A stretch of DNA of 60,211 nt from Nitrospirota bacterium (lineage in GTDB: Bacteria > JACPQY01), in contig JACPQY010000045.1 of assembly GCA_016190245.1 (NCBI GenBank), forward strand, positions 1 through 60,211, given 5' to 3'. Shown piece after piece: positions 1-60,211 of this stretch; position 1 is the stretch's first letter, and each line of letters begins with the position of its first letter. The notes beneath the pieces were generated by a model. It worked only from the letters and a program-made list of their open reading frames with translations. It did no database searches and was not told the origin of the DNA. The position numbers and the translations under genes were made by a program.

Positions 1-690
1 CAACTCATAGTAATCGCCATGTCGGAACGAGCCGTCACGTTTCTGAATGAGTCCCCCCATGCTACCATCGGTCAACCTGATTTTCTGCAAAGATGATACT
101 GTTCGGGCAACATAAGCGCCTTGTTTAGCCTTTTCAATTGTTTGTGGCCCTTTCCGCATTCCCTCTTCAACACCAACCCGCTTACACTCGAAAATGGCGA
201 ACGGTCGGCGACATAGCGATACAACCGAATAGCACCCCTTGTCCTTGCCAAGAGTGTCGAGATATGCATTTAGAAAATTATCTCCGAGATCGCAAATGGT
301 GCAGGAGTTTCTGAGAATCAGGTCATTACTCAGTAATGCGCTCGTCTTGAAAGATGTCGGAGGAATAGCAAAAGGGGCAAACTGTTTATTATTAGCAATC
401 TTCCTCGCTGTGAGGGGAAGTTCATCTCTCTTGAACTCAATTTGCGCAAGCGGTGTTGATGGGTGAAGGCTGTACTCGACATTGTGCATGATGTCATTGT
501 TGGCAAACTCCGGGAGCGGTCTCTCTATGGCAATGTTTCTCTCAAAGCCCCAAGACTTGAGAGCATAGAACGTAATAATCTCGACAATGGTACCTAGTGC
601 CCGCCCAGCGGCTTTCTTGGAATCTTTGGCATAGTGAAACACTTTTTCGGTGAGGACCTTTTGGAGTTGGTCAACTGATGGATATGACAT
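1..690 (-). CDS. Restriction-endonuclease-like protein, partial (integron cassette 2)
   Basis: An uninterrupted reading frame of 230 codons starts at the ATG at 690 and runs off the left edge, so the C-terminus is missing. The N-terminal 60 residues look helical. Two ExK-type motifs are visible: IEFKRDE (residues 84-90) and IFECKRVG (166-173). The second is followed by a lysine-rich helix, GPQTIEKAKQGAYVA (181-195). E168-x-K170 fits the core of a PD-(D/E)XK nuclease, and the overall look is of a type II restriction enzyme, but I cannot name the specificity. The gene is the second cassette of the leftward integron array: it starts 42 bases after the attC core. AAGGGAAAACGAAGA upstream serves as a weak ribosome site. 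Base composition is clearly AT-richer than the GC-rich chromosome to the right, as expected for an acquired cassette. No partner methylase is visible; one could lie beyond the edge. Confidence 0.72.
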   Translation of the reverse strand, partial: MSYPSVDQLQKVLTEKVFHYAKDSKKAAGRALGTIVEIITFYALKSWGFERNIAIERPLPEFANNDIMHNVEYSLHPSTPLAQIEFKRDELPLTARKIANNKQFAPFAIPPTSFKTSALLSNDLILRNSCTICDLGDNFLNAYLDTLGKDKGCYSVVSLCRRPFAIFECKRVGVEEGMRKGPQTIEKAKQGAYVARTVSSLQKIRLTDGSMGGLIQKRDGSFRHGDYYEL

Positions 691-726
691 TCTTCGTTTT
701 CCCTTTCTGGTCTTCATATTCTTTGA

Positions 727-786
727 GGCTAACGCCTTGCCGCTCAGCCGCCGCCGTAGGCGGTCGGCTGCAGCGGCAGGTTAGAC
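727..786 (-). other. attC recombination site (59-base element) of cassette 1
   Basis: Read on the minus strand the site begins GTCTAAC (786-780) and ends GTTAGCC (733-727), which are the R-double-prime and R-prime core boxes of an integron attC. Between them the two arms CTGCCGCTGCAGCCGACC and GGCGGCTGAGCGGCAAG fold on each other around a small TACG centre. One arm carries a single unpaired G, the extrahelical base that gives attC strand polarity. The 60-bp length is classic. The site starts 10 bases after the Mrr stop codon, as in real cassettes. The outer box GGTCTAACC is complementary to the TTAGACC that begins cassette 1 at 1714, as required if this attC belongs to that cassette when circular. 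Confidence 0.88.
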
Positions 787-1714
787 CGCAGGCGGCTACG
801 CGCGAAAGTCATCGAAGAACTCTACGTCCACCGAGAACGTTCTCACCGGCGACAAGCCGAGCTCGATTTCCTCGAGCATGCCGACAAGTTTCTCGCCATC
901 GACCAATTCGATTGCGGGGACGCCATCTCGCAACGCCTCGCGTTTGGCTTCTACCGTAAAGGTGCCGGTGGTCAAGATGATGCCCTTGTCGGCGCGTCCC
1001 ATCATTGCACCCCGGAAGTCGCGCACTTGACTCGGACTGACGACTCCCGCGTACTTCTTGCATTGGAACAATACCTTGAAGCTGACAAGCGCGTTCACCT
1101 GCAGTATGCCGATACCGTCGATGCCCCCATCTCTAGATTTTCCGGTGACAGTTACCTGTTGGAATCCGGACTCTCGTAAGAGTCTCTGGCAGAATCGCTC
1201 GAAGCCCGCCGCCGGCAAACCACGGAGAAGATCAAGCACCTGTTCGCGATGATTTGCAGAAACGGTAGACGCCGCCCCTTCTGGGGGACGCTGCTCCTCA
1301 CCTTCGTCCTCAATCTGGTCGCTCGGTTCGCTGGCGGCGGAGTGGAACTGCGCATGCACTTCCCTGAAAAGCGTGACGGCGGCTCCGTGGGTTAGTGGAC
1401 CGACGGACCGCCCTTTATCAGTAAGCGACCACACCCCTCGACGGGAGGCGTCGATGAGACCAGCCTTGGCAAGATAGAATCTCGCCCACGCCACTTGGTT
1501 GTCGAACCGAGGCATGCCATTAGAGGTAACTTCGGTCTGCGTCTCCTCCGTAAGTTCGAGTTTGGAAGCGACCTGTTCGCGCACCTCCGAGGGACGTGCT
1601 GAGCCGCCAAGATGCCTCAGGGCATCAAGAACGGGCCCAAAGTAACGCACGAACATCGGGCCTTGCGTCTCAGTCACGGAACGTGTCATTCGTCTTTCCT
1701 GCTCAGCGGTCTAA
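733..1714 (-). mobile_element. Integron gene cassette 1 (mrr cassette)
   Basis: The cassette runs from TTAGACC at 1714, just after the G of the attI-side core site, to the G at 733 that closes its attC. It is 982 bp long, contains one gene (Mrr) and one attC, and is oriented away from the integrase gene. This is the normal geometry for the first cassette of an integron. Cassette 2 starts at 732 with TTAGCC and continues past the left edge. Confidence 0.82.
796..1689 (-). CDS. mrr: Mrr-family restriction endonuclease
   Basis: This 297-residue protein has the two Mrr domains in order. An N-terminal winged-helix domain spans about residues 10-100 and ends in a typical ...GVWSLTDKG turn. An acidic, proline-containing linker spans about 120-145. 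The PD-(D/E)XK catalytic domain spans about 150-285. Visible catalytic elements are FERFCQRLL (163-171), DGGIDG (187-192) and the QCKKY box (209-213), followed by VRDFRGAM and GIILTTGTFT strands. Family members cleave modified or foreign DNA and need no partner methylase. The length is normal for Mrr. The gene is the sole gene of integron cassette 1. Its ATG lies 25 bases inside the cassette, so it probably relies on a promoter in the integron platform near 1744-1772. The main uncertainty is which DNA modification it recognises. Confidence 0.92.
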   Translation of the reverse strand: MTRSVTETQGPMFVRYFGPVLDALRHLGGSARPSEVREQVASKLELTEETQTEVTSNGMPRFDNQVAWARFYLAKAGLIDASRRGVWSLTDKGRSVGPLTHGAAVTLFREVHAQFHSAASEPSDQIEDEGEEQRPPEGAASTVSANHREQVLDLLRGLPAAGFERFCQRLLRESGFQQVTVTGKSRDGGIDGIGILQVNALVSFKVLFQCKKYAGVVSPSQVRDFRGAMMGRADKGIILTTGTFTVEAKREALRDGVPAIELVDGEKLVGMLEEIELGLSPVRTFSVDVEFFDDFRA

Positions 1715-1715
1715 C
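1709..1715 (-). other. attI-side core site (integrase platform / cassette junction)
   Basis: The minus strand reads GTTAGAC here, a GTTRRRY integron core site. Recombination between G (1715) and TT (1714) would have inserted cassette 1. The stretch 1716-1820 between this core and the integrase promoter should contain the rest of attI. I see no second core box there, which is normal because attI sites are poorly conserved. Confidence 0.75.
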
Positions 1716-1743
1716 TATTCATTGTCCGCTTTTGCATACCACG

Positions 1744-1772
1744 CAGGTATCATGGTCTTGGGTGCGAGTCAA
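1744..1772 (-). promoter_or_regulatory. Candidate cassette promoter (Pc)
   Basis: On the minus strand TTGACT (1772-1767) is followed after exactly 17 bases by TACCTG (1749-1744), preceded by a TG extended -10 dinucleotide. It points into the cassette array from the platform, where Pc usually sits. The -10 box is a weak match, so this is only a candidate. Confidence 0.4.
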
Positions 1773-1820
1773 GTTGGAGGATGACACCCTAGTACGCCCA
1801 GAATATGGCGTGATGGGGTG

Positions 1821-1848
1821 TTGACATGCACTCTGGGATGGTTATTAT
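1821..1848 (+). promoter_or_regulatory. Integrase promoter (Pint)
   Basis: A perfect -35 box TTGACA (1821-1826) is separated by 16 bases from TATTAT (1843-1848). Transcription would start near 1855. This makes the ATG at 1826, which lies inside the -35 box, unusable and favours the ATG at 1865 for the integrase. Confidence 0.7.
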
Positions 1849-1864
1849 CCATCATGGTAAGCGG

Positions 1865-3136
1865 ATGAATACGGTGGATGAATCATCGCCCTCGCCCGGG
1901 ACAACAGGATTCGGTGCGTTTCTTGTCCAACGAGGGCTGGTTCCCGAACCCAAAGTGAGATTCTTTGTCCACTGGGTCGAGCGATACCTGACATCCGCCG
2001 AAGCCTCGCCCCCGCTCGCTCCAGCCGGCATCGCCCGTTTTCTCGAGAGCCTGGGACGAGAGAAGGAACCCTGGCAAGTCCAGCAGGCCAAGGAGGCCCT
2101 CCGCCTGTTTTCCTATTTCACGGAGACGCTCAAGGGCGGCGGACAGGCCGCGAGCGACGACGTCTCAGAACAGGAATGGGCGGCGGCGATGAATGAAACC
2201 CGCAGGGTGCTTCGCCTGAAGCACATGAGCTACCGGACGGAACGGACGTACATCAACTGGGTGCGATCGTTCGCGTCCTTCTTGAAGCACAAGGCCCCCA
2301 CGCAGGTCCAGGTCGAGGACACCCGACAGTTTCTCAGCCACCTAGCGGTGGAGCGCAAGGTCTCGGCCTCCACGCAGAATCAGGCGTTCAATGCCCTCCT
2401 GTTTTTCTTCCGAGACGGCCTCGCGCGCGAGGTGGGGGATCTGTCTCAAACCGTGCGCGCGCGGATCCGCCGGAAACTGCCCGTGGTGTTGAGCCGCAGG
2501 GAAGTGGGGCAGGTGCTCGATCTCATGCCTGAACCCTACCGTCTGATCGCCCGATTCATCTACGGATGCGGTCTGCGGTTGCAGGAATGTCTCGACCTGC
2601 GGGTGAAGGACGTGGATTTCGAGCAGGGGGCGCTCACCGTGCGCAGCGGCAAGGGGGACAGGGACCGGCAAACCGTGCTGCCGGAATCGCTCCACTCCGA
2701 CTGGCTGGAACACATCGGGCGGACGAGAAAGCTCTTCGACCGGGACCGCGCGGAGGATCGGCCGGGCGTCTACCTGCCGGACGCACTGGAACGGAAGTAT
2801 CCCAGCGCGGGGAAGGAATGGGCTTGGTTTTGGGCCTTCCCCGCCTCCTCCCACTCCATCGATCCCCGCCTCCGAATCATCCGCCGGCACCACCAGCACC
2901 CGGGCAGTCTCCAACGATACTTCCGAGAGGCGGTCCGAAAGTCGGGCATCGCAAAGTCCGCGACGATCCACTGCCTCCGTCACAGTTTTGCCACGCATCT
3001 CCTCGAACACGGATACGACATCCGGACAATCCAGGAATTGCTCGGGCACAAGAATCTCGAGACCACGATGATCTACACGCACGTGGCCGTCAAGAATCGC
3101 CTGGGCGTCCGCTCACCGCTGGACAGCCCCATCTGA
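1865..3136 (+). CDS. intI: Integron integrase (IntI-type tyrosine recombinase), N-terminally extended
   Basis: A site-specific tyrosine recombinase of 423 residues from the chosen start. The core-binding domain (about 110-205) is followed by the catalytic domain with Arg in CGLRLQE, His-Leu-Arg in HCLRHSFATH, LGHKNLETT and the nucleophile in IYTHV. Between the catalytic patches lies the diagnostic IntI insertion: LERKYPSAGKEWAWFWAFPA followed by IDPRLRIIRRHH. This insertion contacts attC hairpins and separates integron integrases from XerC/D. An extra N-terminal domain of roughly 100 residues (GFGAFLVQRGLVP... onward) precedes the usual IntI start. The extension is rich in aromatic residues and could be another SAM-like DNA-binding fold. 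Start choice: the longest frame begins at 1826, but that codon overlaps the -35 box, so 1865 (MNTVDES) is preferred. The cassettes are divergent, attI lies between, and no SOS box was seen. Confidence 0.9.
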   Translation: MNTVDESSPSPGTTGFGAFLVQRGLVPEPKVRFFVHWVERYLTSAEASPPLAPAGIARFLESLGREKEPWQVQQAKEALRLFSYFTETLKGGGQAASDDVSEQEWAAAMNETRRVLRLKHMSYRTERTYINWVRSFASFLKHKAPTQVQVEDTRQFLSHLAVERKVSASTQNQAFNALLFFFRDGLAREVGDLSQTVRARIRRKLPVVLSRREVGQVLDLMPEPYRLIARFIYGCGLRLQECLDLRVKDVDFEQGALTVRSGKGDRDRQTVLPESLHSDWLEHIGRTRKLFDRDRAEDRPGVYLPDALERKYPSAGKEWAWFWAFPASSHSIDPRLRIIRRHHQHPGSLQRYFREAVRKSGIAKSATIHCLRHSFATHLLEHGYDIRTIQELLGHKNLETTMIYTHVAVKNRLGVRSPLDSPI

Positions 3137-3362
3137 CCCGCCCCTGATTCCTGTTCCAGAGACCTCCCCGCACCTCGCGACCGCGTGAGGTCAACCGGGA
3201 GACGCACCACAGAAGCGACCGCGTATGGCCAAGGGCCATCGTCCTGTTGACGAGAGGGTGTTTCGCGGCCTGGGAGAACCCGCCGGACGCCGGCACGACA
3301 TTGAGCCCGGCCAACGGGCGTGATAGGTTCGGCGTCAGTTCACACCGGACTGGAGGTTGGCG

Positions 3363-4757
3363 ATGGACATGCTTATCGATGGAAGAAGCGCGACGGCGCG
3401 CGATCGCTTCGAGGTTCTCAACCCCGCCACACTGGAAGTGGTGGACACCGCCCCGCGGGCGACGGCGGACGACCTCGACCGCGCAGTTCAAGCGGCCAAG
3501 CGGGCCTTCAAGACGTGGAGCCGCGATGCCGACGCGCGCCGCAAGGCCCTGACCCGCTGCTCGGAACTCATCCAGGAGCACATGCAGGAGCTCGCGACGC
3601 TGCTCACGCGCGAACAGGGGAAACCGATGCTGGAGGCCAGCGGCGAGATTTTCTTCGGCTCGATGTTCTTCAGCTACTACGCCGGGCTGGAGACGAGCGA
3701 CACGATCCTCAAGGACGACGGCGCCCAGAAAGTCCTCATCACGCGCCGCCCCCTCGGCGTGATCGGCAGCATCACGCCCTGGAACTTCCCTCTCGGGATT
3801 CTCTGTTGGAAGGTCGCCCCCGCCCTGCTCGCCGGGAACACCGTGGTGTGCAAACCGGCGTCCTACACCCCCCTGTCCACGGTCCGACTCCTCCAGATCA
3901 TCGCCTCCGTCCTTCCGCCGGGCGTGATCAACGCGGTCACCGGCCCGGGAGCGATCGGCGCCGCGATGGCCAAGCACCCCGACATCCGCAAGATCTCCTT
4001 TACCGGCAGCACGGAGGTGGGCAAGAGCGTCATGCGGGACGGCGCGGACACGATCAAGCGCCTCACGCTGGAACTCGGCGGGAACGACGCGGCCATCCTC
4101 CTCGACGATTTCAGCGTGGAAAAGGCGATGAAGCACGTCTACCGCAACGCCTTCTTCAACGCCGGACAGGTCTGCATCGCCATCAAGCGGCTCTACGCGC
4201 ACGAGAAGATCTACGACCGTGTCGTGGAGAAGATGTCCGAGTTGGCCGGTCGCGCAAAGGTAGGCGACGGACTCAACCCCGAGAACGAGATGGGACCGGT
4301 GAACAACCGCCCTCAACTCGAACGTGTCTCCACGCTCGTCGAGGACGCCCGCAAGCGCGGCGCCCGGATCGCGGCCGGGGGAATCCGCCCGGAGGGAAAG
4401 GGATACTTCTACCGGCCCACGATCGTGGCCGACCTTGACGATTCGTTCGATCTCGTGAGCCAGGAGCAGTTCGGGCCGGCCGTGCCCATCCTCAAGTATT
4501 CCGATCTGGACGAGGTGGTTGACCGGGCCAACCGTTCCCCCTTCGGCCTGGGAGCGTCCGTGTGGTCCACCAACCGCGAGCGGGCCGAGGAAGTGGCCTC
4601 GCGCCTGGAAGCCGGCACAACCTGGGTTAACCAGCACCTCTGGCTGGAAACGGACGTGCTCTACGGAGGTATCAAGGAGAGCGGAATCGGGCACGAGATG
4701 GGCCGCTGGGGGTTCGAGGACATGGTGAACCTCCAGGTGATCAGCGTGCGGAAATAG
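3363..4757 (+). CDS. NAD(P)-dependent aldehyde dehydrogenase
   Basis: A complete ALDH-superfamily enzyme of 464 residues that oxidises an aldehyde to the acid using NAD(P). Seen in order: TPWNFPLGI (cofactor and oxyanion Asn), the FTGSTEVG Rossmann loop, LELGGNDA (general-base Glu, near residue 238), FFNAGQVCIAIKRLYAH (catalytic Cys near 270), EQFGPAVPI and the C-terminal GGIKESGIGHEMG. Length and spacing are normal. The start is the ATG at 3363, preceded by GGAGG with 6 bases spacing; a TTG two codons earlier is in frame. It is monocistronic here: the integron lies upstream and an inverted repeat begins two bases after its stop. The substrate cannot be told from sequence; benzaldehyde-, succinate-semialdehyde- and lactaldehyde-type enzymes share these motifs. 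Confidence 0.9.
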   Translation: MDMLIDGRSATARDRFEVLNPATLEVVDTAPRATADDLDRAVQAAKRAFKTWSRDADARRKALTRCSELIQEHMQELATLLTREQGKPMLEASGEIFFGSMFFSYYAGLETSDTILKDDGAQKVLITRRPLGVIGSITPWNFPLGILCWKVAPALLAGNTVVCKPASYTPLSTVRLLQIIASVLPPGVINAVTGPGAIGAAMAKHPDIRKISFTGSTEVGKSVMRDGADTIKRLTLELGGNDAAILLDDFSVEKAMKHVYRNAFFNAGQVCIAIKRLYAHEKIYDRVVEKMSELAGRAKVGDGLNPENEMGPVNNRPQLERVSTLVEDARKRGARIAAGGIRPEGKGYFYRPTIVADLDDSFDLVSQEQFGPAVPILKYSDLDEVVDRANRSPFGLGASVWSTNRERAEEVASRLEAGTTWVNQHLWLETDVLYGGIKESGIGHEMGRWGFEDMVNLQVISVRK

Positions 4758-4759
4758 AC

Positions 4760-4835
4760 AGAAAAGGGGACATTCCTATTTTCCGCCTCGCGCACCGGCC
4801 TGCCTGCACGTGAAAATAGGAATGTCCCCTTTTCT
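4760..4835. repeat. Perfect 24-bp inverted repeat, RAYT/REP-type element
   Basis: Arm 4760-4783 contains AAAAGGGGACATTCCTATTT. Arm 4812-4835 is its exact reverse complement, and the spacer is 28 bases. Words of the type GGGGACATTCCTA recur next to IS200-like REP-associated transposases in many genomes (recalled, not searched). It may also end transcription of the upstream dehydrogenase. The right arm contains the start region of the next gene. Confidence 0.8.
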
Positions 4836-5874
4836 TCTCGCAGGTCTCCTGGCCTGCGGCACGGAATCCCCACCCCAAGCCCCCTCCTCGGCGGGAGTGT
4901 CACTCTGGAGCGAGTTCGAGACGCTCGACGAGGTGGAGGCTGCGCTCGACACCCTCTCACGCCACGGCTTGGCCCTCAACCGCAGCGTCGTTCTCGGCGA
5001 ACTCGACGCCGACGACCTCGAACGGTTCCTCCGCGCGGCCGAGCGAAAGGGCGTGCCCGTGCGCCTCTGGCCGGAGCTCTCGCCCGAAGAAGGCCGCTGG
5101 CCGAGCGTAGCCACCCGGCACTCGTTCATCCCCTTCGCAGAGGACCTGATGGCGCTCGTGCGGGAGCGCGATCTTCCCGTGGACACCATCTACATAGATC
5201 TCGAACCCCCGCTCACACGCGGTCTGGAGCTCCAGCGCGCCCTCGAAGAACCCGGCGCGAATCCCATCACCGTGCTCACGCAATACTTCGAGGGAAAAGT
5301 GGCGGATCCGGACTTCGAGGCGGCGCGCGCGGACTACGCCGCGCTCGCGGAGGCCGCCCATTCCGAGGGGTTCAAAATCCACCTCACGACCCTTCCCTTC
5401 ATTCTGGACGATTTCGCCGACGGAGATCCGACGATCCAACGCGCCATGGAATCGCCGGTGAGTGGGATCGCATGGGACGAGTGCTCATTCCAGGTCTACA
5501 CCACTCTCCTCTCCGGCCTCCTTGGCCTTCCGCTCGGCCCGGATCTTGTCTACTCCTACGGACGAACGACCGTTGAGCTGTTCGGGGAGAAGGCCGCGCT
5601 CGATCTGGGCACGTTTCTCGGAAAACCCGACACGTTTTCAGGAACCGCCGGCTATGAGGATCCCTCCCAACTCGAAGCCGACGTCCGCGCCGCCGTCGCC
5701 GCAGGCATTCCGCCGGAACGTCTCCACATCTTCTCCCTCGAAGGCCTGATCTCGCGGCCCGATCCGGATCCGTGGTTCAACTGGGATCTCAACAACCCCT
5801 CACCTCCCCCCACGTCCGCGACCACCACCGCCGTCCGCGAGTTCCTATCTTCACTCGACCGGGCGTATCCGTAG
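4810..5874 (+). CDS. Putative lipoprotein, possible TIM-barrel-like domain
   Basis: A 354-residue protein beginning with a short lipoprotein signal: hydrophobic SPFLLAGLLAC with the lipobox Cys near residue 16, then a Pro/Ser linker. The body alternates predicted strands and helices and has conserved-looking acidic strand ends: DTIYIDLEPPL, FKIHLTTLPF, IAWDECSFQVY, LVYSYGRTT and LHIFSLEGL. This is the periodicity of a (beta/alpha)8 barrel with catalytic acids, but no family could be named. The start is a GTG at 4810 or an ATG at 4822. Both lie inside the right arm of the inverted repeat, so the repeat supplies the initiation codon and most of the signal peptide. No Shine-Dalgarno is evident. 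A gap with only a gene fragment follows. Confidence 0.7.
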   Translation: MKIGMSPFLLAGLLACGTESPPQAPSSAGVSLWSEFETLDEVEAALDTLSRHGLALNRSVVLGELDADDLERFLRAAERKGVPVRLWPELSPEEGRWPSVATRHSFIPFAEDLMALVRERDLPVDTIYIDLEPPLTRGLELQRALEEPGANPITVLTQYFEGKVADPDFEAARADYAALAEAAHSEGFKIHLTTLPFILDDFADGDPTIQRAMESPVSGIAWDECSFQVYTTLLSGLLGLPLGPDLVYSYGRTTVELFGEKAALDLGTFLGKPDTFSGTAGYEDPSQLEADVRAAVAAGIPPERLHIFSLEGLISRPDPDPWFNWDLNNPSPPPTSATTTAVREFLSSLDRAYP

Positions 5875-6096
5875 ACCGCCGCGCCCCCAACAGCAGCCCT
5901 CCGATCTCTTTCACCGCCACACAGTTCGGCCTATCTTCCGATCTTGAAAGACCTCCGCTCCGCGCGAATGCCCCAAGCAAGATACATCTTGGCCAACGGC
6001 CCGACCTCTGGGCGCCATGCTTGGGCTGTCGGCGAGGCAGGGTGTGTCTGTGAAATCCTCCGACGAGAAGGCCTCCACATCGCCCGGAGGCAGACC

Positions 6097-6168
6097 GAGG
6101 TCAAGAATCCACACCCGGGTGAAGTCGCAAGCGCCCCCCCCCCGATGGCCACGGGAGTCGATGTGTGA
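6097..6168 (+). pseudogene. Decayed fragment of an aldehyde dehydrogenase N-terminus
   Basis: The frame reads EVKNPHPGEV...MATGVDV and ends at a stop at 6168. This closely follows EVKNPYSGEV...VATAADV in the intact dehydrogenase that begins 156 bases downstream. The DNA is similar over about 70 bases and is broken by a run of ten C residues (6134-6143), a likely slippage tract. It looks like the stub of a tandem duplication. The rest of the gap 5875-6323 shows no convincing gene, repeat or promoter. Confidence 0.55.
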
Positions 6169-6323
6169 GTTCGCGAATCCCGCCTTGGGTCGCGGATGGC
6201 GCCTTGGGCGGGTAGAATCGCTCGGCGCCACGTGCGATCCGCCATGCGTGAAACCGCGTTCACGCCCGGACATGATCTTGCATCCCTATCGGTGCTCTGA
6301 TTGAATCCGGGGCGAGGTAGCGT

Positions 6324-7769
6324 TTGGCCGCCGAATCCATCAACAAGAAGGGGATGCTCGTCGCCGGCGGATGGGTTCTGCCCTCCCCCTCACGGAAGAG
6401 TCTCGAGGTGAAGAATCCCTATTCCGGCGAGGTCGTGGGCGTCCTTCCAGTGGCCACGGCTGCCGACGTGGAGGAGGCGGTATCCGCCGCGGAGCGGGCG
6501 CTCCCCGTCCTCGGCAAGCTGCCCGCGCACAGGCGGTCGGCGATCCTGGAGGAGACGGCGAAGCGGATCGAGGCGCTCGGGGAAGAGTTGGCACGCACGA
6601 TCACGCTCGAGTCCGGCAAGCCGATCAAGGACGCGCGGGGCGAAGTGGGTCGCGCGGTTCAGACGTTCAGGTTTGCCGCGGGCGAAGCCCTCCGCATCCA
6701 TGGGGAGACCGTTCCCATGGATGCCCACAAGGCCGGCGAGGGCCGCTTCGGGTTCTGGATGCGAGTCCCCGTCGGGATCGTGGGAGCCATCACGCCGTTC
6801 AACTTCCCGCTGAATCTGGTCGCCCACAAAGTCGCGCCGGCGATCGCGGCCGGGTGTCCTGTGGTTCTGAAACCCGCCTCGCAGACACCCCTCACCGCGG
6901 TGCGTCTCGGAGAGATCTTGCTCGAGTCCGGCCTCCCCGAAGTCGCGCTGAATATCGTATTCGGCGGGGGAGGCACGGTGGGCGAGTGGATCGTGGGTCA
7001 TCCGAAGATCGCCAAGATTTCGTTCACGGGGAGCCCGCCGGTGGGTCGGCGGATCCTCGAACGGGCGGGACTGAAAAGAGTCACCATGGAACTGGGATCC
7101 AGCAGCGCCGTGGTGCTGGACGAGGATGCCGACCTCGAAAAGGCGCTTCCCCGATGCGTGCTGGGGGGATTCGCGCAGGCCGGCCAGTCGTGCGTTTCGG
7201 TCCAGCGGATCTTCGCTCACGAAAGGATCTACGCGAGGGTCTGCGAATCGCTCGTGCGGGCGGTCGAACGACTACGCGTGGGGGATCCGCTGCGCGACGA
7301 TACGGACGTGGGACCGATGATCGCCGAAGCGGAGGCCGCGCGCGCCCAGGCATGGATCGAGGAGGCCGTTGGGCAGGGGGCCGAGAAACGGCTCGGGGGA
7401 ACGCGCGAGGGCGCCGTGCTCGCCCCAACCGTACTTGTGGGCGCAAACAACGGCATGAAGGTCATGAAGCACGAGATCTTCGCGCCCGTGGTCGCCATCG
7501 CCCCATTCAAGACTTTCGACGAGGCGCTCGGACTCGTGAACGACTCGATCTACGGCCTCCAGGCCGGCGTTTTCACGCGGGACGTCGGGAAGGCCTTCCG
7601 CGCCATCCGCGAGCTGAACGTAGGCGGGATCATGATCAACGACGTGCCCACGTATCGCGTAGACCACCAGCCCTACGGCGGCGTCAAAGAGAGCGGCCTC
7701 GGCCGCGAGGGCCCCCGCTTCGCCGTTGAAGAGATGACCACGATCAAGATGGTGGTGTTCAACTTGTGA
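6324..7769 (+). CDS. Aldehyde dehydrogenase family protein
   Basis: A second full-length ALDH (481 residues) not closely similar to the one at 3363. Visible are TPFNFPLNL, FTGSPPVG, MELGSSSAV (general-base Glu near 255, with an unusual SSS after it), GQSCVSVQRIFAH (catalytic Cys near 289), EIFAPVVAI and GGVKESGLGREG. The ELGSSS variant and the DVPTYRVDHQPYGG C-terminal segment resemble the branch containing lactaldehyde and non-phosphorylating glyceraldehyde-3-phosphate dehydrogenases; the exact substrate is open. The start is TTG at 6324 with GAGG six bases upstream; an ATG at 6354 would remove ten residues. The gene converges on the TldD gene, with a GC-rich inverted repeat in the 96-bp gap. 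Confidence 0.9.
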   Translation: MAAESINKKGMLVAGGWVLPSPSRKSLEVKNPYSGEVVGVLPVATAADVEEAVSAAERALPVLGKLPAHRRSAILEETAKRIEALGEELARTITLESGKPIKDARGEVGRAVQTFRFAAGEALRIHGETVPMDAHKAGEGRFGFWMRVPVGIVGAITPFNFPLNLVAHKVAPAIAAGCPVVLKPASQTPLTAVRLGEILLESGLPEVALNIVFGGGGTVGEWIVGHPKIAKISFTGSPPVGRRILERAGLKRVTMELGSSSAVVLDEDADLEKALPRCVLGGFAQAGQSCVSVQRIFAHERIYARVCESLVRAVERLRVGDPLRDDTDVGPMIAEAEAARAQAWIEEAVGQGAEKRLGGTREGAVLAPTVLVGANNGMKVMKHEIFAPVVAIAPFKTFDEALGLVNDSIYGLQAGVFTRDVGKAFRAIRELNVGGIMINDVPTYRVDHQPYGGVKESGLGREGPRFAVEEMTTIKMVVFNL

Positions 7770-7865
7770 GTCAGGGAACCCGGGAACACGAGAGCCGGCG
7801 CGAGTAGTGAGGGTCTTGTTTCGCTCGGAGCCCGGCTCCGCCTCTGTGTGCCCCGCGCCGGCGGC

Positions 7866-9650
7866 CTACTCGTCTTCCGAATACGGCGAAGGGAGCTCGG
7901 GGGGGCGTTCGGGGCGGGTGGCGATCCGCTGAAGTTCGACCTGAGCCGTCAGGACGGACGGGCAGATCGTGGAGACGGGCACCCAGCCGGTCTCCGCACC
8001 GCATGACGCGTTCCAGACCTGCTCGGCCACCGGCTCATCACCCACCGCAAGAATCTTTTCGAGGCTGACGAGTGGCGTCCCCACCATCTCGACGCCGCGC
8101 ACGAGCGTTTCGCGGCCCGTCTTGGCATCCACCCGGTACACGAGCCCGGGCGTGGTCCGGTAGGCTTGGTAGTTGCCTCCGTAGGTATCCGTATCCCCTC
8201 CCTGCGCGTGCCGCAGGATGAGACCGAAGGGCTTCCCCTGCCGCCTCACTTCATCGAGAAGCATGCGCTTGAGATCCGGCGCGGCATGGCGGCGAGTGGC
8301 GGTGACTTCGAGCACGCCCATCCGGGCACGTGGGCCGAACGGATAGTGAACGAACACTTGATAGGGGCTTTCGGCGCGGCCGTGACCGTTTGAGCGGTCG
8401 AAGCCGGTCACCGGCGTCCGCGACAGGATGTAATTTCGCAGCACGCCGTTCTCCACGAGGCGCGTCGGCCGGGCCTGCACGCCCTGGCTGTCGAACTCGT
8501 AGTGGCCCACGAGCGTTTTCCCGTCCACCCAGCGGCGACTCGGATCGTCCGTCACGCTGATGAAGGCCGGGAGAATGGATTGACCGATCTTGCCCTTGAA
8601 CGTCTGCCCGGAGCGCGGGTCGCGCTGGCGCTCGCCTTCCAGCCTGTGGCCAAGGGCCTCGTGGAACAGCACACCCGCCACGCCGGGGTCCAGGATCGCG
8701 GGTCCGGTGTACGGAGAAAGGCTGGGCACCTTCCGGAGAAGCGTCAGTTCTTTGGCCAACCCGCGCGCTTCCTGTATGAACGCTTGCTCATCCGGCAGCT
8801 CCGAGGGATCCGTCACGAAGTGGAACCTGTACGCGTCCACGGGCTCGCCGTCCGCGGCCCTTGCCGTGGCCTGCAAGCTCACGGTGTAGGTGACGGACGA
8901 CGTCCGCAGCACGGTCCCTTCCGTGTTCACGAGATAGTTGATCGTGCGATTCGCCTGAACCCAGCAGGAGGGCGAAAAAATCTCGGGATCCCGCGCGATC
9001 TGGCGGGTCGCCTGTCGCGCAATTTCGCGCCACACATCGAAGTCCATGTTCACAGGCTCGATCGGCTTCACGGCAACAACGGGTCCTTCCCGAGAGAAAT
9101 CTTTCAGATTGGCCTCCCGCGGGCCCCCATCCGCCGACTTCGCCTGGTAGTCCCGCAGCGCCCGCTTGTACGCGACATCGGCCATCAACCAGAGCGCGGA
9201 CCGGATGGAAGCGGGATCGTCCTCGATCGGGATCCGGCAAAGCTTGGAGGGATCCCAACCCCAATCGTCGTCCGGGTGCTCGTTTCCCGAGCCGTCCGCA
9301 AAGAGGTTCGAGCTGTCGGACGCGTAGGACCCCAGCCGCACTTCCACGTGACCGTAGCGGCGGGGATGATCCTCCGGATGTTCCTGGACCACGGCGCCGC
9401 TCACGGCCTCGACGAACTGCTCTTCCTGCTGTTGGACCCAGATGCCGACAAAATAGGGTTTGGGGCGGCCTTTCCCCGCGAGGCCCTTCATCGAGCGCGT
9501 CATCTCCTGCCGAAGCGCGCGCAAGAGTACGTCCGACCCCCAGGCGGTCGGTCCAGGGATGGATGCGGGCATGGCTGACATGGAGGGGCGGTTGTCCGCG
9601 CCGGACAAACCGTATCCCAGCCCCCTGCGATCGTCAACTGGCACTTCCAC
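7866..9650 (-). CDS. TldD/PmbA-family metalloprotease-like protein
   Basis: A 594-residue protein with the TldD signature FHEALGHRLEGE at about residue 328, whose HExxxH plus a downstream Cys form the zinc site. GVLFHEALGH is preceded by GPAILDPGVAG, and the C-terminal domain has the glycine-rich GGNYQAYRTTPG loop. TldD and PmbA (TldE) form a heterodimeric peptidase that degrades unfolded peptides and matures small peptides such as microcins. This copy is longer than typical TldD (about 480) because of an expanded N-terminal domain, and no TldE gene is adjacent. It could act alone, as TldD-only paralogues seem to. The start is probably the GTG at 9650, directly after GAGGGTGG; the ATG at 9581 is an alternative. 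It diverges from the TRAP receptor gene. Confidence 0.88.
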   Translation of the reverse strand: MEVPVDDRRGLGYGLSGADNRPSMSAMPASIPGPTAWGSDVLLRALRQEMTRSMKGLAGKGRPKPYFVGIWVQQQEEQFVEAVSGAVVQEHPEDHPRRYGHVEVRLGSYASDSSNLFADGSGNEHPDDDWGWDPSKLCRIPIEDDPASIRSALWLMADVAYKRALRDYQAKSADGGPREANLKDFSREGPVVAVKPIEPVNMDFDVWREIARQATRQIARDPEIFSPSCWVQANRTINYLVNTEGTVLRTSSVTYTVSLQATARAADGEPVDAYRFHFVTDPSELPDEQAFIQEARGLAKELTLLRKVPSLSPYTGPAILDPGVAGVLFHEALGHRLEGERQRDPRSGQTFKGKIGQSILPAFISVTDDPSRRWVDGKTLVGHYEFDSQGVQARPTRLVENGVLRNYILSRTPVTGFDRSNGHGRAESPYQVFVHYPFGPRARMGVLEVTATRRHAAPDLKRMLLDEVRRQGKPFGLILRHAQGGDTDTYGGNYQAYRTTPGLVYRVDAKTGRETLVRGVEMVGTPLVSLEKILAVGDEPVAEQVWNASCGAETGWVPVSTICPSVLTAQVELQRIATRPERPPELPSPYSEDE

Positions 9651-9722
9651 CCTCGCTCACGCGAATCGTTGAAGACGTGGACGGAGCGTGTAGAATCCGA
9701 CGGCCGGATCGGGAGTCGGCGG

Positions 9723-10799
9723 ATGAAGACGGATTGTGATCCCTGCCCATCGAGGCGTGCGCTGCGGACGGTACCGCACGCGCGGGCGCTCGCCGTCGGG
9801 ATTGTGGGCGTGCTGCTTGCCGCCCGGCTGGACCCCGCCCCCACGCCGGCCCTCGCGGCGGAGCCCGTGGTGCTCACGATCGGCTCCATTGTCCCTTCGC
9901 AGTCCGTCTGGGCGGACACGTTGCGAAAGGCTGTGGCGGAGATGGAAGAGCGTTCCGGCGGTCAGCTTCGGGTGAAAATGTACCTCGGTGGCGTGCTCGG
10001 CGACGATGCCGACATGATCGCGAAGATGACCGAGGGCACCCTCGATGCGAGCGGCCTCATGGCCGTGGGCGTGGAACAGATCGTGCCCGAGATGACCGTT
10101 CTCGAGATGCCGTTCCTCTTCAGCTCACTCCAGCAGGTGGACCAACTCCGCACGTGGTTCATCGAAACCTTCGAGGCGGCCTACCACAAGAGAGGCTACA
10201 AGCTCCTGGCCCTGCTCGACGCCGGCGGGTTCACACAGCTCTACGCGAAGGAAAAGATCGAGACCCTGACCGACCTGCGCCGCCAGAAAGTCTTCACCTG
10301 GCGCGGGAGTCGCGTTCATGCCGAAACCTTCCGCGCGATGGGCATCGAACCGATCCCCCTCCCCCCCCCGGACGTGCTCCCCGAGCTGCTGGCCGGCCGG
10401 ATCACGGTGGTGAACTCGACGCCGCTGGCCACGGTGGCCCTCCAGTGGCATACGAAGATCCAATACGTGCTGCGCGTGGACCTGCGCTACGAGCCGGCCG
10501 CCGTCGTGATCCGTCTCGAGAGCTGGCACAAGCTCACCCAGGCGCAACGGAAACTGATGCTGGACATGTTCGCGAAGTACACGGGGCCCCTAGTGACGGA
10601 GGCGCGACGTTCGGACGATCTGGCCCTCTTCGGTCTGGTGAAAAAGGCGAGGAAGACCATCCTGCCATCCGCCAAGCTCCGGGAGGAGATGCGCGAGGCG
10701 ACTCGCGATCTTCCGGAGCGATTCGTGCAGGCGGGGTTGTTCGATGCCGCGCTGAACGAGCGGGTGCGCCTGAGAGTCGCGGAAGCGGTCGTGCCCTAG
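9723..10799 (+). CDS. TRAP transporter solute-binding protein, DctP family (orphan)
   Basis: A periplasmic receptor of 358 residues. It has a Sec signal peptide (hydrophobic ALAVGIVGVLLAARL, cleavage after PALAA). The DctP fold follows, with VLTIGSIVPSQSVWADTL, a GGVLGDDADMI segment, EMPFLF and the conserved Arg/Asn-containing VFTWRGS and ITVVNSTPL regions. TRAP receptors bind organic acids and hand them to DctQ/DctM membrane subunits. Neither subunit is encoded nearby, so the permease is elsewhere or the protein works alone as a sensor or scavenger. The start ATG at 9723 has GGGAG upstream; an in-frame ATG at 9669 is less likely because it would add 18 polar residues before the signal peptide. 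Confidence 0.87.
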   Translation: MKTDCDPCPSRRALRTVPHARALAVGIVGVLLAARLDPAPTPALAAEPVVLTIGSIVPSQSVWADTLRKAVAEMEERSGGQLRVKMYLGGVLGDDADMIAKMTEGTLDASGLMAVGVEQIVPEMTVLEMPFLFSSLQQVDQLRTWFIETFEAAYHKRGYKLLALLDAGGFTQLYAKEKIETLTDLRRQKVFTWRGSRVHAETFRAMGIEPIPLPPPDVLPELLAGRITVVNSTPLATVALQWHTKIQYVLRVDLRYEPAAVVIRLESWHKLTQAQRKLMLDMFAKYTGPLVTEARRSDDLALFGLVKKARKTILPSAKLREEMREATRDLPERFVQAGLFDAALNERVRLRVAEAVVP

Positions 10800-10848
10800 C
10801 CGGGCCGTGCGTCGTGGAGGACGAGTTCTAGCCGAGATTGGTACAGTC

Positions 10849-10955
10849 GTCCGCCGCGGCGGACTCCTTCGCAATGACACCACGCTCTTGTCATTGCGAG
10901 CGACTCGTGCTGCGCAGCGCTTCGCAGAGTAGCAAGCGAGGCAATCCCATACTCG
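10849..10955. repeat. Intergenic interspersed repeat with two hairpins
   Basis: GTCCGCCGCGGCGGAC (10849-10864) is a perfect 16-bp palindrome. It is followed by arms TCGCAATGACA (10869-10879) and TGTCATTGCGA (10889-10899). The trailing GCGAGGCAATCCC word resembles the widely dispersed cattgcgag-type intergenic repeat. It lies between converging genes and could terminate both. Confidence 0.6.
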
Positions 10956-10996
10956 AAAACGCGGTCAGGACTTGCCTTGCAGGCCGCCAACGCCCC

Positions 10997-11560
10997 TCAG
11001 GGCGCCATCATCACGCCGCCGAGCTGCATGGCAAAGGCCATGTCGCCCTTGATCCGCATCTTGCCCTGCATGAAAAGCTGCTGCGGATTGGCCTTGCCCT
11101 CGGAAAGCGCCTGAAGATCGCGCGCCGCGATTTCGATCTCCGTGCGGGGGCCCGTCCCCTGCGCGCGGTTGAAGCAGATCGTGGTGGATTGAACCGCCCC
11201 GTCCTCCTCGGTGACGTGAAAGATGAGCTCACCCTTGAGCGTCTTGATGCGCTCGAAGCGAGTGGCGCTCATCTTGAAGGGATTGGCCCCACCGGTCCCC
11301 CCGGGGCCAAACGGAAGGCCGCCCTGCCCTTGCTGCGCGCGCGTCCAATCCCGTGGGGAAAGGGCAAACGCCACGAGAGGAGCCTGGGATGCGCCCTCGC
11401 GGCCTGTCAATTGCCCTCCCTTGAGGGCCAGCGTCCACGTGCCCCCCTCGGGAACCGCAATCTCCAGCTCGGTTTCAATCTTCTCCAGATCGGGCTGGTC
11501 CGCCGACATCGCCTTGAACAACGTCGGGATCGTCTGCTCGAACAGTTCTTTGGGTGTCAT
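10997..11560 (-). CDS. SCP2 sterol-binding domain protein
   Basis: A single-domain 187-residue soluble protein. The C-terminal half has the SCP-2 hallmark: an amphipathic helix LQALSEGKANPQQLFMQGK followed by MRIKGDMAFAMQLG. These line the lipid-binding tunnel of SCP2-fold proteins. The N-terminal half forms the five-strand sheet, with a glycine-rich insertion (GQGGLPFGPGGTGG) between strands. Bacterial SCP2 proteins bind lipids or acyl-CoAs; the ligand here is unknown. It is the only gene on the minus strand between 10.8 and 11.6 kb, and the region upstream (11561-11735) shows no clear promoter. Confidence 0.8.
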   Translation of the reverse strand: MTPKELFEQTIPTLFKAMSADQPDLEKIETELEIAVPEGGTWTLALKGGQLTGREGASQAPLVAFALSPRDWTRAQQGQGGLPFGPGGTGGANPFKMSATRFERIKTLKGELIFHVTEEDGAVQSTTICFNRAQGTGPRTEIEIAARDLQALSEGKANPQQLFMQGKMRIKGDMAFAMQLGGVMMAP

Positions 11561-11735
11561 GGACGGAAGCTAGCAAAAGCACCGGGACGTGTAAAGCAAT
11601 CGCGCTTCTTCAACCCCGAAGAAGGGGCCGAACCTCAAGTCGTCTGTCCGTTTCGTCGAACTCATCAGGAGGAGGGAGTACCAGCCTGCCCTATTTGAAG
11701 TCCCATGAATTATTTTGAATTTATTTGAATTGCGC

Positions 11736-11764
11736 TTGACTCATGCGCCCTCTCAAGTTAGAAT
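11736..11764 (+). promoter_or_regulatory. Sigma-70-type promoter upstream of motility operon
   Basis: TTGACT (11736-11741), a 17-base spacer and TAGAAT (11759-11764) lie in an AT-rich island of the GC-rich genome. Predicted transcription start is near 11771, about 20 bases ahead of the FliT/FlgN-like gene. A T-rich stretch upstream could act as an UP element. Confidence 0.68.
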
Positions 11765-11790
11765 TCACAATCAAGTTATCCTGATAATGA

Positions 11791-12255
11791 GTGCTGGATA
11801 CGTCTCGCCCCATGCCTGACACGCCCGGCGGAAGCCTGCGCAAACGGTTCGATCTTGAGCTCCTGCTCTACCGCGCCCTCACCCAGGCCACGCGTGAGAT
11901 TACGGAGGCGGCACGACGGGACGACCAGGCGGCGATCGAGACGGGAGTCGCGCGACGCGGGCGGGTTCTCGCCAAGCTGAAACGGCTTCACGCCTCTCTG
12001 TCCGAAACCCTCGGCGCGCCGTATCCGGGGGTACTGAGCAAGGCGGTGGAACCGGCCATGAAATCTCACAAGCTCGCCGTACGCGCCGTGCTGCGCGAGC
12101 TAGCCGCCCTCGACCTTGAGGCCAGGACCGGCGTGGGGCGCCTCAAAGATGAAGTCCGTGAAGAACTCGGCCGCGTCCAGGCCCGCCGTCTCCTTGGAAA
12201 CCGCCCCTACCAAGCAGCCGCTCGGCGCGGGGCGCTGTGCAACCGGACCACATGA
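11791..12255 (+). CDS. Small helical protein, FliT/FlgN-like flagellar chaperone candidate
   Basis: A 154-residue, almost entirely helical, charged protein with heptad character from about residue 20 to 130. Position (first gene of a motility operon), size and all-helical coiled-coil pattern fit FlgN/FliT-type export chaperones or a flagellar regulatory protein. These families diverge too fast to recognise by eye, so the assignment rests on context. The start is GTG 11791, or ATG 11812, which would trim seven residues. The stop overlaps the next start as ATGA (12252-12255), which implies translational coupling to the TPR protein. Confidence 0.5.
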   Translation: MLDTSRPMPDTPGGSLRKRFDLELLLYRALTQATREITEAARRDDQAAIETGVARRGRVLAKLKRLHASLSETLGAPYPGVLSKAVEPAMKSHKLAVRAVLRELAALDLEARTGVGRLKDEVREELGRVQARRLLGNRPYQAAARRGALCNRTT

Positions 12256-14972
12256 ATCGTTCTCCCTATCAAGCGGCCGCCCTCGCCCTTGCCGCGGTGC
12301 TCATCCTGCCGGCCGCGATTCATGCAAAGGAATCAGACGAGGATCGCGCGCAGAAGCCGGGGGTGAAGATCATCCTCCCCGAAGAGGCGCCGGACTTTCA
12401 GCCGCAGGACGAGAATGGAACGCTCACTCTCGTCCGCCGGATCATAGATCGGCTCTTTGGCGGCGGCGAGTCCGAATCCCCCGAGAAGACCACGAAGGGC
12501 AAGCCGGCCGCAGAGCCCGCTAAGAGAGAGGTCCCCGCAAAACCGGCGGCGCCTCAGCCTCCCGCCGAGGAGGTCGGCGAGGAGCAAACTCCCGAGGAGG
12601 TTGAGCCCGAAGAGCCCCCTCCCCTCTCCAAGCAGGCCGAGGAGATGGAGAAGCGTGAAGCGAAAGTGGCGGAACCGGAAGTCAAGGAAGTGAAGGAGAG
12701 TTTCTTCGCGAAGGCTTGGAAATCCGTTCGCGGGTTCTTCAAGTCCACCTACGTCACCGTCGCCGGCCTCTTCAAGAAGGAACCGGGCGAGGCCCCGCCG
12801 GAAAGTGTGGAGCCACCCCTCCCCGAGGGCCCGGTGGCCTTCGAGGCCCCTTTGGTGCCACCCCCCGCCCCCGCAGTGCCGACCACCGTGCCGCCCTCAC
12901 CGTACCGGGAGGCCCCCGCCGAGGCCCAGGTTACGCCCGAACCTGTTGCCGTCCTCTCCCCGACGGCCCGGCCCCGACAGGAACCGCCACCGGGGCTCCA
13001 GGATGAAGTGGCGTTCCAGACCGGCTACGTCGAGTTCCGCAAAGACAACTGCCGCCAAGCCTCGCGCACCTTCGCCTTCCTGCTCGCCCGCTTTCCCTCC
13101 AGTCCCCGCGCCGGCCCCGCCCTCTACATGCTCGGTGAGTGCCTTTACCGCCTCGGCCGCGCCGATCAGCTCTCCGGCCGCCCGCGCTCGTACAAGCTCA
13201 ACTACCGCCTGGCCACGAACGCGCTCCGCGACGCCACGCTGCGTTTCCCCACCTCTCCCCTCGCGTCGTTCGGGTACTACCGCATCGTCGAGATGCGCTA
13301 CCTCGGGGGGCTCTATCACGACGTGGTGGGGATGGCGGAATACTACGGGAAACGGCATCCGAATGCGCCCTACCTCTCGCACGTCCGTCTCCTCGAAGCG
13401 AAAGCGTACGCCCACCTCGGGCAATTCGAGAACAGCCGCAAGGCCTACCTCCACGTGGTGTACGACCACCCCGCGAGCGATCAGGTGAGCGAGGCGATCT
13501 TCGGCCTCGCCAATCTCCACGCGAACAGCGGCGAGTACGACGAGAGCCTCGCCTACTACAACGAGGGCAACAAACGCTGGCCCCACTTCCTCCGCACGCA
13601 TCCCGAGGCCTCGCTCACACTCGCCCAGGCTTTCGAGAAAACGCGGTTCTACGACGAAGCGCTGTCCCTGCTCTTCTTTCTCCAGGGACAGTACGGGCGC
13701 CGCAATTTCTCGGACGACGTCCAGTTGCGCATCGGCACCACGCTCGCCCACAAGAACGACGTCCCCAACGCCATCAACGCCTTCACCCGAGTCGTCAACC
13801 AATACCCCACCTCGCCCAGCATGCCGCACGCGCTCCTCGGCCTGGCCGATCTGGCTCTCGAACGGCCCGTGAGGACCAAGCTGCGCGGCGGCTGGTGGAG
13901 CACGGACGAGATCGATCCCGAATTCCTCTACCGCGAGATCGCACACCGCTACCCCCTCAAGGACGTGAGCGAGGCCTCCCAGTTCAAGCTCGGCATGCTT
14001 CTCTACGCCCGGGGGCGCTACCCCGAGGCCCTCGAAACCCTCCATGATGTCATCCTCACCTACCCGTATGGCCGGTTCACCGATCGCGCCCGCGAGGAAC
14101 TTTCCAGGGTTTTCAAGGACGGGATCAAGTCATACTACGAATCCCGCCAATTCGTCACCGTTCTGAAACTCCACGACGCCTTCATCGAATCGCCCTTCCT
14201 GCGCCGCGCCTTCGACATGGACGTGCTCTACATCCTCGGCAAGAGCTTCTTCGAGATGAACCTCCACCCCAAGGCCCGCGAGTACCTGTTTCGCGTGATC
14301 CAGAAATGGCCGCCCAAGGACGTGGACCAGCACTGCGGCTACCTCATCGGCGTCACCTACATGCAGGAGGGCGACTACGCGCGGGCCGAGGAGATCCTTC
14401 GCAAGAACGTGGATGTGGACCCCAAGGGGTCGTACGTTCCCGCGATCCTCTACTCGCTCGGCGAGACCACCTACAATCTCCAGAAGTACGCCGAGACCGT
14501 GCAGGCCTTCGGGCGCTACCTCTTCACCTCCCCCCCACCAGAGCGCGCGATGCCCGCTTTCTACTACATCGGCAACTCGCTCTACGCCCAGCGAAAATAT
14601 CTCGAGGCCGCCGAGGCGTACGCCAGCGTCCTCGCCCTGGCCCGGAAGGAGAAGCTGGCCGAGCCCCCACCGTATGTGGTGGAGGCTCACTACCAACTCG
14701 CGGACAGTTTCTTCCTCGCCGGCCTGCACGACCCCTCCCTCCGGGCGTACGAGGAAGCGTACAAGCTGTTCCCCGAGGGCGAACGCGGCACGTGGGCGCA
14801 GTATCGCATCAGCTACCTCAAGGAAATCCTGAAGAACCCGGCCGAGGCCCTGAAGGGCTACGAGGCCCTCGCGACTTCCGGCGACACAATGTGGCAGAGC
14901 ATCAGCGCGGGGTTGCGCGACTTCGCCCGGGCCCGCGAGGTGTACCGGGGCTACTTCAAGGCTCCGGAATGA
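12252..14972 (+). CDS. Large exported TPR-repeat protein of the motility locus
   Basis: This 906-residue protein has a Sec signal peptide (ALALAAVLILPAAIHA). A long Pro/Glu/Lys-rich disordered segment spans about 50-250, interrupted by a basic-aromatic helix with KSVRGFFKSTYV. At least 15 tetratricopeptide-like helical repeats then fill residues 260-900, for example RQASRTFAFLLARFPSSPRA, YPEALETLHDVILTYPYG and YAETVQAFGRYLF. It is probably periplasmic. TPR arrays of this kind scaffold envelope machines. Coupling to the chaperone-like gene upstream and a PilZ gene downstream points to flagellar assembly, stator anchoring or gliding/pilus function. No enzymatic domain is visible. Confidence 0.75.
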   Translation: MNRSPYQAAALALAAVLILPAAIHAKESDEDRAQKPGVKIILPEEAPDFQPQDENGTLTLVRRIIDRLFGGGESESPEKTTKGKPAAEPAKREVPAKPAAPQPPAEEVGEEQTPEEVEPEEPPPLSKQAEEMEKREAKVAEPEVKEVKESFFAKAWKSVRGFFKSTYVTVAGLFKKEPGEAPPESVEPPLPEGPVAFEAPLVPPPAPAVPTTVPPSPYREAPAEAQVTPEPVAVLSPTARPRQEPPPGLQDEVAFQTGYVEFRKDNCRQASRTFAFLLARFPSSPRAGPALYMLGECLYRLGRADQLSGRPRSYKLNYRLATNALRDATLRFPTSPLASFGYYRIVEMRYLGGLYHDVVGMAEYYGKRHPNAPYLSHVRLLEAKAYAHLGQFENSRKAYLHVVYDHPASDQVSEAIFGLANLHANSGEYDESLAYYNEGNKRWPHFLRTHPEASLTLAQAFEKTRFYDEALSLLFFLQGQYGRRNFSDDVQLRIGTTLAHKNDVPNAINAFTRVVNQYPTSPSMPHALLGLADLALERPVRTKLRGGWWSTDEIDPEFLYREIAHRYPLKDVSEASQFKLGMLLYARGRYPEALETLHDVILTYPYGRFTDRAREELSRVFKDGIKSYYESRQFVTVLKLHDAFIESPFLRRAFDMDVLYILGKSFFEMNLHPKAREYLFRVIQKWPPKDVDQHCGYLIGVTYMQEGDYARAEEILRKNVDVDPKGSYVPAILYSLGETTYNLQKYAETVQAFGRYLFTSPPPERAMPAFYYIGNSLYAQRKYLEAAEAYASVLALARKEKLAEPPPYVVEAHYQLADSFFLAGLHDPSLRAYEEAYKLFPEGERGTWAQYRISYLKEILKNPAEALKGYEALATSGDTMWQSISAGLRDFARAREVYRGYFKAPE

Positions 14973-14997
14973 CGGCCATGAACCACGGAGGGTTTCG

Positions 14998-15609
14998 ATG
15001 AATGCCGATGCGACAGCAGAAGCACAGGGCGTGCGCCAGCGGCAGGACGTGCGCGTCCAAGCCACGATGGTCGTACGCTACCACGTGCTGACGGCGCGCG
15101 ACTTCGAGAAGCAGCGCGATCTCCTCGACAGCCGCGCTTCGAGCCTCAGCTCCTACTATCGCTGGATCACCCAGCAACCCACGATCACCGGCACGAAGGA
15201 GAAAGACGAGGTGGCCAGCCGTTTCCTCCACCTCCTGTTCGACCTCCAAGGCCGCGTGAATCGCGTCCTCCAACTCCTCGAACGCCAGGCTGAGGGCGCC
15301 GCCTCCCACCTCACGGCCCGCACGGTGGACGTGAGCGCGGGAGGGGCGTTGCTGCAACTGGACCAGCCGGTCCGCGCCGGCGCGCGCATCAAGATCGTTA
15401 TTGATGTCCCCTACATGTACGGCATCGAGATCCCCGCGCTGTGCGACGTCCGGTCCATCGATGAGGTCACCGAAGACGAGAGGAAGACTTGGCTGGCCGG
15501 GATCAGCTTCTCGGTGATCGGCGAGGAGGATCGGGACCTTCTCGTGCGGTACATCTTCCAGCGGCAGCGCGACACGCTTCGTCGCCGACGGATGGGAGAG
15601 GAAGGGTGA
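14998..15609 (+). CDS. PilZ-domain c-di-GMP receptor
   Basis: A 203-residue cytoplasmic protein whose PilZ domain is split. The RQRQDVR box (the RxxxR ligand motif) sits at residues 13-19 and the DVSAGGALL box (DxSxxG) near 114-122. About 80 helical residues are inserted between them, with a Tyr/Trp-containing SSYYRWITQQ stretch. Both ligand motifs are intact, so c-di-GMP binding is likely. PilZ proteins of this size tune flagellar motors or expression. GGAGG lies seven bases before the ATG. The stop overlaps the start of the kinase gene, so the two are translationally coupled. Confidence 0.85.
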   Translation: MNADATAEAQGVRQRQDVRVQATMVVRYHVLTARDFEKQRDLLDSRASSLSSYYRWITQQPTITGTKEKDEVASRFLHLLFDLQGRVNRVLQLLERQAEGAASHLTARTVDVSAGGALLQLDQPVRAGARIKIVIDVPYMYGIEIPALCDVRSIDEVTEDERKTWLAGISFSVIGEEDRDLLVRYIFQRQRDTLRRRRMGEEG

Positions 15610-16565
15610 GCGGAGTCGCCCGCCGGCCCGCGGAGAAGGGCTCAGAAGAACTCCCCTCCCCCTCGACGGGGGAGTCCGCCCGTGGCGGAGAGGGTGGGGG
15701 TGTGGCCGAGCAGTTCCGTCAACGGCCGACCCCAAATGCCTCTTCCGCCATCCTCCGCGAGATGTTCGATGAAGCGTTCCGCGCCTGGAGCACCGCCGGC
15801 GAGACCCTCCAGAAATCCTACACCGACCTTCAGCAACAGGTCGCCCGCCTGCGCGAGGAGTTGATCCAGAAAAATCAGGAGTTGGCCCTGAAGGCCCGGC
15901 TCGCCTCGATGGGCGAAATGGCGGCCCGAATCGCGCACGAGCTCCGAAACCCGCTCGGGAGCATCGAGCTGTTTGCCTCGATGCTCAAACAGGACCTCAA
16001 AGACGATCCCGAGAAGCTTCGGAACGCCGAGTACATTCTGCGTGGTGTTCACAACCTCAACCGGATCGTAAGCAACCTGCTGCTCTACACCCGTTTCGAC
16101 GCCCCTCGCGTGCGCGATTGCGACCTTCGCGCCGTGCTCGACGATGCCCTGGAATTCACCCTCATGGTCAGCCGGAAGCACGGGGTGGATATCCAGCGCG
16201 ACTACGCCCCCGGCGACCATCGCATGCCGGTGGACCCAGATCTCCTGCGGCAGGTCCTCACCAATCTCATTTTCAACGCGCTCGACGCGATGCCCCAGGG
16301 CGGCCGCCTCACCCTCGGCCTCGCCCCCTGTCGGAACGGTTCCGGGCAACCACGCGTGCAGATCCGCGTGGAGGACACGGGGCTGGGAATGGAAGCCGCG
16401 GTGGTGGGGCGCATCTTCGATCCGTTCTTCACCACCAAACAGGGCGGCATGGGCCTCGGGCTCGCCATCGTCAAGGAAATCGTGGACGCCCACCGCGGGC
16501 GCATCGAAGTTCAGTCCGCGCCCGGCCAGGGCACGGCCTTTTCCATCTTCCTGCCGGCGGAATGA
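15606..16565 (+). CDS. Cytoplasmic sensor histidine kinase (FlrB/FleS-like)
   Basis: A 319-residue kinase without membrane segments. A disordered N-terminus (1-45) leads to a coiled coil (about 60-100), then the H-box ARIAHELRNPLGSIELF. The N-box VLTNLIFNALDAM, the G1 box VEDTGLGM, the F-box FDPFFTTKQGG and G2 GLGLAIVKEIVDAH are all intact. Soluble kinases of this layout next to a sigma-54 response regulator are the FlrB/FleS type, which reads flagellar assembly state and phosphorylates FlrC/FleR. The GTG at 15606 overlaps the PilZ gene stop (GTGA). A short PAS domain may be present at 45-90, but I cannot confirm it. Confidence 0.85.
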   Translation: MSGVARRPAEKGSEELPSPSTGESARGGEGGGVAEQFRQRPTPNASSAILREMFDEAFRAWSTAGETLQKSYTDLQQQVARLREELIQKNQELALKARLASMGEMAARIAHELRNPLGSIELFASMLKQDLKDDPEKLRNAEYILRGVHNLNRIVSNLLLYTRFDAPRVRDCDLRAVLDDALEFTLMVSRKHGVDIQRDYAPGDHRMPVDPDLLRQVLTNLIFNALDAMPQGGRLTLGLAPCRNGSGQPRVQIRVEDTGLGMEAAVVGRIFDPFFTTKQGGMGLGLAIVKEIVDAHRGRIEVQSAPGQGTAFSIFLPAE

Positions 16566-16607
16566 GACGATTCTCCAATTTTGTGCGGATTGGCAGCGGT
16601 TTCGCGG

Positions 16608-16662
16608 AGCCTAAAGGCTACGCTACCGAGCGTGAGACCTGTAGCCGAGCCTTTAGGCTCGG
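16608..16662. repeat. REP-like hairpin pair between kinase and regulator genes
   Basis: AGCCTAAAGGCT (16608-16619) and CCGAGCCTTTAGGCTCGG (16645-16662) are two palindromes of the same core, also partly complementary to each other. An outer pair TTGTGCGG/CCGCACAA brackets them. The core AGCCTTYAGGCT is shared with the element at 60091-60108, so this is one dispersed REP family. Confidence 0.7.
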
Positions 16663-16701
16663 CAAGTCAACCCGCACAATCCCTTGTGCGGGTACGTAGC
16701 C

Positions 16702-18075
16702 ATGCCCAAGATCCTGGTGGTGGATGACGACGAGGGCATGCTGATCGCCCTCAAGACCGGCCTGTCACGCCTCGGGCACGACGTCCACGCCGCCTCCAGC
16801 GCCCACGAAGCGCTCGAACATCTGGAGGCCGACACCTGCGAACTCGTTTTGAGCGACGTCAAGATGCCCGGTATCACCGGCCTCGACCTCCTACGCGAGG
16901 TGCGGCGGCGGCGCGAAGACGTGGCCGTCGTCCTGCTGACGGCCTACGCCACGGTGCAGGACGCCGTGGAGGCCATGAAGGCCGGCGCCTCGGACTACCT
17001 CCTCAAGCCCTTCTCCATCGAGGCGCTCGAGAAGGTCGTGGACCGGGTTCTGAGCGCCCCCCCCGAAGGCGCCCAGGCATCCGATTCGCGGGAATCCGCG
17101 GCCTCCGGCCACACCGTGGAGATTGTGACTCAAAACGGACGCATGGCCCAACTCCTCCAGAAATCGCGCGAGGCCGCCGAAAGCGACGCCACCGTGCTCA
17201 TCCTGGGCGAGAGCGGGACCGGCAAGGAACTCTTCGCGCGCTTCGTCCACGAGCACAGCCCCCGGCGGCGGCAACCTTTCATCGCGATCAACTGCGCGGC
17301 CCTTCCCGAAGGTCTCCTCGAAAGCGAGCTCTTCGGCTACGAGAAGGGCGCTTTCACGGGGGCCATTCGCGAGCGAAAGGGAAAATTCGAACTCGCCCAT
17401 CGCGGCACCCTCCTCCTCGACGAGATCGGCGAGATGCCGCTGCACCTGCAAGCCAAGCTCCTGCGCGTGCTCCAGGAGCGCGCCATTGACCGCCTCGGCG
17501 CGCGGGCCCCGGTCCCCGTGGATATCCGCGTGATCGCCACCACCAACCGCGACCTGAAACAGGAGATCGCGAAGGGCCAATTCCGTGAGGACCTGTTCTA
17601 CCGGCTCCACGTCATCCCGCTGACGATCCCCCCCCTCCGGGAGCGCCCGGACGACGTCGACCTCCTGGCCCACCACTTCATGCGGCATTTCAACCAGAAG
17701 TACCGCCGGAAAGTCGAGTACATTGACCTGGCTGTCCTCGAAGCTCTCCGCTCCGGCCGGTGGCGCGGGAACGTGCGCGAACTGGAAAATCTGATGGAGC
17801 GCGCGGTCCTGTTCTGCAACAACCGGATCATCACCGCCCAGCACCTCAAAGACGAGCTCCACTCCCTCGCCCTGCCGGAGGCGGGCAACACCGAAGTCCA
17901 GGTCGGCCAGTCCATCGATCAGGTTGAACGCGCACTGATTCTCAAAACCCTCGACTCCGTGAGCGGCAATCGCACCAAGGCGGCTAATATTCTGGGCATT
18001 AGTGTCCGAACACTCCGAAATAAGCTCCATGACTACCGGATCGAGGCGCAGGACGAATCGGTGGCGGATGCCTGA
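16702..18075 (+). CDS. Sigma-54-dependent response regulator (FlrC/NtrC family)
   Basis: A 457-residue NtrC-type activator. Its receiver domain has the phosphoacceptor Asp in VLSDVKMPG (residue near 55), the Thr in LLTAYAT and the Lys in YLLKPFS. The AAA+ domain has Walker A GESGTGKE, the sigma-54-contacting loop GAFTGA, Walker B GTLLLDEIG and the arginine-finger segment FREDLFYRL. The C-terminus is a Fis-type helix-turn-helix (GNRTKAANILGISVRTLRNK). All key residues are present, so it should be a working phosphorylation-dependent activator. Its gene directly precedes a strong sigma-54 promoter and flgB, making the flgB operon its obvious target. The ATG at 16702 is chosen over a GTG at 16684 inside the repeat region. 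Confidence 0.93.
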   Translation: MPKILVVDDDEGMLIALKTGLSRLGHDVHAASSAHEALEHLEADTCELVLSDVKMPGITGLDLLREVRRRREDVAVVLLTAYATVQDAVEAMKAGASDYLLKPFSIEALEKVVDRVLSAPPEGAQASDSRESAASGHTVEIVTQNGRMAQLLQKSREAAESDATVLILGESGTGKELFARFVHEHSPRRRQPFIAINCAALPEGLLESELFGYEKGAFTGAIRERKGKFELAHRGTLLLDEIGEMPLHLQAKLLRVLQERAIDRLGARAPVPVDIRVIATTNRDLKQEIAKGQFREDLFYRLHVIPLTIPPLRERPDDVDLLAHHFMRHFNQKYRRKVEYIDLAVLEALRSGRWRGNVRELENLMERAVLFCNNRIITAQHLKDELHSLALPEAGNTEVQVGQSIDQVERALILKTLDSVSGNRTKAANILGISVRTLRNKLHDYRIEAQDESVADA

Positions 18076-18190
18076 CACCGGGATGGGAAAATCCTTCCAA
18101 CAGGGCGGCAAAAACTTCCCCTCCGTGTTCCCCGCCTCCGTCCCAACTCGAGAAACTCAAGAATGACGCGAAGTTCAAACCCCGTCCCGA

Positions 18191-18206
18191 TGGCACTCCG
18201 CTTGCG
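18191..18206 (+). promoter_or_regulatory. Sigma-54 promoter of flgBC-fliEF
   Basis: TGGCAC-TCCGC-TTGCG matches the -24/-12 consensus TGGCAC-N5-TTGCW at all invariant positions (GG and GC). It lies 27 bases upstream of the flgB ATG. Initiation is expected near 18217. Confidence 0.85.
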
Positions 18207-18232
18207 CCATCTTAACTAGGAAGGAACAAGGG

Positions 18233-18661
18233 ATGCGGTCCACTGTCGCTGATCTTCTAACCGGGAACCATGCCCTGCTATTGGAGAAAGTGCTCGACTT
18301 TCGCACCCTGCGCCAGAACGTGATCAGTGCCAACATTGCCAACGCAGAAACGCCGAACTACAAAGCCGTCCGCGTGGAGTTCGACAGCCAGCTGCGCGAG
18401 GCGATCCGGAAAGATGACGGCCTCCGGCTCCGGAAGACGAACGGGCGGCATTTCACGGCCACCCCGCCTTCGCTGGAGGACGTCCAACCCGCGTACATGG
18501 TCGAGGCCCCCCCGATGTCCGGCAACGACCATAACTCAGTGGACGTCGAGCGCGAGATGGCCCGCCTCTCGGACAACCAACTCATGTTCAACGCCACAGC
18601 CCAGTCCACCCAGTCCTGGTTCGCCACTCTCAAGGCGGCCATCCAGGAATCCGGCCGGTAA
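18233..18661 (+). CDS. flgB: Flagellar basal-body rod protein FlgB
   Basis: 142 residues, the usual FlgB size. The proximal-rod signature RQNVISANIANAETPNYKA near residues 28-46 is followed by a variable middle and a C-terminal helix with SVDVEREMARLSDNQLMFN. FlgB with FlgC, FlgF and FlgG builds the periplasmic rod, and FliE links it to the MS ring. The start is the ATG at 18233 with AGGAAGGA upstream. It is the first gene behind the sigma-54 promoter; four bases separate it from flgC. Confidence 0.96.
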   Translation: MRSTVADLLTGNHALLLEKVLDFRTLRQNVISANIANAETPNYKAVRVEFDSQLREAIRKDDGLRLRKTNGRHFTATPPSLEDVQPAYMVEAPPMSGNDHNSVDVEREMARLSDNQLMFNATAQSTQSWFATLKAAIQESGR

Positions 18662-18665
18662 CGCG

Positions 18666-19151
18666 ATGGACCTCTTCACCGCGATGGATGTGAGCGCCTC
18701 CGGGCTCTTCGCCCAAAGGGTGCGCATGAACGTCATCTCCATGAACCTCGCCAACGCCCAGACCACGCGCACGGTCGAGGGCGGCCCGTATCGCCGTCGC
18801 GATGTCGTCATGTCGGCCGTCGGCTCCGGCTTCCAGGCGCGAAATCCCCTATTCCCCTACATCCCCGCTCCCGACACGTTCCGCGAGGCGCTCAAGACGG
18901 CGCTCGGCGGGAACGAGATTCGCAAAGTGGAAGTGGTTGACATCGTTGAAGATCCGCGAGATCCTAAGCTCGTGTACGATCCGTCCCACCCGGACGCGAA
19001 CCGTGACGGCTACGTCCTCATGCCGAACATCAACACCATGGAAGAGATGGTGAACTTGATCGCCACCACGCGGAACTACGAGGCCAACCTCACCGCCATC
19101 AACGCGACCAAAACGATGGCCCAACGCACGCTCCAGCTCGGACAGCCGTAA
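18666..19151 (+). CDS. flgC: Flagellar basal-body rod protein FlgC
   Basis: 161 residues. The N-terminal FTAMDVSASGLFAQRVRMN and ISMNLANAQTTRT segment is the conserved rod/hook motif. The C-terminus has DGYVLMPNINTMEEMVNLI and TRNYEANLTAINATK, the classic FlgC end that packs in the rod coiled coil. It is a proximal rod subunit in the periplasm. The start at 18666 gives the canonical N-terminus; a longer frame upstream overlaps flgB and is not credible. It sits between flgB and fliE, the usual order. Confidence 0.96.
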   Translation: MDLFTAMDVSASGLFAQRVRMNVISMNLANAQTTRTVEGGPYRRRDVVMSAVGSGFQARNPLFPYIPAPDTFREALKTALGGNEIRKVEVVDIVEDPRDPKLVYDPSHPDANRDGYVLMPNINTMEEMVNLIATTRNYEANLTAINATKTMAQRTLQLGQP

Positions 19152-19157
19152 CGCGCC

Positions 19158-19463
19158 ATGATTGACGAGATCAAACTTCGCAGCGTCCTCGGAACGCTCA
19201 CCTCCCCGCTCCAGGAGCCGGAGGCGCCCGCGAAAGCCGATGGAAAAGGGTTCGGCGATTTTCTCAAGGACGCCATTTCCTCCGTGAACGAGGTCTCCCT
19301 CGACGCCAAAGACTCGGTCGAGAAGCTGGTCACGGGCGAGAATCACAACCTTCACGAAACGATGATCGCGCTCCAGAAGGCGGACATCTCCTTCAAGCTG
19401 ATGATGCAGATCCGCAACCGCCTCCTGGAAGCGTACCGCGAAATCACGAGAATGCAGGGATAG
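19158..19463 (+). CDS. fliE: Flagellar hook-basal body protein FliE
   Basis: 101 residues, a standard FliE length. The hallmark C-terminal region is present: NLHETMIALQKADISFKLMM then RNRLLEAYREITRMQ. FliE connects the MS ring (FliF) to the rod and is the first rod component exported. It lies six bases after flgC and 78 bases before fliF, the textbook order flgB-flgC-fliE-fliF. Confidence 0.95.
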   Translation: MIDEIKLRSVLGTLTSPLQEPEAPAKADGKGFGDFLKDAISSVNEVSLDAKDSVEKLVTGENHNLHETMIALQKADISFKLMMQIRNRLLEAYREITRMQG

Positions 19464-19541
19464 CCTGAACGAGGGGCACTAGGAGAAAAAGGGGGACAAG
19501 GATGTCAGGACACCATAACGAGGGCTTGATGAAGAGCTCTC

Positions 19542-21125
19542 GTGCCTGAGCGACTCCAGCAGCTCCTCTCGCAAGCGGCCGACTGGTTCAAGAAGCTCCC
19601 GCGCCCCTACCAGATTGGGGTGGCCGGCGGGGTCGCGATCCTCCTGGTCCTGATCGCCACTCTCTCCGCCCACAAACCGCAGATCGAGTACCAACTCCTC
19701 TACGCGAACCTTCAGCAGGATGAACTCGCGAAGATCAAGGCCCGCCTCGACGAGGATCTCGTCCCTCACAAGATCAGCCCCGACGAAACCGCCATCTCCG
19801 TGCCCAAGGACAAGGCGATGGATCTCCGCCTCAAGTTCGCGCTGGAAGGGCTCCCCACCTCCGGCGTGGGCTACGAAATCTTCGATCAGAAAGCCTACGG
19901 CCTCACCGAGTTCCAGCAGCGGATCAATCTGCTGCGGGCCGTTCAAGGCGAACTGGAGCGCACGATCGGCCGCATGGCAGAGGTGCAGCGCGCCCGCGTC
20001 CATCTGAGCCTTCCCGAGAAATCGCTTTTCATCGAGGACGAGCAGGTGCCCACGGCCAGCGTCTTCCTCATGCTGAAGGTGGGCCAGAGCCTCAAGAAGA
20101 ACCAGGTCAAGGGCCTCGTCCACCTCGTCTCATCCAGCATCCACAACCTCCAGCCCAAGAATGTGACGATCGTGGACAACCATGGTAGCATCCTGACGGA
20201 AGGGCTCGAGGAGGAGTATCCGTCTGGCGCCTCCTCCTCGCAGGTCGAGCGTCAGCAACTGCTCGAGAAGGAGTACGAGAAGAAGGTCATCAGCATCCTC
20301 GGGCCCATTGTCGGGCTCAACCGCGTGGTGGCCAAGGTCACCGCGGAGTTGGATTGGTCGAAGACAGAGTGGAAGAAAGAGGACTATGACCCCGAGCGGA
20401 TCGCGACCCGCAGCGAGCAGCTCATGACGGAGAAGTTCAACGGTGGCGCGCAGGTGCCCGTGGGGATCCCGGGCGTCCGCAGCAACATCCCGCCGGACCT
20501 CATCCCGCCAGGGGTGCAACCCTCCGACCAGAAATACTCCAAGGAGCAGATCACCACCAATTACGAGGTCACGAAGACCACCACACTCAGCCAGAAGCCC
20601 GTGGGCGAGATGCGCCGGCTCACCGTGGCCGTGTTGGTGGATGGGAAATACGAGAAGGCCGAAGAGGGCGGCGAGGAGGTCAGGAAATTCGTGGCGCGGC
20701 CTGAGGAGGAGATCCAGTCCTTCGAGGGTCTCGTGCGCAACGCCGTGGGCTACCGGGCCGACCGGGGCGACGAGGTGAAGGTCGCGAGCTTCCCGCTCAC
20801 GGCTGTAGGCTCGATGGAAGATGAGATGCGCCGGCTCGAAGACCGGCAGATGCAGGAGATGTACCTGCGCTACGGCATGATCGGCGCCAGCCTGCTCGTC
20901 TTCGGCATTCTGTTCTTCCTCGGCCTGCGCTATCTCAATCGCTGGCTCGAAGCGAAGCGCGAGGCCGAGTTGGCGGCGATGGGTGAGGAGAAGCTCGAGG
21001 AGAAACCCATCGGCCCGCCCGAGATCCGCCTCGAGGCCGGCGCCTTCCTCAAGCGCACCCTGGAATTCGCCCGACGGGATCCGCACACCACGGCGGAAGT
21101 CTTCCGCCAGTGGCTGCGCAAGTAG
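19542..21125 (+). CDS. fliF: Flagellar MS-ring protein FliF
   Basis: 527 residues. TM1 lies at about 24-44 (IGVAGGVAILLVLIATL). The ring-building motifs follow, with YQLLYANLQQDELAKIKARL and IGRMAEVQRARVHLSLPEK. A proline-rich loop occupies the middle, TM2 is near 447-468, and a short cytoplasmic FliG-binding tail ends FRQWLRK. The protein forms the membrane ring on which the motor and export gate assemble. The start is GTG at 19542 with GAAGAG upstream. The next expected genes (fliG, fliH, fliI) are absent: the operon stops here and an unrelated permease follows, so the rest of the flagellar genes are elsewhere. Confidence 0.95.
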   Translation: MPERLQQLLSQAADWFKKLPRPYQIGVAGGVAILLVLIATLSAHKPQIEYQLLYANLQQDELAKIKARLDEDLVPHKISPDETAISVPKDKAMDLRLKFALEGLPTSGVGYEIFDQKAYGLTEFQQRINLLRAVQGELERTIGRMAEVQRARVHLSLPEKSLFIEDEQVPTASVFLMLKVGQSLKKNQVKGLVHLVSSSIHNLQPKNVTIVDNHGSILTEGLEEEYPSGASSSQVERQQLLEKEYEKKVISILGPIVGLNRVVAKVTAELDWSKTEWKKEDYDPERIATRSEQLMTEKFNGGAQVPVGIPGVRSNIPPDLIPPGVQPSDQKYSKEQITTNYEVTKTTTLSQKPVGEMRRLTVAVLVDGKYEKAEEGGEEVRKFVARPEEEIQSFEGLVRNAVGYRADRGDEVKVASFPLTAVGSMEDEMRRLEDRQMQEMYLRYGMIGASLLVFGILFFLGLRYLNRWLEAKREAELAAMGEEKLEEKPIGPPEIRLEAGAFLKRTLEFARRDPHTTAEVFRQWLRK

Positions 21126-21129
21126 TCCC

Positions 21130-21975
21130 CTGACCGAGCCCCTCACCGCGGTCCTTCTCCTGGCCGCCGGGTTCCTGGGCGGCGCCGTCAATGCCGTGGC
21201 AGGTGCGGGGTCCTTGCTCACGGTCGCGGCCCTCATGTGGTGCGGACTCACCGCCGCCGAGGCGAACGGCACGAACCGGATCGGCGTCGTCGTTCAGAAC
21301 GTGGGTGCCATCGCGGGCTACGCGAAATCGGGGCTGGTGGATCGGAGCGCATGGATGCTGGCGATTCCCACCGCCGCCGGCGCGGTGGTCGGGAGTTGGG
21401 TCGCGGTGAACCTCAGCGAGCACGCCCTGCGACTCGCCATGTTGCTCGTCTTTGTCGGAACCGCCGCCTCCGTCCTCTTCCGCCCGCGACCGGCGGCCTC
21501 GCCGTCTGACTCGACTCTCGCCTCGCGCCCCGCGCATGACGGCTCACCTCCCTCGCCTCACGCGTCCCGCCTCTCCGCCGGCCGGCGGACTCACGCCTCG
21601 TGGCTCGCGGCTCGCGGCTCACGATTGGCGGCCCCCGCGGCTATGTTCGCCATCGGCATCTACTCCGGCTTCATTCAGATCGCCGTCGGCCTCGTCCTCC
21701 TCGCCGTGCTTCCCCGCCTGCTGGGCATCGGCCTCGTGCGCTCGAACGCCGTCAAGGTTGTCGTCATCTTCGCCTCCCAGCTCGTGTCCGTCGCCCTATT
21801 CTCTGCCTTCGGCAAGATTGACTTCCTCCTCGGCGGCACCCTCGCCGTCGGCCATCTCATCGGCGGCTACGTCGGCGCCCGCCTCGCCGTCACGCGGGGG
21901 GAGAATTTCGTCCGCATCACCGTTCTACTTGCCGCCCTCGCCGGCTCCCTCCGCCTCCTCACGCTGCCGGGCTGA
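21130..21975 (+). CDS. TauE/SafE-family membrane permease
   Basis: About 281 residues with seven or eight membrane helices. The family motif GFLGGAVNAVAGAGSLLTVA stands near the start, and the second half repeats it as FAIGIYSGFIQIAVG. The family exports or imports sulfite, sulfoacetate or other organosulfur anions. Two oddities stand out. First, no ATG, GTG or TTG lies in frame at the expected place: the frame opens with CTG at 21130, five bases after the fliF stop, so either CTG initiates or there is a sequence error. Second, the central cytoplasmic loop (about 21485-21640) holds some 50 Ser/Ala/Arg-rich residues with simple gctcgcg-type DNA repeats, which look like an in-frame insertion of intergenic repeat. 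Confidence 0.75.
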   Translation: MTEPLTAVLLLAAGFLGGAVNAVAGAGSLLTVAALMWCGLTAAEANGTNRIGVVVQNVGAIAGYAKSGLVDRSAWMLAIPTAAGAVVGSWVAVNLSEHALRLAMLLVFVGTAASVLFRPRPAASPSDSTLASRPAHDGSPPSPHASRLSAGRRTHASWLAARGSRLAAPAAMFAIGIYSGFIQIAVGLVLLAVLPRLLGIGLVRSNAVKVVVIFASQLVSVALFSAFGKIDFLLGGTLAVGHLIGGYVGARLAVTRGENFVRITVLLAALAGSLRLLTLPG

Positions 21976-22112
21976 TCCCCGGGCCGTCCAAAAACCACTC
22001 CCCCCGCCCTCGACTCACTCGGAGTCGTGCCCGCCTCACCCCCCGCCGCCTGCTACCCCCTTGCTCCCCACTGTCGTTGGGGCAAGTACTTGTAACTATC
22101 GGAAAAAACATG

Positions 22113-22185
22113 CTCCAGCGGTAGGACTCGAACCTACAACCCGCCGGTTAACAGCCGGCCGCTCTGCCAATTGAGCTACGCTGGA
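22113..22185 (-). tRNA. tRNA-Asn (anticodon GTT)
   Basis: On the minus strand the acceptor TCCAGCG (22185-22179) pairs with CGCTGGA (22120-22114). The D-arm GCTC...GAGC, anticodon stem GCCGG/CCGGC with loop CTGTTAA, and T-arm GTAGG-TTCGAGT-CCTAC are all perfect. The anticodon is GTT. CCA is not encoded (GCA follows). A T-rich run just after the gene may terminate it. Confidence 0.97.
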
Positions 22186-22243
22186 GTGATCGAGCTTTCG
22201 GCGATCAGCGGCCAGCGGTCCGCCGCCGATGGGCGGCATTGTA

Positions 22244-22486
22244 TCACAACGTCTTGTGCGTGCCGTCGCAGAAGGGCTGCCCCTTGGTGTGCTTGCACCC
22301 GCACAGCCAGTAGGTCTTCGGCTCGGTCACCTCGAACAGCACCGGGCTGAAGCCGGTTCCCCTGTGCGATCCATCGCAGAATGGTTGCTTGTTCGAGCGG
22401 CCACAGCGGCACCACGCGTATCGCCCCGGCTTGAGCTCCACTCCGTAGGGCGACTTTTGCGCCATCACAGGTTTGGGTTCATCCAT
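22244..22486 (-). CDS. Double CDGSH iron-sulfur domain protein
   Basis: An 80-residue protein made of two tandem CDGSH modules: [16 protein letters not shown] (residues 26-41) and [16 protein letters not shown] (62-77). Each has the Cys-x-Cys-x9-Cys-x3-His pattern that holds a redox-active [2Fe-2S] cluster. Bacterial tandem CDGSH proteins are soluble electron-transfer or iron-sulfur homeostasis proteins. All eight ligands are intact. It lies 37 bases downstream of the neighbouring chemoreceptor gene on the same strand region, with the tRNA on its other side; no functional link is implied. Confidence 0.93.
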
Positions 22487-22522
22487 CGCTCACCTCCCGA
22501 AAGTTCGATCCGGAAACGACCC

Positions 22523-24640
22523 TCAACGGGTCTTGAACCGGCCGACTCCTTCCTCCAAAAGCCGGGCCTGCTCCGTCAGGATTCCGACCAGTTGCTGAAG
22601 CTTCTCCACGGATTCCCCGTGGCGGGCGCTGATCGCCTGAATCTTGCTGATCTCCCGCGTGATCTGCTCGCCTCCCGTCACCTGGCTGCGGACCACGTGG
22701 TTGATCTCGTCGAAGACCGACTTCACGGCCCCGAACGTTTCCATGATCTGCCCCGAGGCCTTAACGTGGCCCTGGATGGCTTCCCGCACCTGCATCATCT
22801 TCTGACGCATCTCCTCCGTCGCCCGTTTGATCTGCTCGCCGGTTGCCACATGCTCCTTCGTCGAGGCCACGATCGCCTGGGCCATGCTGTAGGTCTCGTG
22901 GCCCGCATCGTTCACCTTCTGGCTGGAGAGCGCCTGCTCCTTGGCGGCGTTCACGATGATCATCATCCGCTCGCGGGTCTTGTCGATGCTCTCCAGGAGC
23001 CGCTCCAGGGCCTCCCCCGAGAGCTGCGCCCTCCTCACGCCCTCGCTGACGAACGTCACGATCGTGCCCACGGAATCCTTCGCGCGCTCGCTCTCGTCCT
23101 GGACCTGTCCGATGATCCCGCGGATCTCTTTCGTCTTCTGCGAGGTCAGGTCCGCCAGGCCCTTGATCTCGTCCGCCACCACCCGGAACTCGCGGCCGTA
23201 TTCGCCGGCCTGGGCCGCGATGATGGCCGCGTTCAAGGCCAGGAGGTTGGTGCGCTCCGCCACGTCGGAGATGACCTTGATCACCTTGCCGATCTCCTCG
23301 GTGCGGCTGCGCAGACTCCCCATGACGCGGCTCGCCTCCAGCGAGGCCCCCTCGATTTCCTTGATGCCGCGAATCGAGGACAGGACCTGTTCCCTGCCCA
23401 GGTTCGCCCGCTCCGCCATCTGCTCGGACATCTCGCTCGTCTCGGTCGCCTGCTGCTGGACTTCGCGGATGGAGACCGACATCTCCTGCATGGAGGAGGC
23501 CGAATCCTCAGCCATTTTCGAGAGCTGAGCGGCGCTCTCGTAGATCTGCCGTGTCGCCGCAGACATCTCCACAATGGACGAGGACGCCTCCTCCACGTAG
23601 CCGAGGAGGTGATCCGCCGATTCCCCGATCTCCTCCACGCCCGCCAACATCTCGAGCAGCACGGAGGACGTCCGGTTGAGGCTCTCGCTGAGGCTGTTGA
23701 CCTTCGCCACCTCGTCCGTGACGCTCCCGCGCATGACCTCCACCTGGCCCGAGATCTCCACCACCGACTCCTTCTGGAGTTGGGACCCCTCGTTGACCTG
23801 TTTCGAGAAGCTCATGATGCTCTCCGAGGCCTGCTGCACCTTGTGGGCGGCCGTCTTGATCTGCAGGAACATCTCGTTCAGGCGCTGGACCATGTCGTTG
23901 AAGGTGCTGGAGAGCCGGCCCAGTTCGTCCTGCGACTGGATCGGGATTTCTTCGGAGAGATCGCCTTCCGCGACGTTGAGCACTTTCTGGATCACGCGGG
24001 TCAGCGGCTGGATCAGCGACCTGGACATGAAGAACATGATCCCGAGCGCGACGGACCCCACGAAGGAGAGGAGCACCACCGTGGCGTACCACAGGGGGCG
24101 TGTCTGCCTGTCGATCTCGCTCTGGGGAATGCCGAGGCGCACCACGCCCACCACCTCGTCCCCCATCTGCTCCCCCGTGATCGGGATCGCGATATCGGTC
24201 ACTTCATCGCCCTGGAACTGGAGCCGTCCCGAGAGGGGATTGCGCGCGGAGAGGGTGGACCGCGTGTAGGCATCGGTCAGCGTCTGCCCCACCTCGGAGG
24301 CGTGGCTGTGGTAAAGGATTTTTCCTCCCCCATCGCTGATGAAGATGTAGGCCAGGTTCGAGCGCATCACCTCCGTGAACTGCCCGCGGCCGATGCCTTC
24401 GAACACGAGCTCGTGCACGTCGCGCTGGATCCCTTCGAGCTCGCGGATATTGAGCCCGAGCGAGAGCATTTCGCTGATGTCCCGGCGGAGGTTGAGGCCG
24501 ACGATCTTGGCCTTCTCGATCAGGGTCTTCTCGTAGGCGGTCTTGAAGTACTGAAGACTGAAAAGCAGGCTGGCGAGGGTCGCCAGCCACAGGCCGCCGA
24601 GGGCGGCGAAGATCTTGGTGCGGATGCCGAGGCCCTTCAC
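22523..24640 (-). CDS. Methyl-accepting chemotaxis protein
   Basis: 705 residues. TM1 is near 10-30 and a periplasmic Cache-like sensor of about 155 residues contains [19 protein letters not shown]2 is near 188-210, followed by a HAMP domain with [17 protein letters not shown] and a long methyl-accepting coiled coil. The tip reads [20 protein letters not shown], with Ile and Gln where most receptors have Glu and Arg. It signals to CheA through CheW. It is the last gene of the leftward che operon (46 bases after the previous receptor). There is no C-terminal CheR-docking pentapeptide. The ligand is unknown. Confidence 0.93.
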
Positions 24641-24686
24641 CAGGGGGTTCCCTTCCCTTCAGCCGGTACCGGCCCAGTTGCCGATT

Positions 24687-27305
24687 TCATGACCCTTTCC
24701 CTTTCCCATTCCGGCTCACGTTTTTCAAGAGTTCTTCAGCCTTCTCGCGGAATTCGCGGATGGTGCGGGTGAGCACGCGGCTCTCGCCCACGTTCGATTG
24801 GGTAGTGTCCCGCAGATGGGCGATCCGCGTCTGGATGTCGCGAAGGTTGGGCATCTGGGATGTGCCGTAGTAGCGCAGCGTCTCAACGATCCGCCCCAGG
24901 GAAGGCACCACGAGGGCGGCCCGCTTGACGGCGTTCTTCTGCTGCGTGAGCTCGCCGGTGGACTGATCGTGCAATTCGCGCATCGTGCGGATGCCTTCCG
25001 TGAGTGATCCCGCCGCCTGCTGCTGATCCCGCACGCCGGTTCCGATCACCTGGAAACCCCCGTTGAGCTTGATCATGTACTCGTTGACGCGCTGGGCGCA
25101 GGTCTGCTGCTCCTGGCTGGCGTCCAGGATCTTCTTGATGATCATGCGGCTCTGTTCGTTCTGCGCGAGGACCTGTTCCAGACCCGCCTGGGCCTTCTCC
25201 GCCGACGTCCGCCCCGCCTCGACCACCGTCCGCCCCGCCTCGGCCGCCTCGAAGCTCTGACGGGCCTTCAGATCGATGTTCTTGACGACGTTTCGGATCT
25301 CCTCGGCATACCCGGTGGATCGGCCGGCGAGCCCCTTGATCTCTTCGACGACGACGCCAAACCCCCGACCCGACTCGCCCGCGGTGGCGGCGATGATGGC
25401 AGCATTGAGGGCCAGGAGATTGGTGTTTTCGGCCACATCCTCGATCCCCTCGATCATCCGATGAATCCTTTCGGTTTCCGCGGCGAGTGCACCCAGGTCG
25501 TCACGGACATCCTGCGAGCACCGGCGCACGTAGTCAACAAGCTTGTTCAGCCCGAGGAAGAAGTCAGCCCCCCGTCGCCCCGTCTTCTCCAAGTCCGCCA
25601 CGAGCTTCTCCGTCTCGTGGGCGTTTTGGCGGATGCTCCGGACGGACACCTCGATCTCGTTCGCGGCCGCAGCGGTCTCGTCCCCCACGCTCCCCACCCA
25701 CTCCAGAGCCTGCGCGATGCCCTTGCCGTGCTTGTCCAGCGCCTCGTTGGCCTGATCGAGCGCGCTCAACTCGCCCTTGAGGCCGTCCCCGTGCCGCTTC
25801 ATCTCATCCACCGTCCGCGCGATCCGCTCGAAGCGAGACATGGACTGTGTCGCACGGCCCCGAAGATCCTCCGTCGTCGCCAGGACGTCCTCGACCTGCC
25901 TTAGCCCCTCGTCCCCAACGCGGGCGGACTCCTCGATCCACCGCTCCTGGTGGGTGTTGCGGTCCGACAGCTCGGTCATGAGTTTGTCCGCCTCGGTCGA
26001 GACATCCACAACGTCCTCGGCCGTCTCGCGCAGACGGGTGTCCAGGGTGTCGAGTTCCATGTTGAACTTCGCCATGGCGGCGATGAGGCTTCCGGTCTCG
26101 TCCTCGGAAACGAGGTCGAAGGGGCGCCTCTGCGCGTACCCTGCGACGGCGCGGGCGACCGAGCGGATCTGGTCGATGGGTCGTGTGACATCCTGGTACG
26201 TCAGGGCCGTGATCCCCAAGGTGACGAGGGCGCACAGGAGCACGATCCAGGTGTAGTGGAGGATCATGGACTGTGCCGAAGCCGCGAGGTACTCGGCGGG
26301 GACGAACGCGGCGAGCTCCGCCCCCCGGTCCGGTATCTCGATGCGGATGAGCGATCCACCGTCCGGCAACTCGATCGCGTGGCCCGATGAGTCCGCGCGC
26401 CCGGCCCGGAGCATGAACCTTGCCAATCCCGCGCGCACAGGTCCCGCCGCCTCCCCGGCCTTGAGCGCGGCCAGCTTCTCGTGCAGCGGTCGCCCCGCGG
26501 GGCTCCCCCCAACCCACGCCCCGTCCTTCAGGGAGACAAACCACTCGAAGGGCATGCCGCGGCCCGCATCCGAGGCCCACCTCGTGAAGTCCTCGTCCGA
26601 GAAGCCCACGAACTGGACGCGCCGGGTCAGGTCGGCAAATACGAATCGCTCCGTCTCGGACTGCAGGACCTTCATGCTCTGGGTGTGGTGATGCACGATC
26701 GTGAGGATCATCGTGAAGGTCAGGATGGTGAGAAAGACCAGGATGAGCTTGCGGCGGAGGGAGAACACCGGCCCCTCCTCCCCCCCCCCGGACACGCGGG
26801 CGAGGAGATCGTACTCCGGCTTGAGGCAGGCCTTCACCAGAAACAGGTCCATCAGGGATCCGAGCACACCGCCGAACAGGCAGACGGCCACCGCCTTCGA
26901 GGTCTGGTTCCAAGGCAGGTTCAGACCGAGGCCGCAAAGGACCCCGATGAGCGTCCCCCCCGCGAGAGAGCACACAAAGGACAGCCCGAACGACCGTTGC
27001 GGCAGGCGGAGAATCTCCCGGCGAGCCCGATCGGCTTCGGCGGGTTCGATCTCCCTTCCCTCGCGGGCGGCCCGGACAACCCGGCCGATCGCCCGCCACC
27101 ACCTGCGCACGAACGCGAGATAGACCACGGCGAACAGAGGCAGCCAGAACAGCATGAAAACGAACAGGCGAGGCAGATCAACCTGGCTGTACCGAAAAAG
27201 GTGGAAGAGGTAGACGCCGATGAGCAGGAGGGCGCCCGTAGCCATGAGGCCCCCGGCGATCGTCAGGCGCACGAGCGGCCCCTGTCGGAGGAACCAGTGC
27301 TTCAT
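24687..27305 (-). CDS. Methyl-accepting chemotaxis protein with extra four-helix membrane module
   Basis: 872 residues. Before the ordinary receptor architecture there are four membrane helices (about 12-34, 44-64, 109-130, 140-160). A TM helix near 188-206 follows, then a periplasmic domain of about 135 residues, TM6 near 343-365, HAMP, and the signalling coiled coil. The tip reads [20 protein letters not shown]. The N-terminal module resembles that of the upstream neighbour receptor, so the two are paralogues. The stop-start overlap with that neighbour is ATGA (27302-27305). Some terminal residues are Lys/Gly-rich, and no CheR tether is seen. The four-helix module may sense membrane state or a lipophilic signal; this is inference. 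Confidence 0.88.
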
Positions 27306-29845
27306 GCGTCCTCCAGGCGGATCCGCCCGCTCTCGGAGGCCAAGGCTTGGGCACGGGCCTGAATGCGTGAGCAGGCCTCCTCAAGCCCGTCCGTCGTGCG
27401 GGCGTTGCCGAAGGCCAGCCGTGTCATTTCGGATACGGTGGACCGGAACTTCCCCATCGCCTCGCGTTGTTCCTGGGTCTCCGACGAGATCGCCTCCACA
27501 ACCGTGACGAGCGGCTCGATGAGGCCCCGCGCCTCCTCGGAAGTGGCCTTCTGGTCGCGGGAGCCTGCCGCCAGATGTTCCGACCCTTCCCTCAGGCGCT
27601 CCACGCTCAACCGGAGTCGCTCGCAGGCGGTGCGCTGCTGCTGGGCATCCTCCGAGATGCGCTCCACCATGCGGTTCATCTGCACCATCGCCGTCGTGAT
27701 TCTCTCGCTCCCGACGGCCTGCTCCCGGCATGCGTTGGCGATCTCCAGCGCCACCGCCGCATTCGTCTTGGCATGTTCGAGCATGCGTTGAAACGTGCCG
27801 GACAGCTCCGTGGCGTGGGCGATCGCCTCCTCAATGGCCCTGTTCATGTCTTCCACCTTGGTCAGCGTTTGTTTCTCCATCTTCTCGATGTGCTCCAGAC
27901 GGGTCGTCACCGTCCGCGTATAGTCCTGCGTGTCCCCCGCAAGGTTGCCGACCTCCCGGGCCACGATGGAGAAGCCCCCGCCGCGGGCTCCGACCTGCTC
28001 GGAAATGATTTCGGCGTTGAGGGCGAGCGTATCCGCGTCCTCGGCGACCTCTCCGATGAGCTGCACGATCCATCGCACCTCGCGGAACAACGCGTCCAGC
28101 TCCTCGATGAGCTCGAGGATGCGGCGCCCGGCGGACCGGATGCCTTCCATCCCCGAGGCGACCCCACGCATGGCGGCCTCGCCCCGCTCCGCCGTCTCCC
28201 GCACCCGCTGAATGAGGGACGCCCCCTCCATCGCGATCCTCTCCACGTTGCGCGCGCTCATGAAGGCCTGCGAGGTGGCAGCGGCCGTCTCGCTGGAAAA
28301 ACGCGCCAGTTCCTGGGCCTGCGCGTTCGTCTGGTTGGCCAGTTCGAAGATCCGTTCGACGGCCGGAAGAAAGTCGCGCGTGGAGCCGGCCAGCTCGAGG
28401 CCCGACTGCTCCACCCGGTCCATCCCCTCGACAAGCTGGGCACAGAAGGCGAGAAGGTCGCCCGCGGCGCGCTTCAGCGAGCCCGCCTCCTCAGCCATCA
28501 GGTCGGAGTTCGAGGCCACGAGGCCGGACACCTTCTCGGCGTCCTCCGCGTCCAAGAGCTGGCCGTCGCTCTGCATGTGGATCGCTCGGGCCGAGCCGTA
28601 GGTCCGCCGGGCCGCGGCGATCAGACCCAGCGCGCCGGCGTGCACGAGTCGGAACTGGGATCGCATCCGGCCGACCATCTCGCGGACAGAGCGGCTGAGG
28701 TCGCCCACCTCATCCTCGCTCAGGAGCGGCGGCTCATCGGCCAACTTCCCTCTGGCCGCCCGCGAGACGACGTAGGTGAGCCTGCGGATGGGGAGCGAGA
28801 TGTCGCGGCCGAGGAGATACGCCACCGCCCATCCAAACAGGAGGGTGAAAAGCCCCACGGCCGCCACCGCCAGGGCAAAGGAGGCCTGCAGGCCGGTGAA
28901 TCCGGCGCGGGGGTAGGCGGCACCGATCACCACGGGCGGATCCTCCACCCGGCGGGCGACCAGGATTTCACCCGCCGTGATGTTCGACCACGCCTCTCCC
29001 GGCTTGAGGGCCGGCACAGCCGTGGCCGGACCCATCATGGGGGCACCTTCCATATCGAGAAGGAACAGGCGCCCCCCCCCCGTGACCTGCGCCGTGCGCA
29101 GGGCGCCGGTCCAATCCTCCGAAGAAGCCCCCCGGACCGTCTCGAGACCCAGGGCGAGCGTGGAGATCTCATCGGTCCCAAGGCGGACCACGTGCCGCAG
29201 ATACACCCGCTCGAACGCCCCAAAGCTGAGGAGAGACAAGAACACGAGCGAAAACGAGAGGAGGGACAAGAACGAAACAAAGATCTTGGAGCGTATGCTG
29301 AGCACGGATGCCTCCGCGCTCGACACCAGGGGCAGACGGGGAAGGTCGGCCGCCAACTCGCGGGCCGCGGGTGCCAAGGCACGCTTGAAGAGATAGTACT
29401 GGAGGACGAAGGCGACGAGGCCCGCGTTCGCCAGAGCGCACCACAGATAGACCTGCTGGCGGAGCGGCACCCCGAACCGGTCAAGGAAGACGAAGACGAA
29501 AAGGGCCGGGGGCAGGGTCCACAGCGCAAGGGAGACGAGCGCGGATTTCAGCGGGAACGCGAGCACAGCCCGGTAGGCCGATTCAAGCTCCACGAGGTCC
29601 GGCTGAGTGCCCCGTTCCTTGCAACGCAGGTAGCGGAAGAACGGACGGTAGAAGAGCTCGTTGGTGCCGTACTGGATCGGCCCCGTGCACAGGAACAGGA
29701 GCGCCGCGCCGCCCGCGATCACCGCCACGAGCTGGCGGGTGTCCAGCTCCACGGTGGTGATGAAGCTGAGGATGAAGACAAGGCCCCCCAGGCAGGCGGC
29801 GGCCGCGTTCCGGAAGATAATGCTCTGTCGAATGACGCCCGTCAC
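27302..29845 (-). CDS. Chemoreceptor-like protein with four-helix module and degenerate signalling tip
   Basis: 847 residues with the same layout as the following gene: four N-terminal TM helices, TM5 near 182-204, a periplasmic domain of roughly 105 residues, TM6 near 312-335, HAMP and a coiled coil. The tip reads [20 protein letters not shown]. It lacks the Thr-Asn-Leu and both Ala-Ala contacts that normally bind CheW/CheA and form receptor trimers, and several following residues differ too ([15 protein letters not shown] keeps only the frame). It may be a modulator or non-signalling partner of the neighbouring receptors. It sits three bases downstream of cheW and overlaps the next receptor gene, so stoichiometry is coupled. 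Confidence 0.85.
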
Positions 29846-29848
29846 GGC

Positions 29849-30328
29849 CTACCCCTCGCTCCCGGCCTCTCCCAATTCGAGCCGCTCTTTGGCCGAGAAG
29901 AGGTGATCAAGGTTGAGCACCATGATGAGATCGCCTTTGTACGTCGCGACCCCCGCGTAGAAGGGATCTTCGCCCGCGGCGGTCGGCGGCGGCGGCTGGA
30001 CGCCGCTGGGCGGGAGCCGGAACACCTCGCTGGCATCATCAACCAAGAGCCCCACCTTCCGCTCGCCGAGGCGGATGACCACAACCCGTTCTTTGCGCCG
30101 CCCGGCCGGCGGCTCGTCCGCCCCGCCGACGCGGCGGCGCAAGTCAACCACCGGGATGACCTCACCCCGAAGGTCGATCACACCCTGCACGATGGCGGAA
30201 CCCCGCTTCAACTGAGTAATCTTCTGGGGGCGGAGGATCTCCTCGACGCGCATGATATCCACGGCGTACTGCTCTCCGCCCACGCGTACGAGCGCGAACT
30301 GGAGATCCTCGGGTTCCGCGCTAGCCAC
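29849..30328 (-). CDS. cheW: CheW coupling protein
   Basis: 159 residues with the CheW fold: LQFALVRVGGEQYAVDIMRV, then the IVQGVIDLRGEVIPVVDLRRR core and a C-terminal AGVATYKGDLIMVLNLDHLF. A Pro-rich loop (LPPSGVQPPPP) is inserted before the last subdomain. It couples chemoreceptors to CheA. The first start codons overlap the preceding cheW paralogue (30321-30328), indicating coupled translation. The conserved Asn-Leu-Arg core positions needed for receptor binding are present as IDLRGEV. Confidence 0.93.
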   Translation of the reverse strand: MASAEPEDLQFALVRVGGEQYAVDIMRVEEILRPQKITQLKRGSAIVQGVIDLRGEVIPVVDLRRRVGGADEPPAGRRKERVVVIRLGERKVGLLVDDASEVFRLPPSGVQPPPPTAAGEDPFYAGVATYKGDLIMVLNLDHLFSAKERLELGEAGSEG

Positions 30329-30956
30329 CCTCGACCTCCTCGAAACCGAAATCCACGATCTTCTGCGCCCTCAGGATGGCCACGATCCGGCGTGCCGACG
30401 GGCGACCCCCGGCCGCTGCCGCGGGGGGGCCGGATTCCGGCCCGGCCGGGGCACCCTCCCCGGGCACATACTCGGTCACCCTGTGCCGTTCGCGCACATC
30501 GTACTTTCCAATGCGCTCGATGAACTCCGCCTGCGCCGGACTCATGTGCTCAGGCGGATCCTCCAACCGGTCGTTTGTCACGTGCACCACTCCGCTCACC
30601 CGGTCCACCACGAGACCGAAGGCGTCCTCCCTGAAGCTGCAGACCACGATGCGGCCGCCTTCCGGCAACGGGAGCGACGGCGCGGAACTCAGCCCGAGCC
30701 GGAGCTTGAGGTTGACGAGTGGGATAACCGTGCCGCGCAGACTGAGGAGCCCGGCGATGAACGGCGGCGCGGCCGGCAGCGGCGTGACGCTGATTTCCTT
30801 GATCTTCACGATCTCCCGCACAAGGGACAGGTCGAGCCCGTACTCCTCGCCCTCGAGCCAGAACGTGAAGAAGGCGTGCTCGCCGCCCGCGAGGGGCGGG
30901 GTGTCCCCAAGTCCGGCCTTGCGTGCGAGCGAGGTATCCGCCACGTCCCGCCTCAC
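30321..30956 (-). CDS. CheW-like protein, second copy
   Basis: 211 residues with a CheW domain at about 25-195: FFTFWLEGEEYGLDLSLVRE then FIAGLLSLRGTVIPLVNLKLRL, and a C-terminal ARRIVAILRAQKIVDFGFEE strand. A long polar insertion (about 120-180, with a run of Pro/Gly/Ala) separates the two subdomains, unlike the 159-residue CheW next door. The insertion may let it contact a different receptor or CheA face. It overlaps cheA (30953-30956) and the next cheW gene. Confidence 0.88.
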   Translation of the reverse strand: MRRDVADTSLARKAGLGDTPPLAGGEHAFFTFWLEGEEYGLDLSLVREIVKIKEISVTPLPAAPPFIAGLLSLRGTVIPLVNLKLRLGLSSAPSLPLPEGGRIVVCSFREDAFGLVVDRVSGVVHVTNDRLEDPPEHMSPAQAEFIERIGKYDVRERHRVTEYVPGEGAPAGPESGPPAAAAGGRPSARRIVAILRAQKIVDFGFEEVEGG

Positions 30957-33073
30957 ATCCGGTGGGCGGACGAGATGATGTGCCCGACATCGAGCACCAG
31001 AATCGTCCGCGATCCCAGATCCGCCGCGCCGGCGAAGCCGCGCACGCCGCGAAGAAGCCGGCCCAGGGACTTGATGACCACGTCCTGCTGACCGACCAAC
31101 TCATCCACCACCAGACCCATCTTTTTCTCGCCGTAGCCGACCACGACGACGAACTGCCGCTCGGGCCGGGTGCTGTTCAGCCCGAAGAACCGGCGCACAC
31201 GGACGAGCGGCAGCGTGCGGTCCCGAAGCTGCATGACCTCCCTCTGCTCGATCGTGGAAATGTCCCGCCTCCCCAACTCACGCGTCTCGAGCACGGAGGC
31301 CAGCGGGATCGCGAACTGCTGCTCTCCCACCTGGACGAGGAGCACCTGGATGATGGCAAGGGTGATCGGGAGCGTGATGAGAAACGTGGTCCCCTTCCCG
31401 ATCTCGCTTCTCACATCCACGTGGCCCGAGAGGCCTGCGATCTTGGTCTTGACCACGTCGAGGCCCACGCCGCGCCCCGAGACGGTCGTGACTTCCGTCT
31501 TCGTGCTGAAGCCGGGTTGGAAGAGAAAGCCGAAAATATCCTGCTTCCGCTCCCGGAGGAACCGCGTGCGGACGTCCTCTCTCGCCTGGCCCGGTTCGAG
31601 CGCTTCAAGCTGCCGATCCAACTCGCCCTTCATCTCCTCGGCATAGGGCAGCTTGCGCCCGACGGCCGTGGCGAGCACGCGCGCCGGATCGATCCCCACC
31701 CCGTCGTCCGTCACCTCCACCGCCACGTGGTTCCCCACCTGGGACGCCTTCAGGAGGACCGTGCCGATGGTCCGAATCCCGTGATCCACCGCGTTGCGCA
31801 CGAGGTGCATGAGGGGATCCACCAGTTCCTCCACCAGCAGCTTGTCGAGCTGGGTGTCCTCCCCCTCGAGGCGCACCTCGATCTGTTTTCCGAGTTGATC
31901 GCGCAGCTTGCGGATTTCGCGCTGGAGGCGGCTGAACCCCTGGCTGAGAGGCACGAGCCGGACTTCCATCATGCGGTTCTGGAGATCCTTAAGCCGCCTC
32001 TCGAGTTCCTTGTTGGCCTTCATGAATGAGGGGGGGATCGCCTTCGCGCCCAACCGGGCGGCCAGCTCGCCGCCAGCCTGGTTCAGCATGGTCTTGAACA
32101 GGATCATCTCGCCGACGATGTTCATGAGGTTGTCCAGCTTCTTGATATCTACGCGGACGGTCTCGGACGCGCTCCTGATCGTCGAAGCCTGCGTGCGCGC
32201 TTCGACACTGTCTTCCACCGGGGCGGGCGGACCGCCCTTCGCCGCCGGGGCGGCGGGGGGCGGCGGCGTCTTTGGCGGCCGCTTCACCAAGAACTCGTCC
32301 AGGCGGCAGCCGGGCTCCACGTTATCGAGGAGCGTATCGGGTTCCCGGTCCGTCGCGATCAGAATATCGAACTCCAACGCGCTCTCGTCACCGGAGCTGG
32401 TGCTGGGCAGGACACTGATCACTTCGGAGACGCCCTTGAGCTGCTCCGTCACCTTCTCCAGCCCCTTGTCGAAGGTGTCGAGGCTGAAGCCGCAGTGGAC
32501 CTTGTAGAGCGCGCGGCCCGACTTGATGTTCTTGCGCAGGACGTGCTCTTCGTACTCCGTCAACACCTTGAGGATCTCCGGATCGATGACGACGTCCTCT
32601 CCCCCCCCCGCCCGCGCGGGGGCGGCAGGTGGGGCCGCGGCCGGAGGCGGGGCGGGCGCCGCCGCCGCGGGCGCATGCACGCAGGCGTCGAGCGCGGCCT
32701 GGCAGCGCTCGAACCCGGCCTGCAGGTCAGCCGCGTCCTCGGCGCGCTGCCGAATGACTTCTCTCAAAACCTGGCAGGTCTCAAGCAGGGCGTTCCGGAG
32801 GGACGGGCTGTACGCCAGGCGATCCATCCGCAGGGAGTCGAAGGCCTCCTCCATCAGATGGCTGAGGCGCGTCATGCGCTCGAAACCGTACATCCCCGAC
32901 ACGCCCTTGAGGGTGTGCGCGGCCCGAAAGATCCGGTTCAACACCTCGCCTGAGAGCTCGCCGACCGCCGCGCCCTCGCCCAGAGTCAAAATGTCCTGTT
33001 CGAGCGACTCGAGCAACTCCTCGGCCTCGGCGATGAAATCGGTCAGCGACCGGTCGGCAGGATCGTACGGCAC
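30953..33073 (-). CDS. cheA: Chemotaxis histidine kinase CheA
   Basis: 706 residues. The P1 phosphotransfer domain has His in AAHTLKGVSGMYGFE (near 53). A Pro/Ala linker leads to a P2-like ferredoxin-fold region (about 165-275). P3 dimerisation contains LDNLMNIVGEMI. P4 kinase has the N-box LMHLVRNAVDHGI, G1 VTDDGVGID and G2 VSGRGVGLDVVKT. P5 is a CheW-like domain ending GSRTILVLDVGHIIS. All catalytic boxes are intact. It phosphorylates the CheY encoded 24 bases upstream. cheB and cheR are not in the cluster. It overlaps the long cheW-like gene by four bases. Confidence 0.95.
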   Translation of the reverse strand: MPYDPADRSLTDFIAEAEELLESLEQDILTLGEGAAVGELSGEVLNRIFRAAHTLKGVSGMYGFERMTRLSHLMEEAFDSLRMDRLAYSPSLRNALLETCQVLREVIRQRAEDAADLQAGFERCQAALDACVHAPAAAAPAPPPAAAPPAAPARAGGGEDVVIDPEILKVLTEYEEHVLRKNIKSGRALYKVHCGFSLDTFDKGLEKVTEQLKGVSEVISVLPSTSSGDESALEFDILIATDREPDTLLDNVEPGCRLDEFLVKRPPKTPPPPAAPAAKGGPPAPVEDSVEARTQASTIRSASETVRVDIKKLDNLMNIVGEMILFKTMLNQAGGELAARLGAKAIPPSFMKANKELERRLKDLQNRMMEVRLVPLSQGFSRLQREIRKLRDQLGKQIEVRLEGEDTQLDKLLVEELVDPLMHLVRNAVDHGIRTIGTVLLKASQVGNHVAVEVTDDGVGIDPARVLATAVGRKLPYAEEMKGELDRQLEALEPGQAREDVRTRFLRERKQDIFGFLFQPGFSTKTEVTTVSGRGVGLDVVKTKIAGLSGHVDVRSEIGKGTTFLITLPITLAIIQVLLVQVGEQQFAIPLASVLETRELGRRDISTIEQREVMQLRDRTLPLVRVRRFFGLNSTRPERQFVVVVGYGEKKMGLVVDELVGQQDVVIKSLGRLLRGVRGFAGAADLGSRTILVLDVGHIISSAHRM

Positions 33074-33097
33074 CTAACGCAGGACGATGCCCAGAGG

Positions 33098-33469
33098 TCA
33101 TCCCCTCCCAAGGTATTTCTGAACGATCGCGAGCAGCCCACCGGGGTCGAACGGCTTCACCACGTACTCGTTCGCGCCCAGTTCCAGCCCCTTCCTCCGG
33201 TCGCGCTCGGCCCCCTCCGTGGAGACGATGATCACGGGTGTCTCTTTGTACGCGGGGTTGGTGCGGATGTAGTGGAGGAGTTCAAGGCCGTTTATTTCGG
33301 GCATGTTGATGTCCGTGATGATCAGATCGAACTGCTCGCGCGGGAGCAGCTTGAGCGCCTCGAATGCGTTCGCAGAGGCCGTCACGTGGGCGCTCGCGAG
33401 CTGCTCGATGGCGGACGTGAGGGCGCTGCGGGTGGACGGGGAGTCATCCACCACCAGGATCCTGTACAC
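33098..33469 (-). CDS. cheY: CheY-type single-domain response regulator
   Basis: A 123-residue receiver domain. The acidic pair is in ILVVDDSPS, the phosphoacceptor Asp in LIITDINMPEINGLEL, the Thr/Ser switch in PVIIVSTEG and the Lys in YVVKPFD. There is no output domain, so it acts by protein contact, probably at the flagellar switch. The start is the GTG at 33469; the frame upstream to 33991 overlaps hisS on the other strand and is not plausible. It is the first gene of the chemosensory operon, divergent from hisS with a 126-bp gap that must hold both promoters. Confidence 0.92.
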   Translation of the reverse strand: MYRILVVDDSPSTRSALTSAIEQLASAHVTASANAFEALKLLPREQFDLIITDINMPEINGLELLHYIRTNPAYKETPVIIVSTEGAERDRRKGLELGANEYVVKPFDPGGLLAIVQKYLGRG

Positions 33470-33595
33470 ATGCGAAAAGTACCACAGCACGCCCACCGTC
33501 AACAAGCCGAAACCACTACGGGCTTCGTGCGCAGACTCGCGGCGTAGCGACCGTCTTGTGACGGCCACAGGGAGCCGATAGAATGCCGCCCGAGC

Positions 33596-34897
33596 ATGAG
33601 CGCGAACGTCGAGAGCGAACGCGGCTTCCGCGACATCCTCGGCGCCGAGGCCGAGTCTCTCGAACGCCTGGTTGCCGCCGCGCGAAACCATTTCGAGCGG
33701 TACGGCTACCGCCCGATCATCCTCCCCGTGGTCGAACCGACCGATCTGTTCGCCCGCGGCGTGGGAGCCACGACGGATATCGTGGAGAAAGAAATGTTCT
33801 TCGTCTCCGACGGCCACACCCACGCCGATCAGCTTGGAGACCTCTGCCTCCGGCCGGAAGGCACCGCCTCCGCCGTCCGCGCCTACATCGATCAGGGATT
33901 CGACAAGTCGGACCCGCTTCAGAAATTCTATTACTCCGGCCCGATGTTCAGGAACGAGCGGCCGCAAAAGGGCCGCTACCGGCAGTTTCACCAGATCGGG
34001 GCCGAACTCTTCGGGGCTGCGCTGCCTGCGGCGGACGCGGAAGTGATCGCAATGCTCCGGACGTATCTCGAGTCGGTCGTCTCAGCCGGGCGTTTCACGC
34101 TTCGGCTCAATTCACTCGGCTGCGCAGTGTGCCGCCCTGAATACGTGCGCCGGCTGAAGACCTTTCTCGCGGCCAACCGGGACGCCCTCTGCGAAGACTG
34201 CCGGCGGCGGATCGAGACCAATCCCCTGCGCGTCCTCGACTGCAAGAACGAGTCCTGTCGCGCGATCCTTCGGGAAGCGCCCCATCTCACGGACTCCTGG
34301 TGCGAGGCATGCAAGTCGCATTTCGATTCGCTTCTCCAGCGCCTCAAAACGAGGAAGGTCGATGCGGAGTGGGATCAGTGGCTCGTGCGTGGCCTCGATT
34401 ACTACACGCGGACGGTCTTTGAGGTCACGGCGGAGGGCCTGGGCGCACAGAACGCGGTGGCGGCCGGCGGCCGCTATGACGGGCTGGTGGAGCTGCTCGG
34501 CGGCGTCCCAACGCCCGCCCTCGGTTTCGCGATCGGCGTGGAACGCCTGGCCCTCGTGACGGGCGCCAACAGCGTGGCGCCACGTCCGAAAATCTTTCTG
34601 GCCTCCACGAGCGAGACCACCCGAACGACGGCCGAGCAGTGGGCCGACACCTTGCGACGCGAGTTGCCCGCCGTCGGAACGTCCGTCGAGGTCTGGACCG
34701 ATCTCGGCGGGCAGGGGCTGAAGCGCCAGCTCCAGCAGGCCGGGAAACTCGGTTGCGCCTTCACTCTCATCTTGGGGGACCGCGAGGTCTCAGAGGGCAA
34801 AGTAATCCTGCGGGATATGAAAAAATCCACCCAGGAAGACATCGAGCTTTCCATCGAGAGTCTGATGAGGCGCCTGCGCGAACGGCTGGGCCTCTGA
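33596..34897 (+). CDS. hisS: Histidyl-tRNA synthetase
   Basis: 433 residues, the class II synthetase for histidine. Motif 1 region RGFRDIL, motif 2 FRNERPQKGRYRQFHQIGAE, the histidine A-loop LVRGLDYYTRTVFE and motif 3 ALGFAIGVERL are all present, with a C-terminal anticodon-binding domain (about 330-430). An insertion domain with CxxC-like cysteines (SLGCAVCRPEY and CEDCRRR) is typical of many HisRS. It is the first gene of a tight rightward operon. Its TGA overlaps the mutL ATG (TGATG). Confidence 0.97.
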   Translation: MSANVESERGFRDILGAEAESLERLVAAARNHFERYGYRPIILPVVEPTDLFARGVGATTDIVEKEMFFVSDGHTHADQLGDLCLRPEGTASAVRAYIDQGFDKSDPLQKFYYSGPMFRNERPQKGRYRQFHQIGAELFGAALPAADAEVIAMLRTYLESVVSAGRFTLRLNSLGCAVCRPEYVRRLKTFLAANRDALCEDCRRRIETNPLRVLDCKNESCRAILREAPHLTDSWCEACKSHFDSLLQRLKTRKVDAEWDQWLVRGLDYYTRTVFEVTAEGLGAQNAVAAGGRYDGLVELLGGVPTPALGFAIGVERLALVTGANSVAPRPKIFLASTSETTRTTAEQWADTLRRELPAVGTSVEVWTDLGGQGLKRQLQQAGKLGCAFTLILGDREVSEGKVILRDMKKSTQEDIELSIESLMRRLRERLGL

Positions 34898-36669
34898 TGG
34901 GCCGCGTCCACCGCCTGCCCGAGGAGGTCGCCTCCAAGATCGCGGCGGGGGAGGTGATCGACCGCCCGGCCTCGGTGGCGAAAGAGCTGATCGAAAACTC
35001 GCTGGACGCGCGCGCGGGAAAAATCGAAGTCCACATCGAGGCGGGGGGCCTTCGGCGCCTCGAAGTGCGTGACGACGGTCACGGGATGTCCCCCGAGGAC
35101 GCCGAGCTCGCCCTCGAGCGTCACGCCACGAGCAAGATCGAGACGGAGGCGGACCTCTTCAGCGTGACCACCCTCGGCTTCCGCGGAGAGGCCCTCCCGA
35201 GCATGGCCGCGGTGTCGCGGCTCACGGTCCGCACGCGCGGCGAGGGGGCCGACCACGGCTTCCTGCTCGCCTGCGAGGGCGGCCGGATCAAGCGTCGCGA
35301 GCCCTGCCCTCTTGAGCGCGGCACGTGGGTCACCGTCTCCGACCTCTTTTTCAACACGCCCGCGCGGCGCAAGTTCCTCCGGAGCGAGCGCTCCGAGTTG
35401 GGGGCGTGCGTTCAGGTCGTCTCGCGCCTCGCGCTGGGGCGGCCCGACGTGGATTTCAGAGTACAGCACGACGGGCGCCCGCTCGTCGATTTCCCCCGCG
35501 CGACGCGCCTTCGCCGCGTTGTGGACGTGCTCGGCGAGCGCACGGCCGACAAGCTCCTTGCCGTGGACCATGCCGAGGGCCCCCTCAAGGTCGAGGGCTT
35601 GCTCGGCTCGCCGCTGGTCCATTGGCCGAACGGCGCGGGCCTCTATCTCTACCTCAACGGCAGGTATTTCCGAGATCGGGTGCTTGCCCACGCCGTCTCC
35701 GACGCCTTCAGCCAAACCCTCCCCTCCGGGCGATTCCCTCTCGGCGTGCTGCTCCTCTCGATCGAGCCGAGTCGAGTGGACGTGAACGTGCACCCCCAGA
35801 AGATCGAGGTGCGCTTTCGCGATCCCTCGGAAGTCTATCGTGTGGTCAGAGCCGCCACCGCCCACGCGCTCGGCCCCCGCCTGTTCAAGACGGAAGCCGC
35901 GCCGGCGTCGCCCCCCCCCTCGGAAACCGCGCGCGCCGCGCTTACAAGCCCCGACACACGTCCTGCTGTCCCGTCGCGACCGGCCGAGACCGTGCCTCCG
36001 GCACCCCCCACGACACCGCCCGTCGCTCCCTACCCCCCCCCCGGCGAATCCCCGGGGCGCGAGCCGGCGACACCCGATCGCCCACAGCCCCTGCTCCCGC
36101 CGTCCCTCTCCATCCTGGGCCAACTCCGCAATACCTTCATCCTCTGCGAAACCCCCGAGGGACTCGTCATCGTGGACCAACACACGGCCCACGAACGCGT
36201 GCTGTTCGATCGCCTCCAGGCCCAGCTCACCGACGGCGGGGTCCGGCAACAGGCCCTGCTCCTGCCCGAGACATTCACCCCCACGCCGTCCGAGCGCGTG
36301 GCTCTGGAAGAGCTCCGCCCCTGTCTCGGCGACCTCGGTCTGGATCTCGAACCCTTCGGGTCCGCCTTCGTGGTGAACGCGATCCCGAGCGGCCTCGACG
36401 TGCCGCGCGCGACCGAGTTCCTGCGCGACCTCCTGCGAGAGTACGCCGACCGACCCGTGTCCAAGGATGAGGACCCGCGGCGGCGATTCCTGGATCTCAT
36501 GGCGTGCCGCGCCGCGGTGAAAGCCGGCGACGCGATGAACGAGGCCGAACAGGAGGAGTTGGTCTCACGGGTCTTCGGGACGGCCTCCGCCTTCACCTGC
36601 CCCCACGGGCGACCCATCCTGCTCGAATGGCGATACGAGATGCTCGAAAAGGCCTTCAAGAGGCATTGA
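34897..36669 (+). CDS. mutL: DNA mismatch repair protein MutL
   Basis: 590 residues. The N-terminal GHKL ATPase has EVIDRPASVAKELIENSLDA, DDGHGM and the TLGFRGEALPS lid. A Pro/Ala-rich linker of some 100 residues (about 330-405) leads to the C-terminal dimerisation domain. That domain shows DQHTAHERVLFD, MACRAAVKAGD and FTCPHGRP, which resemble the zinc/endonuclease motifs of nicking MutLs. The last acid of the DQHAxxExxxxE motif is Asp here. Endonuclease activity is therefore likely but not certain. No mutS is nearby. The ATG overlaps the hisS stop, so translation is coupled. Confidence 0.96.
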   Translation: MGRVHRLPEEVASKIAAGEVIDRPASVAKELIENSLDARAGKIEVHIEAGGLRRLEVRDDGHGMSPEDAELALERHATSKIETEADLFSVTTLGFRGEALPSMAAVSRLTVRTRGEGADHGFLLACEGGRIKRREPCPLERGTWVTVSDLFFNTPARRKFLRSERSELGACVQVVSRLALGRPDVDFRVQHDGRPLVDFPRATRLRRVVDVLGERTADKLLAVDHAEGPLKVEGLLGSPLVHWPNGAGLYLYLNGRYFRDRVLAHAVSDAFSQTLPSGRFPLGVLLLSIEPSRVDVNVHPQKIEVRFRDPSEVYRVVRAATAHALGPRLFKTEAAPASPPPSETARAALTSPDTRPAVPSRPAETVPPAPPTTPPVAPYPPPGESPGREPATPDRPQPLLPPSLSILGQLRNTFILCETPEGLVIVDQHTAHERVLFDRLQAQLTDGGVRQQALLLPETFTPTPSERVALEELRPCLGDLGLDLEPFGSAFVVNAIPSGLDVPRATEFLRDLLREYADRPVSKDEDPRRRFLDLMACRAAVKAGDAMNEAEQEELVSRVFGTASAFTCPHGRPILLEWRYEMLEKAFKRH

Positions 36670-36694
36670 GCGGCGCGGCCGCCATCGAATCCCC

Positions 36695-37627
36695 ATGAGT
36701 CCGAACGAGCGACCCAAGGTGGTGGTCGTCACCGGCCCCACGGCCACGGGGAAGTCCGAGGCAGCGCACCTTCTCGCCCGCGAATTCAACGGCGAATTGA
36801 TTAATGCCGATTCCGTTCAGATCTACCGCCGCCTGGACATCGGCACGAGCAAGCCGGACGCGCAGATGCGCGGCGAATGCGCCTACCACCTTCTTGACAT
36901 CCGCGACCCCGACGAACCCTTCAACGCCGAGACCTATCGCCGCCTGGCACGGGAGGCCGTCGCCTCGATCGCCGGAGGAGCGCGAGTGCCGATCGTCGTC
37001 GGCGGCTGCGGATTCTACATCCGGGCCCTGCTCCAGGGCTTCTTCCAAGGCGTGGGGCCGGACCCCGAGGTGCGCGCCCGCCTCCAAGCCCGCCAGGCCT
37101 CGGAGGGCACCCCCGCCCTCCACCGCGAACTCCAGACGGTGGATCCCGCCTCGGCTTCGCGCATCCACCCGCACGACACGCACCGAATCCTGCGCGCCCT
37201 CGAGGTGTGGATCACCACAGGACGCCCCATCAGCGAGTGGCAACGGACCGAGTCGCCGCCCCGGCACGCTTACGACGTCCTCTATCTCGTCCTCGATCGG
37301 CCGCGTGCCGCTCTTCGCGAGCGGATTGGTCAAAGAGTACGAGCCATGATAAGAAAGGGCTGGGTCGAAGAAGTGCAAGCCTTGATTCGCCTGGGCTACG
37401 ACGAATCCTGCCGCCCCCTCCGAAGCGTCGGGTATGCCGACGTCCTGGCTTACTGCCGCGGCCATGTCACGGCGGAGGAGATGGCCTCTCGGATCGATCG
37501 CGCCACCGTCGCGCTGGCCCGCCGGCAGACCACGTGGTTCCGAAAGGAAGCCGACGCGCAGTGGGTCGAGGCAACGGATCACGAGGCCCTGCGCGATCGC
37601 GTTGAGCGATTCCTGAAAGTCGCATGA
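36695..37627 (+). CDS. miaA: tRNA dimethylallyltransferase MiaA
   Basis: 310 residues. P-loop GPTATGKSEAAH, the Asp/Ser box LINADSVQIYRRLDIGTSKP, YHLLDIRDP and the catalytic GGCGFYIRALLQGF are visible, with RHAYDVLYLVLDRPR later. It transfers a dimethylallyl group to A37 of tRNAs that read codons starting with U. It normally sits close to mutL, as here (25 bases after it). The C-terminus overlaps accA by four bases (ATGA). Confidence 0.96.
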   Translation: MSPNERPKVVVVTGPTATGKSEAAHLLAREFNGELINADSVQIYRRLDIGTSKPDAQMRGECAYHLLDIRDPDEPFNAETYRRLAREAVASIAGGARVPIVVGGCGFYIRALLQGFFQGVGPDPEVRARLQARQASEGTPALHRELQTVDPASASRIHPHDTHRILRALEVWITTGRPISEWQRTESPPRHAYDVLYLVLDRPRAALRERIGQRVRAMIRKGWVEEVQALIRLGYDESCRPLRSVGYADVLAYCRGHVTAEEMASRIDRATVALARRQTTWFRKEADAQWVEATDHEALRDRVERFLKVA

Positions 37628-38592
37628 CCCTCCACTACCTCCCCTTCGAGAGTGACATCGAGGAGACGGAGCGCAAGCTCCACGATCTCGAGTTGGCCGC
37701 GCCCGGATACCCCAACGCGCCGGCGAAAGACATCCAACACCTGCGGGAACGCCTCCAGCGCCAGTTGCGCGACGTCTACGAGAACCTCACGCCTTGGCAG
37801 AAGACCCTCGTCGCCCGCCATCCGGACCGTCCCCAAGCCCAGGATTACGTCGCCGAGATCTGCGACGAGTTCGTCGAGATGCACGGCGACCGCCTGTTTG
37901 GCGACGATTTCTCCATTGTGGGCGGTCTGGCCCGCATCGGAGACCAACCGCTCGTAGTGGTCGGGCAGCAGAAAGGCAGGACCACAAAGGAGAAGACCCA
38001 GCGCAACTTCGGCATGCCCCAGCCCGAAGGCTACCGAAAGGCGCTGCGCCTGTTCCGGATCGCCGAGCGATTTCGCAAACCGATCCTGACCCTCGTGGAC
38101 ACGCCCGGCGCCTATCCCGGCGTGGGCGCGGAAGAGCGTGGCCAAGCCGAGGCCATCGCGCGCAACATCCTCGAAATGCTCGCCCTCAAGGTGCCGATCG
38201 TGACGGTCGTGATCGGCGAAGGCGGCAGCGGCGGGGCGCTCGCTCTCGCCGCAGGCGACCGCCTTCTCATGATGGAGCACGCCGTCTATTCGGTGATCTC
38301 GCCCGAGGCCTGCGTGGCGATCTTGTGGAAAGACGGCGAGAGCCCGGACCGCGCCGCCTCTGAACTGAAACTCACCGCCGGCGACCTTCAACGTCTTGGG
38401 GTGGCCGACGAAATCCTTCCGGAGCCGCCCGGTGGCGCCCATCGCGACCCGGCGGCCGTCGCCCGCACCGTGAAGGAAGCCGTGTTGAGACACCTCTCGG
38501 CCCTGCGGGAGCGGCCTTTCGAGGCGCTCGCCCGCGAGCGGCAGGACCGCTTCCGCCGCGTGGGTGACACGCTGGTGAACCCACCCTCGTGA
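37624..38592 (+). CDS. accA: Acetyl-CoA carboxylase carboxyltransferase subunit alpha
   Basis: 322 residues. The N-terminal coiled region (HDLELAAPGYPNAPAKDIQ) is followed by the crotonase-fold carboxyltransferase domain with FVEMHGDRLFGDDFSIVGGL, GQQKGRTTKEKTQRNFGMP, VDTPGAYPGVGAEERGQAEA and the IGEGGSGGALAL oxyanion loop. It transfers carboxyl from biotin to acetyl-CoA in fatty-acid synthesis together with AccD, which is not encoded here. Stop and start of neighbours overlap on both sides (miaA by ATGA, the cyclase by GTGA). Confidence 0.97.
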   Translation: MTLHYLPFESDIEETERKLHDLELAAPGYPNAPAKDIQHLRERLQRQLRDVYENLTPWQKTLVARHPDRPQAQDYVAEICDEFVEMHGDRLFGDDFSIVGGLARIGDQPLVVVGQQKGRTTKEKTQRNFGMPQPEGYRKALRLFRIAERFRKPILTLVDTPGAYPGVGAEERGQAEAIARNILEMLALKVPIVTVVIGEGGSGGALALAAGDRLLMMEHAVYSVISPEACVAILWKDGESPDRAASELKLTAGDLQRLGVADEILPEPPGGAHRDPAAVARTVKEAVLRHLSALRERPFEALARERQDRFRRVGDTLVNPPS

Positions 38593-40496
38593 GCCCGGCT
38601 CCCGTCGACCACGCCGAGGCCGGTCCGGCCACGGTCCTTCTCGTGGATCCGGACGAGGCCCTGGCGCGGGAAGTGACTGAGGTCCTCGCGCAAGACGGCC
38701 ACAAGGTCATCCCGGCTCCGACCGGCCGCCGCGCGCTCTCAGCGGTGCGTGAGGGGGTCGTGGACATCGCGATCGTGAACGCCGACCTGGCCGACGTTTC
38801 CGGATTCCAACTCCTCGGTTGGTTGCGGGGAAAGGAGGACCGCTACCTCCCCCTCATCCTGCTCCTGTCCGATCGAGACGCCCAGGCGATGGGCGAGCTC
38901 CAGGGGCTCCAGGTCGGAGCCGACGCCTTCCTTCGAAAACCCGTGAGCGCCGAGATCCTCCGCCTGAGGGTGCGCAATCTCCTCGTCCTCAAGGCCGGGT
39001 ACGACCGAGCCCAGCAACTCCAGAAAGACCTGGAGAAGCGCACGATCGAACTCGAAATCCTCAACACCCAACTCCAGGAGACCAACACTCAGCTCCAGCA
39101 GGAGAAGGAACAGGCGGAGCGCTTCCGTCTCTCGCTCGCCGACGACCTCGTGCGCTCCGACCTCCTCTCCCGGTTCACCCAGAACATCAACTCCTTCAAT
39201 CTCGAGGAGATTCGGGGGGCGATTCGCGACCAACTCGCCGACGTCGTCGGCATCCGCCTCTTCACGCTCTTCCTCCACGAAGCGGACCGCCAGACGCTTC
39301 GCCTCTTCGCCCACAACCACGAGAACCTCACGGACGATATGGAGATCCGTCTCTCTGAGAAGGGCATCATGTACGATTGCATCCAGCGCCGCGAACAGAT
39401 CTACGTGCGCGACTTTCACGAGAGCCCCTATTCCCGGGGAAGGGGCCGCAAGTTCTTCCAATCCACCTTCGCCTACTGCGTGCCCCTCACGGTGGCCAAG
39501 TCCGTGATCGGCGTCCTCAACGTGAACGACCATCCCGAGGGCTACCTCTCCGAAAAGGAGATGCACACGATCCGGCAGGTGGCCGACCACATGGCCAGCG
39601 CCATCTCCGTCGCCCTCAGCCACCAGAAGCTGGAGTTGCTCTCGAACGTGGACGGCCTCACCCAAACGTTCAATCACCGCCACATCCAGAGCCTGATCGA
39701 CCGGGAGTTTCGCGAGGCCCGCCGGTACCAGCGGCCCCTGGGGTTCCTCATGCTCGATCTGGATCACTTCAAGCTCGTGAACGATACCCACGGCCACCAG
39801 TACGGCGACGAGGTCCTTCGAGAGACCGCGCGATTGATCCGGGAAACGATTCGAGATGTGGACATGGTCGGCCGCTACGGCGGGGAGGAATTCTGCGTCC
39901 TCCTCCCGCAGACCAACCTCGAGGGAACGATGGCTACCGCTGAGCGGATCCGGGCGGCGGTGGACAAGCACCCATTCCGGAAGGGCGCCCAGCGGCTCCA
40001 TCAGACGCTCAGTCTCGGGGCGGTCTCGTACCCCGAGGCCAGGCTGGACACCAAGGAGCACCTCATCAAGCTCGCCGATCTCGCCCTCTACGACGCAAAG
40101 CAGTCGGGGCGGAACCTGGCGATCGCCTTCCGCGAGCGACGCGCCCAGGCGCGGCTCCTGGCCGAGGGACACATCGACTGGCCCTCGGATGGGGGCGGAA
40201 AGGGGGCCAAGGCAACCGTGAAGAACTTCAGCGCGAGCGGACTCTCGCTCTATGTCCCCGACGCCCTCCGGGTGGGTCAAACGCTCGATTTCGACTTCCA
40301 ACTTCCCCACGGGGTCCGGGTCAGCCGCCACCGCGGGAGCATCGTCTGGTGGCAGGAGGCCGGAGCCCTTGCGCGCGGACGGATCGAGGTCGGGATTCAA
40401 TTCAACGACCTTGCCCGCCCCGTGGCCGAGAACATCAGCCTCCTCGAGCTGTCCTCGCCCCGCTCAATCAGCGGCTCCGCGCGGTTCGTGGCCTGA
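38589..40496 (+). CDS. Diguanylate cyclase with pseudo-receiver, GAF and PilZ domains
   Basis: A 635-residue cytoplasmic signalling protein. Domains in order: a receiver-like domain (about 15-135), a coiled coil (140-185), GAF (190-350), GGDEF (about 355-520) and PilZ (about 530-625). In the receiver the phosphoacceptor position is Asn (VNADLADVSG), so it is probably not phosphorylated, although the Lys in FLRKPVS remains. The cyclase keeps the active motif GGEEF and the inhibitory RxxD (RDVD five residues before it). The PilZ has RRAQAR (RxxxR) and NFSASG. It should make c-di-GMP and read it in cis. It starts at GTG 38589, overlapping accA, inside a housekeeping operon. Confidence 0.88.
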   Translation: MSPAPVDHAEAGPATVLLVDPDEALAREVTEVLAQDGHKVIPAPTGRRALSAVREGVVDIAIVNADLADVSGFQLLGWLRGKEDRYLPLILLLSDRDAQAMGELQGLQVGADAFLRKPVSAEILRLRVRNLLVLKAGYDRAQQLQKDLEKRTIELEILNTQLQETNTQLQQEKEQAERFRLSLADDLVRSDLLSRFTQNINSFNLEEIRGAIRDQLADVVGIRLFTLFLHEADRQTLRLFAHNHENLTDDMEIRLSEKGIMYDCIQRREQIYVRDFHESPYSRGRGRKFFQSTFAYCVPLTVAKSVIGVLNVNDHPEGYLSEKEMHTIRQVADHMASAISVALSHQKLELLSNVDGLTQTFNHRHIQSLIDREFREARRYQRPLGFLMLDLDHFKLVNDTHGHQYGDEVLRETARLIRETIRDVDMVGRYGGEEFCVLLPQTNLEGTMATAERIRAAVDKHPFRKGAQRLHQTLSLGAVSYPEARLDTKEHLIKLADLALYDAKQSGRNLAIAFRERRAQARLLAEGHIDWPSDGGGKGAKATVKNFSASGLSLYVPDALRVGQTLDFDFQLPHGVRVSRHRGSIVWWQEAGALARGRIEVGIQFNDLARPVAENISLLELSSPRSISGSARFVA

Positions 40497-40511
40497 AAGG
40501 AACATCCCGCC

Positions 40512-41045
40512 ATGCCTCCCTCGCCTCGCCCGATCGATCTCAAGACCTTAATCCGGGACGTGCCGGACTTTCCCAAGCCGGGCATCGTGTTCAAGGACAT
40601 CACCCCGCTCCTCAAATCGCCCCGGGCCTACCGGTTCACCATCCGGAAGCTGGTGGATCGCTACAAGAAGAAACGGATCGACCTCGTGCTCGCCATCGAT
40701 GCCCGGGGATTCCTCTTCGGCGCGCCCGTCGCCCTACAACTCGGAGCCGGTATTGTCCCGATGAGGAAGAAGGGGAAGCTACCGTTCAAGACGCACGCCC
40801 ATGAGTACGCTCTGGAATACGGCAGCGACACCGTCGAGATCCACCAGGACGCCCTCGGCGCGGGGGACCGCGTGCTGGTCGTGGATGACGTCCTCGCCAC
40901 CGGCGGCACTGCTCAGGCGGCCGTGGAACTCATTTCCCGCAACGGTGGGAAGGTCGTGGAGTGCGCCTTCGTGATCGAACTGGCGTTTCTCAACGGCCGG
41001 GCCAAACTCGCCCCCCAGCGCGTGTTCTCTCTGCTTCGCTACTAG
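40512..41045 (+). CDS. apt: Adenine phosphoribosyltransferase
   Basis: 177 residues. The N-terminal IRDVPDFPKPGIVFKDITP is the Apt hallmark. LAIDARGFLFGAPVALQLG and the PRPP loop VLVVDDVLATGGTAQA are intact, with RKKGKLPFKTHAHEYALEYG forming the hood. It salvages adenine to AMP using PRPP. It is the last gene of the hisS operon, 15 bases after the cyclase. Its TAG stop is completed by the first base of the MITE that follows, yet the length is normal. Confidence 0.96.
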   Translation: MPPSPRPIDLKTLIRDVPDFPKPGIVFKDITPLLKSPRAYRFTIRKLVDRYKKKRIDLVLAIDARGFLFGAPVALQLGAGIVPMRKKGKLPFKTHAHEYALEYGSDTVEIHQDALGAGDRVLVVDDVLATGGTAQAAVELISRNGGKVVECAFVIELAFLNGRAKLAPQRVFSLLRY

Positions 41046-41216
41046 GCTCTGTTTGAAAACCCTTCGCCGGCCACCGCGATCCTTGTAGGGGAGGGTGCTT
41101 GCACCCTCCCTCCCCTCGGGCGGGTCCACCTGTTCGCCGTGGCGGAAGGACCCGCCCCTACGAAGAACCGCCCTGCCCATGGTCGATCCCCTTGCAGGTC
41201 GTTTTCAAACAGGGCC
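41045..41216. mobile_element. MITE with 16-bp terminal inverted repeats (IS630/Tc1-like)
   Basis: GGCTCTGTTTGAAAAC (41045-41060) and GTTTTCAAACAGGGCC (41201-41216) are inverted repeats with one mismatch, each flanked by TA. This is the target duplication of IS630/Tc1-type transposons. Inside are further palindromes, such as GGAGGGTGCTTGCACCCTCC. No transposase is encoded in the 172 bp. The pre-insertion sequence would read TAC TAA, so the element landed in the stop codon of apt without changing the protein. Confidence 0.78.
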
Positions 41217-41235
41217 TAAAGAAGGTCTTCGGCGG

Positions 41236-42747
41236 TCAGAACTCCCAGGTGAAGCGAAGAAGGCCCTTCGCCACCGTGCCCGGGGCGCGAAGCTTGTTGC
41301 CCAGATCATCGCCCACGTCGAACACGTCCCCGGGGAACAGCACCGCGCCCTGCGCGCCGAGTCGGAATGGCTCCTCGAACTCGTACTCCACACCGGCATC
41401 CAACTCCGTCCCGTAGTTGCGCGCGGACGGATCGGCACCTCGAAGTCCCGTGTTCGTGCCGCCGGTCGCGGGCGTAACCAGGTTGGCGGGATTCACGACG
41501 TCCTTGAGCGCCCAGGCCTGAACGAGACCCACCCTGGCCTCGACCCGACTCGACACGGGATAGCTCACCCGCGGAAACAGATAGACCGCGTTCGTCACCC
41601 GACCCTCCGTGGGGAAGTGCTGTGCGGCCACGGGGACGAGACCCACGTTCTTGCGGATGTCCTCGTGCAAAATCTCCTCCGTGATCCGGGGAAGCAATTC
41701 CTCAAAGAGGATCAGGCCCACGTTGTGGTCGGGATTGAAACGAAAATTGCTGATGCGCTTGTCGGCATTCAGGTTCCCATCGCCGCTCGCGAGGCCCACT
41801 TCCAGCGCCGGCCGCAGCGAGCCTTCGAGCGCTCCGACATTCACCGCCCCACCGAACTGCTCAACGGACCGGCGAAGCGTGTCGTTGCTGTTGAACAGTC
41901 TCGATTGCCCCATCACGAAGGCAGCTTCGGACTCCGCGAACCAGCCCCATTTTTCGCCCCGGCCGTACAGATCGACGATGTAGAGGTCGGTGTCGCTCTT
42001 GGCGTGGGAACGATAGACGACGTAGGTGCCGCACTTGGTCGTGCCATAATCGGCCATGACCGCCGCGAGACCCTCGAGAACGTCGTCTGCACCGGAGAGG
42101 ATGTCGTCCTCCACCACCTGCCCGAAGCCGAAGGCGGTGACGAGCGGTCCGTCCGCCCCGAGAGGTTTCGTCGCGAAGACGATCCGATCCCCCGTGTCGC
42201 CGTAGTAGTTGTCGCCGAAGTCGTTCCGGCGCCGGTCGCCGTCGTTGGCCACGATGCCCATGCCCCAGTCGGACGGTTGGCGGCCCACGCGAAGAAGACC
42301 GACGTTCGGGAAGAGCACCTCGCCCCAGCCTCGGCGCGGCCCGAAGTCCGTCTCGAGGCGGTCGAGCGTGTCGCGACGAAGGTGGCGGCCCTCCGTGGAC
42401 TGCGTGGTCACGTCTCCACCTTCCACACCCCACGGCGCGTTCTGGAAGACGAAGGCCTCGAGACCGAGGCTCACGTTCGGCGTCAGGCCAAGCCGGCTCC
42501 TGAGCAGGAAACGGTGCTCAAAAAGGCCCACCGTGCCCGGCCGGGTCTTGTCGTCCGCGTTGCCCTCCGTGGTGAGGTGACCCCGGACGCGGTAGTAGCC
42601 ATGGAGATCCGCCTTCATCGCGCTAGGGGGCTTCGCATCCTCGGCGGAAGCCGCGGGGGCGTCATCGGCACGCACGCCGGGAGCCACGCCAAGGGCACAC
42701 ACGAGCACGACCCCGGCCCCAAACCACCGCCACTGCGTTCGACTCAT
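41236..42747 (-). CDS. Predicted outer-membrane beta-barrel protein
   Basis: 503 residues. It has a signal peptide (WFGAGVVLVCALGVAPGVRA) followed by an acidic, Ala-rich start. Alternating amphipathic strands run to the C-terminus, which ends LLRFTWEF, an aromatic last residue typical of Bam substrates. Strand-like segments include YYRVRGHLTTEGNADD, LRSRLGLTPNVSLGLEAFV and GLLRVGRQPSDWGMGIVAN. The GRQPSDWGMG turn is seen in porins of the alginate-export type and in uncharacterised deltaproteobacterial barrels, but the family is not certain. The chosen start is the ATG at 42747, which gives a proper n-region. It converges on the MITE and apt. Confidence 0.75.
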   Translation of the reverse strand: MSRTQWRWFGAGVVLVCALGVAPGVRADDAPAASAEDAKPPSAMKADLHGYYRVRGHLTTEGNADDKTRPGTVGLFEHRFLLRSRLGLTPNVSLGLEAFVFQNAPWGVEGGDVTTQSTEGRHLRRDTLDRLETDFGPRRGWGEVLFPNVGLLRVGRQPSDWGMGIVANDGDRRRNDFGDNYYGDTGDRIVFATKPLGADGPLVTAFGFGQVVEDDILSGADDVLEGLAAVMADYGTTKCGTYVVYRSHAKSDTDLYIVDLYGRGEKWGWFAESEAAFVMGQSRLFNSNDTLRRSVEQFGGAVNVGALEGSLRPALEVGLASGDGNLNADKRISNFRFNPDHNVGLILFEELLPRITEEILHEDIRKNVGLVPVAAQHFPTEGRVTNAVYLFPRVSYPVSSRVEARVGLVQAWALKDVVNPANLVTPATGGTNTGLRGADPSARNYGTELDAGVEYEFEEPFRLGAQGAVLFPGDVFDVGDDLGNKLRAPGTVAKGLLRFTWEF

Positions 42748-42818
42748 ACGAAGAGCGGGCAGGTTAGCAAACACCCCCGGCCTGCGCAACTCAAATCCGC
42801 GTAACTTCGCGCAAGCCT

Positions 42819-44096
42819 CTAAGGGACGATCCGAAGGAACGTGCTGGGGGATCGGACCACGGAGAGGCGCAGGATCTCCTTGAACGAGCGGCGCATGGAC
42901 CGTTCCATCGTCTCGTGGGTGGTGATGATGAGGGGGACGCGGTCGCCCTCACGCCGCTCCTTTTGAATGACCGCTGAGATGCTGATGTTGTGCCGCCACA
43001 AAACCCGCGAGATCTGGGCCAGCACACCCGCCCGATCGATCACGGTGAACTTGAGGAAGTACTTGCTCGCGATCTCGTCGGCCGGCAGGAGATTAAGCGT
43101 CCGCCCCTCGCCGGGGAGCACACCGGCCTGCCCGGCCGCCCAGGCATGGAGATCCTGAAGAACGGCGATCCGCGTGGGCTTCGCACCGGCGCCCAGGCCC
43201 GTGTATCCGGACTTCTCGCCATAGTCGTCCACCATCACCATGCCGTTCTCGGCCCCCTTGAGCAACGCGAGGACGTGTTCCTTCGGCACGAGAGCGGGGT
43301 GCACCCGTATCGAGCGGCGACCCTCGACCGATTCGATCGTGCCGAGGAGCTTGACGCGGTAGCCGAGTTCCGCGGCGAAGTGCAGGTCCTCCGCCGTGAT
43401 TCGATCGATGCCTTCGCACAGCCCGCGATCCGGCGAAATCCGCCCGTCCGCCGCCGAGACTCCATACACAAGCTGATGAATGATCGAAATCTTGTGGAAG
43501 GTGTCCCGCCCCAGCACGTCCAGCGAGGGATCGGCTTCTGCGTAACCCAGCTTCTGGGCCACGCGGACCGCGTCTTCGAAGCTTCGCGAGGCGGATTCCA
43601 TTTCGTCGAGCACGAAATTGCACGTCCCGTTGAGGACGGCGTGGAGGCTGCGGATGCTCTTGCCCGCCGGGAGAGCAAGATGGAGAAAGAAAATCATCGG
43701 GTGAATGCCCGCAATCGTGGCCCGCAGACCCAGGTAGACCCCTTGACGCCGCGCGAGGTCGTAGAGCTCGCGGCCGTGCCGCGAGAGGACAAGCTTGTTG
43801 GCCGTTACGACGGCCTTGCCGCGCTCGAGCGCCCGCTTCATGGCCGCAAAGGCCGGCTGCTCGCCGCCCATCAACTCGAGCACGACATCCACATCGGGAT
43901 GATCCACCACCTCGCGCCAGTCCGTGGTCAGCCGATCCTTGAGGCGGCCGAGTCGCCGCGGCTTTCCGGGCTCACGAACCGCGATCTTGTGGATTTTGAA
44001 CTGGGCCGACCGCTCGCGAACGAGATAACCGGCGACCTCCCCGCCCACGGTCCCGCACCCGAGAAGGCCGACGCCTCGAACGCCTGAGGGTTTCAT
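42819..44096 (-). CDS. hom: Homoserine dehydrogenase
   Basis: 425 residues. The Rossmann domain begins VGLLGCGTVGGEVA. The catalytic domain carries GKAVVTANKLVLSRHG, LNGTCNFVLDEME, KLGYAEADPSLDV and the lysine in GYRVKLLGTI. A C-terminal ACT domain (about 345-425, FTVIDRAGVLAQISRVL) provides amino-acid feedback. It reduces aspartate semialdehyde to homoserine on the path to Thr and Met. The chosen start (MKPSG, 44096) has GAGGAG just upstream; the frame extends further but without homology. It diverges from def across 217 bp. Confidence 0.96.
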   Translation of the reverse strand: MKPSGVRGVGLLGCGTVGGEVAGYLVRERSAQFKIHKIAVREPGKPRRLGRLKDRLTTDWREVVDHPDVDVVLELMGGEQPAFAAMKRALERGKAVVTANKLVLSRHGRELYDLARRQGVYLGLRATIAGIHPMIFFLHLALPAGKSIRSLHAVLNGTCNFVLDEMESASRSFEDAVRVAQKLGYAEADPSLDVLGRDTFHKISIIHQLVYGVSAADGRISPDRGLCEGIDRITAEDLHFAAELGYRVKLLGTIESVEGRRSIRVHPALVPKEHVLALLKGAENGMVMVDDYGEKSGYTGLGAGAKPTRIAVLQDLHAWAAGQAGVLPGEGRTLNLLPADEIASKYFLKFTVIDRAGVLAQISRVLWRHNISISAVIQKERREGDRVPLIITTHETMERSMRRSFKEILRLSVVRSPSTFLRIVP

Positions 44097-44313
44097 CGCT
44101 CCTCGTGCACGAGGATCAGCATCACCGGTTCTCAACTCGGCCTTCCGGCCTCGCTCGAACAACAGCCGGGAATATCCTCCGAGCGGAGCCCGCGGGATGC
44201 GGGCGGAGTCGAGAAGGACATGATGCGTGGGCTGCCGCGGTGGATCATCGGCAACGATCATAGCCGAAGCCCGCGACTAGGCAAACTGCCAAAGGCCAGC
44301 TACGATCACGACC

Positions 44314-44868
44314 GTGGCGATCTTGAAAGTGGCGCGCATGGGGCATCCGGTCCTGCGCCGACTCTCCGAGCCGGTCCCGATGGAGGCCATCAGCGGCCCC
44401 GAGATTCAGACGCTGATCGACGACATGGTGGAGACGATGCGCGAGTACGACGGTGCCGGGCTTGCGGCACCCCAGGTGCATCGGCCCCTTCAGATCGTCG
44501 TCATCGAAGTTCGCCGAAACCCCCGCTACCCGTCGGCCCCGGACATCCCTCTCCACGTATTCATCAACCCGACCGTCACCCCTGATGGCGGCGACATGGA
44601 AGAAGACTTTGAGGGGTGTCTGAGCCTGCCCGATCTGAGGGGGCGCGTCCCCAGGCATTCGAAGGTCCGCGTCCGCAGTTTCAACCGGGCCGGCGAGCGG
44701 CAGGATTTCGAAGCCGAGGGATTCCTCGCGCGGGCGGTCCAGCACGAATGCGACCACCTGCAAGGCATCCTCTTTGTGGACCGCATGAGGGACATGACCA
44801 CGCTCACCTACCTGCGCGAGTATGCGCGCCACGTCGAGCCCAACGCGGGCCGGATCGTCCCGGAGTAG
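44314..44868 (+). CDS. def: Peptide deformylase
   Basis: 184 residues. The three deformylase motifs are intact: GAGLAAPQV, EGCLSLPDLRG (metal-binding Cys) and QHECDHLQG (HExxH). It removes the formyl group from nascent proteins and is a metalloenzyme (Fe or Zn). The start is GTG at 44314 (MAILKVARMGHPVLR). It stands alone, with an RNA-binding protein gene 122 bases downstream. Confidence 0.96.
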   Translation: MAILKVARMGHPVLRRLSEPVPMEAISGPEIQTLIDDMVETMREYDGAGLAAPQVHRPLQIVVIEVRRNPRYPSAPDIPLHVFINPTVTPDGGDMEEDFEGCLSLPDLRGRVPRHSKVRVRSFNRAGERQDFEAEGFLARAVQHECDHLQGILFVDRMRDMTTLTYLREYARHVEPNAGRIVPE

Positions 44869-44990
44869 AGAACCGCGCATCGGCGGTGAAGGGTCAGTCA
44901 GCGCGCATGACACGCCTTGACTTCGCCGCCTCCCCGATGAAACAATTCCGCCTTTCCTTTCGACGTTGAGAAGGAGGTCGAGAACAACAG

Positions 44991-45326
44991 ATGGGAACCA
45001 GACTCTACGTGGGCAACCTGCCCTACGAGACAAGTGAAGAAGATTTGAACGCGCTTTTCAGCCAAGTCGGCAGTGTCGCAACCGTCAAGGTCGTGGCGGA
45101 CCGGTTCACGGGGAAATCCCGCGGATTCGGGTTCGTCGAGATGAGCAGCCAAGACGAGGCCCGCCTGGCCATCGAGAAACTCAACGGCTTCGCCCTTAGG
45201 CAACGCCCGTTGCGCGTCAACGAGGCCCACGCGGACAACCGCGACGAGGAGCACGAGGGAGAGCGGGGGGAACGCCCCCCGCGCCGCCCGGACCGACCGA
45301 CCGCCCACGCGAACGCGCGCCGGTAG
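44991..45326 (+). CDS. RRM-domain RNA-binding protein
   Basis: 111 residues: one RNA-recognition motif (3-80) with RNP2 LYVGNLPYE and RNP1 KSRGFGFVEM, then a basic-acidic tail (EEHEGERGERPPRRPDRP). Single-RRM proteins of this kind are common in cyanobacteria and GC-rich deltaproteobacteria, often as cold-inducible RNA chaperones. AAGGAGGT is placed 13 bases before the ATG. It converges on the oligopeptide transporter genes. Confidence 0.95.
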   Translation: MGTRLYVGNLPYETSEEDLNALFSQVGSVATVKVVADRFTGKSRGFGFVEMSSQDEARLAIEKLNGFALRQRPLRVNEAHADNRDEEHEGERGERPPRRPDRPTAHANARR

Positions 45327-45352
45327 TCGAGAGGCGACGAGACCGCGGGTCC

Positions 45353-46135
45353 CTACGCCCGGTGGAGCCAGTCGCCGAGGCGGTTGAAGGAGTAGACGGT
45401 CAGGCAGAGAAAGAGACTGGGGAACAGGATGAGGTGGGGATGGAACCTGAGCGACGTCCACCCCTCGTTGGCCAGCACGCCCCAGCTCGCGTGCGGCGGA
45501 GCCAAGCCGAGGCCGAGAAAACTCAAGTAGGACTCGGTGATGATCGAGGCGGGGATCCTGAACGTGAGCGTGACGACCAGCGTGGGCCACGTGTTGGGCA
45601 GAACGTGGTGCGTGAGGATCCTCATGAGAGAAAGCCCCGTGGCGCGCGCGGCATCCACGTAGAGTTCGTGCCTCAGCTTGAGCACTTCGCCGCGGATCAC
45701 GCGTGAGACGGTGACACTGTTGACCAGCGTGAGGGCGGTAAAAACGCCGAAGATGTTCCGCCCCATGAACACCAGAAGCAGGATGCAGATCAGCATGTCC
45801 GGCAGAGAGTAGAAGATATCCACGAACCGCATCATGAACTGATCCGCCCGACGTCCCATCAGCCCGGAGAGGCCGCCGTAGAACGTGCCGAGCAGCGTGG
45901 CGGACACCGACGAGAGCACTCCGACCAGAAGCGACACGCGACCGCCATAAAAGAGTCGGCTCATCAGGTCGCGCCCCACGGCATCCGTACCGAACCAGTG
46001 CGACGAGCTCGGCCCCTGGAGAATGGCCCCCATGTCCTGCGCGTCGTAGCCATAGGGGGCGATCAGATCCGCCAGTACGGCGATTCCGGCCATGACGGCC
46101 AGGAACGCAAGCGAGAGGACGGGCAGGCGCCTCAC
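45353..46135 (-). CDS. Oligopeptide ABC transporter permease, OppC/DppC type
   Basis: 260 residues with six membrane helices and the BPD_transp_1 fold. The N-terminal segment HWFGTDAVGRDLMSRL is the OppC hallmark, and the EAA loop is ELYVDAARATGLSLMRILTHH with the conserved Ala/Gly spacing. The start is the GTG at 46135, four bases after the oppB stop; a longer frame would overlap oppB out of register. It pairs with the oppB product to import peptides. It is the third and last gene of the oppA-oppB-oppC set; the ATPases oppD/oppF are not present before the convergent RRM gene. Confidence 0.92.
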   Translation of the reverse strand: MRRLPVLSLAFLAVMAGIAVLADLIAPYGYDAQDMGAILQGPSSSHWFGTDAVGRDLMSRLFYGGRVSLLVGVLSSVSATLLGTFYGGLSGLMGRRADQFMMRFVDIFYSLPDMLICILLLVFMGRNIFGVFTALTLVNSVTVSRVIRGEVLKLRHELYVDAARATGLSLMRILTHHVLPNTWPTLVVTLTFRIPASIITESYLSFLGLGLAPPHASWGVLANEGWTSLRFHPHLILFPSLFLCLTVYSFNRLGDWLHRA

Positions 46136-46139
46136 CGCG

Positions 46140-47057
46140 TCAGGTCCTCTCTCGCAGGCGAGGGTCCAACAGCGCGAGCGTGATGTCCACGACAAGGTTG
46201 CCCAGGATGATCACCACCGCCAACACGCACGTGACGCCCATGATGAGCGGATAGTCGCGATTCGTCACCGCCGTCACGAAGAACCGGCCCATCCCCGGCA
46301 CCGCGAAGATGTGCTCGACGATGAACGATCCCGTGATCAGGAACGCCAGCACGAGTCCGCTGTAGGAGACCACCGGAGTCACGGCGTTGCGGATCACGTA
46401 CTGGAGCAGCACCCTCCATTCCGCCACACCGCGTGCCCGCGCGGATCGGATGTAGTCCTTCACCGCCGTGTCAATCACGTTGGCGCGCGTGAGGCGCGCG
46501 ATGTAGGCTGTCGGGCCCGCCGCCAGAACCAGCGTGGGCATGATGAAGTGCTTCCACGAGCCGATGAGCGCGGGAGGCAGGAGGTGCAGCCAGTGTGAGA
46601 GGATGTACACAAGGAAAGCCGCGAGCACGAAGGAGGGAACGGAAAAACCCACGCTCGCCAGGCCGCTGATCAGATGGTCCTCCCACTTGCCCGCCCTCAG
46701 GCCCGAGACAATGCCCGTCGCGATGCCCACGGAGAGGGAGAACGCGAACGCGAGGAAGCCCAGCGTTGCGGAGATCGGGAACGTGTCGGCGATGATCCGG
46801 CTGACATCCCGGCCGACATACTTGTACGAGGGGCCCAGATCGCCCTCCAACAACCCCTTCACGTAGAGGCCGTACTGGGCCCACAGCGGCTTGTCCAGAT
46901 GGTACTGGGCCTCGACGTTGCGTTTGATCTCCGGGGGCAGAACTTTCTCCCGATCGAAGGGACCGCCCGGCGTGACGCGAAGCATGAGGAACGTGATCGT
47001 GACCACGCCCCACAGGACGGGGATGGCGAGCAGGAGGCGCACGAGGATGGCCTTCAC
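46140..47057 (-). CDS. Oligopeptide ABC transporter permease, OppB/DppB type
   Basis: 305 residues with six helices. It has the DppB N-terminal LRVTPGGPFDREK with a large periplasmic loop. The EAA loop reads YIRSARARGVAEWRVLLQYV, followed by EHIFAVPGMGRFFVTAV. It overlaps the oppA gene by four bases (ATGA). No change in key residues is seen. It serves as the pairing subunit of the OppC-type permease encoded downstream. Confidence 0.94.
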   Translation of the reverse strand: MKAILVRLLLAIPVLWGVVTITFLMLRVTPGGPFDREKVLPPEIKRNVEAQYHLDKPLWAQYGLYVKGLLEGDLGPSYKYVGRDVSRIIADTFPISATLGFLAFAFSLSVGIATGIVSGLRAGKWEDHLISGLASVGFSVPSFVLAAFLVYILSHWLHLLPPALIGSWKHFIMPTLVLAAGPTAYIARLTRANVIDTAVKDYIRSARARGVAEWRVLLQYVIRNAVTPVVSYSGLVLAFLITGSFIVEHIFAVPGMGRFFVTAVTNRDYPLIMGVTCVLAVVIILGNLVVDITLALLDPRLRERT

Positions 47058-48691
47058 CGGACGGCCTCCCCAGGATTCGGGAGGCCGGCCCAGCGGAAGA
47101 GCGGCGGCAGACCGGCGCGCGTGTGGCGGTAGTACAAGCCCTTCATGTAGCGGATGTCCATCGCGTTCGGCACGAATCCCCGTAGGTACCGCTTGACGAG
47201 CATGTTCACGGTGGAAGTGTACAACGGGATGATGGGGACCTCCTCCTCGCAGAGGATGCGCTGGGCGCGATCGTACAGCTCGATGCGCGTCACCGTAGCC
47301 GTCTCCTGAGCGGCCCGCCGGATGATCTCGTCATACCCCGCATTCGACCAACCCGTCTGGTTCACTCCGCTCCACCCCGCGAAGAGGCTCATGAAATTGT
47401 CGGGATCCGGGAAATCAGCCCCCCACCCCAGGCGGAAGATCGGCGGGGGATCCGTGCTGAGACGGCTGAGGTAGAACTTCCACTCCATGTTGTCCAGTCC
47501 GATCTCGATGCCGAGGTTCTTCTTCCACTGGGACTGGAGGTATTGGGCCACGAGAAGGTTTTCCGGTGTGGTATTGAACACCGCGGTCACCTCGGGAAAT
47601 CCGCGCCCCTCCGGGTAGCCGGCCGCCGCGAGGAGGGCCCGCGCTCGGGCCGGATCGAAGGCGAGCCCGACGCCCGGGTTGTACGCGAGCATGCCCTTCG
47701 GAACCCAGGAGTTCGCCGGCAGCTCGCCCCCTTGCAGTATCTCGGGGAGCTTGGACTTGTCGATGGCGAGGGCAAATGCCCGGCGCACACGCACGTCGTT
47801 GAAGGGCGCCTTCTTGACGTTGAACCCGTAGTAGGTCCCGCGCAGAAACGGGTAGCGCACAAATTCCTCCGAGTCGCGGTAGGCAGAGATGGCTTCCGGG
47901 GGCAGCTTGACCATTTCCAAGTCGTTGGTTTCGTACAAGCTCAGGGCCGTGGCCTCCACCTCGACCATGTAGAAGGTGACCCGTTCGACGAACGGGCGGC
48001 GCCCGGCGTAGTTCGGATTGAGCCCAAGGACCACTCGGTACTCGTGATCCCACGTCTCCAGGACGTAGGGCCCGTTCGTGATCATGTTCTCCGGTTCCGT
48101 CCACAGCTTGCCGTGGTCCTCGATGACGTCGCGGCGAACGGGGAAGGTGACGACGAACGTCGTCAGAGAAGGGAAGTAGGCCGTCGGGCGAACGAGGCGG
48201 ACTTCGAGATCGAGATCCGACAGCGCGCGGACTCCGACCGCGGACGGGCTCTTGATTTCCCCCCGGTTGTATTCGGCGGCGTTCTCCACGTCGAAAAGGA
48301 AGTAGGCGTATTCCGAGGCCGTGATCGGATCGAGGAGACGTTTCCAGGCGTACTCGAAGTCCACGGCGGAGAGCGGCCGGCCGTCGGACCACCGCAGGCC
48401 CGGTTTCAGATGAAAGAGGTAGACGCGGCCTCCATCGAGCACCTCCCACGACTCGGCGGCGGCGGGGATGGGTCTCAGGTCGGCATCGAATTCGGTGAGC
48501 CCCTCGAACAGGTTGATGAGAACGCTGTGGGAGACGTTGTCCGTGGCCAGGCCTGGATCCAGTGTGGGCGGCTCGCCGGCCAGAGCCAAACGGACCTCTC
48601 GCCGGGTGTCCGGTTCACGTCCGCTGCACGCGGCGAGGAGAACCAACCCGAAGCACAGGGCGAACCGGAGTCGCAGCCGCGCCCCGTGCAT
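47054..48691 (-). CDS. Oligopeptide ABC transporter substrate-binding lipoprotein, OppA-like
   Basis: 545 residues from the preferred start. A lipoprotein signal (LRFALCFGLVLLAAC, lipobox LAAC) is followed by an SBP_bac_5 fold: LALAGEPPTLDPGLATDN, LFEGLTEFDADLRP, then KPGLRWSDGRPLSAVDFEYAWKR and TNGPYVLETW. The protein is a periplasmic peptide receptor tethered to the membrane. Possible starts are ATG 48691 (best signal peptide), ATG 48718 or TTG 48748. The EF-G-like gene ends only 2 bases before the last of these, so the two may be cotranscribed. Confidence 0.92.
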   Translation of the reverse strand: MHGARLRLRFALCFGLVLLAACSGREPDTRREVRLALAGEPPTLDPGLATDNVSHSVLINLFEGLTEFDADLRPIPAAAESWEVLDGGRVYLFHLKPGLRWSDGRPLSAVDFEYAWKRLLDPITASEYAYFLFDVENAAEYNRGEIKSPSAVGVRALSDLDLEVRLVRPTAYFPSLTTFVVTFPVRRDVIEDHGKLWTEPENMITNGPYVLETWDHEYRVVLGLNPNYAGRRPFVERVTFYMVEVEATALSLYETNDLEMVKLPPEAISAYRDSEEFVRYPFLRGTYYGFNVKKAPFNDVRVRRAFALAIDKSKLPEILQGGELPANSWVPKGMLAYNPGVGLAFDPARARALLAAAGYPEGRGFPEVTAVFNTTPENLLVAQYLQSQWKKNLGIEIGLDNMEWKFYLSRLSTDPPPIFRLGWGADFPDPDNFMSLFAGWSGVNQTGWSNAGYDEIIRRAAQETATVTRIELYDRAQRILCEEEVPIIPLYTSTVNMLVKRYLRGFVPNAMDIRYMKGLYYRHTRAGLPPLFRWAGLPNPGEAVR

Positions 48692-48750
48692 GGCCCTGAA
48701 TTCAAGTCGGGGCTGCATACGGGGCCGCGCCCGTTTGGCCGGGGCCAACC

Positions 48751-50832
48751 CTACTGGCTTTCCTTCGCCGCCTGCGCCTTTTTTCGGGCCTCGACGAGCT
48801 TCTGGGCAAGGTGAGTCGGCACCTCCTCGTAATGCGAGAACTCGTACGAGAACTCCCCCGCTCCTCCCGTAATCGACGTCAGGCCGGCCGCGTATGTGAC
48901 CACCTCCGGCAGCGGCACCTGGGCCTTGATCACCCGCTCCTCACCCACCGCCTCCATCCCCTGCACGCGCGCGCGGCGCGAATTGAGATCCGCAATCACC
49001 CCCCCTACATGGTCCTCCGGCACCGACACCTGGAGGGTTACGATCGGCTCGAGCACAACGGGCTGGGCCTGCTCGGCAGCCTTCTTGAAGCCCATCGAAC
49101 CGGCGATGCGAAACGCCATGTCCGATGAATCCACATCGTGGTACTTGCCGTCGAACAGCGTGACGCGGATATCGGTCACCGGGAAACCGGCCAACGGCCC
49201 CTCCGCCAGCGCCTCCTGAACGCCTTTCTCCACGGAGGGAATGAAATTCTTCGGGATCGCGCCGCCAAAAATCTTGTCCACGAATTCGTATCCCGTTCCC
49301 CGGGCCAGCGGCTCCACTTCGAGCCAACACCACCCGTACTGTCCCCGCCCGCCCGACTGCCGCACGTATTTTCCATCCGCCTGGATCTTCTTTCGCACGG
49401 TCTCCTTGTAAGGGATCTGCGGGACCTGCTTGTCCACCTCCACGCCGAACTTCCGCTTCATCTTCTCGAGGACGACCTCGATGTGGACGTCCCCCAGGCC
49501 GGAGAGGATGAGTTCCTTCGTCTGCTGCTCCCGGCGGAGGCTCAGCGTCGGGTCTTCCTCGGAGAGGCGAGCAAGGGCGCTCATGATCTTCTCCTCGTCC
49601 CCCTTGGCCCTCGGCTTCACGGCGTAGGAGAGCACCGGGCGAGGAAAAGTGATCGGAGCGAACACGCTGGACACGGCCGGCTCGCCCAGGGTGTCGCCGG
49701 TGGAGGTGTACTTCAGCTTGGGTACGGCGACCAACTCGCCGGGGCCGGCGGCGGGGACGGCCGTCTGCATCCTCCCAAACAGCCGGAGAACCTGCCCCAC
49801 CCGCTCCTTCTCCTTTTTTCCGAGGTTGAGGATCGTCGCGTCCGATGAGAGCGATCCGCTGAACACCCGGAGGTAGGAGAGCTGGCCGATGTGAGGATCG
49901 GCCACCGTCTTGAACACGAGGCCGGCGAACCCGTTTCCTCCCGGCTTCTTTTCCGACACGCCCCCGGCGGCATCGCCCTGAACAAGGACCGGGGCGCGAT
50001 CCAACGGCGACGGGAGCCATTGCACGATGCGATCGAGCAGCTCGGGGACTCCCTGCTGCGAAACCGCCGAGCCGATGAGTACGGGGAACAGTTTTGCCGC
50101 CTGGACGCCTTTCCGTAGGGCGGCGGTCAGCTCCTCCTCGCCCAACTCCCGCCCGTCGAGATAGCGTTCGAGCAGGGCGTCATCCACTTCCGCTACGGCC
50201 TCGATCGCCTTCTCTCGCGCAGCTTGGGCACCCGCCTGGGCCTGCGCCGGGATCTCGATCTCCTTGGTCGCGCCGCCTTCTTTCTCATACCGGTAAGCCT
50301 TGCGCTTGAGAACATCCACGAAACCCATGACGCGGTTCCCATCCTGTACCGGGTAGTGCAAGGCCACCAGAGGCGCCCCACCAAGACCCTGGCGTAGCGC
50401 GTCAGGATCGAACTTGGCCGTTTCCAAATCCGCCTTCCCCAGAAAGACGATCCGGGGCACACGGTTCTGTTCCAGGATCCGCCAGAGTCGCTTGGTCTGG
50501 TAGCGCACGGCGTCGCCCAGGCCCGTGACAAAAACGGCGCCGTCCACCACGCGCGCCGCGGCGTACGCGTCGGCCAGGAAATTGTCGTTGCCCGGCGTGT
50601 CCAGGAGGAACAGGAGGTGTTCCTTCCAGGTGCAGTGCGCCACGGCCGCGGAGATGGACACCTGCCGGCGGGTTTCCTCCGGCTCGAAGTCCATCACCGT
50701 GTTGCCGGCCGAGACCTTGCCCATGCGAGTGCTGGCCCCGGAAGTGAAAAGGATAGCCTCCGACAGCGTCGTTTTCCCCGCACCCGTCGGCGCGAAGAGC
50801 CCTATGGTTCGTGTTTTCTCCGCCGCGCTCAT
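48751..50832 (-). CDS. Elongation factor G-like GTPase (EF-G2 type)
   Basis: 693 residues with the five EF-G domains. In the GTPase, P-loop APTGAGKTTLSEAIL and switch II LLDTPGNDNFLADAY are good. The usual NKxD is GKAD (FLGKADLE), and switch I (FEPEETRRQVSI) lacks the standard Thr pattern. Domains II-V follow normally (YKETVRKKIQADGKY, IADLNSRRARVQGM). This is the divergent EF-G-like paralogue seen in many bacteria; translocase activity is uncertain. The start is taken at MSAAEK (50832), because the longest frame begins inside the -10 box of its own promoter. The palindrome at 50856-50879 sits between promoter and start. Confidence 0.9.
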   Translation of the reverse strand: MSAAEKTRTIGLFAPTGAGKTTLSEAILFTSGASTRMGKVSAGNTVMDFEPEETRRQVSISAAVAHCTWKEHLLFLLDTPGNDNFLADAYAAARVVDGAVFVTGLGDAVRYQTKRLWRILEQNRVPRIVFLGKADLETAKFDPDALRQGLGGAPLVALHYPVQDGNRVMGFVDVLKRKAYRYEKEGGATKEIEIPAQAQAGAQAAREKAIEAVAEVDDALLERYLDGRELGEEELTAALRKGVQAAKLFPVLIGSAVSQQGVPELLDRIVQWLPSPLDRAPVLVQGDAAGGVSEKKPGGNGFAGLVFKTVADPHIGQLSYLRVFSGSLSSDATILNLGKKEKERVGQVLRLFGRMQTAVPAAGPGELVAVPKLKYTSTGDTLGEPAVSSVFAPITFPRPVLSYAVKPRAKGDEEKIMSALARLSEEDPTLSLRREQQTKELILSGLGDVHIEVVLEKMKRKFGVEVDKQVPQIPYKETVRKKIQADGKYVRQSGGRGQYGWCWLEVEPLARGTGYEFVDKIFGGAIPKNFIPSVEKGVQEALAEGPLAGFPVTDIRVTLFDGKYHDVDSSDMAFRIAGSMGFKKAAEQAQPVVLEPIVTLQVSVPEDHVGGVIADLNSRRARVQGMEAVGEERVIKAQVPLPEVVTYAAGLTSITGGAGEFSYEFSHYEEVPTHLAQKLVEARKKAQAAKESQ

Positions 50833-50855
50833 TGAGGGGTCAAAGCAACGTTCCG

Positions 50856-50908
50856 ACCGGACGGACCGTTCCGTCCGGTTCATACCCTACGCGAAACTTG
50901 GGGGTCAA
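50856..50908 (-). promoter_or_regulatory. Promoter with palindromic operator for the EF-G-like gene
   Basis: On the minus strand -35 TTGACC (50908-50903), 18-base spacer, -10 TATGAA (50884-50879). The near-perfect palindrome ACCGGACGG-ACCGTT-CCGTCCGGT (50856-50879) overlaps the end of the -10 box and the expected start of transcription. Its position is ideal for a dimeric repressor. No regulator gene is adjacent. Confidence 0.6.
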
Positions 50909-50969
50909 GTCAATTTCGGGCGGCACTATTCGGAGTTTTCCAGGGTTGAGCGCGAGGAGGCCAGGGGGC

Positions 50970-52046
50970 TCACCCCAGCCTCGCCCGAAGGTTCCACTCC
51001 TCGGGCAGGCCGCGCACGTCCAACTCGATCTCCCGTGAGGTTCGCGGCCCCAGCCCGAGCTCACCCGTTCGACGGATCTGCGCGAGATCCCAGATAGGGG
51101 TGTTCCCCAGGCGCCCGCCCGCCCCCAGTTCCCCGAGGAGCGCCACGCCGACGGCGTCGACGGCGCCGCTGTTCGTTCCCGCGATCACGGCGCCGGCCGC
51201 CACCTCGTCACCCTTGTCCGGCCCGCCATCGATGAAGGCGCGGCGCGCGTCGAGCAGGATGGCATCGGGACACACGGCCATGCCGATTTCGGCCAGGCGC
51301 TCGCCCAGCCCTCCGGGAAGGTGGAGATGGAGCCGGTCCGTCATGTGGACCAGGCCCACGTTGTTCTTGATCGCCATGGTGAACCCCGCGAGGAAGTGGG
51401 TCCGCAACGTCGGCAGGCTCACCGTGTGATCCACTTCGCTCAGAAGCCGGGTGACTCGGAACGCCCGAGCCCAATGGGTCCTGCCCGGCAGTTGGATTTC
51501 GTCCCACGGCAGAAATTCGAGGCCGGCGACCTTGGCGCCCGCCTTCGACGCAGCGTCAAACAGGCCGGTCGCTTGCAGGCATTTGAGAGTGTCCCTCCAT
51601 ACGCCGGATCGGTCCGCCACGATCACATCACGCACACCCCAATCACGAAGGAGGTGGATGACCAGGGTGAGAAACTCGGGACTGGTGGTCGCGGGGAACG
51701 GTTGGTCCGAGTTGACGGCGGGCTTGAGAAGGACCCTCGATCCGCGTTTGAGCCTTTCGAAGGCGCGGGAGGCTTCAACGGCGGATTCGACGGCCCGCCT
51801 CAACTTCGGCGCAGTGTCGCCTCCTTTGAGCAGCGCCGGTCGGACGGCCACACGGGCCGGCAATTTCACACGAGGTTCTGCCGGCTTCTCGGCCTCAGGT
51901 TTGGGTGGGCCGGGCGGCTCGTCCTCGAAGGGGTTGCCCGGCCACTGAAAGGCCGTCGAGAACGAGACCGCGGCGAGATTCCGGCAGAACTCGCGGCGGG
52001 AGCCGCAGGGGGCGGCGCCCGGCTTTCGGGCTCGGTTTCCCTTCAT
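50970..52046 (-). CDS. Tat-exported DUF362 (iron-sulfur-associated) protein
   Basis: 358 residues. The N-terminus SRREFCRNLAAVSF is a twin-arginine signal, so the protein should be exported folded. A Pro-rich linker leads to the DUF362 domain, with GSRVLLKPAVNSDQPFPATT, VRDVIVADRSG, VDHTVSLPTLRTH, TMAIKNNVGLVHMTDR and CPDAILLDARRAF. DUF362 proteins often act with Fe-S clusters or unknown redox cofactors. The start at 52046 overlaps the rodA stop (ATGA), so the two are translated together. An in-frame extension to 52352 lies inside rodA and is not used. Confidence 0.85.
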   Translation of the reverse strand: MKGNRARKPGAAPCGSRREFCRNLAAVSFSTAFQWPGNPFEDEPPGPPKPEAEKPAEPRVKLPARVAVRPALLKGGDTAPKLRRAVESAVEASRAFERLKRGSRVLLKPAVNSDQPFPATTSPEFLTLVIHLLRDWGVRDVIVADRSGVWRDTLKCLQATGLFDAASKAGAKVAGLEFLPWDEIQLPGRTHWARAFRVTRLLSEVDHTVSLPTLRTHFLAGFTMAIKNNVGLVHMTDRLHLHLPGGLGERLAEIGMAVCPDAILLDARRAFIDGGPDKGDEVAAGAVIAGTNSGAVDAVGVALLGELGAGGRLGNTPIWDLAQIRRTGELGLGPRTSREIELDVRGLPEEWNLRARLG

Positions 52047-53161
52047 CGCACGGGCGCACCCATCCTGGGCGCAGCGGTCGAGCCCCGAACCGCCATCATG
52101 AGTCCGAACAGACAACCCATCACGAGGAGATTCGTTCCTCCGTAGCTGAGTAGCGGCAGAGGGATGCCCACCACCGGCAGCAGGCCCACCACCATCATCA
52201 TGTTGAGCAGCGACTGCCAGACGAACTGCAGGCTCAGCCCGACTACAAGGTAGGAGTGAAAGATGTTGCCGGTGCCGTAGGCCCTTCTCACGGCCCTGAA
52301 GAAGAGCAGAAACACCAGCCCCAGCACGAGGACCGCGCCGATGAACCCCCACTCCTCTCCGACAACGGAGTAGATGAAGTCACTGTGTCGCTGCGGCAGG
52401 AACTGGAGGCGCGACTGGGTACCCATCCCGAATCCTTTCCCGAAAAGCTGGCCGGACCCGACCGCGATTTTCGACTGGATCACTTGGTAGCCCGCGCCGA
52501 GCTCGTACTTCTCGGGATCGAGGAAACTGATGAGCCGTTGCCGCTGGTAGTCACGGAGCAGGAACCAGCCGCCCGGGGCGCAGATGAGAACGGCCGTGGC
52601 GGCCTTGATCAGAAGACCCCGGCGGACGTCGGTCATGAGGATCATGCTGACGGCCGCGATGGCGATCTGCGCGGCGGTCCCCAGGTCCGGCTGCCGGAAG
52701 ATGAGGAGAACGGGGCCTGCGATGAGCAGGAGCGGAACCACCAGCTCCCGAAGCCCGAACCCCATCGGCGCCTTGAGTCCGTGCAGGTAGCGCGCCACCA
52801 CGAGAGGGATGAAGAGTTTCATCAACTCGGAAGGCTGCATGAAGAATCCGCCGACCGTCAGCCAGCGCCGCGCGCCGAGGGCCTCGTGCCCGATGGCGTA
52901 CGTCAAGAGAATCAGCGCAACGCCCAACCCGTAGAGCACATAGGCAAGGCCGTACAGGATGCCGGGGTCCACCCTGGCAAGGCCGACCAGCGCGGCGACG
53001 CTCAGCACACCCCATCCGAGCTGCTTGAGATAGAGCGGCACACCCGCCGGCGGGTACGATTGTGTGGCGCTGTAGATGTTGAGAACGCCGAACAGGACGA
53101 GAAAAACGAACAGGCCAAGCAGCAGCGGATCCGCAACCCGGAGTCGCCCGAAGAGGTTCAT
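52043..53161 (-). CDS. rodA: Rod-shape-determining peptidoglycan glycosyltransferase RodA
   Basis: 372 residues with ten membrane helices. SEDS-family motifs are intact: GARRWLTVGGFFMQPSELMK, FRQPDLGTAAQ, the DFIYSVVGEEWGF turn and LPLLSYGGTNLL. It polymerises lipid II for cell-wall elongation together with PBP2, encoded just upstream. It overlaps the PBP2 gene (ATGA, 53158-53161) and the Tat protein gene. The mreBCD genes that often accompany it are not seen; a normal rod-shaped cell is implied. Confidence 0.95.
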   Translation of the reverse strand: MNLFGRLRVADPLLLGLFVFLVLFGVLNIYSATQSYPPAGVPLYLKQLGWGVLSVAALVGLARVDPGILYGLAYVLYGLGVALILLTYAIGHEALGARRWLTVGGFFMQPSELMKLFIPLVVARYLHGLKAPMGFGLRELVVPLLLIAGPVLLIFRQPDLGTAAQIAIAAVSMILMTDVRRGLLIKAATAVLICAPGGWFLLRDYQRQRLISFLDPEKYELGAGYQVIQSKIAVGSGQLFGKGFGMGTQSRLQFLPQRHSDFIYSVVGEEWGFIGAVLVLGLVFLLFFRAVRRAYGTGNIFHSYLVVGLSLQFVWQSLLNMMMVVGLLPVVGIPLPLLSYGGTNLLVMGCLFGLMMAVRGSTAAPRMGAPVR

Positions 53162-55005
53162 AGGGCCGCGGCCCCGCGCGTCGCCATGTACCGCTCGAAT
53201 ACGGCACGGGCCATCGGCGCCGCGACCGTCCCCCCCCCCTGCCCCGCATGCTCCACCAGGACCACGACCACGAGGTGTGGATCGTCGGCAGGGAGCAGGC
53301 CCACGAACCATGCGTGGTCCCGGTGGAGATAGGGCACACTCTCCTCCTGGCCGGGCTTCAGGCGCTCGGTCATGCGGACCACTTGAGCGGTGCCCGTCTT
53401 GCCGCCCGCCTCCACGCCCTTGAGACGGGCGCGCCAGCCAGTGCCGGTGGGATCGTTGACAACGCCTTTCAACCCGTCCCGAACGAGAGCTGCCGAGGCT
53501 TCATCCAGTTCCACCGCGTAAAGTTGCTCGCTGGGGTAGTCCACCACGCGGCGCCCGTCGGTTGAAACCACGCGCGAGACGATCCGAGGTCGAAATAGCC
53601 GTCCCCCGTTCACGAGGGTTGCGTAGGCCACCATGAGTTGGGCAGGTGTGACCGAGACGAAGCTCTGGCCGATCGCCACGGAGAGGGTTTCACCCTCCAC
53701 CCAGGGCACGCCGTAGACCTTCTGTTTCCACTCCCGCGTGGGCACCAGCCCCGCCCTCTCCCCCAAAAGCTCGATCCCCGTGCGGCGGCCGAGCCCGAGG
53801 CGTTCGGCCGTCTCGGCGATGAGGTCGATGCCGGTGTTGAGTCCCGCGAGGTAGAAGAAGACGTCGCAGGACTCCGCGATGGCCCGATGAAGTTGAACGC
53901 GTCCGTGCCCGTGCTCCTTCCAGCATCGCCAGGCGCGATCCCCGAACGGCAGCTCCCCCTTGCAGCGCGCCGCGGACGCGAGGGTAATCCGACCGCTCTC
54001 CAGGCCGGCGAGCGCCACGAACGGCTTGAACGTGGAGCCCGGGGCATAGAGACCCGCGATCGCGCGATTCTGGAGAGGTTTCATGGGATCGCCCGTGATC
54101 TGCTCCCACGTGGCGCGCGGAAGTCCCCTCGCGAACGCGTTCGGGTCGAACGCCGGACGCGACACGAGGGCCAAAACCTCGCCGTTGCGCGGGTCCATGG
54201 CGATGACCGCTCCGGCGTACTCACCCAAGGCTTCCTCGGCGGCCTGCTGGAGGTCCAGATCGATCGCGAGGTAGACCTCGTCGCCCGCGATCGAGTCCAC
54301 GCGGTCGCGCACGCTGCGGCCCTGTCCCAGCGCGTCCACCTCCACCAGTTCTCCGCCGTCCACCCCCTTGAGACGAACCTCCTCCTGACGCTCCACGCCC
54401 AACTTGCCCACGAGATCGCCCGGCCGATAGCGATAGGCGAATCTCTCGGCGGCTATCTCGCGGTCCGTGATCTCGCCCAGATGACCGAGGACGTGAGCCG
54501 CCAGCGAACCGTGCGGGTATTCGCGGACGAAGACGTGACGGATCTCGAATCCGGGCAGGTCCCTCGCCCGCGCCTCGATCTCAACCACCTGGGGCCAGGT
54601 GAGATCGGCCACGAGAAGGATTTCCCGGCCTCGCTCCGCGGCGCCCTCGACCCGCTTCGTCAATTCCGCCGGATCGATCCGGAGCGTCGAGGCCAGCCAA
54701 TCAAGACTCTCGCGCAGGGCCGAGCCGGCCGCCTCGCGGTTGACGAAGAGGTCGAACGCCGCGCGGTTGCCGGCCAGCTCGCGTCCGGCCCGATCGTAGA
54801 TCCGGCCGCGGAGGGCCTTGACCTCGAGGAAGAGAGTCCGGTTGCGCTCGGACCTGAGCCGGTAATCGGTGCCCCCGTGGATCTGGAGGGTCCACAGCCG
54901 GAGAAGGAGAAATCCGAAAAGGACCGAGGCCAGGATGAGAAGAACGCGCAAACGGGTCCGGATGTCCCGTTCTTCCTTTCCCGACGTGATGAACTGTCCG
55001 CGCAC
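53158..55005 (-). CDS. mrdA: Penicillin-binding protein 2 (transpeptidase)
   Basis: 615 residues. An N-terminal membrane anchor (RVLLILASVLFGFLLLRLW) precedes the dimerisation/pedestal domain. The transpeptidase domain has SxxK (GSTFKPFVAL), SxN-like AESCDVFFYLAG and KTG (GGKTGTAQV). It is the elongasome transpeptidase that works with RodA. The start is GTG at 55005 with AAGG upstream, and it is the first gene of the three-gene operon mrdA-rodA-DUF362. All catalytic boxes are intact. Confidence 0.95.
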   Translation of the reverse strand: MRGQFITSGKEERDIRTRLRVLLILASVLFGFLLLRLWTLQIHGGTDYRLRSERNRTLFLEVKALRGRIYDRAGRELAGNRAAFDLFVNREAAGSALRESLDWLASTLRIDPAELTKRVEGAAERGREILLVADLTWPQVVEIEARARDLPGFEIRHVFVREYPHGSLAAHVLGHLGEITDREIAAERFAYRYRPGDLVGKLGVERQEEVRLKGVDGGELVEVDALGQGRSVRDRVDSIAGDEVYLAIDLDLQQAAEEALGEYAGAVIAMDPRNGEVLALVSRPAFDPNAFARGLPRATWEQITGDPMKPLQNRAIAGLYAPGSTFKPFVALAGLESGRITLASAARCKGELPFGDRAWRCWKEHGHGRVQLHRAIAESCDVFFYLAGLNTGIDLIAETAERLGLGRRTGIELLGERAGLVPTREWKQKVYGVPWVEGETLSVAIGQSFVSVTPAQLMVAYATLVNGGRLFRPRIVSRVVSTDGRRVVDYPSEQLYAVELDEASAALVRDGLKGVVNDPTGTGWRARLKGVEAGGKTGTAQVVRMTERLKPGQEESVPYLHRDHAWFVGLLPADDPHLVVVVLVEHAGQGGGTVAAPMARAVFERYMATRGAAAL

Positions 55006-55108
55006 GCTACACCTTGCCCCCTATCCTTCCATCCTCGGGGGCATCGTTCAACCCCCCGCGGGACCTCTGGTCGGCCGTAGTCCGTCGCCAAGCGACCTGA
55101 CAAGGGAC

Positions 55109-55255
55109 GCACCTGGGCAGGAAGCCCTGGTGCCACGAGATGAAGCCCCGCAGGCCATGTTACATGCCGCGCCATCCTGGGCGCGGCGTCTTTGCATGGC
55201 CCCATGCCCTCCTCGGCAAGGGGATGCGGGGCCTGTTGCGTGGCATTCCCATGCG
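55109..55255. repeat. Structured dispersed repeat, copy A
   Basis: The 62-bp core at 55194-55255 (GCATGGCCCCATGCC ... GTGGCATTCC) recurs at 59414-59475 with two mismatches in the same orientation. Weaker similarity reaches back to GCACCTGGGCA at 55109. It contains GCATGG/CCATGC and other small hairpins. It separates the mrdA operon from the unknown-gene block. The remainder of 55006-55534 holds only AT-rich sequence with promoter-like words, no gene. Confidence 0.72.
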
Positions 55256-55534
55256 TCCGCCATGTCGCCATGACTTTCTCCGTATCTTTCACATGAATCC
55301 AATATGTTGTATCAACACCTACAGCCCCACACGTTTTCTCCTCACATTCAACTCCTAATACTCAACTTTCTCATTGGAACAAAACACCTTGCTGAGGATA
55401 CTAATATAAATAGGGGTACAATTTTGATGAGGATACTCGGAACAGCCGATGAGAGACGGTCGCGAGCTCGGGCCAGGACGGCCCAGTACCGCGAGTGCCA
55501 GCCGAGCCAGGAAGGTGAGACGGAGTTCCGAGCG

Positions 55535-56695
55535 GTGCGGGCCAGGCTTGTGATGTTGTTGGCGCTTGCGGTCTCTATTGCCCTGCAAGAAAGGCCGGCA
55601 CTCGCCGAGCAGGCATTCGTGCCCCAATCGCCCCAGCCCGAGGGGATAGACAAGTCAACCTACCTTTCTCCCGCGCCGTCCTCGCTGTGGAACGATCCAA
55701 ACTTTCTCAATTCGCTCCAGACCACGCCGGATGCCCTCGCGGACAACCCGGTCTTGATGGCTGAGATCTTCAATATCCTCAACAAACTGACCACGGACAA
55801 CACCGTGGTGGCTCTCCATAGTATCGGTCAGGGCGACTCCGCCCTCGCCTTCGCCATGGCCCAAAGGGTCCTCATGGCCCAGATGCAGTCCCTGATCCGA
55901 TGGAGCCAGATTCAGACGCTGGGCTCGTTCGCGAAAACGAGCCAGGACCAGCTCATGTTCAAGGCCATTGTCCATTGCATCGCCGGCAACCTCAATGAAC
56001 CCAGGCCGATCGAAACCTGCGTCACGAAAGCGGGGACAGACCCGGTGACCAATCTGCTCGGCGTCACGCCAGGGTCCATCCTGGCGCAGTACATCGAAAA
56101 GACGAAGCTCCCATGGGTGTACACCTATGTGGGAGACCTTCGAGCGAAAGACCAACGCATCCGCCGAATCTTCTGCAAACCCCAGCCGAACCCGCCCGAC
56201 GAATGCCCCGTGGACGGCGCCTACTATGAATACAAGAACCTCAGCGAGAGGTTCGACGAGGTCTCCACCGAGATCCAGGGCCTCATCCAGACCACGGCCG
56301 ATTGCGACATGTCTCCGATTCCCACCACGATCCAGTGGACCACGGCTCTGCCTACATCCACCGCCATCGAGATCGACCGTTCGTCGTTTCTCTATGCCTT
56401 CGGGAATCCCGACACCTGCCCCAAGCTCAAGAAGGCCCTCACCGCGGCGGCGCTCGCGCGCGAGGTGGGCTACGTGGCGATGCTGCTGTCCACCGCCGAA
56501 AGCGACGCCGGGGCCCGCGAGGAAGAACGGGAGGGGATACGCCTGATGCGCGAGGACCTCGAGCGCCGGTTCACGTATTGGAAGCAGGCATTCGAGACCT
56601 ACTTCATGAGCTACGAGGCCTTCGTGCAATCCGTCCGTGCCCACTATTCGGCCGAACGCACGGCCACCGCCGCTTATTTCCATTCTGTCCAATGA
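55535..56695 (+). CDS. Exported protein of unknown function
   Basis: 386 residues from the preferred start. A signal peptide (MLLALAVSIALQERPALA) is followed by a polar protein with no family I recognise. Regions with a helical pattern include DNPVLMAEIFNILNKLTTDN and KLPWVYTYVGDLRAKDQRI. Four cysteines (CVTKAG, FCKPQPNPPDEC, ADCDM, DTCPK regions) suggest disulfides outside the cytoplasm. The start is GTG 55535 with GGAG upstream; ATG 55427 and ATG 55304 extend it by 36 and 77 residues without a better signal. The upstream region is AT-rich. It opens the accessory block. Confidence 0.62.
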   Translation: MRARLVMLLALAVSIALQERPALAEQAFVPQSPQPEGIDKSTYLSPAPSSLWNDPNFLNSLQTTPDALADNPVLMAEIFNILNKLTTDNTVVALHSIGQGDSALAFAMAQRVLMAQMQSLIRWSQIQTLGSFAKTSQDQLMFKAIVHCIAGNLNEPRPIETCVTKAGTDPVTNLLGVTPGSILAQYIEKTKLPWVYTYVGDLRAKDQRIRRIFCKPQPNPPDECPVDGAYYEYKNLSERFDEVSTEIQGLIQTTADCDMSPIPTTIQWTTALPTSTAIEIDRSSFLYAFGNPDTCPKLKKALTAAALAREVGYVAMLLSTAESDAGAREEEREGIRLMREDLERRFTYWKQAFETYFMSYEAFVQSVRAHYSAERTATAAYFHSVQ

Positions 56696-56850
56696 ACCCC
56701 GCACCAGGCTCGCACGGGGCCTCCCCCTCTGTAGCAGCCCGCCTGAGGCGGACGGAGGATGGGTCAAACCCCGTGCATCACTCGGAGGGACGAGACCCCT
56801 CCCCGTGGCAAGTCCGCCGCGGCGGACAAGCCGCCGGGCCTCGGTGCGGG

Positions 56851-57609
56851 GTGAAGCCGCTCCGCTCTGTTCCCCGCTCTCTGTTCCCCGCTCTCCTCCT
56901 CTTCACCCTTCACACTTCACTCTTCACCCCGTCATGCGCCGGCCCCCGCTGGACTGCCATCGTCCCGAGGTACGACTCGAACGCCAACGAGTTCTTGATC
57001 CAAGTCGGATCCGAGGTGCACGCAATCCATATCGTCCACCCGGCCTACAAGGACGGTCCGCCGACCTTCACGCCCATGCGATCGGAACTCCGGAGAATCC
57101 ACGCGCCCGTCTTCGATCTCTTCGCGGCCATGCTCCGAGGGGAGGACCTCAAGGGTTATCGGCGTGTCATCGAGCCGGAGCCTGTTTGGGAGACCGCGCG
57201 AGAGATCCGCACAAAGCTCCTGGAGCGATACGAGGGGGCGGAATACGTCGGGCGCATCATCGAGGTGGAGAATCGGTTGATCTCGCCCCTGTGGCTGAAG
57301 ACGGAACGATGCGAAGGTGAGGATGTCTTTGCGGTGCTCCTCACGGACACCTGGCTGGCGGCCTCGAATCCGGTGCCCAACGACGACATGAGCCGTGAGC
57401 TCCCCCGCCAAACCCGCGCCTACGTCGTGAGCGTCACGCCCTACTGGTACGAGATCCGCACCGCGCAGGAATTCCGCGCCGGACCGATCGGCCGCTTCGG
57501 ACCGATCGGAATCGGTCCCTACGAAGATACCGCAACCGGACCGATGGTGACCGAGAAAGAACGGCTTGGCGCGGTCAGCGCGCCAAGCGGACCGCAATGG
57601 GACCGATGA
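56851..57609 (+). CDS. Exported protein of unknown function
   Basis: 252 residues. The N-terminus SLFPALLLFTLHTSLFTPSC is hydrophobic and ends in a Cys, so it may be a lipoprotein. The DNA there is a simple cttcac-type repeat, which makes the boundary uncertain. The mature part has RWTAIVPRYDSNANEFLIQV, TDTWLAASNPVPNDD and a Gly-Pro rich PIGRFGPIGIGPYEDT end. No family is recognised. The start GTG at 56851 is inferred; the frame upstream overlaps the 3' end of the previous gene. The 3' end overlaps the convergent micro-ORF by 35 bases. Confidence 0.55.
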   Translation: MKPLRSVPRSLFPALLLFTLHTSLFTPSCAGPRWTAIVPRYDSNANEFLIQVGSEVHAIHIVHPAYKDGPPTFTPMRSELRRIHAPVFDLFAAMLRGEDLKGYRRVIEPEPVWETAREIRTKLLERYEGAEYVGRIIEVENRLISPLWLKTERCEGEDVFAVLLTDTWLAASNPVPNDDMSRELPRQTRAYVVSVTPYWYEIRTAQEFRAGPIGRFGPIGIGPYEDTATGPMVTEKERLGAVSAPSGPQWDR

Positions 57610-57646
57610 TCAACGCCACGGCCAGCGCAGCAAGCATGGAGATCAT
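57575..57646 (-). CDS. Single-helix micropeptide 1 (module copy 1)
   Basis: A 23-residue ORF, ATG at 57646, reading MISMLAALAVALIIGPIAVR plus LAR. It is one hydrophobic helix with a basic end. It lies 18 bases after the stop of the two-helix protein gene and has a counterpart after the second copy. It overlaps the convergent gene's end. The weak ribosome site TGGATGG makes it less certain than copy 2. Confidence 0.5.
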   Translation of the reverse strand: MISMLAALAVALIIGPIAVRLAR

Positions 57647-57664
57647 GAGGCCATCCACGTGTGT

Positions 57665-57871
57665 TTACCTCTTCTTGAGAAGTGTAACGACAACCACAAC
57701 GAGGGTCAAGATAACGGCAAACCCGAGCCCGAGCGACACGAGAAGCTTCACCCACGGGATCTCCCCCCTAACAACGAACAACGCCGCCGGAGAAGCCACC
57801 ATGACCGCAAACGTAATTTCCGCGAATCTCGCGAAGATCTTGGCCAACTCCAGCCGACCTTCCTTGTCCAT
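57665..57871 (-). CDS. Small two-helix membrane protein (module copy 1)
   Basis: 68 residues. An amphipathic start (MDKEGRLELAKIFARF) is followed by TM1 (about 18-35), a loop with Arg/Glu, and TM2 (about 43-63), ending in LLKKR. No family is recognised. A 69-residue homologue at 58989-59198 shares 30 of 67 ungapped positions by hand count, including MDKE, ELAK, EIT, GF and VTL. Holin- or small-toxin-like proteins look similar, but this is only a shape resemblance. It is followed by the 23-residue hydrophobic peptide and runs opposite to its neighbours. Confidence 0.65.
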   Translation of the reverse strand: MDKEGRLELAKIFARFAEITFAVMVASPAALFVVRGEIPWVKLLVSLGLGFAVILTLVVVVVTLLKKR

Positions 57872-58000
57872 CCAACCGAGCGTAGCACGCCTGGCGCTCG
57901 AGCCACAACGGGAAGGACCGACCTGCCCGCCATCCGTCCGCCGTGGCGGACTGGACAGGCGGGTGGGAATCCGTCCCTACAATCGAATGAAGGAGGCAAC

Positions 58001-58486
58001 ATGAAACCCTTTCGATTTCCGAATCCCGATTTGCGATTCTCGATTGGCGATTGGCCATTCGCCGCCGCGTCCGCCCTTTGGCGGATCCCCGTCTTGCTGC
58101 TTACCGCTCACTGCTCACTCTTCGCACCAGCTTGCGACCGCGCGGGGGAGACCGAAGAGTCCCCCGAGGTGACTTATGAGATCGATCGGTCCGAGCCCGG
58201 CGGGATGTGGGTTGATGTGGATGCTGGAGACGGCAAGAAGCTGAAGGTCTGGGTCACGGAGTTGGGGATTCGCCATCTCAGTGGCGAGTCTGAGGGGCGG
58301 ATAGAGGCGCCGACGGATTCCCCTGCCGAGCCCCCGGAGTCGGAAGAAGTGGATCCCCTGACACACTTGCGGGAGGGGTTTGAGTACAGCCCCGGAGTAG
58401 TCACGCCCGAGGGCCCGGAGCGGCAGAAGCAGAGTGAGGGGGCCGCCCCAAAAGTGTCACCCCAGGCCGAGGAGGAGGGATTGTGA
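58001..58486 (+). CDS. Exported lipoprotein of unknown function
   Basis: 161 residues. GAAGGAGG lies five bases before the ATG. The signal sequence ends near LLTAHCSLFAPAC, which offers two candidate lipobox Cys. The mature part is acidic (ETEESPEVTYEIDRSEPGG, then SPAEPPESEEVDP) and probably disordered at the end. A short globular piece VDVDAGDGKKLKVWVTEL has the look of a beta hairpin. No family is recognised. The signal-peptide DNA has simple gattggcgattgg-like repeats, as if assembled from intergenic sequence. Confidence 0.6.
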   Translation: MKPFRFPNPDLRFSIGDWPFAAASALWRIPVLLLTAHCSLFAPACDRAGETEESPEVTYEIDRSEPGGMWVDVDAGDGKKLKVWVTELGIRHLSGESEGRIEAPTDSPAEPPESEEVDPLTHLREGFEYSPGVVTPEGPERQKQSEGAAPKVSPQAEEEGL

Positions 58487-58502
58487 ACACGAGGCTCATC
58501 CC

Positions 58503-58642
58503 TAGTGTAGTGAGTCCAACACTTCTTTGCTTTTGGAAAGCTGTCATTCCGGCGAAAGCCGGAATCCAGAGGCGTTACAGAGCCTGGACCCCGGCTTTCG
58601 CCGGGGTGACGAATGCAAAGAGACTTATGACTCACTGCACTA
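58503..58642. mobile_element. MITE with GTGYAGTGAGTC terminal repeats flanked by TA
   Basis: GTGTAGTGAGTC (58505-58516) and its inverted partner GACTCACTGCAC (58629-58640) have one mismatch and sit next to TA on both sides (58503-58504, 58641-58642). Inside, CATTCCGGCGAAAGCCGGAAT and CCCCGGCTTTCGCCGGGG form two strong hairpins. The 136-bp element has no coding capacity. It resembles the 41045 element only in type, not sequence. Confidence 0.68.
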
Positions 58643-58713
58643 GTACCGCAGTGAAGGGTTCAAGCCGCAGTGTTCCGGCTCCGCGCGGTACTAGCCCGGA
58701 CGCCACCAAGCGA

Positions 58714-58836
58714 TCAAAACAGCTTCAGGAATGCCTCCAGACTCAAGCCAGCCTGCCGGAGAATGGCGCGGAGAGTATCCGTGTCAAGTTCTCGGATGAG
58801 TCTGTCATGCCCCCACCCCCGAATGGACGAGGGCAC
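58714..58836 (-). pseudogene. Remnant of a HicA-type mRNA interferase
   Basis: A 40-codon stretch ending at a TGA at 58716-58714 reads ...ELDTDTLRAILRQAGLSLEA and then FLKLF, the typical C-terminus of HicA/YcfA toxins. The catalytic His region and the N-terminus are absent, and no hicB antitoxin gene follows. It is therefore a relic, not an active toxin. Apart from this relic and the MITE, 58487-58890 holds nothing convincing. Confidence 0.55.
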
Positions 58837-58890
58837 CTCCCGAAAAGCTCAGTGATCGGCCCTGATACTCCCGAGCGGGCGGGAATGGTG

Positions 58891-58992
58891 TCAGGAAGGA
58901 CGGACGAGCTTGAGGGCGAGCGGCACGAGCGCCGCGACGAAGAGCGCACCGGCAATCCAACCGACAACCATCATGCCTTCTCCACTGATCAT
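58891..58992 (-). CDS. Single-helix micropeptide 2 (module copy 2)
   Basis: 33 residues from ATG 58992: MISGEGMMVVGWIAGALFVA, then ALVPLALKLVRPS. One hydrophobic helix carries a basic C-terminus. The start codon overlaps the stop of the 69-residue gene (ATGA), which is strong evidence for real, coupled translation. The MIS start, the central hydrophobic run and a VPLALKLVR-like end match copy 1 (GPIAVRLAR). Confidence 0.6.
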   Translation of the reverse strand: MISGEGMMVVGWIAGALFVAALVPLALKLVRPS

Positions 58993-59198
58993 TTCCACCT
59001 CTTGAACAGAGTAACGGCCAGGACGAAACATGTCAACCCTGCTCCAAAACCGATCGCGATGACGACAAGGAAGCGCGCGGCAATCGCCTCTCTGCCCAAC
59101 AGGAAAGCGGCCGGCGGCCCGGCAATCAGGAGAGCGTATGTGATCTCCCCCAGACGCAGAAAGGACTTCGCAAGTTCCTTGCCGCTCTCCTTGTCCAC
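58989..59198 (-). CDS. Small two-helix membrane protein (module copy 2)
   Basis: 69 residues, a homologue of the protein at 57665-57871. MDKESGKELAKSFLRL opens it, TM1 follows (about 19-35) and TM2 (about 43-63), ending LFKRWK. The GTG at 59198 is the start. The stop overlaps the ATG of the 33-residue peptide. The two copies differ at many positions but keep charge pattern and helix lengths, suggesting selection and not recent duplication. Topology is predicted with both ends on the same side. Function is unknown. Confidence 0.68.
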   Translation of the reverse strand: MDKESGKELAKSFLRLGEITYALLIAGPPAAFLLGREAIAARFLVVIAIGFGAGLTCFVLAVTLFKRWK

Positions 59199-59288
59199 GC
59201 ACCCAAGCCTGTCACAGAGGCCCGCCCATACAACCTTCCCCTACGCCATGTTCGCCTGCCTGCCGGTGCGGCGCAGGCAGGTAGGGCC

Positions 59289-59475
59289 GCACCTGGGCAA
59301 GGCGCCCGTGGACCTTGCGGCTTCGAGAGCAAGGTCCACGTGCCATGAGCAGAAAGCAGCCCAAGCCATGGTCCATGCCGCGCCATCTCCGCCGTGGCGG
59401 ACGCAGCGACACTGCATGGCCCCATGCCCTCCTCGGCAAGGGGATGCGGGGCATGTTGCGTGGCATTCCTATGCG
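59289..59475. repeat. Structured dispersed repeat, copy B
   Basis: The second copy of the repeat at 55109-55255, same orientation. The 59414-59475 core is nearly identical to copy A. It has an extra hairpin, GTGGACCTTGC (59308-59318) with GCAAGGTCCAC (59329-59339), that copy A lacks. The stretch 59199-59288 shows nothing else. Translation on the minus strand gives short ORFs in both copies, but these look accidental. Confidence 0.72.
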
Positions 59476-59526
59476 ACCGGCTATGGACTCGTAGATAGAA
59501 TGGCACCAATCGAGGGGGGACGAACA

Positions 59527-60211
59527 GTGTCTTGTTGCGTCAGCAGCGGCGCCATCACTGCCATGTTCATGACTGTTTGGTTGGGTGCACCAGAGGTCGC
59601 GCGCTCCAACTCATCCGGATGCGATCCCGCTACACTGATCCGGGAGGCCGACCTCGACCCCCAACCCCTCCTCTCCCTCCTCACCTCCTACGTCCACGCG
59701 GCAACGACGTTCGATCCGCCCACGTGGGAGGACTACTCCGACGGGGTTGTCCCCCACGTCTCTCACAATCGCCCCTACTACCTGGTCGAGGTCGTCCCCC
59801 GGCCGGGCAACAGCCCGGTCCTCCCGATCGTCTCCGGCCTTTTCCAGTGCCTCTACGGCGCCATGGACCACGCCTTCCTCAGGCCCCTCGACGAGGCGAT
59901 CACAGGCAGCCCTCGCGGCTACGACCCCCTCAAGCGCGGCAACGAGCCCGGTCACTATTTCTTCGATGCGCACGTCTACCGCTTCGTGATCGATCCGCTC
60001 GACGAGATGATCGGGAACTACTTCAACAACGCGTGTTTCGCGCGGCTTCCAGCCCGGTTTGAGCAGCATTTTCAACCTATTCAGGGTAGCCGCAGCCTTC
60101 AGGCTGCGCCCTGGACGCGGGCTGAAGCCCGCGACTACCGGCTTCCGTCTGGGAAACCGGGGAATCCTGGGAGGGTGCGGGGCTCGCGGCGCGGTCGGCG
60201 CGTCGTTGAAG
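59527..60211 (+). CDS. Exported protein of unknown function, partial (runs off right edge)
   Basis: The frame is open from GTG 59527 (GAGGGGGG upstream) to the window end, 228 codons. A signal-peptide-like start (AITAMFMTVWLGAPEVARS) is followed by a Tyr/Phe/Pro-rich domain with YYLVEVVPRPGNSPVLPIVS, LFQCLYGAMDHAFLRPLDEA and EPGHYFFDAHVYRFVIDPLD. Cysteines at about 32, 110 and 169 could form disulfides. No family is recognised. From about 60084 the frame reads through a REP doublet and turns into low-complexity Arg/Gly text, so the gene is probably truncated there by the element. An ATG at 59563 is an alternative start. Confidence 0.55.
   Translation, partial: MSCCVSSGAITAMFMTVWLGAPEVARSNSSGCDPATLIREADLDPQPLLSLLTSYVHAATTFDPPTWEDYSDGVVPHVSHNRPYYLVEVVPRPGNSPVLPIVSGLFQCLYGAMDHAFLRPLDEAITGSPRGYDPLKRGNEPGHYFFDAHVYRFVIDPLDEMIGNYFNNACFARLPARFEQHFQPIQGSRSLQAAPWTRAEARDYRLPSGKPGNPGRVRGSRRGRRVVE
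60086..60139. repeat. REP doublet inside the right-edge reading frame
   Basis: CGCAGCCTTCAGGCTGCG (60091-60108) and CGCGGGCTGAAGCCCGCG (60116-60133) are two hairpins in inverted arrangement, bracketed by GGTAGC and GACTACC. The first has the same AGCCTTYAGGCT core as the element at 16645-16662. It is a typical bacterial REP pair of this genome. Confidence 0.75.

Follow-up and report, generated by a model that had tools for sequence, protein, structure and literature searches.

A chromosomal integron with restriction-type first cassettes and an integrase carrying an extra N-terminal domain

Judged from its sequence, the left end of contig C31 is a genuine and well-formed chromosomal integron, the first cassettes of which carry restriction-type genes. 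We consider it quite likely that a sedentary chromosomal integron is seen here from its platform end and that its two restriction-enzyme cassettes serve as a reshufflable defence store. The DNA analyzed here (the window, the whole stretch of 60,211 nucleotides) is the start of C31 and belongs to a genome of 3.29 Mb in 86 contigs that is 85% complete; since the window begins where the contig begins, position 1 is an assembly end. The sole Rfam family match in the window is a tRNA-Asn(GTT) at 22112-22185 on the minus strand. The initial annotation had read the beginning of this DNA as an integron array, and this reading holds: an integrase, an attI and an attC are present with correct polarity, and all of the coordinates given for them were correct.

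The integrase gene, intI, lies on the plus strand at positions 1826-3136 (436 aa as listed), and its product scores 396.5 bits with the integron integrase model TIGR02249 (cut-off, 265 bits). Because the -10 element of the probable promoter is located at 1843-1848, translation more likely starts at an ATG at position 1865, which yields a protein of 423 aa. This promoter (TTGACA-16-TATTAT, positions 1821-1848, plus strand) agrees with the consensus at 11 of 12 positions and is proposed from the consensus match only; a LexA box was looked for by eye only. Among solved structures, the V. cholerae integrase (2a3v, E 2.9e-75) is the best relative of IntI; residues 125-433 align to it, with no gap in the additional helix region specific to integron integrases. 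The catalytic residues R251, K276, H382, R385, H408 and Y417 are invariant or nearly so among 44 relatives.

The attI region (minus strand) occupies positions 1709-1825, its extent towards intI being approximate. Its core, GTCTAAC on the plus strand, is found exactly at 1709-1715, where it had been placed by the initial annotation. When the three attI copies of the genome (on contigs C31, C83 and C39) are compared, 18 to 19 of 20 bases agree on the side of 1714|1715 facing the integrase; on the side facing the cassettes the copies diverge, with 4 to 9 of 20 bases shared. The G^TT crossover of attI is predicted at this identity cliff, between 1714 and 1715.

The first attC site, attC1, lies at 727-786 on the minus strand, with the outer boxes R'' (GTCTAAC, 780-786) and R' (GTTAGCC, 727-733). 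It folds at -26.9 kcal/mol (z = -5.3), and none of 200 shuffled sequences reached this value. The bottom (plus) strand forms a single long stem with two extrahelical bases, a T and a C, on the 3' arm; an attC-like hairpin with extrahelical bases at 727-786 had been set beforehand as one part of the test of the integron proposal, and it was seen. In a structural scan of the 60-kb window, in which outer boxes complementary at 6 of 7 positions and a single hairpin below -15 kcal/mol were called for, attC1 was the only match; when the whole window was dinucleotide-shuffled 60 times, six matches arose in all, or about 0.1 per 60 kb. A covariance model (R2) built on three attC sites of contig C78 and one of contig C12, without attC1, finds positions 725-788 with 34.0 bits (E = 3.7e-7), the runner-up scoring 12.6 bits. 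Being independent of attC1, the covariance-model match is the strongest of these tests. The attC sites of C31 and C78 visibly form one family, with a mean column identity of 74%, and in relatives attC-like hairpins number 20 in 160 kb on the cassette side of intI and 3 in 177 kb on the other side. There is one attC in the window, and the contig end falls inside cassette 2. Outside the examined loci, the genome was searched for attC with model R1 only.

If a cassette was formerly circular, its 5' end is expected to be complementary to the outer box of its own attC. In the Mrr cassette, 10 consecutive bases of the 5' end (GTTAGACCGC) are complementary to the outer box R'' of its own attC, bearing out the complementarity noticed in the initial annotation. 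Together with the attI crossover, this own-end match sets cassette 1 at 733-1714 (minus strand, complete), its ends lying at the G^TT of attI and of attC1, and has cassette 2 run from position 732 past the contig end; the part present in the window (1-732, minus strand) starts with TTAGCC at the attC1 crossover. The open reading frames of both cassettes are directed away from the integrase, as had been claimed. On C78, the corresponding own-end matches are 9 and 10 bases for the HEPN and PemK cassettes and 3 bases for the BrnT cassette, and a cassette with a SnoaL-like gene on C83 has a match of 5 bases.

Cassette 1 contains an intact gene (796-1689, minus strand) for an Mrr-type type IV restriction endonuclease of 297 aa. 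Its product matches the Pfam families Mrr_cat (2.2e-28) and Mrr_N (2.8e-26), both far above the gathering score, and the mREase_IV model (8e-23). Like other Mrr type IV enzymes (PF04471 with PF14338), it has both domains across its whole length, and its plasmid-borne relatives reach an identity of up to 62%; what sets it apart from other Mrr genes is that it is borne on an integron cassette, the one that follows attI directly.

Both cassettes had been proposed to encode DNA-cutting enzymes. This stands for cassette 1 with its Mrr domains; for cassette 2 the support is weaker and comes from a REase_II match, an E-x-K motif and a methyltransferase gene behind a phage homologue. The gene in cassette 2 (1-717, minus strand) is a probable restriction endonuclease gene, of which the first 239 of about 389 aa lie in the window. 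Its product had no match in Pfam, NCBIfam or the PDB, and no relative was found in 386 genomes or in the phage and plasmid records searched. In IMG/VR, three contigs (L152, L153 and L154), identical over the 10.7 kb compared, carry a homologue of 389 aa, and the cassette 2 protein is 83% identical in amino acids to that encoded at L152 5001-5717. A fourth contig (L155) has a relative with 50% identity. At the DNA level, the identity to the phage gene is 78% over 724 bases and sets in just within the cassette boundary, 7 bases ahead of the ATG. L152 encodes an integrase and a CI-like repressor, a terminase-like match is interrupted by internal stop codons in one of the three records, and these contigs look like temperate phages. 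No attC was seen in the DNA surrounding the phage copy, and the idea that this copy is itself part of a cassette array was rejected.

In both phage groups, an adenine methyltransferase gene (PF05869) is located directly behind the homologue, with overlapping stop and start codons (L152 5001-6763, likewise in L153 and L154; L155 536-2313), and the two genes form a putative restriction-modification pair, apparently an undescribed one. As the phage homologue is directly trailed by a methyltransferase, cassette 2 probably represents a truncated pair of this kind, the methyltransferase of which would lie past the contig end. The full-length phage homologue gives a weak match to REase_II in PADLOC (E = 8e-4), and the family has an E-x-K motif within an invariant FECKR block; a structure model of the family was too poor for a fold search (pLDDT 51). 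We regard the cassette 2 protein as a probable, moderately supported, type II-like nuclease. A search with window positions 1-1900 gave no match to another contig near the left end and did not find the remainder of cassette 2; searches of the 85%-complete genome for the C-terminal part of the homologue and for the methyltransferase found neither on another contig, although an empty answer of this kind is weak.

Other integrons are present in the same genome, and the occurrence of several intI genes, decayed ones included, within one genome has been described before (PMC2426708). A second integron on contig C78 (L007 5750-10749) has at least three attC sites, at 6939, 7541 and 8212. Its integrase is intact-looking (431 aa, 52% identical to the C31 IntI, with about 20 aa inserted in frame), and its cassettes carry a HEPN-like gene (Hypoth_ymh), genes for a PemK toxin and its ribbon-helix-helix partner, and a gene for a BrnT toxin accompanied by a small partner open reading frame; a PIN and Phd-like pair is located beyond the last attC. 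Two decayed integron ends have the same attI as the window. That on C83 (L006 6405-7530) has an integrase that has lost its middle and retains its two ends, a first cassette that is seemingly little more than a long attC, and attC-like sites around the SnoaL-like gene. That on C39 (L005 6880-7600) is a short remnant. C12 bears a single, isolated attC (L135 1501-1565) that belongs to the same family (51 bits) and is far from any intI found; judged by eye, small open reading frames beside it resemble a toxin-antitoxin pair.

From these features, a working scheme can be proposed for the C31 integron. IntI would recombine circular cassettes, through their folded attC hairpins, with the double-stranded attI. 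Since this attI lies upstream of the integrase's own gene, cassettes would stack leftward with their genes directed away from intI. The Mrr protein of cassette 1 would cut DNA bearing foreign methylation, and the cassette 2 enzyme would cut DNA that lacks the methylation set by its partner. Most likely, both would act on incoming foreign DNA, and the array could then be a defence store in which genes can be reshuffled. Such a role is plausible, and the HEPN, PemK and BrnT cassettes on C78 fit it; the SnoaL-like gene is a non-defence cassette gene of the genome, and two intact-looking cassettes are too few for statistics on defence enrichment.

The nuclease cassettes might instead be selfish or stabilizing modules, retained because restriction-modification addiction or Mrr toxicity makes them costly to lose rather than because they defend the host. 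Restriction-modification genes are able to act as addiction modules. Toxin-antitoxin pairs abound in the C78 array; they may stabilize arrays, and toxin-antitoxin cassettes can do so in large arrays (PMC9668308). However, Mrr is a stand-alone type IV enzyme with no dedicated antidote, so addiction does not explain cassette 1, and selfish and defensive roles are compatible with each other. We judge this explanation unlikely.

Another view takes the integrase and its cassettes as relics with no current activity. It draws on the decay of the two other integron ends, C83 and C39, and on the fact that intI pseudogenes are common (PMC2426708). The C31 integrase, however, has a full open frame with all of its catalytic residues, a promoter-like site and an intact attI core next to it; the Mrr frame is intact as well, and the 10-base match between the ends of cassette 1 is a sign of recent insertion. 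Decay at C31 is rather improbable. As for a chance hairpin beside an unrelated tyrosine recombinase, palindromes are common in GC-rich DNA, and the shuffled windows did yield an occasional comparable match (about one in ten). The integrase score far above its cut-off and the identity cliff in three attI copies speak against it, and it was ruled out by the independent covariance-model match, the shuffle scan and the own-end match of cassette 1, leaving it a negligible probability. Our preferred reading remains a chromosomal integron with restriction-type cassettes that would serve as a defence store.

The integrase has an additional feature. Residues 22-108 (1889-2149, plus strand) precede the portion that aligns with 2a3v, and this extra N-terminal segment is common to most of the closest IntI relatives (from Nitrospirota, Desulfobacterota, Spirochaetes and Omnitrophota) and absent from many IntI proteins of other genomes. 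In profile-profile comparisons, it matched the core-binding domain of the same proteins (P = 9.4e-10) and that of short integrases (P = 2.5e-9), and controls with three catalytic-domain segments gave P values of 0.12 to 0.45. The structure model has four helices in the extra domain and in the core-binding domain alike. From the profile comparison and the four-helix model, residues 22-108 are most likely a duplicated core-binding domain, a proposal that rests on the profile comparison with its controls, as the fold comparison covered the whole IntI model only. Searched by itself, the segment had no sequence relative among solved structures. Our literature search found no paper naming this domain, which is not proof of novelty.

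A deltaproteobacterial IntI clade about 120 aa longer than others has been described and attributed to a gene fusion (Nemergut et al. 2008, PMC2426708). The integrases of this clade 15 resemble ours in length: both run to about 420-440 aa and bear some 100-120 extra aa. However, the extension was termed a fusion there, whereas the segment studied here appears to be a duplicated core-binding domain.

Sedentary chromosomal integrons have been reported as anti-phage libraries in V. cholerae (Science 2025 eads0768) and V. parahaemolyticus (Nat Microbiol 2025), according to PMC12444791, in which defence cassettes published in 2025 are referred to for Vibrio and for mobile integrons. The C31 integron resembles the Vibrio ones in having a chromosomal IntI, an attI, attC cassettes and cassette genes of restriction or abortive-infection-like types. 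In contrast to Vibrio, the present host is little sampled, its several integrons are scattered with short visible arrays, its IntI has an extra domain, and the system is known from sequence alone. Cassettes with restriction or toxin-antitoxin genes are commonly found in both bacteria and archaea (PMC9668308), and integrons and cassette arrays also occur in phage genomes (PMC9892861). As in those phage integrons, phages and cassettes appear here to have exchanged genes, DNA methyltransferase genes among them; unlike them, the cassette 2 gene is not flanked by an attC in its phage copy. As defence-library integrons were published in 2025, the C31 integron adds a good example to a known type of system rather than representing a new one.

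What may be new is the duplicated core-binding domain in the integrase, and a restriction-modification-type gene common to a cassette and to temperate phages. A broader proposal, which we put forward tentatively and hold to be doubtful as a whole, is that a large IntI clade uses two core-binding domains in tandem, with the additional copy perhaps acting as a clamp on attI or on the attC hairpin, and that the integron of this host acquires restriction-modification genes of temperate phages as a reshufflable defence store. Our analysis extends the published picture of defence-library integrons to a little-sampled bacterial lineage. A cassette gene with 78% nucleotide identity to a temperate-phage gene gives a hint at the origin of such cassettes, and the extra segment of some integron integrases can be given an identity, most likely that of a duplicated core-binding domain.
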